Source: an uncultured Sphingomonadaceae bacterium (GTDB lineage Bacteria; Pseudomonadota; Alphaproteobacteria; Sphingomonadales; Sphingomonadaceae). Taken from it: a stretch of 64,000 nt of DNA. Within the stretch, counting starts at the first letter, position 1. The number at the start of each line of letters is the position of its first letter. The notes below the pieces were generated by a model, which made no database searches, had not been told where the DNA came from, and was given only the letters and a program-made list of their open reading frames with translations. Position numbers and translations under genes: made by a program. The DNA is taken from the NCBI GenBank assembly GCA_937995515.1, contig CALKJZ010000008.1:62001-126000 (forward strand), read 5' to 3'. Positions 1-64,000 of this stretch are shown here, piece by piece.

Positions 1-391
1 TCTGCCACCAGGCGTTCAGCGGCACGACCACCGCACCGATGGCGATGGCGCCGATGAAGGCCGCGATCCATTCGGGGTAGTTGCGCATCGCGATCGCCAC
101 GCGGTCCCCCTTGGCGATGCCATGGCGGTGCTGCAGCATGGCGGCGATGCGGGTCGCCTGCGCCTCGACATCGGCAAAGCGCAGCCGCTCGTCGAAATAG
201 ACGAGGAACTCCCTGTCCCGGTGCGCCGGCATGAAGAGGCCGAAATATTCCCGGAGCGAGGGCGGGGCGTTTTCGAAGACCGGATAGTCCACGCCGCGGA
301 TGGTGGCCCTGCCGACCGCCAGCTGGCCGCCGGGCGCGGTGATGGCGGCAACCGCCGCGTCGAGCGCATGATCGAGTTCGGTCAGTGCCAT
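1..391 (-). CDS. Acyl-CoA synthetase (AMP-forming), N-terminal part, cut by window edge
   Basis: This is the first 130 residues of a class I adenylate-forming enzyme, which activates a carboxylic acid to acyl-AMP and then to acyl-CoA. The start is the ATG at 391-389; the frame stays open to base 1, so the catalytic P-loop and the rest lie outside the window. Visible family features are the N-terminal segment with LVYFDERLRFADVEAQATR, the KGDRVAIAMRNYPEWIAAF block and VVVPLNAWW, all typical of the N-terminal subdomain. It follows the two acyl-CoA dehydrogenase genes on the same strand by 13 bases, so it is probably the third gene of a fatty-acid or steroid-side-chain degradation operon. Its substrate cannot be told from this part. 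Confidence 0.85.
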   Translation of the reverse strand, partial: MALTELDHALDAAVAAITAPGGQLAVGRATIRGVDYPVFENAPPSLREYFGLFMPAHRDREFLVYFDERLRFADVEAQATRIAAMLQHRHGIAKGDRVAIAMRNYPEWIAAFIGAIAIGAVVVPLNAWWQ

Positions 392-404
392 GAAAGCCTC
401 GTGC

Positions 405-1544
405 CTAGATGTTGAGGAATTGCGCGACGCGCGCGCCGTGGAAGGCGGAATCGCCGAACGTCTCGCCCGCAGCGCGGGCCCGCTTCAGGAAGAAGCCCAT
501 GTCGTGATCATCCGTCATGCCGATCCCGCCCAGCATCTGCACGCCCTCGCTGGTGGCAAGGCGGGCCACCTCGCCGGTCTTGGCCTTGGCGAGCGAGGCA
601 TAGAAGGGCGCGCGATCCTCGCCGGCCTCGAGCGCCCGGAGCGCGCGGATGACGACCGATCGGGCAAGCTCCAGCTCACAGAACAGGTGGGCCGCGCGGT
701 GCTGCAGCGCCTGGAAGCTGCCGATCGGGCGGCCGAACTGTTCGCGGGTCTGCAGATAGTCGAGCGTGATCTCGAAGCTGCGCGCCGCAGCGCCCAGCAT
801 TTCGGCCGCAAGGCACGCGCGCGCGGCATCGAGCGCGGCTTCGAGGAGCGGCAGGCCGGCGTGCAGCTCGCCGATCACGTCCGCGCCGTCGACCTGCACC
901 CCCTCGAGGCGGAGCTCGGCGGCGTTGCGGCTGTCGACCATCGGCCTCCGCCGCACCTCGACACCGGGCGCCTTCGGGTCGACGAGAAACAGGGTGATCC
1001 CGTCCGGGTCGCAATCGCAGCCCCGCGTGCGCGCGGCCACGATGAGGCGGTCGGCCACATGGCCATCGAGCACATGTGTCTTGGCGCCGGAGATGCGGAA
1101 GCCGTTGCCCGAGGGCTCGGCGCGCGTTGCGATGTGGGCGGGCGCGTGCCGCGGCGCCTCGTCGCAGGCGAGCGCAAGGATGGCCGTGCCGGCGGCAATC
1201 GGGGGAAGAAGCGCCTTCTGCTGCTCGGCGCTGCCGCCGCGGCCGACCAGGGTGGCGGCGAGCACGGCCGTGCCAAGAAACGGCGAGAGGGTGAGGTTGC
1301 GACCGATCGCCTCGCTGACGAGGCCGGCCGCCACCATGCCGAGCGCCGTGCCGCCATGTGCCTTGGGGACCAGCACGCCTGCAAAGCCCATCTCCGCCAT
1401 GCCCCGCCACAGGCCGGTCGAAAAGCCCGTCGGGTCGCGGCTGTCGCGCAGGTGCCGAAGCTGGGAGACGGGGCCATGTGCGGCGAGGAAGCCCTCGGCC
1501 GAGCTGCGGATCATCCGCTGCTCTTCGGTGAGAACCAGCGCCAT
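405..1544 (-). CDS. Acyl-CoA dehydrogenase, probable non-catalytic (beta) subunit
   Basis: This 379-residue flavoprotein of the acyl-CoA dehydrogenase fold begins MALVLTEEQRMIRSSAEGF and has the C-terminal YLQTREQFGRPIGSFQALQH helix that contacts FAD. At the place where most family members carry the catalytic base in an EGT motif, this protein reads AAGETFGDSAFH, so the glutamate is not in register. The neighbouring dehydrogenase, which ends only three bases upstream, keeps the base. Pairs like this are known in bacterial steroid and cholesterol side-chain degradation, where two unlike subunits form an alpha2beta2 enzyme. I infer that this one is the structural, FAD-site-completing partner. 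It could still be an active enzyme with a displaced base. Confidence 0.85.
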   Translation of the reverse strand: MALVLTEEQRMIRSSAEGFLAAHGPVSQLRHLRDSRDPTGFSTGLWRGMAEMGFAGVLVPKAHGGTALGMVAAGLVSEAIGRNLTLSPFLGTAVLAATLVGRGGSAEQQKALLPPIAAGTAILALACDEAPRHAPAHIATRAEPSGNGFRISGAKTHVLDGHVADRLIVAARTRGCDCDPDGITLFLVDPKAPGVEVRRRPMVDSRNAAELRLEGVQVDGADVIGELHAGLPLLEAALDAARACLAAEMLGAAARSFEITLDYLQTREQFGRPIGSFQALQHRAAHLFCELELARSVVIRALRALEAGEDRAPFYASLAKAKTGEVARLATSEGVQMLGGIGMTDDHDMGFFLKRARAAGETFGDSAFHGARVAQFLNI

Positions 1545-1547
1545 GGC

Positions 1548-2741
1548 TCAGCCGGCCGCCGGCAGGCGCAGCACCTGCCTTGCGATGATGTTGAGCTGGA
1601 TTTCCGAGGTGCCGCCCTCGATCGAGTTGGCGCGGCTCCTGAGCCATGCCCGCGCCTGGTCGCCCTCGCGACCCTCCCAGCCGAGCGCATCGGTGCCGCC
1701 CAGCGACATGCGGATCTCGTTGCGCTGCTTGTTGAGCTCGGTGCCCACATATTTCAGCATGGACGAGAGCGCCCCCACACCCTCGCCCGCTCGTGCCTCG
1801 TCCTTCACCCGCTCCATGGTCAGGCCGAAGGCGATGGCATCGATCTCGTGTGCAACCACCCGGGCACACAGCAGCGGCTCGGCGCGCAGGCCTCCCTCGC
1901 CCAGCGCCTTCTTCGCCAGCTGCGCCAGCGAGTCCCGGCCCTCGCCGGAAAAATCCATGCCGCCGATCATCTCGCGTTCGTGGGTGAGCAGATATTTGGC
2001 GATCTCCCAGCCCTGCCCGGGCGCGCCGACGAGGTTTTCGCGCGGCACCCGCACATTGTCGAAGAAGGTCTGGCAGAAGGGCGAGGCGCCCGAAATCAGC
2101 TGGATGGGGCTGGTCGAGACGCCTTCGGACTCCATGTCGAAGAGGAGGAACGAAATGCCCTGGTGCTTGGGCGCCGCAGGATCGGTGCGGACAAGGCAGA
2201 AGATCCAGTCGGCCTTGTCGGCATAGCTCGTCCACACCTTGGAGCCGTTGACGACATAATGGTCGCCCTCGAGCACGGCCGAGGTGCGCAGGCTGGCGAG
2301 GTCCGAGCCGGCACCGGGCTCGGAATAGCCCTGGCACCAGCGGATCTCGCCGCGCGCGATCGGCGGCAGGTGCGCCCGTTTCTGCGCCTCGCTGCCATAT
2401 TTCAGGAGCGCGGGGCCCAGCATCCAGATGCCGAACGACGAAAGCGGCGGGCGGGCGCGGATGCGGCGCATCTCGGCGGCAAGCACCCCCGCCTCGGCGC
2501 GCGACAGGCCGCCGCCGCCATAGGCCTTGGGCCACTCGGGCACCGTCCAGCCGCGCGCAGCCATGCGCTCGAGCCAGATTCGCTGCGCATCGGAGGCAAA
2601 GACCCACCTGCGCCCGCCCCAGCAGAGATCCTGGTCGCCGCGCAGGGGCGCACGCATCTCGTCCGGGCAGTTGGCCGCAAGCCACGCGCGCACCTCGGCA
2701 CGGAACGCCGCAAGCCCGGCGTCGTCCACCGGTTCCTCCAT
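1548..2741 (-). CDS. Acyl-CoA dehydrogenase, catalytic subunit
   Basis: This 397-residue acyl-CoA dehydrogenase introduces the alpha-beta double bond in an acyl-CoA and passes electrons to electron-transfer flavoprotein. It shows the FAD/substrate signature GYSEPGAGSDLASLRT and the C-terminal NSIEGGTSEIQLNIIARQ segment, whose Glu is the expected catalytic base. The open frame extends six codons further, but the ATG at 2741 has GGAGGGAGAGG just upstream, so that start was chosen. It is the first gene of the minus-strand acyl-CoA operon, followed by the second dehydrogenase after three bases. The promoter must lie in the roughly 70-base space shared with the divergent lgt gene. Confidence 0.9.
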   Translation of the reverse strand: MEEPVDDAGLAAFRAEVRAWLAANCPDEMRAPLRGDQDLCWGGRRWVFASDAQRIWLERMAARGWTVPEWPKAYGGGGLSRAEAGVLAAEMRRIRARPPLSSFGIWMLGPALLKYGSEAQKRAHLPPIARGEIRWCQGYSEPGAGSDLASLRTSAVLEGDHYVVNGSKVWTSYADKADWIFCLVRTDPAAPKHQGISFLLFDMESEGVSTSPIQLISGASPFCQTFFDNVRVPRENLVGAPGQGWEIAKYLLTHEREMIGGMDFSGEGRDSLAQLAKKALGEGGLRAEPLLCARVVAHEIDAIAFGLTMERVKDEARAGEGVGALSSMLKYVGTELNKQRNEIRMSLGGTDALGWEGREGDQARAWLRSRANSIEGGTSEIQLNIIARQVLRLPAAG

Positions 2742-2811
2742 GGACCTCTCCCTCCGCACTGCCCCTCCCGGGCATGGCGCTTTTGGCGCAGGCCTCCTAA
2801 TGGAGCCGCCG

Positions 2812-3633
2812 ATGCCGTTTTTCCAGCCGCCCGTCGAGTTCGCAAGTCTCGGCCTTGACCCGGTCGCGCTCGAGGTGGGCGCGTTTGCCCTGCGCTGGTA
2901 CAGCCTCGCCTACATCGTCGGCATCCTCGTGGCGTGGTGGCTGATGGCGCGGATGATCCGCCTCAGCCCTGCCCCAATGACGCGGGCCCAGCTCGACGAT
3001 CTCATCACCTGGTCGACGCTCGGCGTGATCGCCGGCGGGCGGCTCGGCTATGTGATCTTCTACGATGCCGGTCGGTTCCTCGCCGATCCGCTCGCCGTCC
3101 TGCGGCTCTGGGAGGGGGGCATGGCCTTCCACGGCGGGCTTGCGGGCGTGATCCTCGCCATCTGGCTCAGCTGCCGCGCGCAGGGTCTGTCGGCCATCCG
3201 CGTGCTCGACCATGCCGCCGTGGTGGTGCCCTTCGGCCTGCTGCTCGGCCGGCTCGCCAACTTCGTGAACGGCGAGCTCTGGGGGCGGACGACGGACGGA
3301 AGCTGGGGCATCATCTTTCCCGAAGGAGGGCCCGAGCCGCGCCACCCCAGCCAGCTCTACGAGGCCGCGCTCGAGGGACTCCTGCTGTTCTTGCTCCTCA
3401 ACCTGCTGTTCTGGAAGACGGACGCACGCCTGCGGCCGGGCCTCCTCGCAGGCCTCTTCGGGCTCGGCTACGGGCTTGCGCGCCTTGTCGTCGAGCTCTT
3501 CCGCGAGCCCGACCCCCAGCTCGGCACGCTGGCAACCGGCCTCACCATGGGCCAGACGCTCTCGCTGCCGCTCGTCCTGGCCGGGGCGTGGCTGGTTGTG
3601 CGCGCGGCGCGGGCCGAGCCGCTGAGCGCGTGA
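2812..3633 (+). CDS. lgt: Phosphatidylglycerol-prolipoprotein diacylglyceryl transferase
   Basis: Lgt is an inner-membrane enzyme that moves diacylglyceryl from phosphatidylglycerol to the lipobox cysteine of prolipoproteins, the first step of lipoprotein maturation. The 273-residue product has about seven hydrophobic segments. The family motifs are present: FHGGLAG with His107, and GRLANFVNGELWGR with Arg147, matching the essential His and Arg of the E. coli enzyme. An ATG also occurs at 2800, but GGAG at 2802-2805 sits at the right distance for 2812, and the protein from there begins MPFFQPPVEFASLGLDP like homologues. It opens a plus-strand chain; its TGA overlaps the GTG of the next gene. 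Confidence 0.95.
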   Translation: MPFFQPPVEFASLGLDPVALEVGAFALRWYSLAYIVGILVAWWLMARMIRLSPAPMTRAQLDDLITWSTLGVIAGGRLGYVIFYDAGRFLADPLAVLRLWEGGMAFHGGLAGVILAIWLSCRAQGLSAIRVLDHAAVVVPFGLLLGRLANFVNGELWGRTTDGSWGIIFPEGGPEPRHPSQLYEAALEGLLLFLLLNLLFWKTDARLRPGLLAGLFGLGYGLARLVVELFREPDPQLGTLATGLTMGQTLSLPLVLAGAWLVVRAARAEPLSA

Positions 3634-4685
3634 TCGCGGCAATCCGCGAGGCGATCGCCGCAGCCGGCGGCGCCCTTCCGCTGGAAGAGGCGATGGCCGA
3701 AGCGGTCCGCCACTATTATGCGGCGCGCGAGCCGTTCGGCCCGGGCGGCGATTTCATGACCGGGCCCGAGATCAGCCAGATGTTCGGCGAGCTGCTGGGG
3801 CTGTGGGTGGCAGACCTCTGGCAGCGGGCGGGGGCGCCCGAACCCGTCTGCCTCGCCGAGCTCGGCCCGGGCCGCGGCACGCTGATGGCCGATGCCCTGC
3901 GCGCGATCGGCAAGGCCGTGCCCGGCCTTGCCCGGGCCGCCCGCCTCCACCTTGTCGAGACCTCGCCGCGGCTGCGCGCCGAGCAGGCCCGGCGCCTGCC
4001 GGGGGCGCAGTGGCACGACCGCCCCGAAGACCTTCCGGCGGGCGTACCGCTCCTCCTCCTTGCCAACGAGTTCCTCGATACCCTGCCCATCATCCAGTTC
4101 GAGCGGCAAGCCCGGGGCTGGACCCGCCGCGCCGTCCGGCAAGACGGCAGTCTCGCGCATCTGCCGGCCGAGCCGGCAGCGCTTCCCGGGCCGGTCCGCG
4201 ACTGGCCGCCGGGCAGCATCTTCGAGCGCCGGCCCGAGGCGGAGCGCCTTGCGGCCACACTTGCCGCCCGCCTTGCGGCAACCGGCGGGGCGGCCCTGTT
4301 CCTCGATTACGGCCACGCCGGCCCGCTTGCCGGCGACACGCTGCAGGCGCTCGCCTCGGGCGCGCCGGCCGACCCGCTGGCAACGCTCGGCGAGGCGGAT
4401 CTGAGCGCGCATGTCGATTTTGCAGCCTTTCTCGAGGCTGCGCGAGGCGCGGCGCCGGTCCGGTGCTACGGGCCGGCACCGCAGGGCGCCTTCCTCCTCA
4501 GGCTGGGAATCGGGGCGCGTGCGGAGGCGCTGAAACGCGGCCGCGACCGGCTTGGGCGCGCTGAAGTCGAAGCCGCGCTTGCGCGGCTGACCGCCACGGC
4601 CATGATGGGCCGGCTGTTCAAGGCCGCAGCCATCGTTGCGCCCGGCTGGCCGGAACCGGCCGGCTTCGATAGGGATGACCCATGA
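3630..4685 (+). CDS. SAM-dependent methyltransferase, MidA/NDUFAF7 family
   Basis: This 351-residue protein matches the family of mitochondrial NDUFAF7 (MidA), which methylates an arginine of a complex I subunit during assembly; bacterial substrates are less well known. It has the N-terminal YYAAREPFGPGGDFMTGPEI block, the SAM-binding loop LAELGPGRGTLM near residues 75-86, and LLANEFLDTLPIIQF, all diagnostic. The GTG start overlaps the lgt stop in a GTGA arrangement, and its own TGA overlaps the next ATG, so translation is probably coupled on both sides. The lgt-MidA neighbourhood is common in alphaproteobacteria. Confidence 0.88.
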   Translation: MIAAIREAIAAAGGALPLEEAMAEAVRHYYAAREPFGPGGDFMTGPEISQMFGELLGLWVADLWQRAGAPEPVCLAELGPGRGTLMADALRAIGKAVPGLARAARLHLVETSPRLRAEQARRLPGAQWHDRPEDLPAGVPLLLLANEFLDTLPIIQFERQARGWTRRAVRQDGSLAHLPAEPAALPGPVRDWPPGSIFERRPEAERLAATLAARLAATGGAALFLDYGHAGPLAGDTLQALASGAPADPLATLGEADLSAHVDFAAFLEAARGAAPVRCYGPAPQGAFLLRLGIGARAEALKRGRDRLGRAEVEAALARLTATAMMGRLFKAAAIVAPGWPEPAGFDRDDP

Positions 4686-6496
4686 CGGATGCCGCATCCC
4701 GCCTCGAATCGCTGCGTGCCGAGCTGCGCGCCCGCGGGCTCGACGGGTTTCTGGTGCCGCTCACGGACGAGCACATGAGCGAGTATGTGGGCGCCTATGC
4801 CCGCCGGCTGGAATGGCTGACGGGCTTCGACGGCTCGGCCGGAATGGCCGCCGTGCTGCCCCATGCCGCGGCCATCGCCACCGACGGCCGCTACAGCCTG
4901 CAGGTGCGCCAGCAGGTGGACACGGCGCTCTGGACAGTGCGCGAGGTGCCGGGCGAGCCGCTCGGGGCATGGCTTGCCGCCGAGGCGCCCGAAGGCGCGG
5001 CCATCGGCTACGACCCGTGGCTGCACACCCGCGCCTTCGTGGCCGAGCAGCAGGCGCTTCTCGATGCGCGGGGCGCGCGGCTGGTGCCAGTCTCCTCCAA
5101 CCCGATCGACTGCCTCTGGGCCGATCGCCCGGCGCCTTCGGCGGCGCCCGCCGAGGCCCATCCGCTGCGCTTTGCCGGGCGCACCAGCGCCGACAAGCGC
5201 GCCGCGATTGCGGCAGGCCTGCGCGCACAGGGGCTCGATGCGGCGGTCATCGCCGCGCTCGACAGCGTGGCCTGGCTCTTCAACATCCGCGGGCGCGACG
5301 TGCCGCGCACGCCGGTGGCAAGGGCCTTTGCCGTGCTGGCCGCCGATGGCTCGGCGACCCTGTTCGCAGACCCTGCAAAGGTCGGCGAAGCGCTGCGCGA
5401 CGAACTCGGCCCGGATGTCGCCATCGCGCCCTATGCCGAGATTGGCACAGCGCTCGGGCGGATGACGGGCGCCCGTGTGCTGCTCGACCCGGGCTTCTCG
5501 GTTGCCGCCATTGCCGACGCACTGGAGGCCGGCGGGGCGCGGATCGTCTGGGGGCGCGATCCCTGCATCCTGCCCAAGGCCATCAAGAACGACACCGAGA
5601 TCGCGGGCGCCCGGGCCGCGCACCGGCGCGACGGACTGGCGCTGTGCCGTTTTCTTGCCTGGTTCGACTCCGAGGCGCCGAAGGGCGGGCTGGACGAGCT
5701 TTCCGCCGCGGCGCGGCTGGAGGCTTGCCGGCGCGAGACGGGCGCGCTTGTGGATCTTGCCTTCGACACCATCTCGGGATTCGGGCCCAGCGGCGCCATC
5801 ATCCACTATCGTGCCAGCCCCAAAACCGCCCGGCGGATCGTGCCCGGCGGCCTCTACCTTGTCGATTCGGGCGGCCAGTATCCCGACGGGACAACCGATG
5901 TCACCCGCACGGTCGCCGTCGGCCAGCCGCCGCGCGAGGCCATCCGCGCCTTCACGCTAGTGCTGAAAGGGCATATCGCGCTTGCCACCGCCCGCTTTCC
6001 TAGGGGCACGCGCGGCGGCCAGCTCGACGTGCTCGCGCGCCAGCATCTGTGGGCGGCGGGGCTCGACTATGCGCATGGCACCGGCCACGGAGTCGGCAGT
6101 TTCCTGAGCGTGCACGAAGGCCCGCAGCGGATCGCCGCGGCCGCCGGTGCGCCGGGCATCGAGGAGCCGCTGCTGCCTGGCATGATCCTTTCGAACGAGC
6201 CGGGCTTCTACCGCCCGGGCGCGTTCGGGATCCGCATCGAGAACCTCGTGCTCGTGATCGAGGATCCGCAGCCGGGCGACGAACGCGCGATGCTTGCCTT
6301 CGAGACGCTGACGCTTGCGCCCATCGACCGGCGCCTCATCGAGCCCGGGCTTCTGACGGATTTCGAGCTGGCCTGGCTCGACTGCTACCACGCCCGCGTG
6401 CGCGCGGCCCACGCGCCGGACCTCGACGGGGCTGACCGCACCTGGCTCGAGGCTGCCACGGCGCCGCTTGCCACAGAGGCCGCCAAGGCGGCGTGA
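4682..6496 (+). CDS. pepP: Xaa-Pro aminopeptidase (M24B metallopeptidase)
   Basis: This 604-residue aminopeptidase P-type enzyme removes the N-terminal residue before a proline, using two metal ions. It has the three-part layout of long AMPP proteins: two creatinase-like N-terminal domains (about 1-320) and a C-terminal pita-bread domain. The metal ligands are visible: Asp in YLVDSGGQY, Asp in GTTDVTRT, His in GTGHGVGSFLSVHEG, Glu in ILSNEPGFY and Glu in IRIENLVLV. The start ATG overlaps the previous stop (ATGA), and the end overlaps the GTG of the next gene. There is no signal peptide, so it is cytoplasmic. Confidence 0.93.
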   Translation: MTDAASRLESLRAELRARGLDGFLVPLTDEHMSEYVGAYARRLEWLTGFDGSAGMAAVLPHAAAIATDGRYSLQVRQQVDTALWTVREVPGEPLGAWLAAEAPEGAAIGYDPWLHTRAFVAEQQALLDARGARLVPVSSNPIDCLWADRPAPSAAPAEAHPLRFAGRTSADKRAAIAAGLRAQGLDAAVIAALDSVAWLFNIRGRDVPRTPVARAFAVLAADGSATLFADPAKVGEALRDELGPDVAIAPYAEIGTALGRMTGARVLLDPGFSVAAIADALEAGGARIVWGRDPCILPKAIKNDTEIAGARAAHRRDGLALCRFLAWFDSEAPKGGLDELSAAARLEACRRETGALVDLAFDTISGFGPSGAIIHYRASPKTARRIVPGGLYLVDSGGQYPDGTTDVTRTVAVGQPPREAIRAFTLVLKGHIALATARFPRGTRGGQLDVLARQHLWAAGLDYAHGTGHGVGSFLSVHEGPQRIAAAAGAPGIEEPLLPGMILSNEPGFYRPGAFGIRIENLVLVIEDPQPGDERAMLAFETLTLAPIDRRLIEPGLLTDFELAWLDCYHARVRAAHAPDLDGADRTWLEAATAPLATEAAKAA

Positions 6497-7596
6497 CGCA
6501 GGCAAACGGCCGCTTCCGCCTGCCCGGCAGCGCGCCGGCGTGGACCCTGGCCGCGCCGGGCGCCGCCCTTCTCGTGCTGTTGCTGTTCGGCCTGCACGGC
6601 AGCGGCGCGCCGGCCGACACCGGCCTGCGCTTGCTCGTACTGTTCCCCGTCGTGCTGGCAGCGGTCCACCACGCCGAGGTGATCGCGCTCCGGGTCGGCG
6701 AGCCGTTCGGCACCCTTGTCCTTGCCCTGTCCGTCACCGTCATCGAGGGCTCGCTCCTCGTCACGCTGATCCTCGCCAACCCCGCCGCGACGACCACGCT
6801 GGTGCGCGACACCGTCTATGCTGCAGTGATGATCATCCTCGCGGGCGTGGTGGGGCTGTGCATCACCTTCGGCGCGGCGCGCCACTATGTGCAGAGCTTC
6901 GGCCTCTATGGCGTCTCGGCTGCCTGCGCGACGCTTGCCACCCTGGCAGTGCTGGTGCTGGTGCTGCCCAACTTTACCACCTCGACTGGCGGGCCCACAT
7001 TCTCCGACGCCCAGACCATCATGATCGGGGCCGCCGCCCTCATCCTCTATGCCCTGTTCGTCTTCATCCTCACCATCCGCCACCGCGACTATTTCCTGCC
7101 GGCCACCGAAGCCGAGGCGCACGCGGATTTTGCCGTCTCGAACGCGCAGGCCGGCCTTGCCTTCGCGCTCCTTTTTGCAAGCCTTGTCCTCGTGGTGCTG
7201 GTCGCCGAAAGCCTCTCGACACCGCTCACGCGCCTCATCGTCGAGCTCGGCGCGCCGGCCTCGGCGCTTGGCGTGGTGATCGCCTCGATCGTGCTGCTTC
7301 CCGAATCGCTTGCAGCCGTGCGCGCAGCGCGCGCCAACCGGCTGCAGACGAGCCTCAACCTCGCGCTCGGATCGGCGCTTGCAACCATCGGCCTCACCGT
7401 GCCGCTGGTCCTGTTCCTCTCGGTCGCGCTCGGCTGGAACCTCGTGCTCGGCCTTGCGCCCAAGGATGTCACCCTCCTCATCCTCATCCTGCTGGTTGCC
7501 TCCATGTCGCTCGGCACCGGGCGCACCACCGTGCTGCAGGGCGCGGTCCACCTCGTGATCTTCGCCGTGTTCCTTTTTACCGCCTTTCTGCCCTGA
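6493..7596 (+). CDS. Calcium/proton (or sodium/proton) antiporter, ChaA type
   Basis: This 367-residue CaCA-superfamily exchanger has about eleven hydrophobic segments. It shows the two internal repeats of the family: GEPFGTLVLALSVTVIEGS in the first half and SALGVVIASIVLLPESLAA in the second, each with the acidic residue needed for cation transport. The overall pattern resembles E. coli ChaA, which expels Ca2+, Na+ or K+ in exchange for protons at alkaline pH. The GTG start overlaps the preceding stop (GTGA). Cation specificity cannot be decided from sequence. Confidence 0.87.
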   Translation: MTQANGRFRLPGSAPAWTLAAPGAALLVLLLFGLHGSGAPADTGLRLLVLFPVVLAAVHHAEVIALRVGEPFGTLVLALSVTVIEGSLLVTLILANPAATTTLVRDTVYAAVMIILAGVVGLCITFGAARHYVQSFGLYGVSAACATLATLAVLVLVLPNFTTSTGGPTFSDAQTIMIGAAALILYALFVFILTIRHRDYFLPATEAEAHADFAVSNAQAGLAFALLFASLVLVVLVAESLSTPLTRLIVELGAPASALGVVIASIVLLPESLAAVRAARANRLQTSLNLALGSALATIGLTVPLVLFLSVALGWNLVLGLAPKDVTLLILILLVASMSLGTGRTTVLQGAVHLVIFAVFLFTAFLP

Positions 7597-7659
7597 ACGA
7601 TCACGCGCGCGTCATCGAAGCCTGCCAGTCTCGGCCGTCCCTCGAACAGGAGCTCCACG

Positions 7660-8454
7660 ATGACCGATTCGCCTGCCGCCCCCCGCCCGGGCATCGCATT
7701 CACGCCCGTCTCCGGCCTCGGGCCCCGCGACCGGCGGATGTCCGTCGAGGCGCTGCTGCCCGTTCTCGGCGACCTGCACATGCTGTGGCTGAAGGCCCAC
7801 GCCGTGCACTGGAACGCCGCCGGGCCGCTGTTCCGCGCTGTCCACGCCCAGACGGAAGAGCTCTACCGGGGCATCGCCGGCCAGTTCGACGACGTGGCCG
7901 AGCGCATCCGCGCGCTCGGGCTCCGGGTGCCGGCAAGCCTCGAGGCGCTGCAGGAACTGACCTCGATCCCCGATGACGAGGATGAACCGGAGTCGACGGT
8001 GGCCATGGTCGGGCAGCTGCTGCGCGACATTGGCACGCTCTGCCAGACGCTGCGCGCAGCCGCCGACGAAGTGGACGACGCCGAGGACGAAGCCTCCGAG
8101 GGCCTGCTGCTCGACATGCTCGCCTTCCACGAAAAGCAGGCGTGGATGCTGCAGATGCTGGTGGCCGACGATGGCCCGGGCGTGCCGCTCGACCTCGACG
8201 GGGACGAGGAGGAGGACGAGGAGGAGGACGACCTCGACGACGGCTCGGACGGGGACGACGAAGGCGAAGGCGACGACGACGAGGACGAGGACGACGAGGA
8301 CGAGGACGACGAGGACGAGGACGACGAGGACGGCGGCGAGGGGGATGCGCCCTCCTCCGGCGCGGCCGGGGAGCCGCCTGCTGCTTCGGCAGGGGGCGAC
8401 GCGGCCGGGGAGCCTGTTTCGGACGCGGAGGCCGCCACCCGCGCTGCGGCCTAG
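7660..8454 (+). CDS. dps: Dps-family ferritin-like protein with long acidic C-terminal tail
   Basis: The first ~170 residues are a Dps four-helix domain, which oxidises and stores iron and protects DNA from peroxide. The ferroxidase residues of E. coli Dps are matched by His50 (AVHWN), His62 (AVHAQ), Asp77 and Glu81 (FDDVAER). Typical Dps is 150-190 residues; this one has 264, because residues 178-229 form an almost uninterrupted Asp/Glu tail, then an Ala/Gly/Pro-rich end. Part of the tail is encoded by a 15-base tandem repeat. Such a tail would repel DNA rather than bind it and could concentrate cations, so its role may be iron handling more than nucleoid compaction. AGGAG at 7648-7652 supports the start. 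Confidence 0.85.
   Translation: MTDSPAAPRPGIAFTPVSGLGPRDRRMSVEALLPVLGDLHMLWLKAHAVHWNAAGPLFRAVHAQTEELYRGIAGQFDDVAERIRALGLRVPASLEALQELTSIPDDEDEPESTVAMVGQLLRDIGTLCQTLRAAADEVDDAEDEASEGLLLDMLAFHEKQAWMLQMLVADDGPGVPLDLDGDEEEDEEEDDLDDGSDGDDEGEGDDDEDEDDEDEDDEDEDDEDGGEGDAPSSGAAGEPPAASAGGDAAGEPVSDAEAATRAAA
8275..8331 (+). repeat. 15-base tandem repeat inside the dps acidic tail
   Basis: About 3.8 copies of a 15-base unit coding for the pentapeptide DDEDE lie in frame in the C-terminal tail of the Dps-like gene. Because 15 is a multiple of three, gain or loss of a unit would lengthen or shorten the tail without a frameshift. It is probably the product of slippage; I see no spacer structure or flanking genes to suggest anything mobile. 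Confidence 0.85.
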
Positions 8455-8498
8455 CGGCAGCGCCGCAACCGGGTGGCGCGCTCTGCGGCCGGGCGGGG

Positions 8499-9374
8499 CT
8501 AGCGCGGCGCGCGCCAGCCGGTCTGCCGCGACACCTCGCCCCAGAGGCGCGCGGCCAGCTCCCGGGCGACCGGGCCCGGGGTGCCGCTCCCGACGGGTGC
8601 GCCATCGAGCCTTGTTGCCGGCAGCAGCGGGCCGGTGGTGGAGGTGAGGAACAACTCCTGCGCCCTGCGGGCCTCGGCGAGCGTGAAGGCGCGCTCCTCG
8701 ACGGGAAGGCCGGCACCGCGCGCAAGCTCCAAGACCGTGTCGCGCGAGACCCCGGGCAGGATCGCCGCCGATAGCGGGTGGGTGCGGAGCACGCCGTCCG
8801 GCCCCACCATCCAGAGGTTGGTAGAGGCGCCCTCGGTCACCACGCCGTCCTCGGTGACGAACAGCGCCTCGAAGGCCCCGGCCCGGCGCACCTCCTCCTT
8901 GGCGAGCACGGCGGCAAGCAGGTTGGTCGACTTGATGTCGCACCGCTTCCAGCGCTGGTCGGGCAGGCTGAGGAGCGCCACCCCGGTCTCCTGCTGCCGG
9001 ATGCGCTGGGCAAAGTCGAATCGCCGCGCGGTCATCACCAATGTCGGCGCGACACCATGCGGAAACGGATGGTCACGCCGGCTGCTGCCGCGGCTGGCCT
9101 GCAGGTAGAGAAGGCCGTCGGGCAGCCGGCTCTGGCGGATGAGCCGCCGGGCGCGCGCGGCGATCACCGCTGGCGAGGGCAGGCCCGCAAGGCCGATGGC
9201 TGCCGCGCCGCGCTCAAGCCGCCAGAGATGCTTGTCCCAGTCGAACAGCCGGCCGTTCAGAAAGGCGACCACCTCGTAGAGGGAATCGCCGAACTGGAGC
9301 CCGCGATCCTCGACGGCCACGCGCGCCTTGCCGATCGGGAAGGCATGGCCGTTCACCAGGGCGCGGGCGCTCAT
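8499..9374 (-). CDS. D-amino-acid transaminase (class IV aminotransferase)
   Basis: This 291-residue fold-type IV PLP enzyme most resembles D-alanine aminotransferase, which interconverts D-alanine and D-glutamate for peptidoglycan. It has the PLP lysine in KRCDIKSTNLLAAVLAKEE and the EGASTNLWMV motif that binds the cofactor phosphate; RCDIKS is the form usual in D-alanine transaminases rather than in IlvE or PabC. The frame is open upstream, but the ATG at 9374 gives the expected MSARALVNGHAFPIGKARV start. It converges with the dps-like gene and diverges from the photolyase 95 bases away. Confidence 0.87.
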   Translation of the reverse strand: MSARALVNGHAFPIGKARVAVEDRGLQFGDSLYEVVAFLNGRLFDWDKHLWRLERGAAAIGLAGLPSPAVIAARARRLIRQSRLPDGLLYLQASRGSSRRDHPFPHGVAPTLVMTARRFDFAQRIRQQETGVALLSLPDQRWKRCDIKSTNLLAAVLAKEEVRRAGAFEALFVTEDGVVTEGASTNLWMVGPDGVLRTHPLSAAILPGVSRDTVLELARGAGLPVEERAFTLAEARRAQELFLTSTTGPLLPATRLDGAPVGSGTPGPVARELAARLWGEVSRQTGWRAPR

Positions 9375-9469
9375 GCGCACTGCCTTGCCGCAAGCCCGCC
9401 GGCTGTCAAACCCGGCAGCGGCCAGCGGCCGCGCTTGAGCTTGGCACGGCCTGCGCGCATCAGCGCCGC

Positions 9470-10813
9470 ATGGCTCGCCCACAGATCCTCTGGTTCCGGC
9501 AGGACCTGCGCCTCGCCGACCAGCCGGCGCTTGCCGGAGCACAAGACGCCGGCCCGATCATCCCGACCTACATCCTCGACGATGCCTCGCCGGGCCTGCG
9601 GCCGATGGGCGCGGCCTCGCGCTGGTGGCTGCACCGGAGCCTCGAACGCCTCGATGCGGCGCTCGCGGCGCGCGGGGCGCGCCTGCTGCTGCGCCGGGGC
9701 CGCTCGGCCGACGTGCTCTGCCAGCTGATGGAGGAGACCGGCGCCGAGGCGATCCACGCAACGCGGCACGCCGAGCCCTGGTGGGGGCCGATCGAGGCCC
9801 GCCTCGGCAACCGGCTGCGGCTGCACGGCGCCACGCGGATGCTCCGCCCCGGACAGGTGAGAACCGGGTCCGGCACGCCCTACCGGGTGTTCACGCCCTT
9901 CTGGCGCGCCAGCCTTGCCCACCTCCCCCCGCCGACCCCGGCGCCGGCGCCCGCGCGGCTTGCGGGCGCGGCGCCGCCGGCCGGCGACCGGCTGACGGAT
10001 TGGGGCCTCCTGCCGCAGAACCCGGACTGGGCGCGCGGCTTTGCCGAATGGCAGCCGGGCGAAGCCGGGGCAGAGGCGGCGCTTCGGGCCTTTCTGTCGC
10101 GGGTCGAGGCCTATGCGGCGCGGCGCGACCTCCCCTCCGAGCCGGGCACCTCGCGCCTGTCGCCGCACCTCCATTTCGGCGAGATCTCGCCGGCTGCCGT
10201 GTGGCACGCCGTCGAGGCGGTGGCAGGCCCGCAGGCGGCACAGCCCTTCACCCGCCAGCTGGTGTGGCGCGAGTTCGCCCACGAGCTCCTCGCCCAGTAT
10301 CCGGACGGCCACGAGCGGCCGCACCGGCCGGAGTTCGAGCGCATGCCCTGGACCGACACCGAGCAGGGCGAGGGCCGGCGCTGGCTGCGGGCCTGGCAGA
10401 AGGGGCGGACCGGCTATCCGATCGTCGATGCGGGCATGCGCCAGCTCTGGCAGACCGGCTGGATGCACAACCGCGTGCGGATGATCGTCGCCTCCTTCCT
10501 CACCAAGCATCTGCGCATCGACTGGCGGACAGGCGAGCGCTGGTTCTGGGAGACGCTGGTCGATGCCGACCTCGCCAACAATGCGATGGGCTGGCAGTGG
10601 GTGCTGGGCTCGGGAGTCGATTCCCAGCCCTATTACCGCATCTTTGCGCCGGTCGCGCAGTCGGAGAAGTTCGATGCGCTGGGCTACATCCGGCGGTTCG
10701 CCCCCGAATATGCCGGGCATGGGCCGGTCAACCCGATCGTCGAGCACGGGGCGGCACGCGCGGCCGCGCTTGCTGCGTGGCAGGCGCTGCGCGCGCCGGG
10801 CCAGAGGGGCTGA
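9470..10813 (+). CDS. phrB: Deoxyribodipyrimidine (CPD) photolyase
   Basis: This 447-residue class I photolyase repairs cyclobutane pyrimidine dimers with blue light, using FAD and an antenna chromophore. It has the N-terminal Rossmann antenna domain (ILWFRQDLRLADQPAL) and the C-terminal FAD domain with EFAHELLAQYP, AGMRQLWQTGWMHNRVRMI, DADLANNAMGWQWVLGSG and PYYRIFAP. The Asn-rich LANN segment near FAD N5 is typical of DNA photolyases rather than plant cryptochromes. It is monocistronic and divergent from the transaminase. No clear SOS box (GTTC-N7-GTTC) is seen upstream. Confidence 0.94.
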   Translation: MARPQILWFRQDLRLADQPALAGAQDAGPIIPTYILDDASPGLRPMGAASRWWLHRSLERLDAALAARGARLLLRRGRSADVLCQLMEETGAEAIHATRHAEPWWGPIEARLGNRLRLHGATRMLRPGQVRTGSGTPYRVFTPFWRASLAHLPPPTPAPAPARLAGAAPPAGDRLTDWGLLPQNPDWARGFAEWQPGEAGAEAALRAFLSRVEAYAARRDLPSEPGTSRLSPHLHFGEISPAAVWHAVEAVAGPQAAQPFTRQLVWREFAHELLAQYPDGHERPHRPEFERMPWTDTEQGEGRRWLRAWQKGRTGYPIVDAGMRQLWQTGWMHNRVRMIVASFLTKHLRIDWRTGERWFWETLVDADLANNAMGWQWVLGSGVDSQPYYRIFAPVAQSEKFDALGYIRRFAPEYAGHGPVNPIVEHGAARAAALAAWQALRAPGQRG

Positions 10814-11005
10814 CCCGCCAGGCCTCTGCCGCGCACGCGATCCGCGCTCCGGCGGGCTGGCAATCCGGCCGCCTGCACCTTGCGCGCATCAGCCGGGCGC
10901 ACCTGCTGCAGCCACCTGCCCCGGGGCAACCCGGTTGCGCGCAGCGGCGGGCCGGGCGCGCCCGCCGCCCTTTCCGGCCGCAGGCGCGGATGCGAAAAGC
11001 CGGCC

Positions 11006-11323
11006 TCAGTCCTCGGGCGCGATGGTGACCTTCAGCCCGTCAAGTTCGTCGGAAAAGCGGATCTGGCAGGACAGGCGACTGTTGTCGCGCCGGTGGTCGG
11101 AGCTGTCGAGCAGGTCCGATTCGTCCTCGTTGGGGCCGCCGACGAGGTCGATCCACGCCTCGTCGACATAGACATGGCAGGTGGCGCACGAGCAGGAGCC
11201 GCCGCAAAGGGCCAGCAGCTCGTCGAAGCCGTTGTCGCGGATGACCTCCATGACCGACAGGCCGGCCTCACCCTCCACCGCCTTCTCGTCGCCCCTGCGG
11301 TTCACCACGACCAGTGTCGGCAT
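11006..11323 (-). CDS. [2Fe-2S] ferredoxin, adrenodoxin type
   Basis: This 105-residue electron carrier has the four cluster cysteines of adrenodoxin/putidaredoxin-type ferredoxins: Cys40, Cys46, Cys49 (C-X5-C-X2-C) and Cys86 in SRLSCQI. Such ferredoxins feed cytochromes P450 or Fe-S cluster assembly. The start ATG at 11323 follows GGGGAG at a good distance. No P450 or ferredoxin reductase lies next to it, and the next gene upstream is divergent, so the partner is unknown. It is not an Isc-cluster Fdx by context. Confidence 0.92.
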   Translation of the reverse strand: MPTLVVVNRRGDEKAVEGEAGLSVMEVIRDNGFDELLALCGGSCSCATCHVYVDEAWIDLVGGPNEDESDLLDSSDHRRDNSRLSCQIRFSDELDGLKVTIAPED

Positions 11324-11402
11324 TGTCACTCCCCGTTGCGCGCGGGCCGGCGGGCCCGGTATCGTCGGGGGCTTGTAGCGGCAGGACGAAGACTGGCAAG
11401 CC

Positions 11403-12044
11403 TTGCAAACCGGGGAGGATGGAGGAGCGCCGCAAGTCTTGGGGCGGCTTGCCGCCGGGGCTGCGGCGCTGGCTGCGGCAGAGCCGCGCTTTGCCGCGCT
11501 GCTCGAGGCCCACGGCCTGCCCGAACCGCGCACGACGCCGCGCGGCGGGGCGGGCCTCATGCGGGCCATTGTCGGCCAGCAGCTGAGCATTGCGGCAGCC
11601 GGCGCCATCTGGGCGCGGCTCCAGGCGGCGCTTGGCGATCCCGGGGATCCGCGGGCGATCCTCGGCGCCGATCCCGAGGCGCTCAGGGCCGCCGGTCTTT
11701 CGCGGCAGAAGATCGCAGCCGCGAGAAGCCTTGCCGCACACCTGGCCTCGGGCGCGCTGCCCATCGATTCACTGCCCGAGGACGACGAGGTCGCAATCGC
11801 GCGGCTCACCTCGGTCCGGGGGCTGGGCCGCTGGAGTGCGGAAATCTACCTGATGTTCGCCGAGGGGCGGCCCGACATTCTCCCCGCGGGCGACCTTGCG
11901 CTCCAGCGTTCGGCAGAGCGCCTGTTCGCCCTGCCGGGGCGGCCGGGCGAGCGGGCGCTGCGCGCACGGGCCTCGAGCTGGGCGCCCCACCGCAGCGCGG
12001 CCGCGCATCTCCTGTGGCACGCCTATCGGCTTGCGCCCGTATGA
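11403..12044 (+). CDS. DNA-3-methyladenine glycosylase II-like (HhH-GPD)
   Basis: This 213-residue helix-hairpin-helix DNA glycosylase, AlkA type, excises alkylated bases. It has AIVGQQLSIAAAGAIWARL, the hairpin LTSVRGLGRWSAEIYLMF, and the Asp in LPAGDLALQ that corresponds to the catalytic Asp of AlkA. It lacks the N-terminal beta domain of E. coli AlkA, as do many short bacterial versions. The start is uncertain: TTG at 11403 opens the frame, and a second TTG at 11439 lies behind a GGAGGAG. Its stop overlaps the ATG of the RNA methyltransferase (ATGA). Confidence 0.88.
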   Translation: MQTGEDGGAPQVLGRLAAGAAALAAAEPRFAALLEAHGLPEPRTTPRGGAGLMRAIVGQQLSIAAAGAIWARLQAALGDPGDPRAILGADPEALRAAGLSRQKIAAARSLAAHLASGALPIDSLPEDDEVAIARLTSVRGLGRWSAEIYLMFAEGRPDILPAGDLALQRSAERLFALPGRPGERALRARASSWAPHRSAAAHLLWHAYRLAPV

Positions 12045-12847
12045 GCCCCGTCATCACCAGCCACGCCAATGCCACGGTGCGGCGGCTGAAATCGCTGCGG
12101 CTTAAGAAGCACCGCCGCGCCGAGGGGCTGTTCCTCGCCGAAGGCCTCCGGATCCTCCTCGAGGCGCTTGATGCCGGCCGCACGCCGGAAATCCTGCTCC
12201 ATGCCGCCGGGCAGGAGGCGCACCCGCTGGTCGACCGGCTGGTGGCCGCCACCCGCGATGCGGGCGGGCAGGTGCTGGCAACAACGCCGGCGGTCCTTGC
12301 CGGGGTCACCGGCAAGGACAATCCGCAGATGGTGGTCGGCGCCTATGCCGAACGGACACCGGGCCTTGCGGCGCTGCGGCTTTCGACCGGGCGGATCCTC
12401 GCGGCCGAGCGGCTGCGCGACCCGGGCAATCTCGGCACGCTGCTGCGCGCCTGCGACGGCGCCGGGGCCGGCGGGCTCGTGCTCCTCGATGCCTCGACCG
12501 ATCCCTTCTCGGTGGAGGCGGTGCGCGCCTCGATGGGCGCGATCTTCACCGTGCCGGTCGTGCAGGCCTCGGGCGACACCTTTCTCGCCTGGGTGCGCGC
12601 CTGCGGTGTCCATCTCGTCGGCGCGGCCCTCGTCGAAGGCGCGTGCGACTATCGCCTGGCCCGCTATCCCGCCCCGTCGTGCATCCTGCTCGGCAACGAG
12701 CAGCAGGGCCTCCCCCGCCCGCTGATCGCGGCCTGCGACACGCTGGTCGTCATTCCCATGCTCGGGCGGGCCGACAGCCTGAACGTCGCCATGGCCGGCA
12801 CGCTCCTTGCTTACGAGGCGCTCAGGCAGCAGCGGCCCCCGAGCTGA
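12041..12847 (+). CDS. SpoU/TrmH-family 2'-O-ribose RNA methyltransferase
   Basis: This 268-residue SPOUT methyltransferase transfers a methyl group from SAM to a ribose 2'-OH in rRNA or tRNA. It has an N-terminal substrate-binding domain (HRRAEGLFLAEGLRILLEAL) and the C-terminal knotted domain with RLRDPGNLGTLLRACDGAGA, CILLGNEQQGLP and the closing VVIPMLGRADSLNVAMAGTL. These are motifs 1-3 of the SpoU class. It is translationally coupled to the glycosylase gene upstream. The target nucleotide is not predictable. Its last 26 bases overlap the convergent GH19 gene. Confidence 0.9.
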   Translation: MSPVITSHANATVRRLKSLRLKKHRRAEGLFLAEGLRILLEALDAGRTPEILLHAAGQEAHPLVDRLVAATRDAGGQVLATTPAVLAGVTGKDNPQMVVGAYAERTPGLAALRLSTGRILAAERLRDPGNLGTLLRACDGAGAGGLVLLDASTDPFSVEAVRASMGAIFTVPVVQASGDTFLAWVRACGVHLVGAALVEGACDYRLARYPAPSCILLGNEQQGLPRPLIAACDTLVVIPMLGRADSLNVAMAGTLLAYEALRQQRPPS

Positions 12848-13457
12848 GCGCGGCGAGGGCGGCAAGCGTGCGCCGGCGGCGCTCGGCCGCGGCCAGCATG
12901 GCAGGCCCGTTCACCCGGCGGGTGATCGCATCCCAGCTTGCGGCATCGGCAAGCGCGTTGCAGCCCGCGCGGGCGAAGAACCAGGCCGCAGTGAGCGCGG
13001 CATCGGCCGGCTGGCCGACGAGATCCGGCTGGTCCGCGTAGGGGCGGTCGAGCGCGCGCGCCGCCGCTTCATAGTTCGCCCGCCCGGTCAGCTGCTTGAG
13101 GCCGCGGCCGCGATAGCGCCAGCCATCGCCGCTCGCCTCTGGCCCATTGCCGATGCGGTTGGCGTAGACACGGTTGGCAAGCCGCTCGGGGCTGCGGGCA
13201 TAGGGCTCGGCCGCCGCAGCATCGGCAAAGCGGCTGGGCCAGACCGCAGCAATGCGTGCCGGAGTGGTGTAGAAGAGATTCTCCTCAAGCCGGGTGAAGC
13301 CCGCCGACTCCACATGGCACTGGGCGAGAAAGGCGGCGATGCGGCGCGGGGTCCGGATCTCGAACCGGGCGAGCGCCGGGCCGAGCACCGGCTGGAAGCG
13401 CCGCGCCGCCTCTGGCTGCACGCCCATGGCCGCAAGCACCCTCGGTTCAATCTCCAT
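12822..13457 (-). CDS. GH19 chitinase/endolysin-like glycoside hydrolase
   Basis: This 211-residue single-domain GH19 enzyme has the catalytic pair expected for the family: Glu50 in CHVESAGFTRL and Glu59 in EENLFY, followed by NRIGNG and WRYRGRGLKQLTGRANY. Bacterial proteins of this size are usually phage-type endolysins that cut peptidoglycan rather than chitinases. There is no signal peptide, so it needs a holin or lysis to reach the wall; none is adjacent. AGGAGGAGG precedes the ATG at 13457 and settles the start. An inverted repeat lies 24 bases upstream. It may be a domesticated prophage gene, although no other phage genes are nearby. Confidence 0.87.
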   Translation of the reverse strand: MEIEPRVLAAMGVQPEAARRFQPVLGPALARFEIRTPRRIAAFLAQCHVESAGFTRLEENLFYTTPARIAAVWPSRFADAAAAEPYARSPERLANRVYANRIGNGPEASGDGWRYRGRGLKQLTGRANYEAAARALDRPYADQPDLVGQPADAALTAAWFFARAGCNALADAASWDAITRRVNGPAMLAAAERRRRTLAALAALSSGAAAA

Positions 13458-13480
13458 CCGGCCTCCTCCTCGCCCAGAAA

Positions 13481-13495
13481 TAACCTTTTCGGTTA
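13481..13495. promoter_or_regulatory. Inverted repeat upstream of the GH19 gene
   Basis: On the minus strand this reads TAACC-GAAAA-GGTTA, a perfect 5-base inverted repeat with an AT-rich centre in an otherwise GC-rich region, 24 bases upstream of the GH19 start. It could be an operator or a small hairpin in the leader. A similar repeat lies upstream of the SleB-type hydrolase at 34574. No terminator-like T-run follows. Confidence 0.4.
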
Positions 13496-13571
13496 CTGTA
13501 GGACAGGCTCGCGCGCAGGGCCGGGCGCGGGAGGCTCCCGGCGGGGGCACGGACCGTGCTAGCGGGGCGCA

Positions 13572-14435
13572 ATGCCAACAGATGCACCCGGATCCTTCGA
13601 CCGCTTTCTTGCCATCGACTGGTCGGGCGCGCGCGGGGCCCGGCACCCCGGCATTGCGATTGCCGAGGCGCTTCCGGGCGATGGCCCGCCAACCCTTCTT
13701 CCGCCGCCCGACCGGCGGGGCTGGTCGCGCCCCGAGGTGCTTGAGCTGCTTTCCGGGCTTTCCGGCCGGTGGCTTGCCGGCTTCGACTTCTCCTTCGCTC
13801 CGCCGTTTGCGGCCCGCGGCGCCTATCTGCCCGGAACAGAGGCGCCCGATACCGGGCCGGCCTTCTGGGCGTGGCTCGATGCGCAATGCCCCTGCCCGGA
13901 TCTGTCCGCCCATGGCTTTCTCGAGGGGAAGGGCCGCAGGCACATGTGGACGGGTGCCGCCGATGGCCGCAAGGCAGACTATCTTCACTTCCGGGTGTGC
14001 GAGCAGCGGTTCAACGCCGCCGGCGGCGGCAAGCCCTCCACCGTGTTCGACCTTGTGGGCGCCGCACAGGTGGGCAAGGCGAGCTTTTCCGGCATGCGGC
14101 TGCTCAACCGGCTGCGCGCGCACGCCGCAATCTGGCCATTCGAACCGCCCGCGCCCGGTCGCCCGCTGGTGGTCGAGATCTATACCCGGCTGTTCCTGCG
14201 CGAGGCCGGCGGCAGCGGCCGGAAGCTGCGCGACCGGGCGGCGCTTGACCGCGCGCTCGAAGCCCTCGGCAGCCGGCCCTGGGCGGGCTCGGCCCCGCTC
14301 AGCGACCATGCAACCGATGCGCTGGTCGCAGCCGCCGGGCTGCGCCGGCTTGCGGGCGAGCGGGTGCGCTGGGCCCCTCCGGGCCTTACCGAGGCCGTCG
14401 CGCTGACCGAGGGCTGGACGTTCGGCATCCTCTGA
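13572..14435 (+). CDS. DUF429-like protein (predicted RNase H-fold)
   Basis: This 287-residue protein has no assured function. FLAIDWSGAR near residue 12, WLAGFDFSFAPPFA near 68, and the late SDHATDALVAAAGLRRLAG match the pattern of DUF429, a predicted RNase H-like nuclease family with spaced acidic residues. It is soluble, with no signal peptide. It begins 15 bases upstream of the divergence region shared with the GH19 gene and is followed after 14 bases by the transporter gene. Whether it cleaves nucleic acid is not shown by sequence alone. Confidence 0.65.
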   Translation: MPTDAPGSFDRFLAIDWSGARGARHPGIAIAEALPGDGPPTLLPPPDRRGWSRPEVLELLSGLSGRWLAGFDFSFAPPFAARGAYLPGTEAPDTGPAFWAWLDAQCPCPDLSAHGFLEGKGRRHMWTGAADGRKADYLHFRVCEQRFNAAGGGKPSTVFDLVGAAQVGKASFSGMRLLNRLRAHAAIWPFEPPAPGRPLVVEIYTRLFLREAGGSGRKLRDRAALDRALEALGSRPWAGSAPLSDHATDALVAAAGLRRLAGERVRWAPPGLTEAVALTEGWTFGIL

Positions 14436-14449
14436 GCCACGAACGCCCG

Positions 14450-15535
14450 ATGGGCGAGGGCCGACCGCATCTCCGCCCCGTGCGCCCGCGGGCGGATCTC
14501 GTCGGCGTGGTGCAGGTGGCCGATCTCTTCGGCGACATCGGGCCGACCCCGCGCCGCCGCTGGCAGGATCTCGTGCCCGGGCTCGGCGTTGCGCTGCTGG
14601 CGCTCCTCGCGGCGGCCTTTCTCGCTGGCCGCTATGGCGCCCCGCTGCCGCTGATGGCGCTGCTCGTGGGGCTTGCGCTCAACGTTCTGGGCCCCGACCC
14701 GCGGCTCACCCCCGGTCTCGGATTTGCCGCGCGCGAGCTGCTGCGGCTTGCCGTCATCCTGCTCGGCGCGCGCATCACCTTCGCGCAGGTGGGCGAACTC
14801 GGCCTTGCCGCGCTCGGCGCGGTGCTGCTGGTAATGGCCGCCGGCCTCGGCGCCGCGCTGCTGCTCGCGCGCTGGCAGGGCGCGGGAGGCTGGTTCGGGC
14901 TTCTGGCCGGCGGCGCAGTCGCCGTCTGCGGCGCCTCGGCCGCGCTTGCGCTTGCCGCCGCGCTTGGGCCGCGCCGCGCCCCGCCCGGGCAGCTGGCCGC
15001 GGTGCTGGTGGCTACCGCCGGCCTCAGCGCGCTCGCCATGGTAGCCTGGCCGGCGGTTGCCCATCTCACCCGGCTGAACGACCTGCAGGCGGGCTTCCTG
15101 TTCGGCGCCGCCATCCACGATGTCGCCCAGGCAATCGGCGCGGGCTTCGGCTGGAGCGCGGCGGCAGGCGAGGTGGCAACCGTTGTCAAGCTGGCCCGGG
15201 TTGCGCTTCTGGCGCCGCTGGTGGGGCTGGCCGTCGTGCTCGTGCGGCGCACCGGCGAGGGGCCGGGCGGCCGGGCGGAGATCCCATGGTTCGTCGGCGG
15301 CTTCCTCATCCTCGTGCTGCTGAACTCGGCCGGGCTCTTGCCCCGGCCGCTGGCCGCCGGCGCCGCGGCCGCCTCCTCCTGGCTGCTGGCACTGGCGGTT
15401 GCGGCAACGGCCATGCGTGCGCCGCTTGGCGAGCTGCGCCGGGCTGCGGCCGCGCCCCTCATCGTGGGCAGCGGCGCGACGCTTGTGGCCCTTCTCGCCG
15501 CGCTCGCAGCCGCGCGGCTCTTGTTCCGGAGCTGA
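14450..15535 (+). CDS. YeiH/UPF0324-family membrane transporter (putative sulfate exporter)
   Basis: This 361-residue protein has about ten transmembrane segments. It matches the YeiH (UPF0324) family by LLRLAVILLGARITFAQVG, the glycine-rich GGAVAVCGASAALALAAAL loop, and FGAAIHDVAQAIGAGFGWS. Members are annotated as putative sulfate exporters on thin evidence. The first ~35 residues are polar and precede the first membrane span. It lies 14 bases after the DUF429-like gene and may share its transcript. Confidence 0.8.
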   Translation: MGEGRPHLRPVRPRADLVGVVQVADLFGDIGPTPRRRWQDLVPGLGVALLALLAAAFLAGRYGAPLPLMALLVGLALNVLGPDPRLTPGLGFAARELLRLAVILLGARITFAQVGELGLAALGAVLLVMAAGLGAALLLARWQGAGGWFGLLAGGAVAVCGASAALALAAALGPRRAPPGQLAAVLVATAGLSALAMVAWPAVAHLTRLNDLQAGFLFGAAIHDVAQAIGAGFGWSAAAGEVATVVKLARVALLAPLVGLAVVLVRRTGEGPGGRAEIPWFVGGFLILVLLNSAGLLPRPLAAGAAAASSWLLALAVAATAMRAPLGELRRAAAAPLIVGSGATLVALLAALAAARLLFRS

Positions 15536-15559
15536 CAATCCCGCAGACAGCGCCTTGGC

Positions 15560-16360
15560 ATGACTGGAAACCTCACCTGGCAGGAAGCTGCAAAACGCAT
15601 CCTCGAGAAGGAAGCCAGGCCCCTCCATTTCACCGAGATCGCCGATCTCATCCTCGAACGGGGGCTGAAAACCACGGTGGGGGCAACGCCCGCGGCAACG
15701 GTCGGCGCCCAGCTTTACACGCTTGCCAAAAAGCCGGACAGCCCGGTCGAGCAGGTGGGCAAGGGCGTTTTCCGCCTGCGGCCGCAGGCAGGCGGGCCTG
15801 CCGGCAGCGATCGCAAATCGATGCCGGACGACTCATCGGCCGGAGCGGACGAGCCCCTGCTCGGCGACGGCGGGCTGCTGCGGGCCTTCGGCATGTTCTG
15901 GCAGCGCGACCAGGTGATCTGGGACGGCAGGGGCCGTCTGCTCGGGCAGCAGCGTGCCGAGGCGAAGCCTGTCGACTTTGCCGGTCAGGTCGGGGTCTAT
16001 CTCCTCCACGACCGCGACCGGGTCGTCTATGTCGGACGGGCATCAGATTCACTTTTCAGCCGGTTGCGCGCGCACACGGCCAACCGCCTTTCGGGCCGCT
16101 GGGATCGGTTCTCCTGGTTTGGCCTCAAAGGTGTCGACCCGGAGAGCGGCGCCCTTGCAGACCCGGCCGAGGCCTGTTCGCCGCGCGTCGTGCTCGAGAC
16201 GCTCGAGGCGCTGCTGATCGAAAGCCTCGAGCCACCCCTCAACCGGCGCAGAGGCGATGGCCTCGATGCGATCGAATATGTTCAGGTGAAGGATCCGGAG
16301 ATCGAGAAGCGGCGCCAGAAGGACCTTCTCGACATGATCAGGACCAGGGCGGGGCTGTGA
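15560..16360 (+). CDS. HARE-HTH domain fused to GIY-YIG nuclease domain
   Basis: Residues 5-75 form a HARE-HTH domain (LTWQEAAKRILEKEARPLHF, then GATPAATVGAQLYTLAKK and GKGVFRLRP), a winged-helix module known from ASXL proteins, RNA polymerase delta and some restriction enzymes. Residues 143-230 look like a GIY-YIG nuclease: GVYLLHD, VVYVGRAS, Arg168/Arg170 in RLRAH, Glu213/Glu217 in VLETLEALLIE, and Asn228 in PPLNRR. All catalytic positions of that fold appear filled. The combination suggests a DNA-binding nuclease for repair or defence. Its stop overlaps the start of the fluoride-channel gene (GTGA). The exact role is unknown. Confidence 0.75.
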   Translation: MTGNLTWQEAAKRILEKEARPLHFTEIADLILERGLKTTVGATPAATVGAQLYTLAKKPDSPVEQVGKGVFRLRPQAGGPAGSDRKSMPDDSSAGADEPLLGDGGLLRAFGMFWQRDQVIWDGRGRLLGQQRAEAKPVDFAGQVGVYLLHDRDRVVYVGRASDSLFSRLRAHTANRLSGRWDRFSWFGLKGVDPESGALADPAEACSPRVVLETLEALLIESLEPPLNRRRGDGLDAIEYVQVKDPEIEKRRQKDLLDMIRTRAGL

Positions 16361-16731
16361 TTGCCATGCTGCCGGTCCTTCTCGTTGCGGCAGGGGGCGC
16401 CATCGGGTCGGTCGCCCGCTACGGGGTCTACCGCCTCACGGGCGCGGCCGGCTGGCCGTGGCCCACCTTTCTTGTCAACGTGGCCGGCGGACTCCTGATG
16501 GGCCTTGTGACGGGCTGGCTGCTCGCGCGCGGCGGGCCCGAGCCGGTCCGCCTGTTCCTCGGTGTCGGCGTGCTGGGCGGCTTTACCACCTTTTCGGCCT
16601 ATTCGCTCGATATCGTCGCGCTGATCGAGCGCGGCGCCTGGGGCGCGGCGATCCTTTATGCGCTTGCCTCGATGATCGTCGCGGCGCTTGCGCTCGCCGC
16701 CGGCCTGTGGCTCGGGCGGATGCTCACATGA
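16357..16731 (+). CDS. crcB: Fluoride ion channel CrcB/Fluc
   Basis: This 124-residue protein has four transmembrane helices and forms a dual-topology dimer that lets fluoride leave the cell. Family motifs are GGAIGSVARYGVY at the start, TFLVNVAGGLLMG with the pore Asn, and GGFTTFSAYSLDI with the Na+/F- site residues. The GTG at 16357 overlaps the previous stop; an ATG at 16366 is an alternative. No fluoride riboswitch is possible here, as the gene is buried in an operon and coupled on both sides (its TGA overlaps the rluC ATG). Confidence 0.93.
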   Translation: MIAMLPVLLVAAGGAIGSVARYGVYRLTGAAGWPWPTFLVNVAGGLLMGLVTGWLLARGGPEPVRLFLGVGVLGGFTTFSAYSLDIVALIERGAWGAAILYALASMIVAALALAAGLWLGRMLT

Positions 16732-17672
16732 GCCGGGAGATCGAGATCGGGCCGGAGGATGACGGGATCCGGCTGGACCGGTGGTTCCGCCGCCACATGC
16801 CCGAGGCGGGCTTTGCAACCATCGCCCGCTGGGCCCGGACCGGCCAGCTGCGCCTCGATGGCCGCCGCGCGAAGCCCGGAGACCGGATCGTGCATGGCCA
16901 AAGGCTGCGCCTGCCGCCGGTCGAACCCGCAGCAGCGGCAAGGCCGGGCGCCAGCCGCCGCGCGCCGACAGACGATGAGCTTGGGCTTGCCCGGTCCCTC
17001 GTCATCCACCGCGACAGGTGCGCGCTGGTGCTCAACAAGCCGCCCGGCCTTGCCGTGCAGGGCGGGACGCGCACGGCGCTCCATGTCGATGGCCTGCTCG
17101 ATGCGCTGCGTTTCGATGGCCGGGAGCGGCCGCGCCTCGTCCACCGGCTCGACAAGGACACCTCGGGCGTGCTGCTCGTCGCCCGCACGGCCCGCGCGGC
17201 GGCCTTTTTCGGCAGGTGCTTTGCCACGCGCGACACGCGCAAGATCTACCTTGCGCTGCTGATGGGCGACGTGAGGGGCGCAGAACGGCGCATCGATCTG
17301 CCGCTTGCCAAGCAGCCCGGGACAGGTGGGGAGAAGATGGAGGTGGCAGAAGACGGCCAGCCGGCGGTGACGGACCTGCGGGTGCTCGACCGCGCCGGCG
17401 GCCGCTGCACGCTTGTGGAACTGCGCCCGAGGACCGGCCGCACGCACCAGCTCCGGGTGCACGCGGCCGCCGTCGGCCACCCGATCGTGGGCGATGGCAA
17501 ATATGGTGGGCGGGAGGCCTTTCTGACCGGCGGCATCTCGCGCAAGCTGCACCTGCACGCCCGCCGCCTCGTGATCGCCCACCCCGATGGCGGAAGGCTC
17601 GACATCGAGGCACCGCTGCCGGCGCACTTTCAAGCGAGCATCGAGCTCCTCGGCCTCGAGACGGGCGACTGA
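16728..17672 (+). CDS. rluC: 23S rRNA pseudouridine synthase, RluC-like
   Basis: This 314-residue RluA-family synthase isomerises uridines in 23S rRNA; RluC modifies positions 955, 2504 and 2580 in E. coli. It has an N-terminal S4 RNA-binding domain (about 1-70) and the catalytic domain with the Asp in LVHRLDKDTSGVLLVART, then KIYLALLMGD and RTGRTHQLRVHAAAVGHP. It is distinguished from the second synthase in this window (RluD, 50328) by lower similarity around the active site. The ATG overlaps the crcB stop. Confidence 0.88.
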   Translation: MSREIEIGPEDDGIRLDRWFRRHMPEAGFATIARWARTGQLRLDGRRAKPGDRIVHGQRLRLPPVEPAAAARPGASRRAPTDDELGLARSLVIHRDRCALVLNKPPGLAVQGGTRTALHVDGLLDALRFDGRERPRLVHRLDKDTSGVLLVARTARAAAFFGRCFATRDTRKIYLALLMGDVRGAERRIDLPLAKQPGTGGEKMEVAEDGQPAVTDLRVLDRAGGRCTLVELRPRTGRTHQLRVHAAAVGHPIVGDGKYGGREAFLTGGISRKLHLHARRLVIAHPDGGRLDIEAPLPAHFQASIELLGLETGD

Positions 17673-17705
17673 AGCCGCGCGGGGCCGGGCGGCAGAGCGG
17701 CGGGC

Positions 17706-17981
17706 TCAGGAGAGCGGCAGGATCTCGTCGACGGCGCGCCAGTCCGACGGGCCGTGCCAGTGGGTGTGGGCGATGCGGATCATGTGCAGCGTTGCCTCCA
17801 CCTCGCGGCGCCAGTGGGCGAGAAAGCGCTCGAGCACCGGGAAGAAGGGCGCCACGTCATGTTTCTGGAACACGAACAGCTGGAGGATCGAGGGATGGTC
17901 GGGCATCCAGTAGCTGATCTCCGCCGTGAGCAGCCCATAGCCCTCTGGCCGCAGCAACCGCCGATCTGCCTCTTGCATCAT
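17706..17981 (-). CDS. usg: Usg family protein
   Basis: This 91-residue protein carries the alphaproteobacterial Usg signature: YGLLTAEISYWMPDHPSILQ, then VFQKHDVAPFFPVLERFLAHW and VRIAH-type IRIAHTHWHG. Usg was named for its position upstream of trp genes in Caulobacter, but its function is unknown. Here no trp genes adjoin. GAGGAG five bases upstream supports the ATG at 17981; the second codon is also ATG. It is divergent from the HAD phosphatase. Confidence 0.87.
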   Translation of the reverse strand: MMQEADRRLLRPEGYGLLTAEISYWMPDHPSILQLFVFQKHDVAPFFPVLERFLAHWRREVEATLHMIRIAHTHWHGPSDWRAVDEILPLS

Positions 17982-18116
17982 CCATTCTCCTCGAATGTCC
18001 TGTTCCGTCTCCTTCCTCCGACCCCGTGCCGCCGCCTTTGCCATCATGCTGCAACAGGAAACGGCCTGTAGGCAAGAGCCGTTGCGTGGCCCCTGCCGAG
18101 CGGGCAAGAGGGCCGC

Positions 18117-18770
18117 ATGCGCCTTGCCGTGTTCGACTGCGACGGGACGCTGGTCGACTCCAGCCACAACATCGTCGCCGCCATGACAGAGGCCTTCGGC
18201 GCGCTCGGCCTCGCCCCCCCGCCGGCGGTGCAGGTGCGCCGGGTGGTGGGGCTTTCGCTCGGCGAGGCGATGGAAAGGCTGTTGCCGGATGCCTCGCCGC
18301 CGGTGCACGCGCGGCTTGCCAAGAGCTACAGGGCCGCATTCCAGCGGCTGCGCCAGACAGCGCGGCTGGCGCCCGAGCCGATGTTCGAAGGCGTCCGCGA
18401 GCTCCTCGATTCCCTGCGCGATGAGGGCTGGCTGCTCGGCGTGGCGACCGGCAAGAGCGACCGCGGCCTTGCGCTGGTGCTCGAGGCGCACGGCATCCGC
18501 GGCCATTTCGCCTGCCTGCACACGGCCGACCGCCACCCCTCGAAGCCCGACCCGGCGATGCTGCTCGCCTGCCTCGAGGACACCGGCGCCGGGCGGCACG
18601 AGGCGGTCATCATCGGCGACACGGTATTCGACATCGGCATGGGGGCAAGCGCCGGCGTGCGGGCCATCGGCGTGGAGTGGGGCTATCATGCGGGCGCGGA
18701 GCTGCTGCGCGCCGGCGCCGCCGCGGTGGCACGCGACGCGCGGCATCTCGCCCGTCTGCTCCATGGCTGA
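18117..18770 (+). CDS. HAD-family phosphatase, phosphoglycolate-phosphatase-like
   Basis: This 217-residue HAD hydrolase of the Gph/PGP subfamily has motif I FDCDGTLVDSSHNI with the nucleophile Asp, motif II TGKSDRGL, Lys in HPSKPDP, and motif IV IIGDTVFDIGMG. A helical cap lies between motifs I and II. Close homologues dephosphorylate 2-phosphoglycolate or similar small substrates; the actual substrate is not fixed by sequence. It begins a compact group with a small membrane protein and the ATP12 chaperone. Confidence 0.87.
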   Translation: MRLAVFDCDGTLVDSSHNIVAAMTEAFGALGLAPPPAVQVRRVVGLSLGEAMERLLPDASPPVHARLAKSYRAAFQRLRQTARLAPEPMFEGVRELLDSLRDEGWLLGVATGKSDRGLALVLEAHGIRGHFACLHTADRHPSKPDPAMLLACLEDTGAGRHEAVIIGDTVFDIGMGASAGVRAIGVEWGYHAGAELLRAGAAAVARDARHLARLLHG

Positions 18771-18978
18771 GCGCGACCCGGCCAAGGCTCGGCTGTGGGG
18801 GCTGACGCTGGCCCGGCTGGCCGGCCTTGGTCTCGTGCTCCTCGGCCTGTGGCTTGCCGGGCGCGCAGCCGGCGCGGGCGCGCGGACGCTGTCCGGCCTC
18901 GGTGTCGTGCTGGCGGGGCTTGTGTGGTTCCTCTTCGTCCCAAGGCTGCTGCTGCGGCGCTGGCGGAGCGGCGGATGA
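18763..18978 (+). CDS. Small two-helix membrane protein
   Basis: This 71-residue ORF starts eight bases inside the end of the phosphatase gene and ends overlapping the next start (ATGA). It has two hydrophobic stretches (LARLAGLGLVLLGLWLAG and LSGLGVVLAGLVWFLFVP) and a basic C-terminus (LLLRRWRSGG), so it should be an inner-membrane hairpin with cytoplasmic ends. The tight overlaps on both sides argue that it is real. Its place just before the F1-ATPase chaperone gene is suggestive, but I do not recognise a family. Confidence 0.7.
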   Translation: MAERDPAKARLWGLTLARLAGLGLVLLGLWLAGRAAGAGARTLSGLGVVLAGLVWFLFVPRLLLRRWRSGG

Positions 18979-19667
18979 GGCGCTTCTGGACTGTGGCCAC
19001 GGCTGCGCCACACGCAGGCGGCCATGCCGTGCTGCTCGACGGCAGGCCGCTCAGGACCCCGCGGCAGGCGCCGCTCGTGGTCCCGGGGCGGGCTCTGGCA
19101 GACGCCATCGCCGGGGAGTGGAACGCCGCTCCGCCCGAGGTCCTGCCCGAGACCATGCGCCTGACCGGCCTTGCCAATGCCGCGATCGACCTTGTGGCGC
19201 CCGATCCGCCCGCCTTCGCCGCGCAGCTGGCCGCCTATGCCGCCTGCGACACGCTGTGCTATCGGGCCGATGCGCCCGACATCCTGGTGGCGCGGCAGAA
19301 AGGCTTCTGGGACCCGGTGCTCGAGGCGCTGGCCCGGCGGCTCGATGTGCGCCTGCGGTGTGCCACGGGCATCGGCTTCGTGGAGCAGCCGCCGGAGGCG
19401 CTCGCGCGCGTGCGCGAGGCCTATGCCGCCCTCGATCCCTTCCGCCTTGCCGCGCTCAACCCGGTGGTGCGGATCACCGCCTCGGCGATGCTGGGGCTCG
19501 CGCTCGCGCTGCGCCTCGAGACGGCCGATCGGGTGTGGCAGGCCGGCCTTCTCGAGGAGCTGTGGCAGGCCGAGCAATGGGGCGAGGATGCCGATGCGGC
19601 GGCAAGCCGGGCCCGAAGGCGCGCCGAGTTCGATGCGGGAACGCGCCTGCTCGACCTCGTTGGCTGA
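18975..19667 (+). CDS. ATP12-family F1-ATPase assembly chaperone
   Basis: This 230-residue protein belongs to the ATP12 family, which in mitochondria binds F1 alpha and guides its assembly; alphaproteobacteria keep a homologue. Recognised segments are VLLDGRPLRTPRQAPLVVP, IAGEWNA, METMRLTGLANAAID-like PETMRLTGLANAAID, DTLCYRA and PLVRITASAMLGLALAL-like NPVVRITASAMLG. It is coupled by a 4-base overlap to the small membrane protein gene. The ATP synthase operon itself is not in the window. Confidence 0.88.
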   Translation: MRRFWTVATAAPHAGGHAVLLDGRPLRTPRQAPLVVPGRALADAIAGEWNAAPPEVLPETMRLTGLANAAIDLVAPDPPAFAAQLAAYAACDTLCYRADAPDILVARQKGFWDPVLEALARRLDVRLRCATGIGFVEQPPEALARVREAYAALDPFRLAALNPVVRITASAMLGLALALRLETADRVWQAGLLEELWQAEQWGEDADAAASRARRRAEFDAGTRLLDLVG

Positions 19668-19679
19668 GCGCGCGGGCGC

Positions 19680-20450
19680 TCAGAGGCCGGCGAGAAAGCG
19701 CGCGATTGCGGCTGCAACGCGCGGCCGCGCCGCGGCGTGGAACAGCCAATGGCCCGTGCCCGGCAGCTCCTCGAGCGTGACCGGCGCGCCGGCAACAGCC
19801 AGCTTCGCCGCCGTCTTCCGGCTGACGGCCGGCGGTGTCATCCGGTCTTCGTGGCCGACGAGCACCAGCGCGGGCACCGCGATCTTGCGGTGCTCCACCC
19901 GCGCGCCGCCGCTCCGATCGAGGGCGGGAAAGGCGATCTGCGCCAGCACCCGGCCGGAATCCCAGGTGAGATCGGCGAGCGCCGGGGCAGCCTCGGCCTC
20001 GGGCACGCGATTGAAGACGGCAAAGCGGGCGCCTCGCTCCCCAAGTCGCGTCGGCCGCTCCCACCACCGCCAGCGGGTCGCAACACCAAGGAGTGCGCGC
20101 AGGGGCGCCGGCGCGAGCGCGCCGGTGCCCGATGATGGCGCCGGCGCGAGGAGCACGAGGCCCTGCGGCCGCACCTTTGCGGCCACGAGCTGGGCCAGAA
20201 GCCCGCCCATCGAATGGCCGCACAGCACCAGCCCGGGCGCAAGCGCCTGCGCCTCGGGCACCAGCGCCTGCACATAATCCTCGAGACGAAGCTGGCCGAG
20301 CCCGGCCGGCGCCGGCGCGCCGCGCGGCAGGTCGTGGAACGGCAGCGCAGGTGCCACGCTCTCGATACCGACGGCTGCGAGCTCGGCGCGCAGCGCATCG
20401 AAAACCGAAGGACGGCTCCACATGCCGTGGATGAACAGCAGCCGCGGCAT
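19680..20450 (-). CDS. Alpha/beta-fold hydrolase
   Basis: This 256-residue alpha/beta hydrolase has the nucleophile elbow GHSMGGLLAQL, an acid candidate in LVGHEDRMTPP and the catalytic His in PGTGHWLFH, so the triad is complete. The N-terminal LLFIHGMWSRPSVFD supplies the oxyanion loop. It has no signal peptide and no lid long enough to suggest a true lipase. The neighbours do not point to a substrate. It ends convergently 12 bases from the ATP12 gene, and malic enzyme lies upstream on the same strand. Confidence 0.83.
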   Translation of the reverse strand: MPRLLFIHGMWSRPSVFDALRAELAAVGIESVAPALPFHDLPRGAPAPAGLGQLRLEDYVQALVPEAQALAPGLVLCGHSMGGLLAQLVAAKVRPQGLVLLAPAPSSGTGALAPAPLRALLGVATRWRWWERPTRLGERGARFAVFNRVPEAEAAPALADLTWDSGRVLAQIAFPALDRSGGARVEHRKIAVPALVLVGHEDRMTPPAVSRKTAAKLAVAGAPVTLEELPGTGHWLFHAAARPRVAAAIARFLAGL

Positions 20451-20464
20451 CCCCTTCCGGCCTG

Positions 20465-22732
20465 CTAATGGACGACGCCCGCCGCCGCGAGCGTCGCCAG
20501 GGTCACGAGCTCCGAGGCGCCTGCCGTCATCGGCGCGATCTGAACGGGGCGCGACATGTTCATGAGCAGGGGGCCAATCACCCGCCCGCCACCCAGTTCT
20601 TTCAGCATCTTGGCTGCGATGTTGGCGGACTGCATGCCGGGCATCACCAGCACGTTTGCCGGCCCCGTGAGGCGCGAGAAGGGATAGTTGGCGCGCATCG
20701 CCGGGTTGAGCGCGACGTCGGCCGACATCTCGCCCTCATATTCGAAGCCGGGCCGGCTGGAATCGAGGATCGCCACCGCCTCGCGGATCGCGCCCACATG
20801 CTCGCCTGGCGGATTGCCGAAGTTGGAAAAGCTGATGAAGGCCACTCGCGCCTCCATGCCGATGCGGCGCGCCGCCTCGGCGGTGCGGGTGGCGATGTTG
20901 GCCAGCGTCTGGCCGTCGGGCCGTTCGTTGACCGTCGTGTCGGCAATGAGGATGGTCGACGAGCGCCCGGCGAAGATGTGAAACCCGAACGGGGTGTGGC
21001 CGGGAAGCGGATCCACCACGAGGCGGACTTGCGAGAGCACCTGCTGGAAATGCCGGGTGATGCCCGAGACGAACACGTCGGCCACCCCGAGCTCGAGCAG
21101 CAGCGGCCCGAAGATGTTGCGCTCGTTGTTGACCATGCGCTGCACATCGCGGCGCAGATAGCCCTGCCGCTGCAGCCGCTGGTAGAGCCAGTCGACCATC
21201 TCGGGCACCAGCGGGCTCTTCGAACTGTTGTAGATGGGGTAGTTTTCCACGTCGGCCACGCCGATGCGGGCAAACGCCTCGAGGATCGGCTCCTCGCGCC
21301 CCACGAGGATCGGAATGCCATAGCCGCTCTCGCGCAGGTTCACCGCGGCACGCAGCACCACTTCCTGCTCGCCCTCGGCAAAGACCACCCGGCGCGGGTT
21401 GGCCCGCGCGGCATCGAAGCTTGCCGCAAGCGCAGAGGAGGTGGGGTTCAGCCGCGCGCGCAGCTCGTGGGCATATTGGTCGAGATCGAAGATGGGCTTG
21501 CGCGCAACGCCCGAATCCATGGCCGCCCGTGCCACCGCAGCCGGCACCGCCTCGATCAGCCTCGGGTCGAAGGGTGCCGGGATGATGTAGTCCGGCCCGA
21601 ACACACGGTTGCCGCCATAGGCGGCCGCCACCTCGTCGGGGATGGGCTGGCGGGCGAGCTCCGCCAGCGCATGTGCCGCGGCGAGCTTCATCTCCTCGTT
21701 GATCTTGGTCGCGCGCACGTCGAGCGCACCGCGGAAGATGTAGGGAAACCCCAGCACGTTGTTGACCTGGTTGGGATAGTCCGAACGGCCGGTGGCGATG
21801 ATCGCATCCGGGCGCACGGCCTTGGCCTCCTCGGGCGTGATCTCGGGATCGGGGTTGGCCATGGCGAAGATGATTGGCCGCTCGGCCATGGCCCGCACCA
21901 TCTCGGGGGTGACCGCGCCGGCGACCGACAGGCCGAAGAACACATCGGCCCCTTCCATCGCTTCGGCCAGCGTGCGCCGGTCGGTTGCAACCGCGTGCGC
22001 AGCCTTCCACTGGTTGAGCCCGTCGCGGCCCTGATGGATCACGCCCTTGCTGTCGCACAGCAGCACATGGTCGTGGCGGACGCCCATCGCCTTCACGAGC
22101 TCGGTGCAGGCAATGGCCGCGGCACCCGCGCCGTTCACCACCATCCGCACATCCTCCACCCGCCGGCCGGTCAGGAAGCAGGCATTGATGAGGCCGGCAG
22201 CCGCGATGATGGCGGTCCCGTGCTGGTCGTCGTGGAACACCGGAATGTTCATCCGGCTGCGAAGCTCGGCCTCGATGATGAAGCATTCGGGCGCCTTGAT
22301 GTCCTCGAGGTTGATGCCGCCGAAGCTCGGCTCGAGAAGCTCGACAGCCGCGATGAAGCGGTCCACATCCTCGGTTGCCAGCTCGAGGTCGATCGAATCG
22401 ACATCGGCGAAGCGCTTGAACAGCACGGCCTTGCCTTCCATCACGGGCTTGGAGGCAAGCGCCCCCAGGTTGCCGAGGCCGAGGATGGCCGTGCCGTTGG
22501 AGATCACGGCAACGAGGTTGCCCTTGGTCGTGTAGTCATAGGCGGTTGCCGGGTCATCGGCGATCGCGCGCACCGGCACGGCCACGCCGGGGGAATAGGC
22601 AAGGCTCAGATCGCGCTGGGTTGCCATCGGCTTGGTGGCGACGATCTCGAGCTTGCCGGGCCGGCGCGCCGAGTGGAACAGCAGCGCCTCCCGGTCGGAA
22701 AAGATCGGCCTGCCCTCGGTCTCCTCGCTCAT
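20465..22732 (-). CDS. maeB: NADP-dependent malic enzyme with C-terminal phosphotransacetylase-like domain
   Basis: This 755-residue MaeB-type enzyme decarboxylates malate to pyruvate with NADP+. The malic-enzyme core occupies about residues 1-430 (LSLAYSPGVAVPVRAIADDP, NLEDIKAPECF, FHDDQHGTAIIAAAGLINA, VVNGAGAAAIACTELVKAMG). The remaining ~320 residues are a phosphate-acetyltransferase-like regulatory domain (VVFAEGEQEVVLRAA, FAGRSSTILIADTTVNERP, ANVLVMPGMQSANIAAKML), which in other bacteria senses acetyl-CoA. The start ATG at 22732 follows GGGAAGG. It is divergent from mutS across 50 bases. Confidence 0.94.
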   Translation of the reverse strand: MSEETEGRPIFSDREALLFHSARRPGKLEIVATKPMATQRDLSLAYSPGVAVPVRAIADDPATAYDYTTKGNLVAVISNGTAILGLGNLGALASKPVMEGKAVLFKRFADVDSIDLELATEDVDRFIAAVELLEPSFGGINLEDIKAPECFIIEAELRSRMNIPVFHDDQHGTAIIAAAGLINACFLTGRRVEDVRMVVNGAGAAAIACTELVKAMGVRHDHVLLCDSKGVIHQGRDGLNQWKAAHAVATDRRTLAEAMEGADVFFGLSVAGAVTPEMVRAMAERPIIFAMANPDPEITPEEAKAVRPDAIIATGRSDYPNQVNNVLGFPYIFRGALDVRATKINEEMKLAAAHALAELARQPIPDEVAAAYGGNRVFGPDYIIPAPFDPRLIEAVPAAVARAAMDSGVARKPIFDLDQYAHELRARLNPTSSALAASFDAARANPRRVVFAEGEQEVVLRAAVNLRESGYGIPILVGREEPILEAFARIGVADVENYPIYNSSKSPLVPEMVDWLYQRLQRQGYLRRDVQRMVNNERNIFGPLLLELGVADVFVSGITRHFQQVLSQVRLVVDPLPGHTPFGFHIFAGRSSTILIADTTVNERPDGQTLANIATRTAEAARRIGMEARVAFISFSNFGNPPGEHVGAIREAVAILDSSRPGFEYEGEMSADVALNPAMRANYPFSRLTGPANVLVMPGMQSANIAAKMLKELGGGRVIGPLLMNMSRPVQIAPMTAGASELVTLATLAAAGVVH

Positions 22733-22782
22733 GCCTTCCCACCTGCTCTTGTGCCCGCCCCCGCCCCCTGTAGGAGGGCGCC

Positions 22783-25425
22783 ATGGCCTCCGCAACGAAG
22801 GAAGGGGGAGCCGCCCCGAGCCCGATGATGGCGCAGTATCTCGCCTGCAAGGCCGAGGCGCCCGGCGCGCTGCTGCTGTTCCGCATGGGCGATTTCTACG
22901 AGCTGTTCCTCGACGATGCGGTCGAGGCGGCGGCGCTTCTCGATATCGCGCTCACCCACCGCGGGCAGCATCTCGGCGCGCCGCTGCCGATGTGCGGGGT
23001 GCCGGTCCACGCACTCGAGGCAGCGGCCGCGCGCCTCGTTGCGGCCGGGCGGACGGTGGCGATCGCCGAGCAGCTGGAAGACCCTGCCGAGGCGCGCAGG
23101 CGCGGCTCGAAGGCGATCGTCCGCCGCGCGGTCACCCGCGTGCTCACGGCCGGCACGCTGACGGAGGAGCGGCTGCTGCGCCCGGAGGCCGCCAACCGGG
23201 TGCTCGCCATCTTCCCCGCGCCCGATGGCGCCGGGCTGGCCTGGGCCGACATCTCGACCGGCGAGTTCATCACGGCGCCGGCCGGGCCCGAGACGCTGGC
23301 CGACGAGGTGGCCCGCCTCGACCCTGCCGAGCTGCTCTGGCCCGAGGGCACCGCGGCGGCGGCGCCGCTCGCGGAGGATCCGCGGCTGCGCGGCCTGCCG
23401 CGCGCGAAGTTCGACAGCCAGGCGGCCGCGCGCGCGCTCAAGGACCGGTTCGGCCTTGCCGTCGTCGAGGGGCTTGGCGCCTTTTCCCGGTCCGAGCTTG
23501 CCGCAGCCGCGGCGCTTCTTGCCCACCTCGAGGAGACCGCGCGCGGCGCGCCACTCCTCCTGCAGCGCCCTGGCCGCCACCTGCCCGGGCAGGTGATGGC
23601 GATCGATCGCGCAAGCCGCCGGAGCCTCGAGCTGACCCAGGCCGCCGCCGGCGGCCGCGCGGGCAGCCTGCTCGACACCATCGACCGGACGGTGACCGCA
23701 GCCGGTGCGCGCCTCTTGGCCGACGAGATCGCAGCCCCGCTCGCAGAGCTTGCCCCCATCGCCCAGCGCCTCGACTGCGTCGAGACGCTTGTCGCCGACG
23801 GCAGCCTGCGCGAGGAGGTCCGCCGCCTGCTGCGCCAGGCGCCCGATCTTGCCCGCGCGCTCGGCCGGCTCGGAGCCGGGCGGGGCCGGCCGGCCGATCT
23901 GGCCGCGGTGCGCGACGCGCTTGCCGCCGCCCGCGCGCTCGGCGATGCGCTGCAGCTCGCCGTGGCCGCGGGCGCGCCAGAGGCGTTTGCAGCACTGGTG
24001 GCCGGCCTCCGGCCGCCGACCCGGCTTGCCGACCTGCTTGCGCGGGCGCTCGTGGCCCGGCCGCCTGTGCGCCCGGGCGAACCGGGCGCGATTGCAGCGG
24101 GCTTTGATTGCGCGCTCGACAGGCTGCGGGATCTTGCCAGCGGCGGGCGCACGGCGATTGCCGCGCTGGAAGCCGATCTCCGCAGCAAGACAGGCATCCA
24201 GGCGCTGCGCGTGCGCCACAACGGCATCCTCGGTTTCCATGTCGAGGTTCCGGCCCGGCACGGCGAGGCGCTGATGGCCGAGGGCTCGGGTTTCCGGCAC
24301 CGCCAGACGCTCGGGAACGCGATGCGCTTCGACACCGAGGCGCTGCGCGCGCTCGCCACGCGCATCGCCGAGGCCGAGGAGCGCGCGCTTGCCGCCGAGC
24401 GTGCGCTTCTCGAGGAGCTGACGGGCGCAGTCCTCGCCGAGGCGGGACCGCTTGCACAGATCGCCATGGCGCTTGCCCGGCTCGACCGGTCGGCAGCCCT
24501 CGCCGAGCTTGCCGACGAAGCGGGCTGGGTGCGGCCCGAGCTCACCTCGGGCACGGAGTTCGCCATCTCCGGCGGCCGGCACCCGGTCGTCGAGGCCGCC
24601 CTCCGGCGCGAGGGCCGGCCCTTCGTTCCCAACGACTGCCAGCTCGAGGGCGCGCAGCGGCTCTGGCTGCTGACCGGGCCCAACATGGGCGGCAAATCCA
24701 CCTTCCTGCGCCAGAACGCGCTGATCGCGATCCTCGCCCAGGCCGGAAGCTTCGTGCCTGCCCGCGCGGCCACCATCGGCCTCATCGACCGGCTCTACAG
24801 CCGGGTGGGCGCGTCCGACCGGCTTTCGGAGGGCCAATCGACCTTCATGGTCGAAATGGTGGAGACGGCCGCGATCCTGAACGGCGCGAGCGCGCGGTCG
24901 CTGGTGCTGCTCGACGAAGTAGGCCGCGGCACCTCCACGTGGGACGGGCTGTCGCTCGCCTGGGCGGTGCTCGAGGACCTGCACGACCGGCCGGGCTGCC
25001 GCACGCTCTTTGCCACCCATTACCACGAGCTCGAGGCGCTCGCCGGCCGGCTGGCGCAGCTTTCGCTCTTCACCATGGCGGTGCGCGAATGGCAGGGGCG
25101 AATCGTCTTCCTGCACGAGGTGGTGCCCGGGGCTGCGGCCGGAAGCTTCGGCCTCGAGGTCGCGCGCCTGGCCGGCGTGCCCCCGCCGGTGCTGGCGCGC
25201 GCGGCCGAAATCCTCGCACGGCTCGAGGCAGGCGATGCGGGCGCACCGACGCGCGCGGCCCTTTCCGACCTGCCTCTCTTTGCCGCCGCCGCCCCGCCGC
25301 GCGCGCCCGAGCCGAAGCCGGACCGGCTGCGCGAGCGGCTGGCCGGGATCCACCCCGACAGCCTCACCCCGCGCGCCGCGCTCGACCTCCTCTACGAGCT
25401 GCGCGAACTGGCAGGCGGCACCTGA
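22783..25425 (+). CDS. mutS: DNA mismatch repair protein MutS
   Basis: This 880-residue MutS binds mismatches and small loops and starts repair with MutL. The N-terminal mismatch-binding motif is MGDFYELFLDDA (Phe-X-Glu), followed by connector, lever and clamp domains. The ATPase has Walker A GPNMGGKSTFLRQNA, the signature SEGQSTFMVEM and Walker B LVLLDEVGRGTSTWDGLS, with the following ATHYHEL. AGGAGGG upstream supports the ATG. It lies in a short divergent region opposite malic enzyme and converges with lepA. Confidence 0.97.
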   Translation: MASATKEGGAAPSPMMAQYLACKAEAPGALLLFRMGDFYELFLDDAVEAAALLDIALTHRGQHLGAPLPMCGVPVHALEAAAARLVAAGRTVAIAEQLEDPAEARRRGSKAIVRRAVTRVLTAGTLTEERLLRPEAANRVLAIFPAPDGAGLAWADISTGEFITAPAGPETLADEVARLDPAELLWPEGTAAAAPLAEDPRLRGLPRAKFDSQAAARALKDRFGLAVVEGLGAFSRSELAAAAALLAHLEETARGAPLLLQRPGRHLPGQVMAIDRASRRSLELTQAAAGGRAGSLLDTIDRTVTAAGARLLADEIAAPLAELAPIAQRLDCVETLVADGSLREEVRRLLRQAPDLARALGRLGAGRGRPADLAAVRDALAAARALGDALQLAVAAGAPEAFAALVAGLRPPTRLADLLARALVARPPVRPGEPGAIAAGFDCALDRLRDLASGGRTAIAALEADLRSKTGIQALRVRHNGILGFHVEVPARHGEALMAEGSGFRHRQTLGNAMRFDTEALRALATRIAEAEERALAAERALLEELTGAVLAEAGPLAQIAMALARLDRSAALAELADEAGWVRPELTSGTEFAISGGRHPVVEAALRREGRPFVPNDCQLEGAQRLWLLTGPNMGGKSTFLRQNALIAILAQAGSFVPARAATIGLIDRLYSRVGASDRLSEGQSTFMVEMVETAAILNGASARSLVLLDEVGRGTSTWDGLSLAWAVLEDLHDRPGCRTLFATHYHELEALAGRLAQLSLFTMAVREWQGRIVFLHEVVPGAAAGSFGLEVARLAGVPPPVLARAAEILARLEAGDAGAPTRAALSDLPLFAAAAPPRAPEPKPDRLRERLAGIHPDSLTPRAALDLLYELRELAGGT

Positions 25426-25441
25426 CCAAGGCGGGTGCCCC

Positions 25442-27277
25442 TCAGGCCTCTCCCATCCTGAGCGCGGCGATGAAGGCCTCCTGCGGAATCTCCACGCTGC
25501 CATACTGGCGCATGCGCTTCTTGCCCTCCTTCTGCTTCTCGAGCAGCTTGCGCTTGCGGGTGATGTCACCGCCATAGCATTTGGCGGTCACGTCCTTGCG
25601 CAGGGCCGCGATTGTCTCGCGCGCGATGATCCGCCCGCCGATCGCCGCCTGGATGGGGATCTTGAACAGGTGCCGCGGGATGAGATCCTTCAGCCGCTCG
25701 CACATGTGCCGCCCGCGCGCCTCGGCAGCATCGCGGTGGACGATCATCGAGAGCGCATCCACCGGCTCGCCGTTCACAAGGATCGACATCTTCACGAGAT
25801 CGCCCTCGCGGTGGCCGATCTGCTGGTAGTCGAAGCTCGCATAGCCGCGCGAGATGGACTTCAGCCGGTCGTAGAAATCGAACACCACTTCGTTCAGCGG
25901 CAGCTCGTAGCGCAGCATCGCCCGGTTGCCGACATAGGTGAGATCCTTCTGGATGCCGCGCCGGTCCTGGCAGAGCCTGAGCACCGGCCCGAGATGGTCA
26001 TCCGGAACATAGATGGTGGCATCGATCCACGGCTCCTCCATGCGGGCGATACGCACGGGATCGGGCATGTCGGCCGGGTTGTGCAGCTCGCGGCAGGTGC
26101 CGTCGGTCAGGTGCACGCGATAGACGACCGAAGGCGCAGTCGTGATGAGATCGAGATCATATTCGCGGGCCAGCCGCTCCTCGATGATCTCGAGGTGGAG
26201 CAGGCCGAGGAAGCCGCAGCGGAAGCCGAAGCCGAGCGCGGCCGAGGTTTCCATCTCGAAGGAAAAGCTCGCATCGTTGAGCCTGAGCTTCTGGATGGAA
26301 TCGCGCAGCTTCTCGAAATCGGCAGCGTCGACCGGAAAAAGGCCGCAGAAGACCACCGGCTGCACCTCGCGGAAGCCGGGCAGCGGCGCGGCGGCGGGCC
26401 GGCGGGCATCGGTGATGGTATCGCCCACGCGCGCCTCGGCCACCTCCTTGATCTGCGCGGTGATGAAGCCGACCTCGCCGGGCCCGAGCTCGGCCAGCAG
26501 CTCGATCTTGGGCCGGAAGGCGCCCACCCGATCCACCTGGTGCGTTGTGCCCGAGGCCATGAAGCGGATCTGCTGGCCCTTGCGGATGACACCATCGACA
26601 ACCCGCACGAGGATGACGACCCCGAGATAGGGGTCGTACCAGCTGTCGACCAGCATCGCCTTGAGCGGGGCCCCGGCATCGCCCCGGGGCGGCGGGATGC
26701 GGCGCACGATGGCTTCCAGCACCTCGTGGATGCCGGCCCCCGTCTTGGCCGAGGCCAGCACGGCCCCCGAGGCATCGAGCCCGATCACCTCCTCGATTTC
26801 CGCCCGCACCTTCTCCGGGTCGGCAGACGGCAGGTCGATCTTGTTGATGATTGGCACGATCTCGTGATCATGCTCGATCGACTGGTAGACATTGGCAAGC
26901 GTCTGCGCCTCGACGCCCTGGGCGGCATCGACCACCAGCAGCGCGCCCTCGCAGGCAGCGAGGCTGCGCGAGACCTCGTAGGCGAAGTCCACATGGCCCG
27001 GCGTGTCCATGAGGTTCAGCACATAATCCCGCCCGTCGTCGGCGCGGTAGTCGAGCCGCACCGTCTGCGCCTTGATGGTGATGCCGCGCTCGCGCTCGAT
27101 ATCCATGCTGTCGAGCACCTGTTCCGACATCTCGCGCGCCGAAAGACCGCCGCAGGCCTGGATCAGCCGGTCGGCAAGGGTGGACTTGCCATGGTCGATG
27201 TGCGCGATGATCGAGAAGTTGCGGATGCGCGCCGGGTCGGTTGCAGATGTGTTGCGGGCATCGGGAAGCGTGGCCAT
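25442..27277 (-). CDS. lepA: Elongation factor 4 (LepA)
   Basis: LepA is a ribosome-dependent GTPase that can back-translocate ribosomes or aid initiation and assembly under stress. The 611-residue product has the P-loop [14 protein letters not shown], switch [33 protein letters not shown], and the LepA-specific C-terminal domain with [20 protein letters not shown] and [17 protein letters not shown]. The frame is open upstream of the ATG at 27277, but the first ~20 residues from that ATG already precede the conserved [11 protein letters not shown], as expected. Confidence 0.96.
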
Positions 27278-27338
27278 GCCATCATCTGGCAGCGCGCCTT
27301 CGCGGCTGCAAGCGCGCCCTTGTGGCGCGGGGAGGCGA

Positions 27339-28052
27339 TCAGGCCGCCGCGCGCGCGCTGAGTAGCGCCTCCACCAGCTCGGGCACGAGCCGGCCGGCCG
27401 GGCCGGTGCGCTGCTCGTGGAAGCGGGAGGCCATGTCGGAGGGCTCGAGGTTGATCTCGATGCAGTAAGCCCCGGCAAAGCGGGCCGTCTCGACAAAGCC
27501 GGCCGCCGGGTAGACCAGCCCCGAGGTGCCGATGGCGACGAAGAGATCGCAGGCGGCGAGCGCCTGGTCGATGGCATCGAGGTGGTAGGGTATTTCGCCG
27601 AACCACACGATATCGGGCCGCATGCGCCCTTTCGCCCCGCAGGCCGGGCAGGCCGGACCGCCGGCAAGAGGCCCCTCCCACGGGCTGCGCGCGCCGCAGG
27701 CAAGGCACCAGGCGCTCTTCAGCTCGCCGTGCATGTGCAGAAGGCGGCGGCTTCCGGCCCGCTCGTGCAGGTCGTCGACATTCTGGGTGACCAGCAGAAA
27801 CTCGCCCGGCCATTCGCGGTCGAGCCGGGCGAGCGCGTCGTGGGCGGCATTGGGGGCGACTTCGGCAAGCCGCGCACGCCGGGCATCATAAAAGGCCTGC
27901 ACCACGCCGGGCCGGGCCGCAAAGGCTTCCGGGGTTGCCACATCCTCGACCCGGTGCCCCTCCCACAGCCCGTCGGGCCCGCGGAAGGTGGGAACACCGG
28001 ACTCGGCAGAGACCCCCGCCCCGGTCAGGATGACGATCCGTTCGGCCTTCAT
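27339..28052 (-). CDS. cobB: NAD-dependent protein deacylase (sirtuin)
   Basis: This 237-residue Sir2-family enzyme removes acetyl or succinyl groups from lysines using NAD+. It has [15 protein letters not shown] for NAD binding, [12 protein letters not shown], the catalytic His in LHMHGEL, and two Cys pairs (CLACG and CPACG) that bind structural zinc. The Arg and Tyr that bind a succinyl group in class III sirtuins appear present (FYDARRARL), so desuccinylase activity is plausible. The ATG at 28052 follows GAGGAGAC. It lies downstream of nothing on its own strand; dapB diverges from it. Confidence 0.9.
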
Positions 28053-28154
28053 GCGTTGCGTCTCCTCGCACAGCCGCGCTCGCCCTATCCTTTCGCGGCC
28101 GCGCTTGCCAAGCCGCGCCAGAGCGGGAATGAACCGGCAACCGGAGGCAGGCGC

Positions 28155-28958
28155 ATGGTTCGCATCGGAGTGCTGGGCGCGGGCGGGCGCATGGGGCGGG
28201 ACATCATCAGCCTGCTCGCCGCCGAGCCGCGGGCAAGGCTGGTGGGCGGCGTGGAGCGGCCGGGCAACCCGGCCTGTGGCCAGCCGATCGGCGACGGGCT
28301 CATCGTCTGTGCGAATGCCACCCCGGTCGCGCTCAAGGCCGATGTGCTCATCGATTTCACCCAGCCCGAGGCGCTCTCCGAGAATCTCCGCGCCGCCATT
28401 GCAGGCAGGGCCGCGCTGCTCGTGGGCACCACGGGCCTCGATTCCAGCCACCACACCGCCATCGATGCGGCCGCCCGCAGCATTCCCGTGCTGCAGACGG
28501 CCAATACCGCGCTCGGCGTCACGGTGCTCGCGCGGCTGGTGCGCGAGGCGGCGCGCGCACTCGGGCCAGGCTGGGATCTCGAGATCTTCGAGATGCACCA
28601 CCGGGCCAAGCGCGACGCGCCCTCGGGCACGGCCCTGATGCTGGGCGAGGCGGCGGCAGCCGGCCGGGGTGCGGCGCTTGCCGCCCTCAGGATCGCGGGC
28701 GCAGACCGGTCGGGCGCCAGGCCGGAAGGCGGCATCGGGTTCGCCTCGCTGCGCGGCGGAAGCGTGGCAGGCACCCACGAGGTGATCCTGGCCGGAGATG
28801 GCGAGCGGCTGGTGCTCGGCCATGTCGCCGAAAGCCGTGCCATCTTCGCGCGCGGCGCTATTGTCGCAGCGCTCTGGCTCGCGGGCCAGCCGGCCGGGCG
28901 CTACACGATGGAGGATGTGGTGGCAGCCGGAGGCGGCGCGCCTGGCCTCAGAACATGA
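28155..28958 (+). CDS. dapB: 4-hydroxy-tetrahydrodipicolinate reductase
   Basis: DapB reduces hydroxy-tetrahydrodipicolinate on the path to diaminopimelate and lysine. The 267-residue product has the nucleotide loop VLGAGGRMGRDII, VGTTGL, and the active-site signature EMHHRAKRDAPSGTALML, with His-His and the catalytic Lys. An upstream GGAGG supports the ATG at 28155. It serves the same pathway as lysA at 43264, although the two are far apart. It is divergent from the sirtuin gene. Confidence 0.95.
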   Translation: MVRIGVLGAGGRMGRDIISLLAAEPRARLVGGVERPGNPACGQPIGDGLIVCANATPVALKADVLIDFTQPEALSENLRAAIAGRAALLVGTTGLDSSHHTAIDAAARSIPVLQTANTALGVTVLARLVREAARALGPGWDLEIFEMHHRAKRDAPSGTALMLGEAAAAGRGAALAALRIAGADRSGARPEGGIGFASLRGGSVAGTHEVILAGDGERLVLGHVAESRAIFARGAIVAALWLAGQPAGRYTMEDVVAAGGGAPGLRT

Positions 28959-29013
28959 AGCCGAAGGCGAGAAAGCCGATCGCAAAGCCGAGCAGCACCG
29001 GTTTCATCAGCAT
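28948..29013 (-). CDS. Possible 21-residue single-helix membrane peptide
   Basis: On the minus strand an ATG at 29013 opens a 22-codon frame that ends with TGA inside the last codons of dapB. The peptide reads MLMKPVLLGFAIGFLAFGFM plus a final Phe: one charged residue, then an uninterrupted hydrophobic run with small-residue spacing, as in known tiny membrane proteins. TTGACG lies about 20 bases upstream of the start and could be part of a promoter. There is no strong ribosome site. Chance is a real alternative for so short a frame. Confidence 0.35.
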   Translation of the reverse strand: MLMKPVLLGFAIGFLAFGFMF

Positions 29014-29101
29014 TGTCCAACCCAAATCCGTCAAGCGGCACCTCCCTAGCTTCCTCGGCCGTCGCCGGCTTGGATGAAAGCGACAAAGAGGATGAACATC
29101 C

Positions 29102-29133
29102 GTTCATTCCTGTAACGGTTCATTCCTGTAACG
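29102..29133 (+). repeat. Two perfect 16-base direct repeats upstream of infA
   Basis: GTTCATTCCTGTAACG occurs twice back to back. The second copy also starts a 6-base inverted repeat, TCATTC (29120-29125) with GAATGA (29133-29138) around a 7-base loop. The stretch is AT-rich relative to its surroundings and lies about 90 bases upstream of the infA start. It has the look of a tandem operator or a leader hairpin. It is not a GTTC-N7-GTTC SOS box, because the spacing is 12. Confidence 0.5.
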
Positions 29134-29224
29134 AATGATGCTCGGCCGCGGTTTCGCGGGCGCTTGCCATCTCGCCGGCTTTCGGGCACTGGCGCGCCCG
29201 CGACACGGCAGATGCGGGAGTCGG

Positions 29225-29443
29225 ATGGCGAAGGAAGAGCTGATCGAGATGCGCGGCACGGTGGTGGAGCTGCTTCCCAACGCCATGTTCCGCGTGCGCC
29301 TCGAGAATGATCACGAGATCCTGGGCCACACCGCGGGCAAGATGCGCAAGAACCGCATCCGTGTGCTGACCGGCGACGATGTCCTGGTCGAGCTCACGCC
29401 TTACGACCTGACCAAGGGCCGGATCACCTACAGGTTCAAATGA
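29225..29443 (+). CDS. infA: Translation initiation factor IF-1
   Basis: IF-1 occupies the ribosomal A site during initiation. The 72-residue product is full length and nearly canonical: [61 protein letters not shown]. It is a single OB-fold domain. It heads a plus-strand group with maf, an RNase E/G-like gene and yacG, an order seen in other alphaproteobacteria. The tandem repeat upstream may take part in its regulation. Confidence 0.97.
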
Positions 29444-29510
29444 GCCGCCGGGGCCCGGGCCGGCGGTGCGCCGGGGGCTGGGGCCGGCATTGCGTGGCCG
29501 CGCCGGCCGC

Positions 29511-30080
29511 GTGCGCCTGATCCTCGCCTCGGCAAGCCCGAGGCGGCTCGAGCTCCTCGCCCGCATCGGCGTGGTGCCCGCCGCGGTCGACCCGGCAGAT
29601 GCCGATGAGGCGGTGCGCCCGGGCGAGCGGCCGCGCGCCCATGTGGAACGCCTTGCGGCGCAAAAGGCCGCCATCGTGGCCAGCCGCCACCCCGGCTGCG
29701 CGGTGCTTGCGGCTGATACCATCGTGGTGACCGGGCACGCGGTCCTGCCCAAGGCCGAGGACGAAGGCACCGCCCGGGCCTGCCTCGTGCGGCTTTCCGG
29801 CCGGCGGCACCGGGTGCTGACAGCAGTGACGGTGATCGATGCAGCCGGGGTCGCCCGGCACCGCCTTTCAACCACGCGCGTCGTGGTCGCCCGGCTCGGC
29901 GCGGCGGAGATCGCCGCCTATCTTGCCAGCGGCGAATGGCGCGGCAAGGCCGGCGGCTATGCCATCCAGGGCCGGTTTGAGGCGCATGTCCGGCGGATCG
30001 ACGGCAGTTTTTCCGGCGTGATGGGCCTGCCCCTGTTCGAGACCGCAGCGCTGCTGCGCACGGCCGGTGTGCGGGCCTGA
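29511..30080 (+). CDS. maf: Maf-family nucleoside triphosphate pyrophosphatase
   Basis: Maf proteins hydrolyse dTTP/UTP or modified nucleotides to monophosphates and are linked to septum formation. The family start LILASASPRRLELLARIG is plain, as are LAADTIVV, LSGRRHRVLTAVTV, EWRGKAGGYAIQG and GSFSGVMGLPLFE. The frame is open from a GTG at 29466, but the GTG at 29511 gives the usual (M)RLILASASPRR start and 189 residues, so I prefer it; neither has a strong ribosome site. Its last 14 bases overlap the next gene. Confidence 0.9.
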   Translation: MRLILASASPRRLELLARIGVVPAAVDPADADEAVRPGERPRAHVERLAAQKAAIVASRHPGCAVLAADTIVVTGHAVLPKAEDEGTARACLVRLSGRRHRVLTAVTVIDAAGVARHRLSTTRVVVARLGAAEIAAYLASGEWRGKAGGYAIQGRFEAHVRRIDGSFSGVMGLPLFETAALLRTAGVRA

Positions 30081-31032
30081 AGCCTTTGTCCACGCCCGCA
30101 CCGGCGAGGTGCGCGCGGCCGTGATGGACGGGGGGCAGCTCGTGGGCATGCATGTCCAGCGTGCCTCCGACGGGCTGCAGCCGGGCGCGCGGGTCGGCGC
30201 CCGGCTGGTCGGCCCTGGCGTTGCGGAGGTCGATGGCGAGACCATCCGCCTCGACCGGGTGCCGGCCGGGGCAGCCGGCGGCGCGCTCGTGCAGGTGGAG
30301 ATCGTGCGCGCGGCGATCGCCGAGCGTCACCGCGTCAAGCCTGCGCGCGGCATCGTTCGCGGCCCCGCCACGACCGGGGGCATCCTCCTGCCCGCGCCGC
30401 CTCTCGCCGAAGCCCTGAAGGCGAAAGGGATGCGCGTGCGCCACGAATGGCCGGATCCGGTGGCAGCGCAATGGGCCGATGCGCTCGAGGCGGCCGATCT
30501 GGGCGAGCTCCGGCTCGGCTGCGGGCGGCTGTCGTTCGTTCCCACCCCGGCCGGGGTTGCCGTCGACGTCGATGGCGCCGGGCCGCGCCTTGCGCTCGAC
30601 GCCGCAGCGGCCATCGCCCGCGTCATCCGGCTCTGGGGCCTCGGCGGCAGCGTGATGGTGGATTTCCCGCCGCTCGACCGGGCTGGCCGGGCCGCAGCGG
30701 CAGCCGCTCTCGACCAGGCGCTCGCCGGACAGCCGTTCGAGCGCACGGCCATCAACGGCTTCGGGCTGATGCAGATCGTGCTGCCAAGGCGCGGGCCCTC
30801 GATCCTCGAGCGCTGCTGGTTCGCGCGCGGCGAGGCGCTGGCGCTCGACCTGCTCGAGGCGGCCGAGCGCGCCGCCGGAACCGGGCCGCTCCGCATCCAT
30901 GCACCGCCCTCCGTGGCCGACTTCCTCGGCCGGAATCCCGGCCTGGTGGCAGCGGCCGCGCGCCGGTGCGGGCGGAGGATTGACGTGAAGGTTCTCCCCG
31001 GCGCAGGCGCAGGGCATGTCGCACCCGCATGA
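30067..31032 (+). CDS. Compact RNase E/G-like protein without an S1 domain
   Basis: This 321-residue protein matches the catalytic core of the RNase E/G family: GLGGSVMVDFPPLDR with the Mg-binding Asp, then TAINGFGLMQIVLPRRGPS, corresponding to the R-X-FGL-X-E region. The N-terminal FVHARTGEVRAAVMDGGQLV resembles the family start, but I see no S1 insertion and no CPXC zinc-link, and RNase E/G is normally at least 450 residues. It overlaps maf by 14 bases and yacG by 17, in the position where sphingomonads keep a ribonuclease. It may be a reduced or altered nuclease. Confidence 0.72.
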   Translation: MCGPEAFVHARTGEVRAAVMDGGQLVGMHVQRASDGLQPGARVGARLVGPGVAEVDGETIRLDRVPAGAAGGALVQVEIVRAAIAERHRVKPARGIVRGPATTGGILLPAPPLAEALKAKGMRVRHEWPDPVAAQWADALEAADLGELRLGCGRLSFVPTPAGVAVDVDGAGPRLALDAAAAIARVIRLWGLGGSVMVDFPPLDRAGRAAAAAALDQALAGQPFERTAINGFGLMQIVLPRRGPSILERCWFARGEALALDLLEAAERAAGTGPLRIHAPPSVADFLGRNPGLVAAAARRCGRRIDVKVLPGAGAGHVAPA

Positions 31033-31201
31033 CAGCCGCAGGGCGCAGGCGCGCTGCCCGATCTGCAGGCGCCCGGCCGTTGCGGCGCACGCGCCCTTCT
31101 GCTCGGCCACCTGCCGCGACCGGGATCTGCTTGCGTGGCTCGAAGGCCGCTACGTCCTGCCGGGCCCGCCTGCCGCCGATGCCGCAGACCGCGACGCCTG
31201 A
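31016..31201 (+). CDS. yacG: DNA gyrase inhibitor YacG (zinc protein)
   Basis: This 61-residue zinc-ribbon protein has the family pattern C-X2-C in ARCPICRRP and C-X3-C in PFCSATCRDRDLLAWLEGRY, ending with a flexible acidic tail. YacG of E. coli binds GyrB and blocks DNA binding. It starts 17 bases before the end of the RNase-like gene, and the following tRNA-Phe lies on the opposite strand, so it closes the infA group. Confidence 0.93.
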   Translation: MSHPHDSRRAQARCPICRRPAVAAHAPFCSATCRDRDLLAWLEGRYVLPGPPAADAADRDA

Positions 31202-31227
31202 GCGCGGCGACAGGCGGCAGGGGCTGA

Positions 31228-31303
31228 TGGTGCCCGGGGGCGGATTCGAACCACCGACACAGCGATTTTCAGTCGCTTGCTCTACCAACTGAGCTACCCA
31301 GGC
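31228..31303 (-). tRNA. tRNA-Phe (GAA)
   Basis: On the minus strand the 76 bases fold as a standard cloverleaf: acceptor GCCTGGG with CCCGGGC, D-arm GCTC...GAGC, anticodon stem GCGAC/..GTCGC-type with loop CTGAAAA giving anticodon GAA, and T-arm with GGTTCGAATCC. The discriminator is A, and CCA is encoded (complement of 31228-31230). One G-U pair lies in the acceptor stem. It converges with yacG. Confidence 0.96.
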
Positions 31304-31819
31304 ACGGGAGCGGCCCCTTAGCTTCCCGGGCGGGCCCCGGTCAACAGCGCTGGCGCCAGGGCCTCGCTTTCGCTGCCCCGGGAACAACCCTTGCCCCAAG
31401 GCGCGCGCCGCAGCCATCGCGGCCTCGTGGCCGGCCCGTTCGCCCGGCTGACCAACCCTTGCCTGCCGCCCGGCCGCCCTGCCGCCGCCGGATGGGGCGC
31501 AGCCGGCGGCCGCCTCGATGGCCGCGGGCGCTGGCGCGCCCCCGGCACGCGCCACCCGGGTTGCTCCGCCGCAAGCGGCCGGGCAAGACAGGAAGGAGAG
31601 GGACAAGCAGCCGTTGCACACATTCGTTGCCAGACCCCTCGCGAGCGCTCCGGATCGAGGGCCCGGGCCGCCTTGCGCCGGCTGCCATGCGCCGGGCCGC
31701 GGGCGCCCTTGCCGGCCGGCCGCCGGCAGCGTGGGCGATTGCCGTTGACAGCAAGGCGACAGCGGCGCGCGGCGGGGCGGGCGCGCCTGCCGGCGCGCCT
31801 GCAGGCGCTGCGACGGCCG
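31304..31819. other. 516-base stretch with no convincing gene
   Basis: Between the 5' end of tRNA-Phe and coaE every frame on both strands gives Arg/Ala/Pro/Gly-rich translations without a recognisable motif. A 137-codon frame on the minus strand (31341-31754) and a 76-codon frame on plus (31518-31748) look like high-GC noise. In many alphaproteobacteria aroE precedes coaE; I find no remnant of it here. The stretch must hold the tRNA-Phe promoter and probably that of coaE-dnaQ. Confidence 0.6.
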
Positions 31820-32431
31820 GTGCGCATCGGGCTCACCGGCTCGATCGGCATGGGCAAGTCGCGCCTTGCGCGCATGTTCGCCCATGCCCATGTGCCGGCC
31901 TTCGATGCCGATGCCGAGGTCAGGCGGCTGCAGGGGCCGGGCGGCCGTGCGCTCGGCGCGATCGAGGCGGCCTTCCCGGGGACCACAGGCCCTGCAGGCG
32001 TCGACCGGGCAGCGCTTGGCGCCCGGGTGTTCGGCGATGCGGCGGCGCTTGCGCGGCTCGAGGCGATCCTGCACCCGGAGGTGGCCGCAGCCCAGGCGCG
32101 CTTCCTGCAGCGGCACCGCAGCCGGCCGATGGTCGTCCTCGATGTGCCGCTCCTGTTCGAGGCCGGTGGGTGGCAGCGCTGCGACTTCCTCGTCGTCGCC
32201 TCGGCACCCGCGCGGGTGCAGCGCGCGCGGGTGCTGGCGCGGCCGGGCATGACAGGCGCGAGGTTCGGCGCAATCCTCGCCGCGCAGATGCCCGATTGCG
32301 AGAAGCGCGCGCGGGCGGATCTGGTGATCGAGACCGGGCGGGGACTGCTGGTGAGCTGGCGTGGTGTCAGGCGCGCGGTGCGCGCGGCACGCGCAATGCT
32401 TGCCAGGCGCGGCAAAGCGCGGAATAGGTGA
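31820..32431 (+). CDS. coaE: Dephospho-CoA kinase
   Basis: CoaE phosphorylates dephospho-CoA, the last step of coenzyme A synthesis. The 203-residue product has the P-loop IGLTGSIGMGKSRLARMF, FDADAEVRRL and LDVPLLFEAGG, all standard. The frame is open for another 143 codons upstream, but the extension has no similarity to anything and homologues begin right at (M)RIGLTGSIG, so the GTG at 31820 is taken as the start. dnaQ follows seven bases after its stop, as usual. Confidence 0.93.
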   Translation: MRIGLTGSIGMGKSRLARMFAHAHVPAFDADAEVRRLQGPGGRALGAIEAAFPGTTGPAGVDRAALGARVFGDAAALARLEAILHPEVAAAQARFLQRHRSRPMVVLDVPLLFEAGGWQRCDFLVVASAPARVQRARVLARPGMTGARFGAILAAQMPDCEKRARADLVIETGRGLLVSWRGVRRAVRAARAMLARRGKARNR

Positions 32432-32438
32432 GGCAATA

Positions 32439-33125
32439 ATGCGCGAGATCGTCCTCGATACCGAGACGACGGGGCTGTCGCCCGACGAGGGCCACCGGCT
32501 GGTCGAGGTGGCGGCCATCGAGCTTGTCGAGCGGGTCGCAACGGGGCGCCACTTCCACGCCTGGGTGAACCCTGGCCGGCCGATGCCACGCGAAGCCGAG
32601 GCCGTGCACGGGCTCACCGACTCCTTCCTTGCGGACAAGCCGGCATTTGCCGACATCGCCGCCGATCTTGCCGCCTTTCTCGCCGACGACCCGATCATCG
32701 CCCACAATGCCGCCTTCGACCAGCGTTTCCTCGAGGCCGAGTTCCTGCTCGCCGGGGCGGTGCCGCCGGATGCGGCGCGCTGGATCGACACGCTGGAGAT
32801 CGCCCGGCGGCGCTTCCCCGGCGCCAAGCACACGCTCGATGCGCTGTGCGCCCGGTTCGGGATCGATCTTTCGGCCCGCGGCCTGCATGGCGCGCTGGTC
32901 GATGCGCGGCTCCTGGCCGATGTCTATGTGGAGCTGACCGGCGGGCGGCAGATGGGGCTCGACCTCGTGCAGATCGGAGCCCGGCACACGCCCGCGCAGC
33001 CGCCTGCCCAAGCGAAGCGCTGGCCCCAGCGCAGCTTCGCCGTTCCCGAGGACGAGGCGGCCGCGCACGCCGCATTCGTCGCTTCGATGCCGAACCCGGT
33101 CTGGGCGCGCGTGGGCGCCGGCTGA
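32439..33125 (+). CDS. dnaQ: DNA polymerase III epsilon subunit (3'-5' proofreading exonuclease)
   Basis: This 228-residue DEDDh exonuclease proofreads for DNA polymerase III. It shows ExoI VLDTETTGLSPDEGHRLVEV, ExoII IIAHNAAFDQRFLEAEF, and ExoIII HGALVDARLLADVYVEL with the catalytic His and Asp. The C-terminal ~50 residues (AKRWPQRSFAVPEDEAAAHA) form the flexible tail that should bind the alpha subunit. It follows coaE closely and is probably co-transcribed with it. Confidence 0.94.
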   Translation: MREIVLDTETTGLSPDEGHRLVEVAAIELVERVATGRHFHAWVNPGRPMPREAEAVHGLTDSFLADKPAFADIAADLAAFLADDPIIAHNAAFDQRFLEAEFLLAGAVPPDAARWIDTLEIARRRFPGAKHTLDALCARFGIDLSARGLHGALVDARLLADVYVELTGGRQMGLDLVQIGARHTPAQPPAQAKRWPQRSFAVPEDEAAAHAAFVASMPNPVWARVGAG

Positions 33126-33155
33126 GGCCGGCGGCCCTGGAGAAGGAGAAAAGCC

Positions 33156-33734
33156 ATGGACATCCGCGTATCTGGCCACCAGGTCGACACGGGCGACGCG
33201 TTCCGCACCCACGCCACCGGGCGGCTGCAGGCGATTGCCGACAAATATTTCTCGCGCGCGATCTCGGCCCAGGTCACCCTCTCCCACGGGCCGCACGACA
33301 GCTTTGTCTGCGACATTGTCGCCCATGTGCGCCAGGGGCTGGTGCTCAAGGGCTCGAACCGGGGGACCACCGCCCATGTCGCCTTCGACGGCGCTGCCGA
33401 CCGGATCGAAAAGCAGCTGCGCCGCTACATGCGCCGGCTGAAGGACCGCTCCGGCGGCCCCGGGGTCGAGGCGATTGCCGCCGAAGCGCCGCCGGAGAAT
33501 GCCGAATACCGGATCTTCCGCGCGCCCGACGAGTCCGAAGAGCCAGGCGACGCGCCGCTCACCATAGCCGAGACGCGCGTCGACATCCCCGAGGCCACCG
33601 TATCGGACGCGGTGATGATGCTCGACCTGCGCAACACCACCGCCCTCCTGTTCCGCAACCAGAGCACGGGCCGCTACAACATGGTCTATCGCCGCGAGGA
33701 CGGGAACATCGGCTGGGTGGAGCCGCGCGACTGA
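33156..33734 (+). CDS. hpf: Ribosome hibernation promoting factor, long form
   Basis: This 192-residue long HPF binds idle 30S subunits and dimerises 70S into 100S particles. The N-terminal HPF domain (1-105) begins MDIRVSGHQVDTGDAFRTHA, and the C-terminal dimerisation domain reads VSDAVMMLDLRNTTALLFRN, then GRYNMVYRREDGNIGWVEP. GAAGGAG upstream settles the start. Its TGA overlaps the CTG that appears to start the thioesterase gene. Confidence 0.94.
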   Translation: MDIRVSGHQVDTGDAFRTHATGRLQAIADKYFSRAISAQVTLSHGPHDSFVCDIVAHVRQGLVLKGSNRGTTAHVAFDGAADRIEKQLRRYMRRLKDRSGGPGVEAIAAEAPPENAEYRIFRAPDESEEPGDAPLTIAETRVDIPEATVSDAVMMLDLRNTTALLFRNQSTGRYNMVYRREDGNIGWVEPRD

Positions 33735-34201
33735 GCGCGGCCGACCCTGACGCCGGGGCGCTGGCCGCCCATCACCGGGGGCTCGAGCGGCTCTACGCCG
33801 CCGCGCCCGTCAACGCGCTGTTTCCCTCGCGGCTGGTGGTGCATGACGACGGCACAACCGAAATCCGCTTCGAGGTCGACCAGCGGCATTTCCATGCCGC
33901 AGGCGCAGCGCACGGCGCCATCTATTTCAAGATGCTCGACGACGCGGCCTTCTATGCCGCGGCCGCGCGGGTGCGCGACCTGTTCGTGCTAACGACCCAG
34001 TTCAACCTGTTTCTGACCAGCCCGCTCGGCGAGGGGCCGCTCACCGCCCGCGGCCGCTGGATCAGCGGCGAGCGGCGGGTGCTCATCGCCGAAAGCCGCC
34101 TTCTCGATTCCTCGGGCCGGGAGGTGGCGCGCGGCCAGGGCACGTTCATGCGCTCGCGCATCCCGCTTGCTTCGCTTCCCGGCTATGCGGAGGCGCCATG
34201 A
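33731..34201 (+). CDS. PaaI/YbgC-type hotdog thioesterase, probable CTG start
   Basis: This ~156-residue hotdog-fold thioesterase has HAAGAAHGAIYFKMLDDAAFYAA around the active site and FNLFLTSPLGEGPLTARGRW in the second half. The conserved N-terminal segment HHRGLERLYAAAPVNALFPSRL lies within 45 residues of the hpf stop, yet no ATG, GTG or TTG is in frame before it. The best reading is a CTG at 33731 overlapping the hpf TGA as CTGA, matching the 4-base couplings common here. A GTG near 33836 would cut off the conserved part. The end overlaps the DUF1491 ATG. Confidence 0.78.
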   Translation: MSAADPDAGALAAHHRGLERLYAAAPVNALFPSRLVVHDDGTTEIRFEVDQRHFHAAGAAHGAIYFKMLDDAAFYAAAARVRDLFVLTTQFNLFLTSPLGEGPLTARGRWISGERRVLIAESRLLDSSGREVARGQGTFMRSRIPLASLPGYAEAP

Positions 34202-34524
34202 CGGCAGCGCCTTCGAGCCTCGTCGTCCCCGCCCTCGTGCGCGCGGTCACGCACGCGGGCGGGTTTGCAACCGTGCTCCTGAAAGGCCACGAGATGGGCT
34301 CCGCGCTCCTGGTGGTGCACCGGCGCGCCGGTCAGCCGCCCAAAGCCTGGGAACGGGTCCCGGCGGCAGTCGGCCCGCCGCAATGGCGGCAGGCGGCCGA
34401 AGGCGAGGCGGAGGTCGCAGCCTTCCTCGAACGGCAGCGCCGATTCGACCCCGACATCTGGGCGATCGAACTGGATATCGGGGAACCCGCACGGTTCATC
34501 GAAGGTTTTCCGCCCGTTTCTTGA
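34198..34524 (+). CDS. DUF1491 family protein
   Basis: This 108-residue protein belongs to the alphaproteobacterial DUF1491 family, recognised by VPALVRAVTHAGGFATVLLK, HEMGSALLVV, and the terminal RRFDPDIWAIELDIGEPARF. Its function is unknown; it is small, soluble and often sits near wall hydrolase or protease genes. The ATG overlaps the thioesterase stop (ATGA), so it is probably translated with it. Confidence 0.85.
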   Translation: MTAAPSSLVVPALVRAVTHAGGFATVLLKGHEMGSALLVVHRRAGQPPKAWERVPAAVGPPQWRQAAEGEAEVAAFLERQRRFDPDIWAIELDIGEPARFIEGFPPVS

Positions 34525-34573
34525 ACTTGCCGCGCCGCAGCATCAAGGGCGCGCGGCGCGCATGACAGGGATA

Positions 34574-34587
34574 TGACCGAAAGGTCA
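34574..34587. promoter_or_regulatory. Inverted repeat upstream of the SleB-type hydrolase
   Basis: TGACC-GAAA-GGTCA is a perfect 5-base inverted repeat with a GNRA-type loop if transcribed. It lies 50 bases after the DUF1491 stop and 162 upstream of the chosen hydrolase start. It resembles the repeat at 13481-13495 (TAACC-GAAAA-GGTTA). It may be an operator or an RNA hairpin; there is no T-run to make it a classic terminator. Confidence 0.35.
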
Positions 34588-34748
34588 GCCATGCGTGCGC
34601 GCCGGCCGCCCTTGGGCAGGGTGGCTGGAGACCAACCGCGGATCGCGCGGGTCGCACGCCTGGACTGCTCCCGCCCGCCGGGAGAGCCAAACGGCTGGTC
34701 CAGCCCTGCGCCCGCAGCCCCATGATCGCGCGAACGAAGAGCGAGTGC

Positions 34749-35516
34749 ATGACACGAGCTTCCCAGGCGGGCCTCGCCCTCGCGGCGGGCCTCCTGCTCC
34801 TCGCGGCTGCCGAAGCCCCCATCCGGGACCATGTCGAAATCAACCCCGGACCCGGCCTTGCCGAGGGCGAGGCCAGACCTCCCGAACCCGTGCGTGCGCC
34901 CGACGGACCGACCGCGCCCCGGCTGGTCCGCATCGACGGGCCGGCCACCGCGATCCCCGTGCCTGCCGGGCAACCCGTGGCAGGCGCCGCTGGCAGGCCG
35001 ACCGATCGCGACACGGACAATCGCGACACGGATGATCGCGACACGGACGAGGAGGTTCGCCTTGCCGAGCCCGAGGCTCCGCAACGCGCGATGCCGCGGC
35101 CGCGCACGCTGGCCGAGGCCGTCGACCGCCTGCGCCACCAGCCCGAAACCGCGCTTGATGCCGAAGCGCGCTGCCTGGCCAAGGCGGTGTTCTGGGAAGC
35201 GCGCGGCGAGCCGCTGTCGGGCCAGCTGGCGGTGGCGCAGGTGATCCTGAACCGCGTGGAAAGCCGGCGCTTCGGGCGCGATGTCTGCGCCGTCGTCACC
35301 GCCCCACGGCAATTCTCCTTCGTGCGCGGCGGCCAGATCCCCGAGGCCTCCAACCGGCACCAGTGGGCAACCGCCAAGGCCATCGCCCTGCTCGCGCTGG
35401 AAGGCGACTGGGACGATGTGGTCGGAAGCGCCACCCATTTCCATGCTGCGCACGTGCGCCCCGGCTGGCGGATGGTACGGGTCGCCACCATCGGCAACCA
35501 CATCTTCTACCGCTGA
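34749..35516 (+). CDS. SleB-family cell wall hydrolase, exported
   Basis: The C-terminal ~120 residues match the SleB/CwlJ hydrolase domain: CLAKAVFWEARGEPLSGQLA with the catalytic Glu, VAQVILNRVESRRF, CAVVTAPRQFSFV and ATHFHAAHVRPGW. The N-terminus is a signal peptide (MTRASQAGLALAAGLLLLAA), so the enzyme acts in the periplasm on peptidoglycan. ATG 34749 follows GAAGAG and gives a clean signal peptide; ATG 34722 would add nine residues. A Pro-rich linker contains a short RDTD repeat. It precedes the protease locus by 103 bases on the same strand. Confidence 0.87.
   Translation: MTRASQAGLALAAGLLLLAAAEAPIRDHVEINPGPGLAEGEARPPEPVRAPDGPTAPRLVRIDGPATAIPVPAGQPVAGAAGRPTDRDTDNRDTDDRDTDEEVRLAEPEAPQRAMPRPRTLAEAVDRLRHQPETALDAEARCLAKAVFWEARGEPLSGQLAVAQVILNRVESRRFGRDVCAVVTAPRQFSFVRGGQIPEASNRHQWATAKAIALLALEGDWDDVVGSATHFHAAHVRPGWRMVRVATIGNHIFYR
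35004..35048 (+). repeat. Three 15-base repeats in the SleB linker
   Basis: Three nearly identical 15-base units (each around GATCGCGACACGGAC) code for RDTDNRDTDDRDTDE in the linker between signal peptide and hydrolase domain. The unit keeps the frame, so copy-number change would only alter linker length. Confidence 0.85.
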
Positions 35517-35619
35517 TCGGGCCACCCGCAGCGGGCCTGCAGCGGGCTTGCGCCGGAAGCCGAAAGGGCCGAGAGTTTCGCCCGACTCGGTGCTGCGCGC
35601 CGGGCCGGGGGGAGCTGCC

Positions 35620-38600
35620 ATGCAGGCAGGCGACATCAACAGGGGCGCCAACGCAGCAGGCGCCAACACGGGGCGACCGGCGGACGGGAACAGCCCCGGG
35701 CCGCCGACCCCTGTCGGGCTGCTGCTGAAGTTGCGGCGTGGGCCGGTCCACGGCTTTGCCTCGGCCGCTTCGGCCGAGCTCGGCAGGGTCGGGGAGACGC
35801 TGTTCGTCACCCGGGCGCCGGGGCGCGGAATGGCCGGCGGCCAGGCCGATGAAGCAGCCTGGGTGCGGATTGGCGCGGGCGACAGCCCGTGGGACGAGGC
35901 GCATGCCCGGATGCGGCGCGGCCTCGGGGTCGCCGGAGACGAGCTGCTCGCCGCCGAGCCCGATTTCGCCCAGCAATGGGCCACAGAGGCGCACGCCGAC
36001 CCAGGTCTCGCCGCCGCAGAGGACGATTGCACGAGGGAGGTCGGCCAGTCCGGAAAGGGCGGACGGGCTCTGGGGCCGGGCCCGCTCTGGCACCTTGGCG
36101 CGCAATTCTCGGGCCTTGGGCCGGCACGGGACCTCGTGCCGCCCGAGGCGCAGGCGCGGGTCTGCATTGCCCATCTCGATACCGGCTACGACCGGACCCA
36201 CCGCACGAACCATCTTGCCTTCGCGCCCGGCGAGCGCAGCTTCGTGCGCGGCGACCCGGACCCTTCGCGTGCGCTCGACCGCGCGCCCGCCGGCCGGCCG
36301 CTCACCAACCGCGGCCACGGCGCGGCGACGCTCGCAATCCTCGCCTCGGCCGATTACGGCGGCGCGCCGCACGCCCGCATCCTGCCCGTGCGCGTGGCCG
36401 ATGGCGTCGTGCGCTTTTCCACCTCGACCCTGGTCGAGGGCTTCGCGCTGGCACTCGAGCGCGGAGCGCATGTGCTCTCGATGAGCATGGGCGGGCTCGC
36501 CTCGGGCGCGCTCGCCGAGATCGTGAACGCGTGCTACGAGGCGGGCCTCGTGATGGTGACGGCGGCGGGCAACAACTTCGCCGGCCTACCCGCAGCCTCG
36601 ATCGTCTACCCGGCCCGCTATGCCCGGGTGGTGGCAGCCTGCGGCATCATGGCGGACGAAGAGCCCTATATGCCGAAGGCGCGCGGCGGGCGGCTTGCCA
36701 ACGACACCATGGCCGGCTGTGCGGGGCCTGCCGCCAAGATGGCAACCGCAATCGCGGGCTTCACCCCCAACATCCCCTGGGCGCGCATCGGCTGCGCGAC
36801 CCGCGTCGACGAGGATGGCGGCGGCACCTCCTCGGCCACCCCGCAGGTCGCGGCAGCCGCTGCGCTCTGGATCGCGCGCCACTGGGAGGCGCTTCAGGCC
36901 TATCGCGGCTGGCAGCGGGGCGAGGCCGTGCGCCAGGCGCTGTTTTCAAGCGCCAGCCTTGGAGGCGGCGCCGAGCCGCACCCGCATATCGGCTGGGGGC
37001 ATGTGCGCGCACAGGCGCTCTTGCAGAAGGCGCCGCTTCCGTCCGGGCAGCTTGTCGCCCAGCCCGTGGCAAAAGGGGGCCTCGGCCTTCTCAAGCTGCT
37101 GACCGGCCGGGGGCTCGGGGTTGACGCAGGCGGGCCTGCCGGGCTTCCCGGTGACGATCTCATCGAGCTCGAGCTGCTGCAGTTCCTCCAGAGCGACGTG
37201 GCCGACGGCCGCAACAGCCTCGACGAGCTGGCAATCGCGCGCAACATTGACGAGGCCAACGCCGCGCTTGGCATCGCGGAGGCCGCAGCGGTGGTGCGCG
37301 CGGTGGCCGCGCGCGCCGAGGCCTCGCCGCTTGCCTCGCGCACGCTTGCCCGCAGGCTAGGCATGCTGCTGAAGAGCGGAGCCGTCTCCGGCGCCGACCT
37401 GCCCGGGGGCGCGCCGCCCCCTCCATCGGCTGCCGCGCCCGCGCCGCCGCCGCCGCCACCACCGCCACCGCGCAGGCGCCGGAAGGCCCTCGGAGCCGAA
37501 GACAAGGGGCGAGGCGACGGGCCGCGGCCGGCGCGCCGGCGCCTGCGGATCTTCGCGCTCGACCCGACGCTCGGCAAGGAGCTGAACTCCTTCGACCAGC
37601 AGGTGGCAACCATCAGCATTCCCAACGAGCAGGGGCTAGAGCCCGGGCCGGTCGGCGAGTATCTCGAGGTCGTCGACGTCGACCCGGCCTCCGACCGGGC
37701 CTACGCCCCGGTTGATCTCAACCGGCTCGACCTTGCGCTCACCGACGGGCTCGCTCCCTCGGAAGGCAATCCGGCCTTCCATCAGCAGATGGTCTATGCG
37801 GTGGCGATGCAGACGATCGAGGCGTTCGAGTTCGCGCTCGGTCGCAAGGCACTGTGGGCAGGCTCCACCAGCTTTACCCGGAGGCTGCGCATCTATCCGC
37901 ACGCGCTGCGCGGCGAGAATGCCTACTACAGCCCGGCCAAGCACGCCCTCCTGTTCGGCTATTTCCCCGCCCGCGCCGCGATCACCGACATCACCCCGGC
38001 CGGCACCATGGTGTTCACCTGCCTCTCGGCCGACATCATCGCCCACGAGATGACGCACGCGCTGCTCGATGGGCAATCCCCGGCGTTCCGCGACCCGGCC
38101 AACCCGGACGTGCTGGCCTTCCACGAGGGCTTTGCCGACATTGTGGCCCTGTTCCAGCAGTATACCTACACCGACGTGGTGCGCCGGCAGGTGGCGCGGG
38201 CGCGGGGCGACCTGTCCGCCTTCAGCCTTGTCGGCGGGCTCGCCCGCCAGTTCGGCGAGGGCACGGGCCGCAAGGGCCCGCTCAGGGATTACCGGCCCGA
38301 TTTTCCGGCCGACCTCGGCTATGGCCGCACCACGGGGGTCCACGCGCTGGGCTCGATCCTCGTCTCGGCGGTCTACCGCGCCTTCCTCGCCATGGCCGAG
38401 CGCAACATGGCGCCCTTCATCCGGCTGGCCACCGGCGGCACCGGCGTGCTCGCCGAGGGCGCGCTCCACCCCGATCTGGTGGACAAGCTCACCGAGACCA
38501 TCGGCCAGACGGCACGGGACGTGCAGAAGATGTGCATCCGCGCGATCGACTATCTGCCGCCGGTCGACATCACCTTCGGCGAATATCTGCGCGCCATCAT

Positions 38601-39372
38601 CACCGCCGACGTGGATTCCTGGCCCGAGGACCAGAGCGGCTACCGGGTCGCCTTCCTCGAGGCCTTCCGCCGCTACGGCATGCAGCCGCGCGACCTGCGC
38701 ACCCTCTCGTGCGAGACCCTGCTCTGGGATCCGCCGCCCTCCGAACTCCAGCGGCCGCCCTGGCTTGCGCCGCTGGTGCGCGCGCTCGACATCCGCCCCG
38801 GGCCAGACCGCACGCGGGAGGAGATCCACGGGCTCGCCCGGCGGCGCAGCAGGATCCTCGAACAGCACCTCTCGGCCGCGCTCGCCGCCGACGGGGCCGA
38901 GGCGCTCCATCGCCTGCTCGGGCTGCAGCCCGGCCTGCCCCGCTTCGATCCGGCGGGCAGGCCGATGGCCGGGCAGACGCAGGGCGTCACCAGCTTCCAT
39001 GTCGATGGCGTCCGCGTCAAACGCCGCGAGCAGGGCCTCGGCGACCGCGGCTACGACATCATCGCCCGGGTGCGCCAGCGCCGGCCCGAGCCGCTCGACC
39101 CGGGCAATCCGGCCGCCGGGGACTTCTGGTTCCGCGGCGGCAGCACCCTCATCATCGAGCCGTTTGCGCCCGGCGGCCCGCGCCTGCGGCTGGTGCTGCG
39201 CAAGAACATGGGATCCGAGCGCCGCCTGCAGCGCGAGCGGGAATGGCGCCAGGCGTCACGCGCGGCCGACCTGCGCGCGGCCTATTTCGGGGCCGACCAT
39301 GATCTCGGCGAACGCTCCGCCTTCGCCGAGCCGTTCGCGTTCGTGCACGCGCTGCGCGCCGAGGCAGACTGA
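35620..39372 (+). CDS. Double protease: subtilisin-like S8 domain fused to thermolysin-like (gluzincin) domain
   Basis: This 1250-residue protein holds two complete protease sites. The S8 triad is Asp187 ([12 protein letters not shown]), His233 ([11 protein letters not shown]) and Ser404 ([11 protein letters not shown]), with oxyanion Asn318 (TAAGNNF). After a helical region (about 430-595) and a Pro-rich linker (about 597-630) comes a zinc protease: HEMTH at 809-813, Glu836 in HEGFAD as third ligand, and His908 in TTGVHALGS at the place of the thermolysin proton donor. The last ~250 residues match nothing I know. There is no signal peptide, so it appears cytoplasmic. GGGGGGAG precedes the ATG. 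The metallo-beta-lactamase gene follows three bases later. One domain may activate the other. Confidence 0.87.
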
Positions 39373-39375
39373 GCG

Positions 39376-40863
39376 ATGCGCCGCCCGCCAGCCGCCCCGC
39401 CGCCTGCAGCCACGCTGCGGCTCTACTGCCATGGCCTCGGGGACTGCACGCTCCTCACCCTGCCCGCGCAGGGCCGACCGCCGTTCCGGATCCTCATCGA
39501 TTGCGGCATCCATTCGGCCGCACGCGCCGGCAACGCGCGTCTCGGGGCCGTCGTCGACGATCTTGCCGAGGCAAGCGGCGGCGAGATCGACGTGATCGTC
39601 GGCACCCACGAGCATTGGGACCATCTCTCGGGCTTCCTCGTCCACCGCGACCGGTTCGTGCATCGGGCCGCGCCCGGCCTTGGCAAGAACGACCCGCGGA
39701 TCCGCGTGGGCGAGGTGTGGCTCGCGTGGACGGAGGATCCGTCCGACCCGGATGCCCGCGATCTCGACCGCTACAAGCGCGAGGCGGAGGCGGCGATCAT
39801 GGGGATGCGCCTTGCCATGGAGGGCGCGTTCGGCATGGAGGATGCCGCGCGCGGCGTCGACAGCCTCCTGGGATTCCTGTTCGGGGCCGGCGGCGAGCGC
39901 GTGCGCAGCGCGCGCGAGGCGCTGCGCACGCTCGCTCCCGTGCGCTACCTCGAGCCGGGAACGCGCGCGCCACTGCCTCCCGAGGTGGGCGGCGTCGACG
40001 CCTTCGTCCTCGGGCCGCCGCGCGACCGGGCGCTGCTGCATCTCCACGACGACCCGACCGATGCCTACCGGCTCGCGCTCGGCGCCCATCCGGATGTCTT
40101 TCCCATGGCCACGGCGCTGGCGGTGAACGAGGGGCGGCTGGAGCCGACCGCCGACCCGGCAAGCCCCTTCGACAGCACCGAGAGCGTGCCACTGAAAGTG
40201 CTTCTGGCAGCGCCCGAGAGCGGGCCGCCGGCGCTCGCCCGCCTGATCCGCGACCATTATCTCCACCCCGAGGAGGGGCCGCAGGCGCACCGCCGGATCG
40301 ACAGCGTGTGGCTGGGCGCCGCCCCGGAGCTCGCACTCCAGCTCGACCGGAACACCAACAACACGAGCCTCGTGCTCGCCTTCGAGCTCGAGGCGGCCGC
40401 CGGCGTGCTGCTGTTCGCAGCCGACGCCCAGGCGGGCAACTGGAAGAGCTGGCACAGCCTCTCCGTGCCGCTTGCCGAAGGGCCGGACGCACCGCGGCGC
40501 ACCACCGCCGAGCTTCTCGCCCGCACCATCTTCTACAAGGTCGGCCACCACGGCAGCGGCAACGCGACCCTGCGCGAGGCCGGCCTCCTGCGGATGGACC
40601 GCAGCCGACTCGTTGCCTTCAACCCGACCGATGCCGAGCTCGCAGCACGGCTGCGCTGGCGCAACTTCCCGGCGCAGAAGCTGACCGAGGCGCTGATCGA
40701 GACGGCGTGCGGGCGCTACATCGCCTCGGATGCGGAATGGATCGGAAACGGCCTGTCCGCGCCCGTGCCGTTGTCCGGCGCGCTGCGCGCCCTGCGCCAC
40801 GGCCGGAGGGCCGTGCCAGGCGGCGAGGGGCACATCGGCTGGGTGGAGATCGACCTCGGCTGA
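39376..40863 (+). CDS. Metallo-beta-lactamase-fold hydrolase, ComEC-like
   Basis: This 495-residue protein has a full MBL dinuclear site: His78, His80, Asp82 and His83 in [12 protein letters not shown], Asp350 in [12 protein letters not shown], and His391/His392 in [11 protein letters not shown]. The late motifs resemble the soluble MBL domain of ComEC competence proteins, which is nucleolytic, more than lactamases. A ~200-residue insertion lies between the first and later motifs. There is no signal peptide. It starts three bases after the double-protease gene, so the two are surely co-transcribed and likely act together. Its substrate, nucleic acid or small molecule, is open. Confidence 0.83.
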
Positions 40864-41108
40864 CCGCGGGTGGCGCGGGCAGGCGGCAAAGGCCCGCAGC
40901 CTCGCGCGCCCGGGCGGCCCGGGCGGCAAGGTGCCCGCCCGCTGCCGCACGACAGGCGCCTCGCCGCCGCACGAAAGACGCCCGGCATCGCCCGGCGCAC
41001 GATCCTTGGCGCGCCGCCCCAAGGCCGCACCCCTCGCCAAACCGGCGATTGACACGGGGGGCCCTCGGGCCTGAAGCCGGGGCGCGACGGACAAAAGGCC
41101 TAGACGAC

Positions 41109-43256
<2,148 letters not shown>

Positions 43257-43263
43257 GGCCGCC

Positions 43264-44547
43264 TCAGGCCGCCCCTTCGGCCGGCGCCGCAAGCCATGGG
43301 GCAAGCCGGTCCTGCGCGATCAGCTCGTCGAGGGTCTGGCGCGGCCGGACGACGGCAAAGCGGTCGCCATCGACCAGCACCTCGGCGACGAGCGGCCGCG
43401 AGTTGTAGGACGAGGCCATGGTCGCACCATAGGCGCCCGCGGTCATCAGCGCGACAAGGTCGCCGGGTGCAAGCGGCGTGGTTGGCCGGTCCTCGGCGAA
43501 GGTGTCGCCCGTCTCGCAGACCGGGCCGACAAAGGTCGCCACCATCGTGCCCGGCCGCGGCACCACGGCGCGGATATCGTGATAGACCCCGTAGAGGGTC
43601 GGGCGGATGAGGTCGTTCATCGCCGCATCGAGCACCACGAACCGGCGCGCCTGGCCCTCCTTCACGAGGATAACCCGCGCGACGAGCACGCCGGCATTGC
43701 CGACGATCAGCCGCCCGGGCTCGAAGGCCAGCGCCACGTCCCAGCCCGCCGTCATCCGCCGCACCAGCGCGCCATAGAGCGCGGGCTCCGGCGGCGGCGG
43801 AACTGCGGGATCGTAGGGGATGCCGAGCCCGCCGCCAAGGTCGACGCGCTCCACGCGGTGCCCCGCGCCGCGCAGCTCTGCAAGAAGGCCCCCGAGCCGC
43901 GCGAACGCCGCCTCCAGCGGCGCAAGCGAGCCGAGCTGGCTGCCGATGTGGATCGCAAGCCCCAGCGGGCGGATGCCCGGCAGCGCCTCGGCGCGCGCCC
44001 ATACCGCAGCGATCCGGTGCGCAGGGATCCCGAATTTCACCTCGCCGCCGCCGGTTGCGATCTTGGGGTTGGTGGCGGCGTCCACATCCGGGTTGATGCG
44101 CAGCGCAACCGGGGCATCGCGCCCCATGCCGGCGGCCACCTCCGAGAGGATTTCCAGCTCCTCCGCGCTTTCCACATTGAGCTGGAAGATGCCGGCTTCG
44201 AGCGCGGCCCGCATCTCGTGGCGCGTCTTGCCGACGCCCGAGAAGATGATGCGCGAGGCCGGGATCCCGGCCGCAAGCGCGCGCCGCATCTCGCCTTCCG
44301 AGACCACATCCGCACCGCAGCCCTCGCGGCCCAGCGTCGCGAGCACGGCGAGGTTGGGATTGGCCTTGACGGCAAAGGCGACAAGCGGGTCTCCGAGCCC
44401 GTGCAGCGCCGCGCGGAACACTTGGACATGCCGCCGCATGGTCGCGCTCGAATAGCAGTAGAAGGGGGTGCCGACCGCCTCGGCCAGCAGCGGCAGGGGC
44501 ACGTCCTCGGCGTGCATCACGCCCTGGTGCAGCAGGAAATGGTCCAT
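43264..44547 (-). CDS. lysA: Diaminopimelate decarboxylase
   Basis: LysA decarboxylates meso-diaminopimelate to L-lysine with PLP. The 427-residue product has the PLP lysine in VAFAVKANPNLAVL, the LAIHIGSQ and DLGGGLGIPYD segments, FEPGRLIVGNAG, and the C-terminal CETGDTF and GAYGATMASSYNSRP. Its ATG shares one base with the stop of the lptM-like gene (TGATG). It ends the argH-lptM-lysA operon and converges with methylmalonyl-CoA mutase. Confidence 0.96.
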   Translation of the reverse strand: MDHFLLHQGVMHAEDVPLPLLAEAVGTPFYCYSSATMRRHVQVFRAALHGLGDPLVAFAVKANPNLAVLATLGREGCGADVVSEGEMRRALAAGIPASRIIFSGVGKTRHEMRAALEAGIFQLNVESAEELEILSEVAAGMGRDAPVALRINPDVDAATNPKIATGGGEVKFGIPAHRIAAVWARAEALPGIRPLGLAIHIGSQLGSLAPLEAAFARLGGLLAELRGAGHRVERVDLGGGLGIPYDPAVPPPPEPALYGALVRRMTAGWDVALAFEPGRLIVGNAGVLVARVILVKEGQARRFVVLDAAMNDLIRPTLYGVYHDIRAVVPRPGTMVATFVGPVCETGDTFAEDRPTTPLAPGDLVALMTAGAYGATMASSYNSRPLVAEVLVDGDRFAVVRPRQTLDELIAQDRLAPWLAAPAEGAA

Positions 44548-44843
44548 CAGCGGGGCGCCGGCCGCGTGGGCACGGGGCCTTGCGGGAGCGGCGGCAGCGC
44601 AACGCCCGGCGGCACCGGCGCAAAGGGATCGTCGGCCCGCTCCCGGCCCTCGCGCAGCGGCTCGTCGATCCGGATGGGGCGCGCCTGCGGCGGGATGGCA
44701 AGCGCCGCCTCGGTTTCCATGGCTTGCCGCAGGCGCTCCTCGCGCGGCAGCGGCGCGCCATCCGGCTCGGCGCGCGTCAGCGGCCCGCGGTAGCCGCACG
44801 CCGCCAGCAGCACGAACATCCAAAGGGCCGCAGCCGGCCTCAT
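44547..44843 (-). CDS. lptM: LptM-type small lipoprotein
   Basis: This 98-residue lipoprotein has a short signal peptide ending in the lipobox [11 protein letters not shown]. The C-G-X-(K/R)-G-P-L sequence just after the lipidated cysteine is the LptM (YifL) signature; LptM helps the LPS translocon LptD mature. Gene order argH-lptM-lysA is the usual one and supports the call. The tail is Pro-rich and charged. The ATG at 44843 overlaps the argH stop (44840). Confidence 0.83.
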
Positions 44844-46297
44844 GCCGCAAAAGAGCCCGCCCATGTGCGCACGCGCGCCCGGGCCTCGGCCGCGGCCGCG
44901 CGCACGCATTGCGGCGCGGTGCCGCCGGGGCTCGTGCGGCTTTCGACGGATGCCTCGACGGAAAGAAGGGCAAGGGCGCGCGAGTCCAGCCGCCGGTCGA
45001 CCGCTGCCAGCTCATCGGCCGACAGCTCGTCGAGCCGGCAGCCCCGTGCATCGGCGGCGCGCACCACCCGCCCGGTCAGGTGATGGGCCTCGCGAAACGG
45101 CAGGCCGTGGACCCGGACCAGCCAGTCGGCAAGGTCGGTGGCCGTGGCATGGCCGGTCTGCGCCACCTCCCGCATCCGCGCGGGCACGAACTCCAGCCTG
45201 GCCATCATGCCCGCCATTGCGGCAAGCGCCAGTTCAAGGAGGTCGAACGCCTCGAACACGGGCGCCTTGTCGTCCTGCATGTCCTTGGCATAGGCCAGCG
45301 GCAACCCCTTCATCGTCGCCATCAGCCCGGCCATCAGCCCGAGGATCCGCCCCGAGTGGCCCCGCACCAGCTCGGCGGCATCGGGGTTGCGCTTCTGCGG
45401 CATGATCGAGGAGCCGGTGGACCATTGGTCGGGCAGGCGCACGAAGCCGAAGGGCTGCGAGGCCCAGAGGATGATCTCCTCGGCCATGCGCGAGAGGTGC
45501 AGCGCGCACTGCGCGGCGGCCGAAAGATACTCGATGGCGAAATCCCGGTCGGAGACGGAATCGAGCGAGTTCGCGGTTGGCCCGGCAAAGCCAAGGGCGC
45601 GGGCGGTCGATTCCCGGTCGATGGGAAAGCCGGTGCCAGCCAGCGCCGCCGAGCCGAGCGGGCAGAGATTGAGCCGCGCGCGGGCATCGCTGAGCCGCCC
45701 GGCATCGCGGCCGAGCATTTCCACCCAGGCGAGGAGATGGTGCCCGAGCGTGACCGGCTGCGCGACCTGGAGATGGGTGAAGCCGGGCATGATCGTTGCC
45801 GCCTCGGCCTCGGCACGGTCCACCAGCACGGTTGCAAGCCGGGCGAGCACCGCCAAGTGCGAATCGATCGCATCGCGCACCCAGAGGCGCAGGTCGGTTG
45901 CCACCTGGTCGTTGCGGCTGCGCGCGGTGTGCAGCCGGCCGGCATCCGGCCCGATGCGGCGGGCGAGCTCGGCCTCGACGGCCATGTGAATGTCTTCCGC
46001 GCCTTCGGCGGGCGGGCCGTGTTCGGCCCAGTCGGCAGCGATCGCCTCGAGCCCCGCGACAATGCGCTGCACGGCCTCGGGCGCGACGATCCCGGTCTCG
46101 CCGAGCATGCGCGCATGCGCGATCGAGCCGGCAAGATCCTGCCGCCACATGCGCTTGTCGACCGGCAGGGAGGCATTTATGGCCTCCATCACGGCATCGG
46201 GGCCGGCCTCGAAGCGGCCGCCCCACATCCGGTCTGCAGGCCTCGCCGCAGCAGCGGCGGCGCCTGTTGCCTGCCCGGGGAGAGGTGCGTTGGTCAT
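44840..46297 (-). CDS. argH: Argininosuccinate lyase
   Basis: ArgH splits argininosuccinate into arginine and fumarate, the last step of arginine synthesis. The 485-residue product has [57 protein letters not shown] and the fumarate-lyase signature [12 protein letters not shown]. The ATG at 46297 adds 23 Ala-rich residues before MWGGRF and lies inside the CATG shared with the tlpA ATG; the Met of MWGGRF (46228) is an alternative that would leave a normal divergent promoter. It heads the argH-lptM-lysA operon. Confidence 0.95.
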
Positions 46298-46907
46298 GCG
46301 GGGCGTCTGGTTCCTGGCGGGTCTGGCCCTGGCGGCGTGCGGCCCGGGTTCGCCTAGCGGCACGGCGGGAAGCGGGCAAGAACCGCCGGCCGATGCGGCA
46401 GCCGGCGCGCCGGGCGCGGTCAAGCCCGGGCTCGACCGGAGCCATGCCGGAACCGCCGCCCCCGACGTGCCGCTGGAAACCGGCCCCGACGGCGCCACCG
46501 AGACGCTCGCCGAGATCGTGCGGACACACGGCGGCCCGGTGCTCGTCAACCTCTGGGCGACATGGTGCCCGCCCTGCCTCAAGGAACTGCCGACGCTCGA
46601 CCGGCTGCAGGCCGAGACCGCGCCTTTGCTCCTCGTGGTCCCGATCAGCCAGGACATGGAGGGCTGGCGCGCCGTGGCCGAGGCGTTTGCGTCCGATCGC
46701 TACCCCCATCTGCGGACGCGGGTGGACAGCCAGATGGCCTTCGGCGCGGCCCTGGCCCTGCGCGGGCTGCCGGTCACCATCCTCTATGACGGGAACGCGC
46801 GCGAGGTGTGGCGCTACAATGGCGACAAGGACTGGGCAGGCGCCGACGCCCGCGCGCTCATCGCGGAGGCGCTTGCCCGGGAAGCCCCCCCGGCACGCCC
46901 GGGCTGA
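46296..46907 (+). CDS. TlpA-like thioredoxin-fold lipoprotein
   Basis: This 203-residue TlpA/ResA-type protein is anchored in the periplasm by a lipobox ([12 protein letters not shown]) and carries the thioredoxin-fold redox site [19 protein letters not shown]. Such proteins reduce apocytochromes c or copper-site cysteines, or act in oxidative folding. GGGGAGAGG lies upstream of the ATG at 46296, within the argH coding sequence. The divergent argH-tlpA arrangement recurs in sphingomonads. Its last 50 bases overlap the convergent NfeD gene. Confidence 0.88.
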
Positions 46908-47388
46908 GCGCAGCAGCCCCTTCCGGCGCCGCATCGAGGGGGAGCACACGGAGCAGGCTTCCATCGACCGAGACGATGCGCACCTTCGCGCCTTCCGGCG
47001 CATCGGGCCCGCGCGCAGCCCAGCTCGAGTCGCCCAGCTGGACCCTTCCGGCACCATGGACGATGGCCTGGGTGACGGTCGCGGTCCGCCCGACCATCTG
47101 CTCGGCCCTCCGATTGAGGGTCGGGTTGGCCGTGCGGATGGGCGCACGGGCATAGCGGCGCGAGGCCAGCACCGACAGCACGGCAAAGAGGGCGAAGGCG
47201 GCCAGCTGCCACTCCCATGCAAGGCCGAGGAGCACCGTGACCAGCGCGGTCATCAGCGCGGCGGCGGCAAGCCACATCATCCACGCGCCCGGCAGCAGGA
47301 TCTCGGCCGCAGCCAGAACCGCAGCCGCCGAAAGCCAGCCCCACGGCGTGAGCGCACCGTCGAGCCAGGGCGGAAGCGGCAGGGGCAT
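46858..47388 (-). CDS. NfeD-family membrane protein
   Basis: This 176-residue short NfeD has three or four transmembrane helices (WLSAAAVLAAAEILLPGAWMMW; MTALVTVLLGLAWEWQL) and a C-terminal OB-fold (MVGRTATVTQAIVHGAGRVQ, WAARGPDAPEGAKVRIVSVD). It sits seven bases downstream of the SPFH gene on the same strand; NfeD and SPFH proteins form membrane microdomain complexes. Its last 18 residues are Pro/Gly-rich and overlap the end of tlpA. Confidence 0.86.
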   Translation of the reverse strand: MPLPLPPWLDGALTPWGWLSAAAVLAAAEILLPGAWMMWLAAAALMTALVTVLLGLAWEWQLAAFALFAVLSVLASRRYARAPIRTANPTLNRRAEQMVGRTATVTQAIVHGAGRVQLGDSSWAARGPDAPEGAKVRIVSVDGSLLRVLPLDAAPEGAAALSPGVPGGLPGQAPPR

Positions 47389-47395
47389 GTGCGGC

Positions 47396-48442
47396 TCAGC
47401 CCTGCACCCAGGGCGAGGCCACCGGGCCTGCCGGCACGCGCTCGCGGGCGGGCGCGACAGCCGGCCCGGGCGCTGCACCCACGGCTGCGCGCTCGGGGCC
47501 GGCGCCTTCGCTGCGGCCCTCTCCGCGAGGCTCGCCCGCGCCGCGCACCAGCTCGGCGATGCCGCCGATCGTGCCGGCGAGATTGGCGGCCTCGAGCGGC
47601 AGGAACAGCGTCTTGGCGTTGGGGCTCCTTGCGAACGCCTCGAGGCTCTCGACATAGCGCTGGGCGACAAAATAGTTGATCGCCTGCACATCGCCTTCGG
47701 CGATTGCCTTGGAGACCATGGCGGTGGCATTGGCCTCTGCCTCGGCCGCCCGCTCGCGCGCCTCGGCATCGCGAAATGCCGCCTCGCGCCGCCCCTCGGC
47801 CTCAAGGATCTGCGCCTGCTTCTCGCCTTCCGCACGCAGGATTGCGGCCGCGCGCAACCCCTCGGCCTCGAGCGTGACTGCCCTCTTTTCACGCTCGGCC
47901 TTCATCTGGCGGGCCATGGCATTGACAATATCGGCCGGCGGACGGATGTCGCGCACCTCGACGCGGGTCACCTTCACGCCCCAGGGCATGGTCGCCTCGT
48001 CCACCACGGCGAGCAGGCGGGCGTTGATCTCGTCGCGCTTGGAGAGGCTTTCGTCGAGATCCATCGAGCCCATCACCGTGCGCAGGTTGGTCTGCGCGAG
48101 ATTGGTGATTGCAAGCAGAAGGTTCGAGACCTCGTAGGCGGCCTTGGCGGCGTCGAGCACCTGGAAGAAGACCACGCCGTCGACGGCGACGATGGCATTG
48201 TCGCGGGTGATGACCTCCTGGGTCGGAATGTCGAGCACCTGCTCCATCATGTTCACCCGGTGGCCGACCCGGTCGATGAACGGCATGATGAGCGAGAAGC
48301 CGGGGCGCAGCGTCTGGGTGTAGCGGCCCAGCCGCTCGAGGGTATATTCATACCCCTGCTTCACCACCACCACCGAGGCCCAGACCGCGATCACCGCCAG
48401 CGCCACCAGCAGGATTGCAAAGATGGTACCGCCAACCGCCAT
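47396..48442 (-). CDS. SPFH/stomatin-like membrane protease regulator
   Basis: This 348-residue QmcA/stomatin-type protein has one N-terminal membrane helix, then the SPFH domain (VKQGYEYTLERLGRYTQTL, GFSLIMPFIDRVGHRVNMME, VDGVVFFQV) and a long Ala/Glu-rich coiled coil (MKAEREKRAVTLEAEGLRAA). Relatives oligomerise into cages that enclose or regulate membrane proteases such as FtsH. The C-terminal ~50 residues are Ala/Pro-rich and not conserved. With NfeD it forms a typical pair. Confidence 0.93.
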   Translation of the reverse strand: MAVGGTIFAILLVALAVIAVWASVVVVKQGYEYTLERLGRYTQTLRPGFSLIMPFIDRVGHRVNMMEQVLDIPTQEVITRDNAIVAVDGVVFFQVLDAAKAAYEVSNLLLAITNLAQTNLRTVMGSMDLDESLSKRDEINARLLAVVDEATMPWGVKVTRVEVRDIRPPADIVNAMARQMKAEREKRAVTLEAEGLRAAAILRAEGEKQAQILEAEGRREAAFRDAEARERAAEAEANATAMVSKAIAEGDVQAINYFVAQRYVESLEAFARSPNAKTLFLPLEAANLAGTIGGIAELVRGAGEPRGEGRSEGAGPERAAVGAAPGPAVAPARERVPAGPVASPWVQG

Positions 48443-48515
48443 GACCTTGCCCTCTTGTTCCCAAGAGCCCTCGAGATAGGAAGCCTCGGACCAGACACAA
48501 TCGGGGGATGACCGA

Positions 48516-49388
48516 ATGTCCGAGATCCGGCCGCGCCGCTCCGTGCTCTATCTTCCCGGCTCGAATGCCCGCGCGATCGAAAAGGCGCGCGGGCTCGATG
48601 CCGACGTGGTGATCCTCGACCTCGAGGATGCCGTGGCCCCCGAGGCCAAGGAGGCCGCGCGCGCCGCCGTCGTGTCGGCCGTGGCCGCCGGCGGCTGGGG
48701 CCGCCGCGAGCTTGCCATCCGCGTCAACGGGCTCGGCACGCCGTGGGCGGAGGCCGATTTCGCAGCCGTTGCGGCCTCGGCCGCCGATGTGCTGGTCGTG
48801 CCCAAGATCGACAGCGCCACCGACGCGGCGCGCGCGGTCGCGCTCTCGGGCGGCAAGCCCGTCTGGCCGCTCATTGAAACCCCGCGCGCCGTGCTCGACG
48901 CCGCAGCCATTGCCGCAACGCCCGGCATCTGCGGGCTTGTCGCCGGCTTTGCCGATCTTGCCAAGGACCTGCGCTGCCGGCCCGGCGCCGAACGCTTCGA
49001 GCTCTTCCACGCGATGGGCACGATCGTGACCGCCGCGCGCGCAGCCCGGATCCTCGCCTTCGACGGCGTCTTTGTCGACATCTCGGACACGGACGGCCTT
49101 GCCCGTGAGGCCGCGCAGGCGCGCGCCTTCGGCTTCGACGGCAAGACCTGCATCCACCCCTCGCAGCTTGCGCCCGTCAACCGCGCCTTCTCGCCCACGC
49201 CTGAGGATGTGGCGCATGCACGAGGTCTGATTGCCGCCCACGAGGAGGCTGGCCGGCTCGGCAAGGCCGTGGCCACCTTCCGCGGCAAGCTGATCGAGGT
49301 GCTGCACGTGGCCGAGGCAAGGCACACGCTGGCGCTGGCCGAGCTTCTGGCCGATGCCACTGCCGTCGCCGAGGCGGTGGCCGACTGA
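48516..49388 (+). CDS. HpcH/HpaI-family CoA-ester lyase (CitE-like, malyl-/citramalyl-CoA lyase type)
   Basis: This 290-residue TIM-barrel lyase resembles CitE and Mcl enzymes: RSVLYLPGSNARAIEKARGL, VVILDLEDAVAPEAK with metal-binding acids, WPLIETPRAVLDA, and GKTCIHPSQLAPVN. Such enzymes cleave malyl-, methylmalyl- or citramalyl-CoA. Citrate-lyase alpha and gamma genes are absent, so a free-standing CoA-ester lyase is more likely than citrate lyase beta. Two G-rich stretches precede the ATG. It is divergent from the SPFH gene and converges with rpoH. Confidence 0.86.
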   Translation: MSEIRPRRSVLYLPGSNARAIEKARGLDADVVILDLEDAVAPEAKEAARAAVVSAVAAGGWGRRELAIRVNGLGTPWAEADFAAVAASAADVLVVPKIDSATDAARAVALSGGKPVWPLIETPRAVLDAAAIAATPGICGLVAGFADLAKDLRCRPGAERFELFHAMGTIVTAARAARILAFDGVFVDISDTDGLAREAAQARAFGFDGKTCIHPSQLAPVNRAFSPTPEDVAHARGLIAAHEEAGRLGKAVATFRGKLIEVLHVAEARHTLALAELLADATAVAEAVAD

Positions 49389-49403
49389 CCGCCGGCTGCC
49401 CGC

Positions 49404-50300
49404 TCAGGCGTCGATCAGCCGCCGCTCGGTCGAGAGGCGCAGCATCTCCTTCTGCAGCTTCTCGAAGGCACGCACCTCGATCTGCCGCACCCGCTCGCGG
49501 CTGATCCCATATTCCTGCGACAGTTCCTCGAGCGTCTGCGGCTCCTCGACCAGCCGCCGCTGGGTGAGGATGTGCCGCTCGCGGTCGTTCAGGCTGAGCA
49601 GCGCCTCGCGCAGCAGCTGGTGGCGCATGTCCGCCTCCTGCGCGTCGGCAACCCGCTCGTCCTGGGTCGGGGTCTCGTCGACGAGCCAGTCCTGCCACTC
49701 GCCCTCGCCTTCCTCGCGCAGCGGCGCGTTGAGGCTGGTATCGCCGCCGCGCATCATCCGGCGGTTCATCGCTGTGACCTCGTCCTCGGTCACGCCGAGG
49801 TCGGAGGCGATCGACTTCACGTCATCCGGATGCAAGTCGCTGTCGTCCAGCGCATTGAGCCTGCCCTTCAGCCGCCGCAGGTTGAAGAACAGCTTCTTCT
49901 GCGCGGCCGTGGTGCCGATCTTCACCAGCGACCAGGAGCGCAGGATATATTCCTGGATCGAGGCCTTGATCCACCACATGGCATAGGTCGCAAGCCGGAA
50001 GCCGCGATCGGGCTCGAACTTCTTCACGCCCTGCATCAGGCCGATGTTGCCCTCGGAGATCAGCTCCGAGACCGGCAGGCCATAGCCGCGATAGCCCATC
50101 GCGATCTTGGCCACGAGCCGCAGGTGCGACGTGACGAGCCGGGTCGCTGCCTCCGGATCCTGATGCTCCTGCCACCGCTTGGCCAGCATATATTCCTCTT
50201 CCGGCGACAGCATCGGGAACTTGCGGATTTCCGCAAGGTAGCGGCTGAGCGAGGCCTCGGGGCCCAGCGCCGGAAGGGTCGCCGGAAGGTTCGTCGTCAT
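49404..50300 (-). CDS. rpoH: RNA polymerase heat-shock sigma factor RpoH
   Basis: This 298-residue sigma-32 directs heat-shock transcription. It has region 2 with LVTSHLRLVAKIAMGYRGYG, DRGFRLATYAMWWIKASIQE, and the RpoH box TAAQKKLFFNLRRLKGR that marks it as sigma-32 rather than RpoD. Region 4 is LNDRERHILTQRRL plus LEELSQEYGISRERVRQIE. A strong AGGAGG lies five bases before the ATG at 50300. It follows rluD by 27 bases, the usual order in alphaproteobacteria. I see no extensive 5' structure overlapping the start. Confidence 0.96.
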   Translation of the reverse strand: MTTNLPATLPALGPEASLSRYLAEIRKFPMLSPEEEYMLAKRWQEHQDPEAATRLVTSHLRLVAKIAMGYRGYGLPVSELISEGNIGLMQGVKKFEPDRGFRLATYAMWWIKASIQEYILRSWSLVKIGTTAAQKKLFFNLRRLKGRLNALDDSDLHPDDVKSIASDLGVTEDEVTAMNRRMMRGGDTSLNAPLREEGEGEWQDWLVDETPTQDERVADAQEADMRHQLLREALLSLNDRERHILTQRRLVEEPQTLEELSQEYGISRERVRQIEVRAFEKLQKEMLRLSTERRLIDA

Positions 50301-50327
50301 ATGTCCTCCTGTGTCGTGGCGAGCCTG

Positions 50328-51281
50328 TCAGACAGAAAGAAGACTGACCAACTCCTGAATATCGCGGGGCACCGGGCTTTCGAAGCGCATCGTCTGCCCG
50401 GTGAGGGGGTGGCAAAAGCCGAGCGTGCGGGCGTGCAGCGCCTGCCGGCAGAGGCCCGCGCGCGCGCCGATTTCCCGCGCGATTCGAGAGCCGTAGACAG
50501 GATCGCCCACAAGGCTGTGGCCGATGGCGGCCATGTGGACCCGCACCTGGTGGGTGCGCCCGGTTTCCAGCTTGCATACGACCGATGCGGCATCTTGCAG
50601 CAGCTGGGCCACCCGCCAGTGGGTGATGGCGACCTTCCCCGCCGGCGGCTCGACCACGGCGACCTTCTTGCGGTCGCGCGGGGATCGCGCGAGCCGCGTC
50701 TCGATTCGGCCCGAGGGATGGGCCGGCCGGCCGCAGACGACGGCCTGATATTCCCGCTCCACCCGGTGGGCGGCAAACTGCCGGGCAAGGCCGACATGCG
50801 CCCGGTCGGTCTTGGCGACGACGAGAAGGCCGGAGGTGTCCTTGTCGATGCGGTGCACGATCCCCGGCCGCGCCACCCCACCGATTCCCGAGAGCTGCCC
50901 CGCACAATGATGGAGCAGCGCGTTCACCAGCGTGCCCGCCGGATTGCCGGCAGCCGGGTGCACGACGAGGCCGGCCGGCTTGTCGACCACCAGCAGATGC
51001 GCGTCCTCATGGACGATGGCAAGCGCCATCGCCTCTGGCTGGGCTGCGGCCGCAGCCGGCCTCGGAAGGGCGACCCGCAGCCGCTCGCCGCCGGCCACCC
51101 TGCGCGCCGGGTCGCGCAGCGGGCCATCGCTGCCCTCGACTCCGCCGGCCGAGATCAGCGCCTTGAGGCGCATGCGCGAATGCGCCGGCAGCGCATCGGC
51201 AAGCGCGCGGTCCAGCCGCTGGCCGGCCTGGTCCTTCCCGAGCGTGACCTCGACGATTTCGGCTGGCAGAACGGTCTCCAT
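50328..51281 (-). CDS. rluD: 23S rRNA pseudouridine synthase RluD
   Basis: RluD makes pseudouridines 1911, 1915 and 1917 in helix 69 of 23S rRNA. The product has an S4 domain (AGQRLDRALADALPAHSRMR), VVDKPAGLVVHPAAGN, the catalytic Asp in GIVHRIDKDTSGLLVVAKTD, and ETGRTHQVRVHMAAIGHSLVGD. I chose the ATG at 51281 (317 residues), which matches homologue starts; an ATG at 51338 would add 19 residues and overlap the JAMM start in CATG. rpoH follows. Confidence 0.93.
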   Translation of the reverse strand: METVLPAEIVEVTLGKDQAGQRLDRALADALPAHSRMRLKALISAGGVEGSDGPLRDPARRVAGGERLRVALPRPAAAAAQPEAMALAIVHEDAHLLVVDKPAGLVVHPAAGNPAGTLVNALLHHCAGQLSGIGGVARPGIVHRIDKDTSGLLVVAKTDRAHVGLARQFAAHRVEREYQAVVCGRPAHPSGRIETRLARSPRDRKKVAVVEPPAGKVAITHWRVAQLLQDAASVVCKLETGRTHQVRVHMAAIGHSLVGDPVYGSRIAREIGARAGLCRQALHARTLGFCHPLTGQTMRFESPVPRDIQELVSLLSV

Positions 51282-51336
51282 CTGGCGCAGGCATGTGCGG
51301 GTGAGGGCATCGATATCAAGAGCGGCGGCAGGCGCC

Positions 51337-51750
51337 ATGGCCACGGCGGCCCGGGCAGATCCTGGCCGCGAGGCCTGCGGCCTGCTGCTCGGCCGGAGGA
51401 GGCGCGGCCAGTGGTGCGTGGCAGCCGCCACGGTCGCGCGCAATGTCGCGCCCGCTCCGGCGAGGCGGTTCGAGATCGACCCGGCCCACCTGCTCGCAGC
51501 GCAGCGGGCCGCGCGCGAGCCCGGCGCGCCGCTCATCCTCGGGGTGTGGCACAGCCACCCGGTGGGGCCCGCGCGCCCCAGCCCGCTCGACCGGGCCGGG
51601 ATCACCGAGCCGGACTGGCTGTGGCTGATCCTCGCGCGTGGCGGCACCGAGATCGCGGGCTGGTGCCCGTCTGCGCACGCGCCGGGCGGATTTGCGCGCG
51701 TGGCGCTCGCGCTGCCGGCGCGAATCGACTTGGCGGCCGCGCCCTGCTAG
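51337..51750 (+). CDS. JAMM/MPN+ metalloprotease (M67 family)
   Basis: This 137-residue single-domain JAMM protein has the full zinc signature: Glu12 in EACGLLLG, then His72-X-His74-X7-Ser82-X2-Asp85 in GVWHSHPVGPARPSPLD. Bacterial JAMMs usually cleave ubiquitin-like sulfur carriers (ThiS/MoaD type) from C-terminal fusions or process them, often next to their substrate gene or an E1-like gene. None lies adjacent here, so the partner is elsewhere or different. It begins a plus-strand run and is nine bases from the cold-shock gene. Confidence 0.88.
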   Translation: MATAARADPGREACGLLLGRRRRGQWCVAAATVARNVAPAPARRFEIDPAHLLAAQRAAREPGAPLILGVWHSHPVGPARPSPLDRAGITEPDWLWLILARGGTEIAGWCPSAHAPGGFARVALALPARIDLAAAPC

Positions 51751-51759
51751 CCGCAGGGC

Positions 51760-51990
51760 ATGGCGCACGGCGAAGTGCTGTGGTTCGACCCGGCGCGCGG
51801 CTTCGGGTTCATCCGGCCGGAAATGGGGCCGAGGGACGTGTTCGTGCATGTGTCGGCCTTCGAGGGCGAAGCCGCGGCCGCTCTCCGGCGCGGCGCGCGC
51901 GTCGAGTTCGAGCTGGTGCAGGCCGGAGACGGCCGGCTGTTGGCCCACCGCGTCGTGCTCGCACCGCGCAAGAGGCATCCGGGCCGCTGA
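51760..51990 (+). CDS. Cold-shock domain protein
   Basis: This 76-residue CspA-like protein has RNP1 (RGFGFIRPE, usually KGFGFI) and RNP2 (DVFVHVSAFEG), so it should bind single-stranded RNA or DNA. The start MAHGEVLWFDPARGFGF is family-typical. It is not preceded by a long cold-shock 5' leader, so it is more likely a constitutive chaperone than a classical CspA. Its stop shares a base with the next ATG (TGATG). Confidence 0.9.
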   Translation: MAHGEVLWFDPARGFGFIRPEMGPRDVFVHVSAFEGEAAAALRRGARVEFELVQAGDGRLLAHRVVLAPRKRHPGR

Positions 51991-52562
51991 TGGACGGGCA
52001 GGCGCTCCATGTCGCCGGCCTCCTCGTCCGGCGGCTTGCCCATGACCTCGCAGGGCCGGTGGCGGCGGTCTCCACCCTGGCCGGCATGGGCGAGCGCGAT
52101 CCGCTGCTCGACGGGGCCGCCGCCGAGCTCACGCGGCGGCTCGAGCTTGCCCGCAGCATCTTCGCCGGCCTTCCCGACGCGCCGGTCGATTCCGCCCACG
52201 CCTCCGCACGGCTCGCCGAAGCCGCAGGGCCTGGCGCGCATGTCGAGGCCCGGCTTGCAGCCGATGCGCCGCCGGCGCGGGTGCGTGCCGCGCTCGCTTT
52301 GGCCCTCGACCTTCTGCCCCTGCTCGCCGAAGGTGGCAGGCTCTGCCTCGATGTTGCCGCAACGGGCGCACTCGAGGTCGAAGCCGGGCCGCTGCGCGCA
52401 CCCCTGCCTTCGGGCTGGCGCGAGACCGTCCTTGCCGGGGCCCGTGGCGCCCGGCCGCTCGAGCCCGGCCTCGTGCCGACCGCCGTGGCGGCCATGCTTG
52501 CCGGGCCCTTCTCGGTGTCGGACGAACGGGGCGGCATCCACATCACCGCTCCTTCCGCCTGA
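51990..52562 (+). CDS. Histidine phosphotransferase, ChpT-like
   Basis: This 190-residue protein resembles ChpT, which relays phosphate from CckA to CtrA and CpdR in alphaproteobacteria. The key motif is LLVRRLAHDLAGPVAAV with His18, matching the phosphorylated His in the helical hairpin of ChpT; the rest looks like the degenerate ATPase-like domain (PPARVRAALALALDLLPLLA). The family diverges a lot, so the call rests mainly on that helix and on length. It follows the cold-shock gene directly. Confidence 0.68.
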   Translation: MDGQALHVAGLLVRRLAHDLAGPVAAVSTLAGMGERDPLLDGAAAELTRRLELARSIFAGLPDAPVDSAHASARLAEAAGPGAHVEARLAADAPPARVRAALALALDLLPLLAEGGRLCLDVAATGALEVEAGPLRAPLPSGWRETVLAGARGARPLEPGLVPTAVAAMLAGPFSVSDERGGIHITAPSA

Positions 52563-52571
52563 GGCGCGGCG

Positions 52572-53324
52572 ATGGCGGTCTGGGGCCTGATCGTGGGCGG
52601 GGCAGCCGGCCTGCTGCTCGGCGGGCCGCTCGGCGCGCTGGCGGGCGCCGTCCTCGGCGGGGCTCTCCACACGATCCGGCAGAAGGCCGGACCTTCCGCG
52701 TCGGACCGGCAGCAGGTCGCCTTCACCATCGCGGCGATCGCCCTTGCCGCCAAGATGGCAGCAGCCGATGGCCATGCCTCGGCCCGGGAGTTCGCGCTGT
52801 TCCAGCGGCTGTTCCACGTGCCCGATGCCGAGCGCGCCAATGCCGAGCGCTTCTACCGGCTGGCCCAGGGCTCGCCGGCCGGGTTCGAAAGCTATGCCCG
52901 GCAGGCGGCCGACCTGCTCGGCAGGGGCTCGCCGGTGCTCGAGGATCTGCTCGAGGCGCTGCTGCGCATCGCCACGATCGACGGCGTGGTCGAATCCGAG
53001 CTTGCGTTTCTTGAAAAGGTGGCGGCGATCTTCGGGTTCTCGGGCGCACAATGGGCGCACATCCGCGCGCGGCACATCGCGCCGGACGAGACCAGCCCCT
53101 GGGCCGTGCTCGGCGTGGAGCCGGGCGCAGCCCCCGAGGAGATCCGCGCCGCGTGGCGCAGCCTGGTAAAGCGCTACCACCCGGACAGGCACATGGCCGA
53201 AGGCGTGCCGCCCGAGTTCATCCGCGTGGCCGAGGAGCGCATGGCTGCGATCAACGCCGCCTATGAAGCCATCACCCGCGGCCGCGAGCGGGCGCGCGCG
53301 GCACAGCCGGGTGGCAGCGGGTGA
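52572..53324 (+). CDS. DjlA-like co-chaperone with TerB and J domains
   Basis: This 250-residue protein has an N-terminal Gly-rich membrane helix (WGLIVGGAAGLLLGGPLGAL), a TerB-like helical domain (about 45-165), and a C-terminal J domain (about 175-240) with the HPD at 203-205 in KRYHPDRHMAEG. DjlA is a membrane-anchored DnaK partner involved in envelope stress. It overlaps the GTG of the next gene by four bases. Confidence 0.9.
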   Translation: MAVWGLIVGGAAGLLLGGPLGALAGAVLGGALHTIRQKAGPSASDRQQVAFTIAAIALAAKMAAADGHASAREFALFQRLFHVPDAERANAERFYRLAQGSPAGFESYARQAADLLGRGSPVLEDLLEALLRIATIDGVVESELAFLEKVAAIFGFSGAQWAHIRARHIAPDETSPWAVLGVEPGAAPEEIRAAWRSLVKRYHPDRHMAEGVPPEFIRVAEERMAAINAAYEAITRGRERARAAQPGGSG

Positions 53325-54223
53325 AGCCGCTCCACCTCGCCTTCCTCCTTCTCATCAACCTCGTCTGGGCGCTCAACATGGTGGCCATGAAGGAGGCGGT
53401 CACGCTGGTGCCGCCGGTGCTGGCGACGGCGCTGCGCTTTGCAATCGTGCTGGCGGCCTGCGCGATGGCGCTCCGGCTGGTGCCCGGACGGATGCGGCTG
53501 GTGCTTGCCACCGCGGCCGTCACAGGCGCGCTCCAGTTCGGCCTCATCTCGGCTTCCTACCATGTGGCAACCAACCTCTCTGCGCTTGCCATCGCAGCCC
53601 AGGCCGGCGTGCCGCTCTCGCTGCTGTTGGCCGTGCTGGTCGATGGCGAGCGGATCGCGTGGCGGCGGACGCTCGGCATCCTCCTTGCCATGGGCGGGGT
53701 CGGGCTCATCGCCTTCGACCCGCGGATCGCAAACGAGCGGCTGGCGGTCCTCCTCGTCGTGGGGGCCTCTGCCTGCTGGGCGGTGGGCAACCTGCTGTTC
53801 AAGCGGCTTGCGGGCGTGCCGATTGCAACCCTGTTCGCATGGCAGGGCCTCGTCAGCCTGCCCCTCCTGGTCCTCGCCTCGGCCCTGTTCGAGCCCGGCG
53901 CCATCGCGCGCCTGCCGGCGATGCCGGTCGCAGGGCTTCTCTGGATTGCCTATACGGCCATCGCTGCAAGCCTTGTCGGGCATGCGGGCATGAGCTGGTT
54001 GCTGCAGCGCTACCCGGTTTCCACCATTACGCCGCTGACCCTTGCCACGCCGCTCCTTTCGGTTGCGGTTGTCACCCTTGTCTACGGCACGCCGATCACG
54101 CCGGGGATGGTGGCGGGCGGCTTGATGACGCTTTTAGGGGTTGCCATCATCGCGCTGCGCTCGGCGAGGTCGATGCCGGCCCCGCTGCCCGCGCGCCCCG
54201 AAGGAGACAGGCAGGCCCCATGA
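53321..54223 (+). CDS. EamA/DMT-family transporter
   Basis: This 300-residue protein has ten transmembrane helices made of two EamA repeats (each five), beginning KPLHLAFLLLINLVWALNMV and continuing with LRFAIVLAACAMALRL. Family members export amino acids or metabolites; the substrate is not given by sequence. The GTG at 53321 overlaps the djlA stop, and its own TGA overlaps the amidase ATG, so three adjacent genes are translation-coupled. Confidence 0.88.
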   Translation: MKPLHLAFLLLINLVWALNMVAMKEAVTLVPPVLATALRFAIVLAACAMALRLVPGRMRLVLATAAVTGALQFGLISASYHVATNLSALAIAAQAGVPLSLLLAVLVDGERIAWRRTLGILLAMGGVGLIAFDPRIANERLAVLLVVGASACWAVGNLLFKRLAGVPIATLFAWQGLVSLPLLVLASALFEPGAIARLPAMPVAGLLWIAYTAIAASLVGHAGMSWLLQRYPVSTITPLTLATPLLSVAVVTLVYGTPITPGMVAGGLMTLLGVAIIALRSARSMPAPLPARPEGDRQAP

Positions 54224-54948
54224 ACTCACCGCATGCCAGCCGCTGGCTGCCCTCGCCCTGCTACGACGCGCGCGACGAGCCGATCCGCTTTCTCATCCTC
54301 CACTATACCGGCATGGCCGACGAGGAGGAGGCGCTCGCGCGGCTGACCTCTGCCGACAGCCGCGTGTCGGCCCACTATTTCGTGCGCGAGGATGGCGAGA
54401 TCATCCAGACCGTGGAGGAAGGCGACCGGGCGTGGCACGCCGGGCGCTCGCGCTGGCAGACGATGCAGGAGCTCAATGGCTCGTCGATCGGAATCGAGAT
54501 CCACAATCCGGGCCACGCGTTCGGCTACCGGCCCTTCCCGGCCGCGCAGATGGAGGCCGTGGTGCGGCTGGTCGACTGCATCGTGCGCCGTCACGGCATC
54601 GACAGGGCCGATGTGCTTGGCCACTCTGACATAGCGCCGGCGCGCAAGGAGGATCCGGGGGAGCTCTTCGACTGGGGGCTGCTCGCCCGCCACGGTCTGG
54701 CGCTCGGCCCGCCGGCGCGGCTGCTGGCAGACCCGGGCTGGCCCGATGGCGCCTTCGGTCTCGCGCTGGAGCGGTTCGGCTACGACATCAGCGATCTTTC
54801 GGCCGCAACCCGCGCCTTCCAGCGGCGCTTCCGCCAGAACCGGGTGGATGGCCTCGTCGACGGCGAAACGCGCGCGCTTTTGTTCACCCTGCAGGTGGAG
54901 GAGGAGGCCCGGCTGCAGCGGGCCGGAAGCTCGCTCAGTCGCCCGTGA
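54220..54948 (+). CDS. N-acetylmuramoyl-L-alanine amidase with peptidoglycan-binding domain
   Basis: This 242-residue Amidase_2 enzyme cuts between N-acetylmuramic acid and L-alanine. Zinc ligands appear as His28 (LILHYTGM), His135 (VLGHSDIAP) and Asp145 (RKEDPG), with Glu93 in IGIEIHNPG as catalytic candidate. The last ~65 residues form a PG_binding_1 helix bundle (LERFGYDISDLSAATRAFQR, VDGLVDGETRALL), the layout of AmiD and long AmpD homologues. It lacks a signal peptide, which favours a cytoplasmic role in muropeptide recycling. Its end overlaps the next gene by 14 bases. Confidence 0.9.
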   Translation: MNSPHASRWLPSPCYDARDEPIRFLILHYTGMADEEEALARLTSADSRVSAHYFVREDGEIIQTVEEGDRAWHAGRSRWQTMQELNGSSIGIEIHNPGHAFGYRPFPAAQMEAVVRLVDCIVRRHGIDRADVLGHSDIAPARKEDPGELFDWGLLARHGLALGPPARLLADPGWPDGAFGLALERFGYDISDLSAATRAFQRRFRQNRVDGLVDGETRALLFTLQVEEEARLQRAGSSLSRP

Positions 54949-56353
54949 GCAGGCGCGCGACCAGCTGCCGGACGGTGGGCACGAACCCGTTGGAATAGAA
55001 GGGGTCGGTCTTGAAGCGATAGGCGCCGTGGCCGGCGAACATCAGGTTGTGCTCGACGTTGCCGCCGTGGGCGATGTCCTGCAGGGTCTTCTGGATGCAG
55101 AAGCTGCGCGGGTCGGCGAGCCGCCCGGTGGAAAAGTCGCCATGGTCCTTCCACGCCGAGAACTGGCAGTGGGAAAGGCAGCCCATGCAGTCGGCCTGGT
55201 CCCGGCGGATCTCCGCCTTGCTCTCCGGCGTCACGAAGACGAGGGTGTTGTCGGGCGTTTTCAGCGCTTCGGTGAACCCCTGCCCGGCCCAGGCGCGCGC
55301 GCGGAGCAGGTCGTCGCGGGTCACAAACCAGCGCCGCCCGCGCGGCACGCCCACGTCCAGCTCGAACTGGTGGTCGCCCGCGGCCTCGGCCGAAAAGGCG
55401 ATCTGACGCTCGGAACGGGCTTCGAGCTCGCGCAGGAACGCGTTGCGGACGGCGCTCGAGTAAAAGCCGGTGGGCGAGAAACGGTGGAGGAGGATGTCGC
55501 CCTCCTCGAGCGTTGTCAGCTTCGCCTTCCACGCATCGGGGATCGGGCTTTCCTGGGTGAGCAGCGGCCGGGTTCCGAACTGGAAGGCGATCCGGCCGAG
55601 CTCGGCATTGTCGATCCAGTCGTCCCACTCGCGCAGGTACCAGACGCCTCCGGCCATCACGATCGGCACCTCGTCGGGCAGGCCGCCCTCGCGCATGGTC
55701 GCGCGCAGCTCGCGCACGCGGGGATAGGGGTCCTGGGGTTCGCGCGGATCCTCGGCGTTGGAAAGGCCATTGTGCCCGCCGGCAAGCCACGGATCCTCGT
55801 AGACGACCGCGCCGAGCCATTCGGAGGCCTTGTGATAGGCGCGCTTCCACAGCGCCCGGAAGGCCCGCGCCGACGAAATGATGGGATAGTAGTAGACCCC
55901 GTTGGCGGCCGCGATCTCCGCGAGCCTGTAGGGCATGCCCGCACCGCAGGTGACCCCATGAAGCAGGCCGCGCGTGCGTTGCAGCACCCCCTCGAGCACC
56001 CGCTGGGCGCCGCCCATCTCCCAGAGGATGTTGATGTTGAGCGCCCCGCGGCCGGCGCGAAGCTCGTCGGCGGCCATGTCGAAGGCGCGGCGCACCTGCT
56101 GGACCGCGCCCTCGATGGCATAGGCCACCAGCTCCTCGTGCCGGCCGGCGCGGGTGCGCGCATGATAGACCTGCGGGATGACGCGGCCGTCCTCGTCGTA
56201 GCTGTCGGCATTGACGGCGGAGATGGTGCCAAGGCCACCGGCTGCCGCCCACGCGCCGGAGGATCGGTGATTGGTCGCCGAGACACCCTTGCCGCCCTCG
56301 ACGAGGGGCAGGAACTCACGTCCGCCGATGGAAATGGCGTTGAGGGCCTTCAT
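54935..56353 (-). CDS. Nitronate monooxygenase-family flavoprotein with C-terminal cysteine cluster
   Basis: This 472-residue FMN TIM-barrel enzyme resembles 2-nitropropane dioxygenase/nitronate monooxygenase: FLPLVEGGKGVSATNHRSSG, LLHGVTCGAGMPYRLAE, VPIVMAGGVWYLREWDDW and GRIAFQFGTRPLLTQESP. After the barrel is a further domain with Cys389, Cys392, Cys396 and Cys419 (CMGCLSHC ... FC), a pattern that could hold an Fe-S cluster or zinc. Its ATG overlaps the engB stop (ATGA). The physiological substrate is unknown. Confidence 0.85.
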   Translation of the reverse strand: MKALNAISIGGREFLPLVEGGKGVSATNHRSSGAWAAAGGLGTISAVNADSYDEDGRVIPQVYHARTRAGRHEELVAYAIEGAVQQVRRAFDMAADELRAGRGALNINILWEMGGAQRVLEGVLQRTRGLLHGVTCGAGMPYRLAEIAAANGVYYYPIISSARAFRALWKRAYHKASEWLGAVVYEDPWLAGGHNGLSNAEDPREPQDPYPRVRELRATMREGGLPDEVPIVMAGGVWYLREWDDWIDNAELGRIAFQFGTRPLLTQESPIPDAWKAKLTTLEEGDILLHRFSPTGFYSSAVRNAFLRELEARSERQIAFSAEAAGDHQFELDVGVPRGRRWFVTRDDLLRARAWAGQGFTEALKTPDNTLVFVTPESKAEIRRDQADCMGCLSHCQFSAWKDHGDFSTGRLADPRSFCIQKTLQDIAHGGNVEHNLMFAGHGAYRFKTDPFYSNGFVPTVRQLVARLLTGD

Positions 56354-57054
56354 GGGTCTGGCGTCGTACCTCCCGCGCCCGCGCGCGCCGGCGCAGCATC
56401 GCCCCCTTCGGCCGATTGGGCCGTTTGTGCAAGCCCCGGCTCGGCTGCTGCCAGCACCGCCGCCCGCAGCCGATCGATCCCCATGCCCGAAGCGCTGCTC
56501 GTCACCAGGAGCTCCGGGTGGCAGTGCGCCATGGCCGACACCTCGCGGGCAACATCGGCGCACACCTTCTCCAGCGCATCGCGCCGCGGCTTGTCGGCCT
56601 TGGTGAGCACGATCTGGGTGGAGACCGCTGCCTCGCCGAGGAGCGCGAGGATCGCCCGGTCGACCGGTTTCAGCCCGTGACGGCTGTCGACCAGCAGCAG
56701 CACGCGCGAGAGGTTCGGCCGGCCGCGGAGATAATCCCCCACCAGCCGCGTCCAGCGCCGCACCAGCTCGCGCGGCGCCTCGGCATAGCCATAGCCCGGC
56801 ATGTCCACGAGCGTAAGGCGGGGCGGCGCGCCGACGTCGAACAGGTTGAGGGCCTGGGTGCGCCCGGGCGTGTTGGAGGTGCGCGCAAGCCCGGACCGGC
56901 CGGCGAGGGCGTTGAGCAGCGAGGACTTCCCGACGTTCGAGCGGCCGGCCAACGCCACTTCCGCAAGCCGGGGGGGCGGAAGCAGGTCGAGCTTCGGCAC
57001 AGCGCGCACGAAGGCAACGGGCCCGGCAAACAGCCGCCGCGCCGCCTCGTCCAG
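56350..57054 (-). CDS. engB: Ribosome biogenesis GTPase EngB (YsxC/YihA), probable CTG start
   Basis: EngB is an essential GTPase for 50S assembly. The P-loop is LAGRSNVGKSSLLNALAGR, followed by G2/G3 NTPGRTQALNLF and LVDMPGYGYAEAPRELVRRW, and NKXD as TKADK. Homologues begin a few residues before RRLFAGPVAFV, yet no ATG, GTG or TTG lies in frame there after the yidC stop. The CTG at 57054 gives 234 residues with that motif intact; an internal GTG near 57000 would remove it, and an in-frame ATG upstream lies deep inside yidC. It follows yidC in the usual order. Confidence 0.85.
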   Translation of the reverse strand: MDEAARRLFAGPVAFVRAVPKLDLLPPPRLAEVALAGRSNVGKSSLLNALAGRSGLARTSNTPGRTQALNLFDVGAPPRLTLVDMPGYGYAEAPRELVRRWTRLVGDYLRGRPNLSRVLLLVDSRHGLKPVDRAILALLGEAAVSTQIVLTKADKPRRDALEKVCADVAREVSAMAHCHPELLVTSSASGMGIDRLRAAVLAAAEPGLAQTAQSAEGGDAAPARAGAGGTTPDP

Positions 57055-57068
57055 TCCGCTGCCGGCTG

Positions 57069-58910
57069 CTATTTCGCCGGTGCGGATTTGCCCGGCCTCC
57101 TGCGGTTGCGTGCCGGAGCCGCCGGCTTGGCCGCCCTCGCTGCGGCCGGTGCGCCCGCTGCTGCGGCCGCGGGCGCCGCAGCCACGGGTGCCGGCGCGGG
57201 TGCCGGCGCGGGTGCCGGCGCGGGATATTTGCGGATCAGCCACCATTGCTGGAGAATCGAGACGAGATTGTTGGCAATCCAGTAGATCTGCAGGCCCGCC
57301 GCAAAGGGCGCCATCACGAACATGAGGACCCAGGGCATCCAGGCGAAGATCTTCGCCTGCACGGCATCGACCGGCTGCGGGTTCAGCCGGAACTGCACGA
57401 ACATGGTGATGCCGAGGATGATCGGCAGGATGCCGACCGCGATGATCGCAGGCGGCGTGAACGGCAGCAGGCCGAACAGGTTGACGGGCGTCAGCGGATC
57501 GGGGGCGGACAGATCCCTGATCCACAGGAGACCTGGCTGGTGGCGGATGTCGATCGAGATCACCAGAGTCTTGTAGAGCGCGTAGAAGATCGGGATCTGG
57601 ATCAATATGGGTAGACAGCCGGCGAGCGGGTTGATCTTCTCCCGCTTGTAAAGCTCCATCATTTGCTGCTGCTGCTTGACCTTGTCATCCTTGTAGCGCT
57701 CCTGGATTTCCTTCATCTTGGGCGCGAAGACGCGCATCTTGGCCATGCTGGCATATTGCTTGTTCGCCAGCGGAAACAGGATGAGGCGCACGAGGAGGGT
57801 CAGCCCGACGATGGCGAGCGCCCAGTTGCCGGCATAGCCGTGGATCCATTCGAGGAGGTGGAAGATCGGCTGGGCAAGGAACCAGAACCAGCCCCAGGCG
57901 ATGGCGCGGTCGAACAGCGGCGCGCCGAGCTCGTCGCGCACCTCGTTCACGAGGCGGACCTCCTTTGCGCCGGCAAACAGGTGTGTCGTCGTCGTCACCA
58001 TCTCGCCCGGGCCGAGGATGGCCGGCGGCAGGAGATAGTCCACCTGCGTGCGGTTGCCCGGCGCGGGCGTGAACCGCGCCTCGATCTGCGTGTCCTGCGC
58101 CGGGATGAGGGCGGCGAGCCAGTATTTGTCGGTGATGCCGAGCCAGCCGCCGCGCGAGGAAAAGCTCTGCGCGCCGCGGTCGCGCAGCTTGTCGAACCCG
58201 ATGTCGCTCTCGAGCAGCTTGCCGTTCAGCACCGCAATCGGGCCGGTGTGGACCTGCCAGGTCGACGGGTCCGGGCCGGTGCCCGTGCGGTTGATGTAGC
58301 CATAGGGCCGAAGCACGGCCGCCTCGGGCGAGCGGTTGCGCGCCCGCTGGGTGGCGGTGAACAGGAAATTGCTGTCCACCTCCAGCCGGATCTCGAACGC
58401 AAGGCCGGCGCCGTCGGTCCAGCTGAGGGTGACCGGCGCGCCGGGGGCCAGCGTGTCGCGGTCGGCGGTCCAGCGCGCGTCGGGCGGCGGCGCGCGGGTG
58501 CCGGCCCAGCCGGCGCCTGCGAAATAGGCAGCCGGAGTGCCCGAGGGCGCAAAGAGCCGCACGGGCGGCGAATCCTTCGCCACCGTCTGCCGGTGGTCGA
58601 GCAGCACGAGATCGTCGAGCCGTGCGCCCTCGAGGTTGATGGAGCCGCGCAGGCGCGGCGTTTCGATGCGCACGCGGGGCGCGGCCAGCGCCTGCCCGAG
58701 CGTGCGGGCGCGCGCCGTGTCGGGCGCAGGGGCCGTGGCTGCGCCCCCCGCCCCGGCGGGCGCGGCCCCGGCAGCCTGGGCGGGCGCAGCCGGCCGTGCG
58801 GCCTGCGGCGCGGGAGCCGGGAACCAGCGCTCCTGCACAAAGGCCCAGCCGAACAGCACCAGCGCCGAGAGCACGAGCGCGAGGATGAGGCGGCGATTGT
58901 CCTCGGTCAT
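57069..58910 (-). CDS. yidC: Membrane protein insertase YidC
   Basis: This 613-residue Gram-negative YidC inserts membrane proteins with or without Sec. It has the N-terminal helix, a large periplasmic P1 domain (about 100-350), and the conserved core [20 protein letters not shown] with the hydrophilic-groove Arg, [40 protein letters not shown]. The C-terminal tail is a basic, Ala/Pro-rich stretch for ribosome contact, partly from a 12-base repeat. It overlaps yidD by four bases. Confidence 0.95.
57187..57222 (+). repeat. Three 12-base repeats in the yidC C-terminal tail
   Basis: Three perfect units of GGTGCCGGCGCG (plus strand) code on the minus strand for alternating Ala-Pro in the YidC tail. 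The unit preserves frame, so variation in copy number would only change tail length. Confidence 0.85.
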
Positions 58911-59197
58911 GCCCGGCGGCGCCTGGTCAGCAGCGGCACGCCCGCTGTTTCTGGCACGGGATCAGGCCCGTGGCCGCCCCAGGGGTGGCAGCGGCCGAGC
59001 CGGCGCAGCGTGAGCCACAGGCCGATGATCGCCCCATGCCGGCGGACCGCCTCGATGCCATAGGCCGAGCAGCTGGGCTGGAACCGGCACGACGGCCCGA
59101 CCAGCGGCGAGACGACCAGCCGCCATGCCGCAAACAGGCCGACAAGAAGAGCCGCAAGCGGGCCGGTGCGCCCGCGTCGGGGTGCGGCATCGCTCAT
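58907..59197 (-). CDS. yidD: Membrane protein insertion efficiency factor YidD
   Basis: This 96-residue amphipathic protein assists YidC. The family signature is complete: [20 protein letters not shown] with conserved Cys, [10 protein letters not shown] and [18 protein letters not shown]. It overlaps rnpA by four bases upstream and yidC by four downstream, keeping the standard rpmH-rnpA-yidD-yidC order. Confidence 0.94.
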
Positions 59198-59574
59198 GCC
59201 TCAGCCGGCACCTGATGCCGGGCCGCGAGGCGCTTGCCGGCACGGGCCAGCGCGCGCCGCGCGTCCGCGCGCAGGCTCGCAAAGGCCAGCTCGCGCGCGA
59301 CGGGCCGGGCGATGAATACATGGTCGGCACCGGGCACGGCGTGGGCGGGAAGCTCCAGCCGGGCGACCTCGCGCAGCCGCCGCTTCGCGCGGTTGCGCGC
59401 AACGGCACTGCCGATCCGCCGGGAAACGGTAAACCCCACCCGCGGCGTTGCACGACCCGCAGGGCGGACAAGCAGGATGAAGCTTTCTGTCACGATGCGC
59501 TCACCGCGGTTGGCTGCCAGAAAATCCCGGCGGGCCTTCAGCCGGCCGAGCGGGCGGGGCGGGTCTGCAGGCAT
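59194..59574 (-). CDS. rnpA: Ribonuclease P protein component
   Basis: RnpA is the protein part of RNase P, which trims tRNA 5' leaders. The 126-residue product has [40 protein letters not shown] (RNR box) and [10 protein letters not shown]. The ATG at 59574 follows GGAGCAGG and matches homologue starts; an ATG at 59601 would add nine residues. It lies 16-43 bases after rpmH, depending on the start. Confidence 0.93.
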
Positions 59575-59616
59575 GCCCTGCTCCGGCCTCGCCGGGGGCA
59601 TGGGTCGGCACTGCCC

Positions 59617-59751
59617 TCAGGCGGAAAGGCGCTTGCGCCCGTGCGCGCGGCGACGCGCCAGCACCTTGCGGCCGCCGGGCGTGGACATGCGGGCACGGAA
59701 ACCGTGACGGCGCTTGCGGACCAGCCGGGAGGGCTGATAGGTGCGTTTCAT
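59617..59751 (-). CDS. rpmH: 50S ribosomal protein L34
   Basis: L34 is the smallest large-subunit protein, 44 residues here: it begins [20 protein letters not shown] and ends [18 protein letters not shown], essentially canonical. It is the first gene of the block. TTGAGG precedes the ATG. Its promoter must lie in the repeat-bearing gap upstream; no DnaA box cluster is seen there, although rpmH is next to oriC in some bacteria. Confidence 0.96.
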
Positions 59752-60133
59752 TGTTCAAACCTCAAGAGCAACCAGAAGAGCAATCAGACAACAGCAGCCT
59801 GCAGGCGGCAAGGGCAGAGCGGCCAGCCCCGCAGCAGCTTGCCCTGTCCCGGCTTGCCCCGCCCCGGCTTGTCCTGTCCGGAGTGGCCCACCCCTGATAC
59901 GGGATACGGGCGGGACGGGGCCAGACCGCGGACGCGAACCCCGGGCATGGGCAAACAGCAGGTCTGCGGCCATATCGTGGGCCTGCCATCCCGTCAACCG
60001 AACGGGCCTTCCTGCCGCCGCCTTCGCGTCGCGACCGCGCCGCGCCCCGGCACGCACCCCCGGGGGGCCGGCCGCCTCCTGCCGCCCCATATTCGCAGCT
60101 GCCCAGGACCTGCCGCACTGCTAGCGGGGCGGC
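59752..60133. other. 382-base divergent gap between rpmH and the dehydrogenase
   Basis: No gene is supported in this gap. Near rpmH a small direct repeat (AGAGCAACCAG / AGAGCAATCAG) lies in the likely leader. Further on are three imperfect 15-base repeats. The remainder is GC-rich without a recognisable motif. Promoters for rpmH (minus) and the dehydrogenase (plus) should both lie here. Confidence 0.6.
59835..59879 (+). repeat. Three imperfect 15-base tandem repeats upstream of rpmH
   Basis: Units CAGCTTGCCCTGTCC, CGGCTTGCCCCGCCC and CGGCTTGTCCTGTCC follow each other without gaps, about 85-130 bases upstream of the rpmH start. They are non-coding as far as I can tell. They might be protein-binding sites or a remnant of slippage. 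Confidence 0.6.
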
Positions 60134-61279
60134 ATGTCCTTCCAGTTTGCGCTGACCGAAGACCAGCTTGCCATCCGCGAGATCGCCGAGCGGTTCACGG
60201 CTGCCGAGATCACGCCACACGCCGCGCGCTGGGACGAAACCCACCATTTCCCGCGCGAGACGATCAGGAAGGCAGCCGAGCTTGGCTTTGCCGCCATCTA
60301 TGTGCGCGCGGAATCGGGCGGCGCGGGGCTCGGCCGGCTCGAGGCCGCGCTCGTCATGGAGGCGATGGCCTATGGCTGCCCCTCCACCTCGGCCTTCATC
60401 TCGATCCACAACATGGCCGCATGGATGATCGACCGGTTCGGCGCCGGGCCGGTGCGGGAGGCCTATCTGCCCGACCTCGTCGGGATGCGGAAGATCGCGA
60501 GCTACTGCCTGACCGAGCCGGGCTCCGGCTCGGACGCGGCCGCGCTGAGGACGGTCGCCGTGCGCGAGGGCGACCATTATGTTGTCACCGGCTCCAAGGC
60601 CTTCATCTCCGGCGGCGGCGAAAGCGAGGTCTATCTGACGATGGTGCGCACGGGCGAGCCGGGGCCGCGCGGCATCTCCTGCCTTGTCATCGAGAAGGAC
60701 ATGCCGGGCGTCTCGTTCGGCGGCAACGAGCGCAAGCTCGGCTGGCATTCGCAGCCCACGGCGCAGGTGCATTTCGATGGCGTGCGCGTGCCCGTGGCCA
60801 ATCGCGTGGGCGAGGAGGGCGAGGGCTTCCGCATCGCCATGGCCGGGCTGGACGGCGGGCGGCTCAACATCGGCGCCTGTTCGATCGGAGGCGCACAGCG
60901 CGCGCTCGACGAGGCGATTGCCTACACCCGCGCGCGCCAGCAGTTCGGCCGCGCGATCATCGAGTTCCAGGCCACCCAGTTCACGCTTGCCGACATGGAA
61001 ACCGAGCTCCAGGCCGCGCGCCAGCTGCTCTATGCGGCAGCAGCGAAGGTGGAAGCCGACGCGCCCGACAAGACCCGCTTTGCCGCCATGGCCAAGCGGT
61101 TTGCAACCGACACCGGGTCGGCCGTGGTGGACCGCGCGCTGCAGCTGCACGGCGGCTATGGCTATCTGATGGACTATCCGGTGGAGCGGCTCTGGCGCGA
61201 CCTGCGTGTGCACCGCATCCTCGAAGGCACGAACGAGATCATGCGGGTGATCATCGCCCGCGACCTCCTGCGGCCGTAA
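60134..61279 (+). CDS. Acyl-CoA dehydrogenase, isobutyryl-CoA type
   Basis: This 381-residue acyl-CoA dehydrogenase has CLTEPGSGSDAAALRT, YTRARQQFGRAIIEFQATQF and the catalytic base in RILEGTNEIMRVIIARDLL. The segment ISIHNMAAWMID is characteristic of the isobutyryl-CoA dehydrogenase (ACAD8) branch, which oxidises isobutyryl-CoA to methacrylyl-CoA in valine breakdown. That would feed propionyl-CoA to the methylmalonyl-CoA mutase at 41109. The other valine genes (mmsA, mmsB, enoyl hydratase) are not in the window. It differs clearly from the paired enzymes at 405-2741. Confidence 0.87.
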   Translation: MSFQFALTEDQLAIREIAERFTAAEITPHAARWDETHHFPRETIRKAAELGFAAIYVRAESGGAGLGRLEAALVMEAMAYGCPSTSAFISIHNMAAWMIDRFGAGPVREAYLPDLVGMRKIASYCLTEPGSGSDAAALRTVAVREGDHYVVTGSKAFISGGGESEVYLTMVRTGEPGPRGISCLVIEKDMPGVSFGGNERKLGWHSQPTAQVHFDGVRVPVANRVGEEGEGFRIAMAGLDGGRLNIGACSIGGAQRALDEAIAYTRARQQFGRAIIEFQATQFTLADMETELQAARQLLYAAAAKVEADAPDKTRFAAMAKRFATDTGSAVVDRALQLHGGYGYLMDYPVERLWRDLRVHRILEGTNEIMRVIIARDLLRP

Positions 61280-61368
61280 CCGCCCTCTGATGCGGGTTGG
61301 GGCCCGGCCGGGCCCTGCCCCGCCCCGGCCGGAGGGGCGCAGCCGGCGGCCCGGGCCGCGTGGCGGCG

Positions 61369-64000
61369 CTAGAACCGGCCCGTCACCCCGAGGAAGAAGA
61401 AGCGGCCGAGGCCGGAGACCGGATAGGAGCGGTTGGCGATGTAGGGTTCCTCGTTGGTGAGGTTGTTGACCCCGCCGCGGAAGCTGAAACGCTCGTCGAC
61501 ATCGAGGTTGAAGGCGATGCCGTGCACCCAGACCGGGCCGGCGATCACCTCGGGCCCGAACACCGACGAGCCCTCGCCCACGTCCTCGATCTGCACCGCG
61601 GTCGCGATGGCCTGGCTGCCGACATAGCGGATGTTCCAGGTGAAGGTGAACGGCCCCTTGTTCCAGCTGAAGGCGCCAGTGCCGGCCCATTCCGGCACGC
61701 CCTGTTCCCGAAGCGCCGGGTTGGCGACGTCTGGCCGGAGGGGATCGAAGAATCGGTCGAGGCGCTCCGTCCAGTTGGCGACAACGGACACGGAGAAATT
61801 ATTGTCATCGACATTGAATCGATAATTGGCAGCCATGTCGATGCCGGAGGTCTTCAGCGCCGCGAAGTTGATCTGGGTCTGGCGGAGGAAGTTGAAGCCG
61901 AGGAAGGTGGGCGAATTTGGGTCGCGGTTGCGGGTGAACAGAGTGCAGAAGTTATTCGGGAACGTTGGAAGATCATAACAATTGTTGACAATGTCTTGTG
62001 CGGTCACGGCCTGGATTGCGTCAGAGATCTTGATGCTGTAATAGTCGGCCGAGAAGGTAAGGCCCGGCAGGAAGCGGGGCTGCAGGACGCCGCCCACCGT
62101 CCAGGTGGTGGCGCGCTCCTCCGTCAGGTTGGGGTTGCCGCCGATGACGCCGCTGAAGCGGGCGGTGAGCGGGTCGGTATAGCCGGGCGGGATCCCGTCT
62201 GCCCGGCAGTTGTTGAGCCGGTTCTGCGCGTTCGGGTCGCCGCGCGCGATCGCTGCGTCGATCTCGGTCTGGTCGCACGGGTCGAGCGGGCGGAACACCG
62301 CGCCCTGCTCGGGGCTGAACAGCTCGAAGATGTTGGGCGCGCGGATGGCGCGGGCATAGCTGCCGCGCAGGCGCAGGTCGCTGACCGGCGCCCAGACCCC
62401 GTTGACGTTCCAGGTGAAGGTGTCGCCGACGGTCGAATAGTTGGCGAAACGGCCGGCGGCGCCAAGGGACAGTTCTTCGGCGAACGGCTTCGCGCGCAGC
62501 AGCGGCACGAAGATTTCGCCGAACGCCTCCTTCACGTCGAACTTGCCGCGCGTGTTGAACACGCGGCTCTGGCCATCGAAATCGAGCGCCTTGAGCCCAG
62601 GTTCGATATCGCCGATGAAGGTGCCAGCCGGGCCGGCGGGCGAGCCTTCGGGAAGCAGGCCGAGGGAAAAATCATTGTAGATAAAGCGGCTCTTTTCCTC
62701 GCGGTATTCGGCCCCGACGACGAAGCCGATTGGCCCGCCGGGAAGGGTGAGGAAGCCGCCGGTGTCGCCGGTCACGGCGAGGGTTGCCACGAACTGCTCG
62801 ATCTTCGCCCGGTTCTCGGTTGGCACGGTGATGAAGGCCGCCGCCTCGGGCGAAACCGAGAAGGCGCCGCGCATGATGTTGGCCGGGCGGCACTGGCCGT
62901 CGCCCGGCCGGAAGGTGAAGAAGCCGGCCGGGATGACGGGGAAGAACTCCGAGCCCGGGTGGAGCGCGGTCGGGTCAAGGTCGGACCGGCAGACGATCCG
63001 ACCGTCGGGCGCGCGCACCGCATCGAGGGCGGCGAACAGCCGGTCGGGCAGCACCGTGTTCTCCTGCCGGATCCGCGCGTTGGTCTGCCCCCAGTTGAGG
63101 CCGAGGTCATAGCGGAGATTGTCGGTAATCGCGCCGCGCGCGCCGCCGACAATCCGCCACGTGTCGCGGAACCGCCGCGCGATCCCGGGGCCGAGGTCGA
63201 GGAAATCCCGGCTGATGCGCAGCCCGCCGGCCTCGTCGGCATCGGCCTGGAGCGCCGGCGGGATCCAGGGATTGTCGGGGAAGATCAGCAGGCTGTCGTA
63301 GAAGGTGTTGTAATTGTTGCGGTTGATCGTCTCGGTGCGGACATATTTGCCGTCCCAGAAGAGTTCGAACGCGGGCGAGACCTCGAACTGGCCCTTGAGG
63401 TTGGCGTAGATCCGCTCCGACCCCGGCAGCAGGCTCGTCTGGTCGGTCCGCTCGACCGCGCCATCGCCGCCGAACTGGTTCGATCCCGTCGAGATGATGC
63501 CGTCGTTGAAGATTCGCACGCCGCCATCGGGCGTCGTCACATAGCAGCCGCCGCCGCCGAACCCGGTCCAGCCGACATAGCTCTCGTTGCAATCGTTGAT
63601 GCCGTTGTTGTTGATGTCGGCGGAGAAGAAGTCGAAGTCCGCGCGGAACACGAGGCCCGAGTTCGCGCTGATGGCAAACACCGGCTGCCGGCCGATGACC
63701 CGCGTGGGCGCATTGGCGGCGCGGTCGATGAGCGCCTGTTCGGCAGGCGTCGGGGTGCGGCCGTCGGCGAACACCCGGTTGTAGATGGGGGTGCCGGGCA
63801 GCGGAATGAGCGGGCCGAAGGAAATCCGCGTCGTCCGTGGCCCCGGTCCGCCGACCCGGAAGAAGTTGGCAAAGTTCGGCATTGTTGCCGGGTCGATGTC
63901 GCCCTTCTGGAACCGCAGGGCCGGGTTTGCATAGGTGGTCGAGTTGTTCGCCCGGCCGTTGTCGCGGGTGAAGGGACGGTCGCCCAGCAGCACTTCGGAA
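61369..64000 (-). CDS. TonB-dependent outer-membrane receptor, C-terminal part, cut by window edge
   Basis: About 876 residues of a TonB-dependent receptor are present; the N-terminal signal, TonB box and most of the plug lie beyond base 64000. The barrel shows repeated alternating strands, RLRGSYARAIRAPNIFELFS, ERATTWTVGGVLQPRFLPGL and SADYYSIKISDAIQAV, ending in aromatic YPVSGLGRFFFLGVTGRF as outer-membrane proteins do. An EF-hand-like loop (DINNNGINDC) occurs near the start of the visible part; similar loops are frequent in sphingomonad receptors. The substrate cannot be told. The nearest gene is the isobutyryl-CoA-type dehydrogenase, in convergent orientation. Confidence 0.9.
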   Translation of the reverse strand, partial: SEVLLGDRPFTRDNGRANNSTTYANPALRFQKGDIDPATMPNFANFFRVGGPGPRTTRISFGPLIPLPGTPIYNRVFADGRTPTPAEQALIDRAANAPTRVIGRQPVFAISANSGLVFRADFDFFSADINNNGINDCNESYVGWTGFGGGGCYVTTPDGGVRIFNDGIISTGSNQFGGDGAVERTDQTSLLPGSERIYANLKGQFEVSPAFELFWDGKYVRTETINRNNYNTFYDSLLIFPDNPWIPPALQADADEAGGLRISRDFLDLGPGIARRFRDTWRIVGGARGAITDNLRYDLGLNWGQTNARIRQENTVLPDRLFAALDAVRAPDGRIVCRSDLDPTALHPGSEFFPVIPAGFFTFRPGDGQCRPANIMRGAFSVSPEAAAFITVPTENRAKIEQFVATLAVTGDTGGFLTLPGGPIGFVVGAEYREEKSRFIYNDFSLGLLPEGSPAGPAGTFIGDIEPGLKALDFDGQSRVFNTRGKFDVKEAFGEIFVPLLRAKPFAEELSLGAAGRFANYSTVGDTFTWNVNGVWAPVSDLRLRGSYARAIRAPNIFELFSPEQGAVFRPLDPCDQTEIDAAIARGDPNAQNRLNNCRADGIPPGYTDPLTARFSGVIGGNPNLTEERATTWTVGGVLQPRFLPGLTFSADYYSIKISDAIQAVTAQDIVNNCYDLPTFPNNFCTLFTRNRDPNSPTFLGFNFLRQTQINFAALKTSGIDMAANYRFNVDDNNFSVSVVANWTERLDRFFDPLRPDVANPALREQGVPEWAGTGAFSWNKGPFTFTWNIRYVGSQAIATAVQIEDVGEGSSVFGPEVIAGPVWVHGIAFNLDVDERFSFRGGVNNLTNEEPYIANRSYPVSGLGRFFFLGVTGRF

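Follow-up and report, generated by a model that had tools for sequence, protein, structure and literature searches.

The plan of a DNA-reading domain joined to a GIY-YIG nuclease is itself known. Ahi29725I and Apa233I are described as wH-GIY-YIG type IV endonucleases that depend on Dam methylation, except at a high dose of Apa233I (PMC11037411). CMoRE, or PD-T4-3, is reported to be a single-component GIY-YIG enzyme that cuts DNA carrying 5hmC or 5ghmC (PMC12923530). Fusions of an EVE domain to GIY-YIG are predicted type IV enzymes (PMC7641849). In Dnd and BREX neighbourhoods, HARE-HTH domains are reported to be fused to a PD-(D/E)XK REase and have been proposed to discriminate modified DNA (PMC10853773, PMC12839542).

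The gene at 15560-16360 on the forward strand of the window (the whole 64 000-nucleotide stretch analysed) begins with ATG and encodes a predicted HARE-HTH/GIY-YIG endonuclease of 266 aa. In common with the wH-GIY-YIG enzymes, this protein combines a winged-helix type reader with a GIY-YIG domain, and methylase genes are rarely adjacent; their reader is DpnI-like, however, and that of the window protein is HARE-HTH, a comparison of domain layout (PMC11037411). According to the same source, HARE-HTH has an extra inserted helix relative to the DpnI-like wH and more likely senses cytosine modifications. DpnI (4kyw) appears in the Foldseek list for the whole model as a weak match, E 0.41. CMoRE is likewise a single-component protein in which GIY-YIG is accompanied by a second domain, with a flexible linker and a patchy distribution across classes, but there the nuclease comes first, the reader is without known homologues and a GIYxY motif and an acidic loop are present (PMC12923530). 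The window family differs from it in having a C-terminal nuclease and, at residue 149, the position of the second Tyr of GIYxY, a Leu in 81 of 81 aligned rows. The HARE-HTH-PD-(D/E)XK proteins share the proposed modified-DNA reader joined to a nuclease, but that nuclease has another fold and its genes lie in Dnd or BREX clusters, whereas the window gene stands alone. EVE-GIY-YIG fusions likewise couple a modified-base reader to GIY-YIG, with a reader of another fold. The N-terminal GIY-YIG domain of UvrC gives a profile match with the catalytic residues in register, but UvrC is a nucleotide excision repair component with other domains.

On sequence grounds, the window family appears to be a reader-GIY-YIG fusion in which HARE-HTH takes the place of the reader. 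A literature search whose scope stopped short of the founding HARE-HTH paper found no description of HARE-HTH joined to GIY-YIG. The abstract of Aravind and Iyer 2012 reportedly names diverse restriction endonucleases, and the fusion may already have been noted there.

The first-pass annotation had read this frame as a HARE-HTH domain followed by GIY-YIG, with both motifs complete, and both domains are supported here. Residues 6-74 (15575-15781) match PF05066 with E 2.4e-17 and 63.5 bits in a Pfam search, well over the curated cut-off of 25.9, which makes the domain a member of the HARE-HTH family; all 80 rows of alignment A1 match this profile at E<=0.01. The whole-protein model has a mean pLDDT of 86.8, with blocks of residues 11-70 at 94-98, and the N-domain resembles linker-histone winged helices (VIA-align Z up to 9.8). 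A low-confidence, probably flexible linker follows (residues 79-101, 15794-15862, pLDDT < 50). The nuclease domain extends over approximately residues 109-242 (15884-16285), from the C-domain model m6ef165ddf666 and from hhalign comparison with UvrC-type domains. A C-terminal helix is assigned by DSSP on the predicted model to residues 246-264 (16295-16351). All of these features lie on the forward strand.

Standard annotation does not see the nuclease motifs, and curated models miss this half of the family. The profile search that upheld the HARE-HTH domain left GIY_YIG_2 below the Pfam cut-off (16.4 bits vs 22.4), and no NCBIfam model matched the window protein over its cut-off, the best being UvrC at 11.3 bits. 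Among the A1 rows, GIY_YIG_2 was matched by nine of 80 and PF01541 by three of 80 at E<=0.01. The residues themselves are strongly conserved. In the GIY element, G145-V-Y147 (15992-16000), Gly145 is invariant in all 81 rows, window copy included, and Tyr147 is present in 80; in the YIG element, Y157-V-G159 (16028-16036), both Tyr157 and Gly159 are invariant. The catalytic Arg168 and, four residues on, His172 (16061-16075) are each found in 81/81, as is the metal-binding Glu216 (16205-16207), which aligns with the UvrC-type glutamate. Asn228 (16241-16243), aligned with the UvrC-type Asn, is kept in 80/81. The Arg, Glu and Asn that the first-pass annotation had proposed to check are in place, and Y147, Y157, R168, H172, E216 and N228 occur in the order of a GIY-YIG catalytic set. 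A family signature, RWDRFSWFG (residues 180-188, 16097-16123), is invariant at every position in the 81 rows; a single change, Asp to Thr, is seen in the viral-labelled copy L162.

Profile comparison points in the same direction, as do weak structural matches. The C-domain profile matched six UvrC-type GIY-YIG domains at 93.2% (hhalign E 2.9e-7, which is not a database E-value), with GVY, YVG, Glu and Asn in register, against 0.2-0.4% for the N-domain and 4-33% for three reversed decoys. The references were these six, assigned to the UvrC type from the length of their frames, and a second set of 23 (out of 24) small GIY-YIG references, which matched the C-domain at 80% over 36 columns. Compared with one another, the two sets reached only 8%, showing the comparison to be insensitive, so that a low value would have meant little. 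Since the winged helix filled the fold search with the whole model, the C-domain was modelled separately (mean pLDDT 88.9). Its three best PDB matches in Foldseek were chains of a UvrC GIY-YIG domain, none reaching E 0.001. VIA-align gave Z 4.8 for 2LWF, 4.4 for RimK, 4.1 for UvrC, 3.8 for T4 EndoII, 3.1 for Hpy188I and 2.3 for Eco29kI; 2LWF is described as the GIY-YIG domain of At-GRXS16 (PMC9071465, PMC5890173). The presence of five GIY-YIG proteins in one short list favours a GIY-YIG fold, although every Z is low. A sequence search of solved structures returned no convincing match for the window protein. Among weak viral matches, the names GIY-YIG and endonuclease were frequent.

The fusion defines a genuine family. 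Of 254 pattern stretches in the genome collection, 211 were confirmed, and the best 80 of the 211, which are 41-53% identical to the window protein, were kept; the 79 of these that were aligned all match HARE-HTH. One of the 80, L060, whose open frame begins at residue 35, is included in the 81-row alignment and left out of A1; alignment A2 comprises 56 of the 80 A1 rows and four solo copies. Nineteen phylum labels, one of them archaeal, occur among the 76 of 80 loci that carry a label, many of which are metagenome bins with possibly misplaced contigs. On the tree, these labels need 33 changes, against a least possible 18 and a shuffled mean of 42.7, and none of 200 shuffles was as low. The labels are thus clustered, yet with much apparent exchange between phyla. 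On the tree, the window copy falls together with six further proteobacterial copies, of which five are alphaproteobacterial (99*), and its source therefore need not be distant. Of 398 genomes sampled from the window's phylum, 10 match at E<=1e-20, among them the genome of the window; these ten matches include a solo nuclease domain and a copy split in two. A search with only the nuclease domain gives 12 of the 398 at E<=1e-6. None of 58 nearer relatives, four of the same genus among them, has a full-length match, and one has a 40-residue match. In one locus of the family (L046), a stretch of 24 residues at 15630-15824, about 7 kb from the intact gene, matches the nuclease in its C-terminal part (62.5%) and is perhaps a remnant of a second copy.

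Relatives are also found on mobile elements. The 8.9-kb plasmid pDMC2 encodes a full-length relative, 34% identical over 93%. Because this relative is labelled as an HTH protein only and the curated libraries miss the nuclease half, current annotation conceals the family in part. A viral-labelled contig has a full-length copy beside a recombinase-like ORF (by eye), the one such copy in two viral scans. Two Synechococcus phages have solo nuclease relatives, as does a prophage-like contig, there beside a terminase-like ORF recognized by eye. A note on one phage relative had raised the idea of an integron cassette, which was rejected: an attC-like site followed the gene in one of 80 loci, against none of 80 shuffles, the 80 being those of 84 loci with enough downstream sequence (four had too little), and none was found in the window. 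In genome G232 a solo nuclease domain adjoins an N6_N4_Mtase-domain gene. The order there, over about 491-10037 of locus L115, is 277- and 728-aa ORFs, the latter without a known domain, a 302-aa ORF, the N6_N4_Mtase gene, the solo GIY-YIG gene and a stretch that looks helicase-like by eye; this gene row is a possible restriction operon.

The protein thus combines two domains with an intact catalytic set, and its gene stands alone and has a patchy spread. We consider it probable, at roughly 60%, that it is a one-component, modification-dependent restriction endonuclease (type IV-like) acquired horizontally, since the reader-plus-nuclease layout, the lack of a recurrent methylase partner, the patchy spread and the kept catalytic set all fit such an enzyme. 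The copies next to hsdR in L061 and next to hsdR remnants in L062 (both described below), those on a plasmid and a viral-labelled contig, and the solo nuclease domain adjoining a methylase gene in G232 also count in favour of this reading. DNA cutting, its dependence on a modification and a role in defence are inferred. In such an enzyme, duplex DNA with a foreign mark would be bound by the HARE-HTH winged helix at the N-terminus, and the C-terminal GIY-YIG domain, given reach by the flexible linker, would cut close by, presumably by the usual metal-dependent GIY-YIG mechanism through Tyr147, Tyr157, Arg168, His172, Glu216 and Asn228. Host DNA would be spared without a cognate methylase, as the host would lack the mark or its context. 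The first-pass annotation had suggested recognition of modified or structured DNA. The former is plausible by analogy with the wH-GIY-YIG enzymes and CMoRE, modification reading by bacterial HARE-HTH domains being itself a prediction; for the latter no support was obtained.

The distribution of methylases bears on which mark might be read. C5 methylases were found in 13 of 31 carriers and 83 of 150 phylum genomes, and Dam over its cut-off in four of 39 and 16 of 150, respectively (nine of 39 and 30 of 150 for Dam-like matches at the looser E<=1e-20), in a comparison where carriers come from many phyla and controls from one and where C5 was searched in 31 of 80 carrier loci. No avoidance of 5mC or Dam methylases by carriers was seen, and a blanket cutter of Gm6ATC or 5mC is therefore unlikely. 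If Gm6ATC were its target, the enzyme would put the four carriers of a Dam-family gene at risk of self-cutting, barring regulation or a different target of that methylase. Published accounts of the HARE-HTH ligand differ between 6mA and cytosine marks (PMC8885841, PMC11037411), and the HARE-HTH domain of ASXL was called uncharacterized in 2024 (PMC11161652). A natural HARE-HTH-nuclease fusion of 266 residues would turn the question of this ligand into a cutting assay. A bolder version of the proposal, in which a so far unrecognised, phylum-spanning one-gene immune nuclease uses HARE-HTH to read phage DNA hypermodifications not made by hosts, is possible but must be regarded as speculative; if true, it would provide a biochemical ligand for HARE-HTH, a domain also present in human ASXL proteins.

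Clustering of 1110 predicted genes from 85 loci revealed no neighbour family in more than five of them, with a crude gene caller that took the longest ORFs. This supports the earlier description of a small stand-alone nuclease well, as do the two domains and the kept catalytic residues. PADLOC gave no significant match to the window protein (best E 0.016). It was also run on 245 of 247 predicted genes within two positions of the nuclease (145 and a further 100) and on all 117 that lay six or more positions away within 8 kb, using a purpose-made gene caller, with Pfam also run on the 145. The models matched numbered 108, 206 and 84 for the 145, 100 and 117 genes, respectively, totals that give no per-gene rate because one protein can match many models. 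Among the strong matches listed near the gene were type I R, M and S subunits, Cas8c, Cas3 and a reverse transcriptase; among those listed farther out were DpdF, SspH, AbiE and methylases. The search for defence-island neighbours thus yielded defence genes in single loci and no rate that would show enrichment. As a general setting, a defence island is neither shown nor excluded by these scans. In Acidithiobacillus concretivorus (L062), remnants of the 3' part of hsdR are visible at 7741-7974 beside the kept nuclease. From 44 hsdM-like matches in approximately 127 Mb of 31 carrier genomes, 0.17 would be expected in 0.49 Mb of flanks and two were seen, a post hoc count that is suggestive only, as one of the two is the query itself.

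Some of these neighbours would suit an ordinary restriction nuclease, accessory to an R-M system, whose HARE-HTH reads unmodified sequence while the chromosome is shielded by a methylase that the host encodes elsewhere. The gene of Acidithiobacillus sulfurivorans (L061) begins 2 bases past the hsdR stop of an hsdM-hsdS-hsdR operon, a related type I system, its HsdM 70% identical, lies 3.4 kb from the nuclease in locus L005, and the solo copy of G232 adjoins its methylase gene. Yet the 85 loci show no methylase family recurring next to the gene, and the copy of A. concretivorus, 97% identical to that of L061, is kept with mere hsdR remnants preceding it, in a genome with other hsdM-like genes elsewhere. 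The window genome, searched for two methylase families, gave no match to PF00145 or to Dam. We regard an R-M accessory as unlikely.

An endonuclease of the mobility or homing type, one that furthers its own spread or acts for phages or plasmids, would account for the dispersal across phyla, the plasmid copy, the viral-labelled copy next to a recombinase-like ORF and the solo relatives in phages and prophage-like contigs. Against this, the 85 loci differ in their surroundings and both attC-like sites and full-length viral copies are rare, and this explanation is improbable. It is equally improbable that the protein is a DNA repair or structure-specific nuclease with UvrC-like chemistry, as might be argued from the likeness of its nuclease domain to UvrC-type domains and from a photolyase-like ORF at 9470-10813 in the window (by eye): the gene is missing in full length from the 58 nearer relatives, unlike a core repair gene, and the window genome has its own GIY-YIG domain in a 655-aa, UvrC-sized frame. 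RNA polymerase delta likewise contains a HARE-HTH domain, and Foldseek lists an RpoE entry (E 0.36), which would suit a DNA-binding regulator whose nuclease domain is dead or incidental. Conservation of the catalytic residues across phyla makes such a regulator very improbable.

Horizontal gain, the second element of the modification-dependent endonuclease reading, is suggested by the patchy spread, by the label changes on the tree and by the structure of the locus. In the window, a gene for a YeiH-type (PF03601) membrane protein (14450-15535, forward strand, E 3.7e-49) and the nuclease gene lie between a conserved upstream gene and crcB (16366-16731, forward strand, E 4.1e-26), the conserved right border of the inserted segment. 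The exporter-like gene and fluoride channel named earlier as neighbours are therefore correctly placed. The order crcB-rluC-HAD is kept in four same-genus genomes, and no yeiH-type gene was found in their crcB loci, which reach up to 1.5 kb on each side. The junction is closed in G001 and G002, the conserved upstream gene being closely followed by crcB, rluC and the HAD gene, and in G004 the spacer is about 0.3 kb. An ORF with a PEP-CTERM-like C-terminus, recognized by eye, occupies the same junction in G003 (L088, about 2008-2661), which indicates that the site accepts different genes. Most simply, the yeiH/nuclease segment is a gain at a site that took another gene too. The GC content of the nuclease gene is 66.2%, compared with 70.8-76.1% for four neighbouring genes and 71.3% for the window. 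The gene is set within a row of housekeeping genes, which counts against the modification-dependent endonuclease reading.

A further gene in the window, at 13572-14435, encodes 287 aa and has no Pfam match at E <= 1. It adjoins crcB in eight of 13 loci from other related genomes (loci of up to 1.5 kb either side), with 37-63% identity, and the start of its product, IDWSGA, resembles by eye an RNase H-fold motif.
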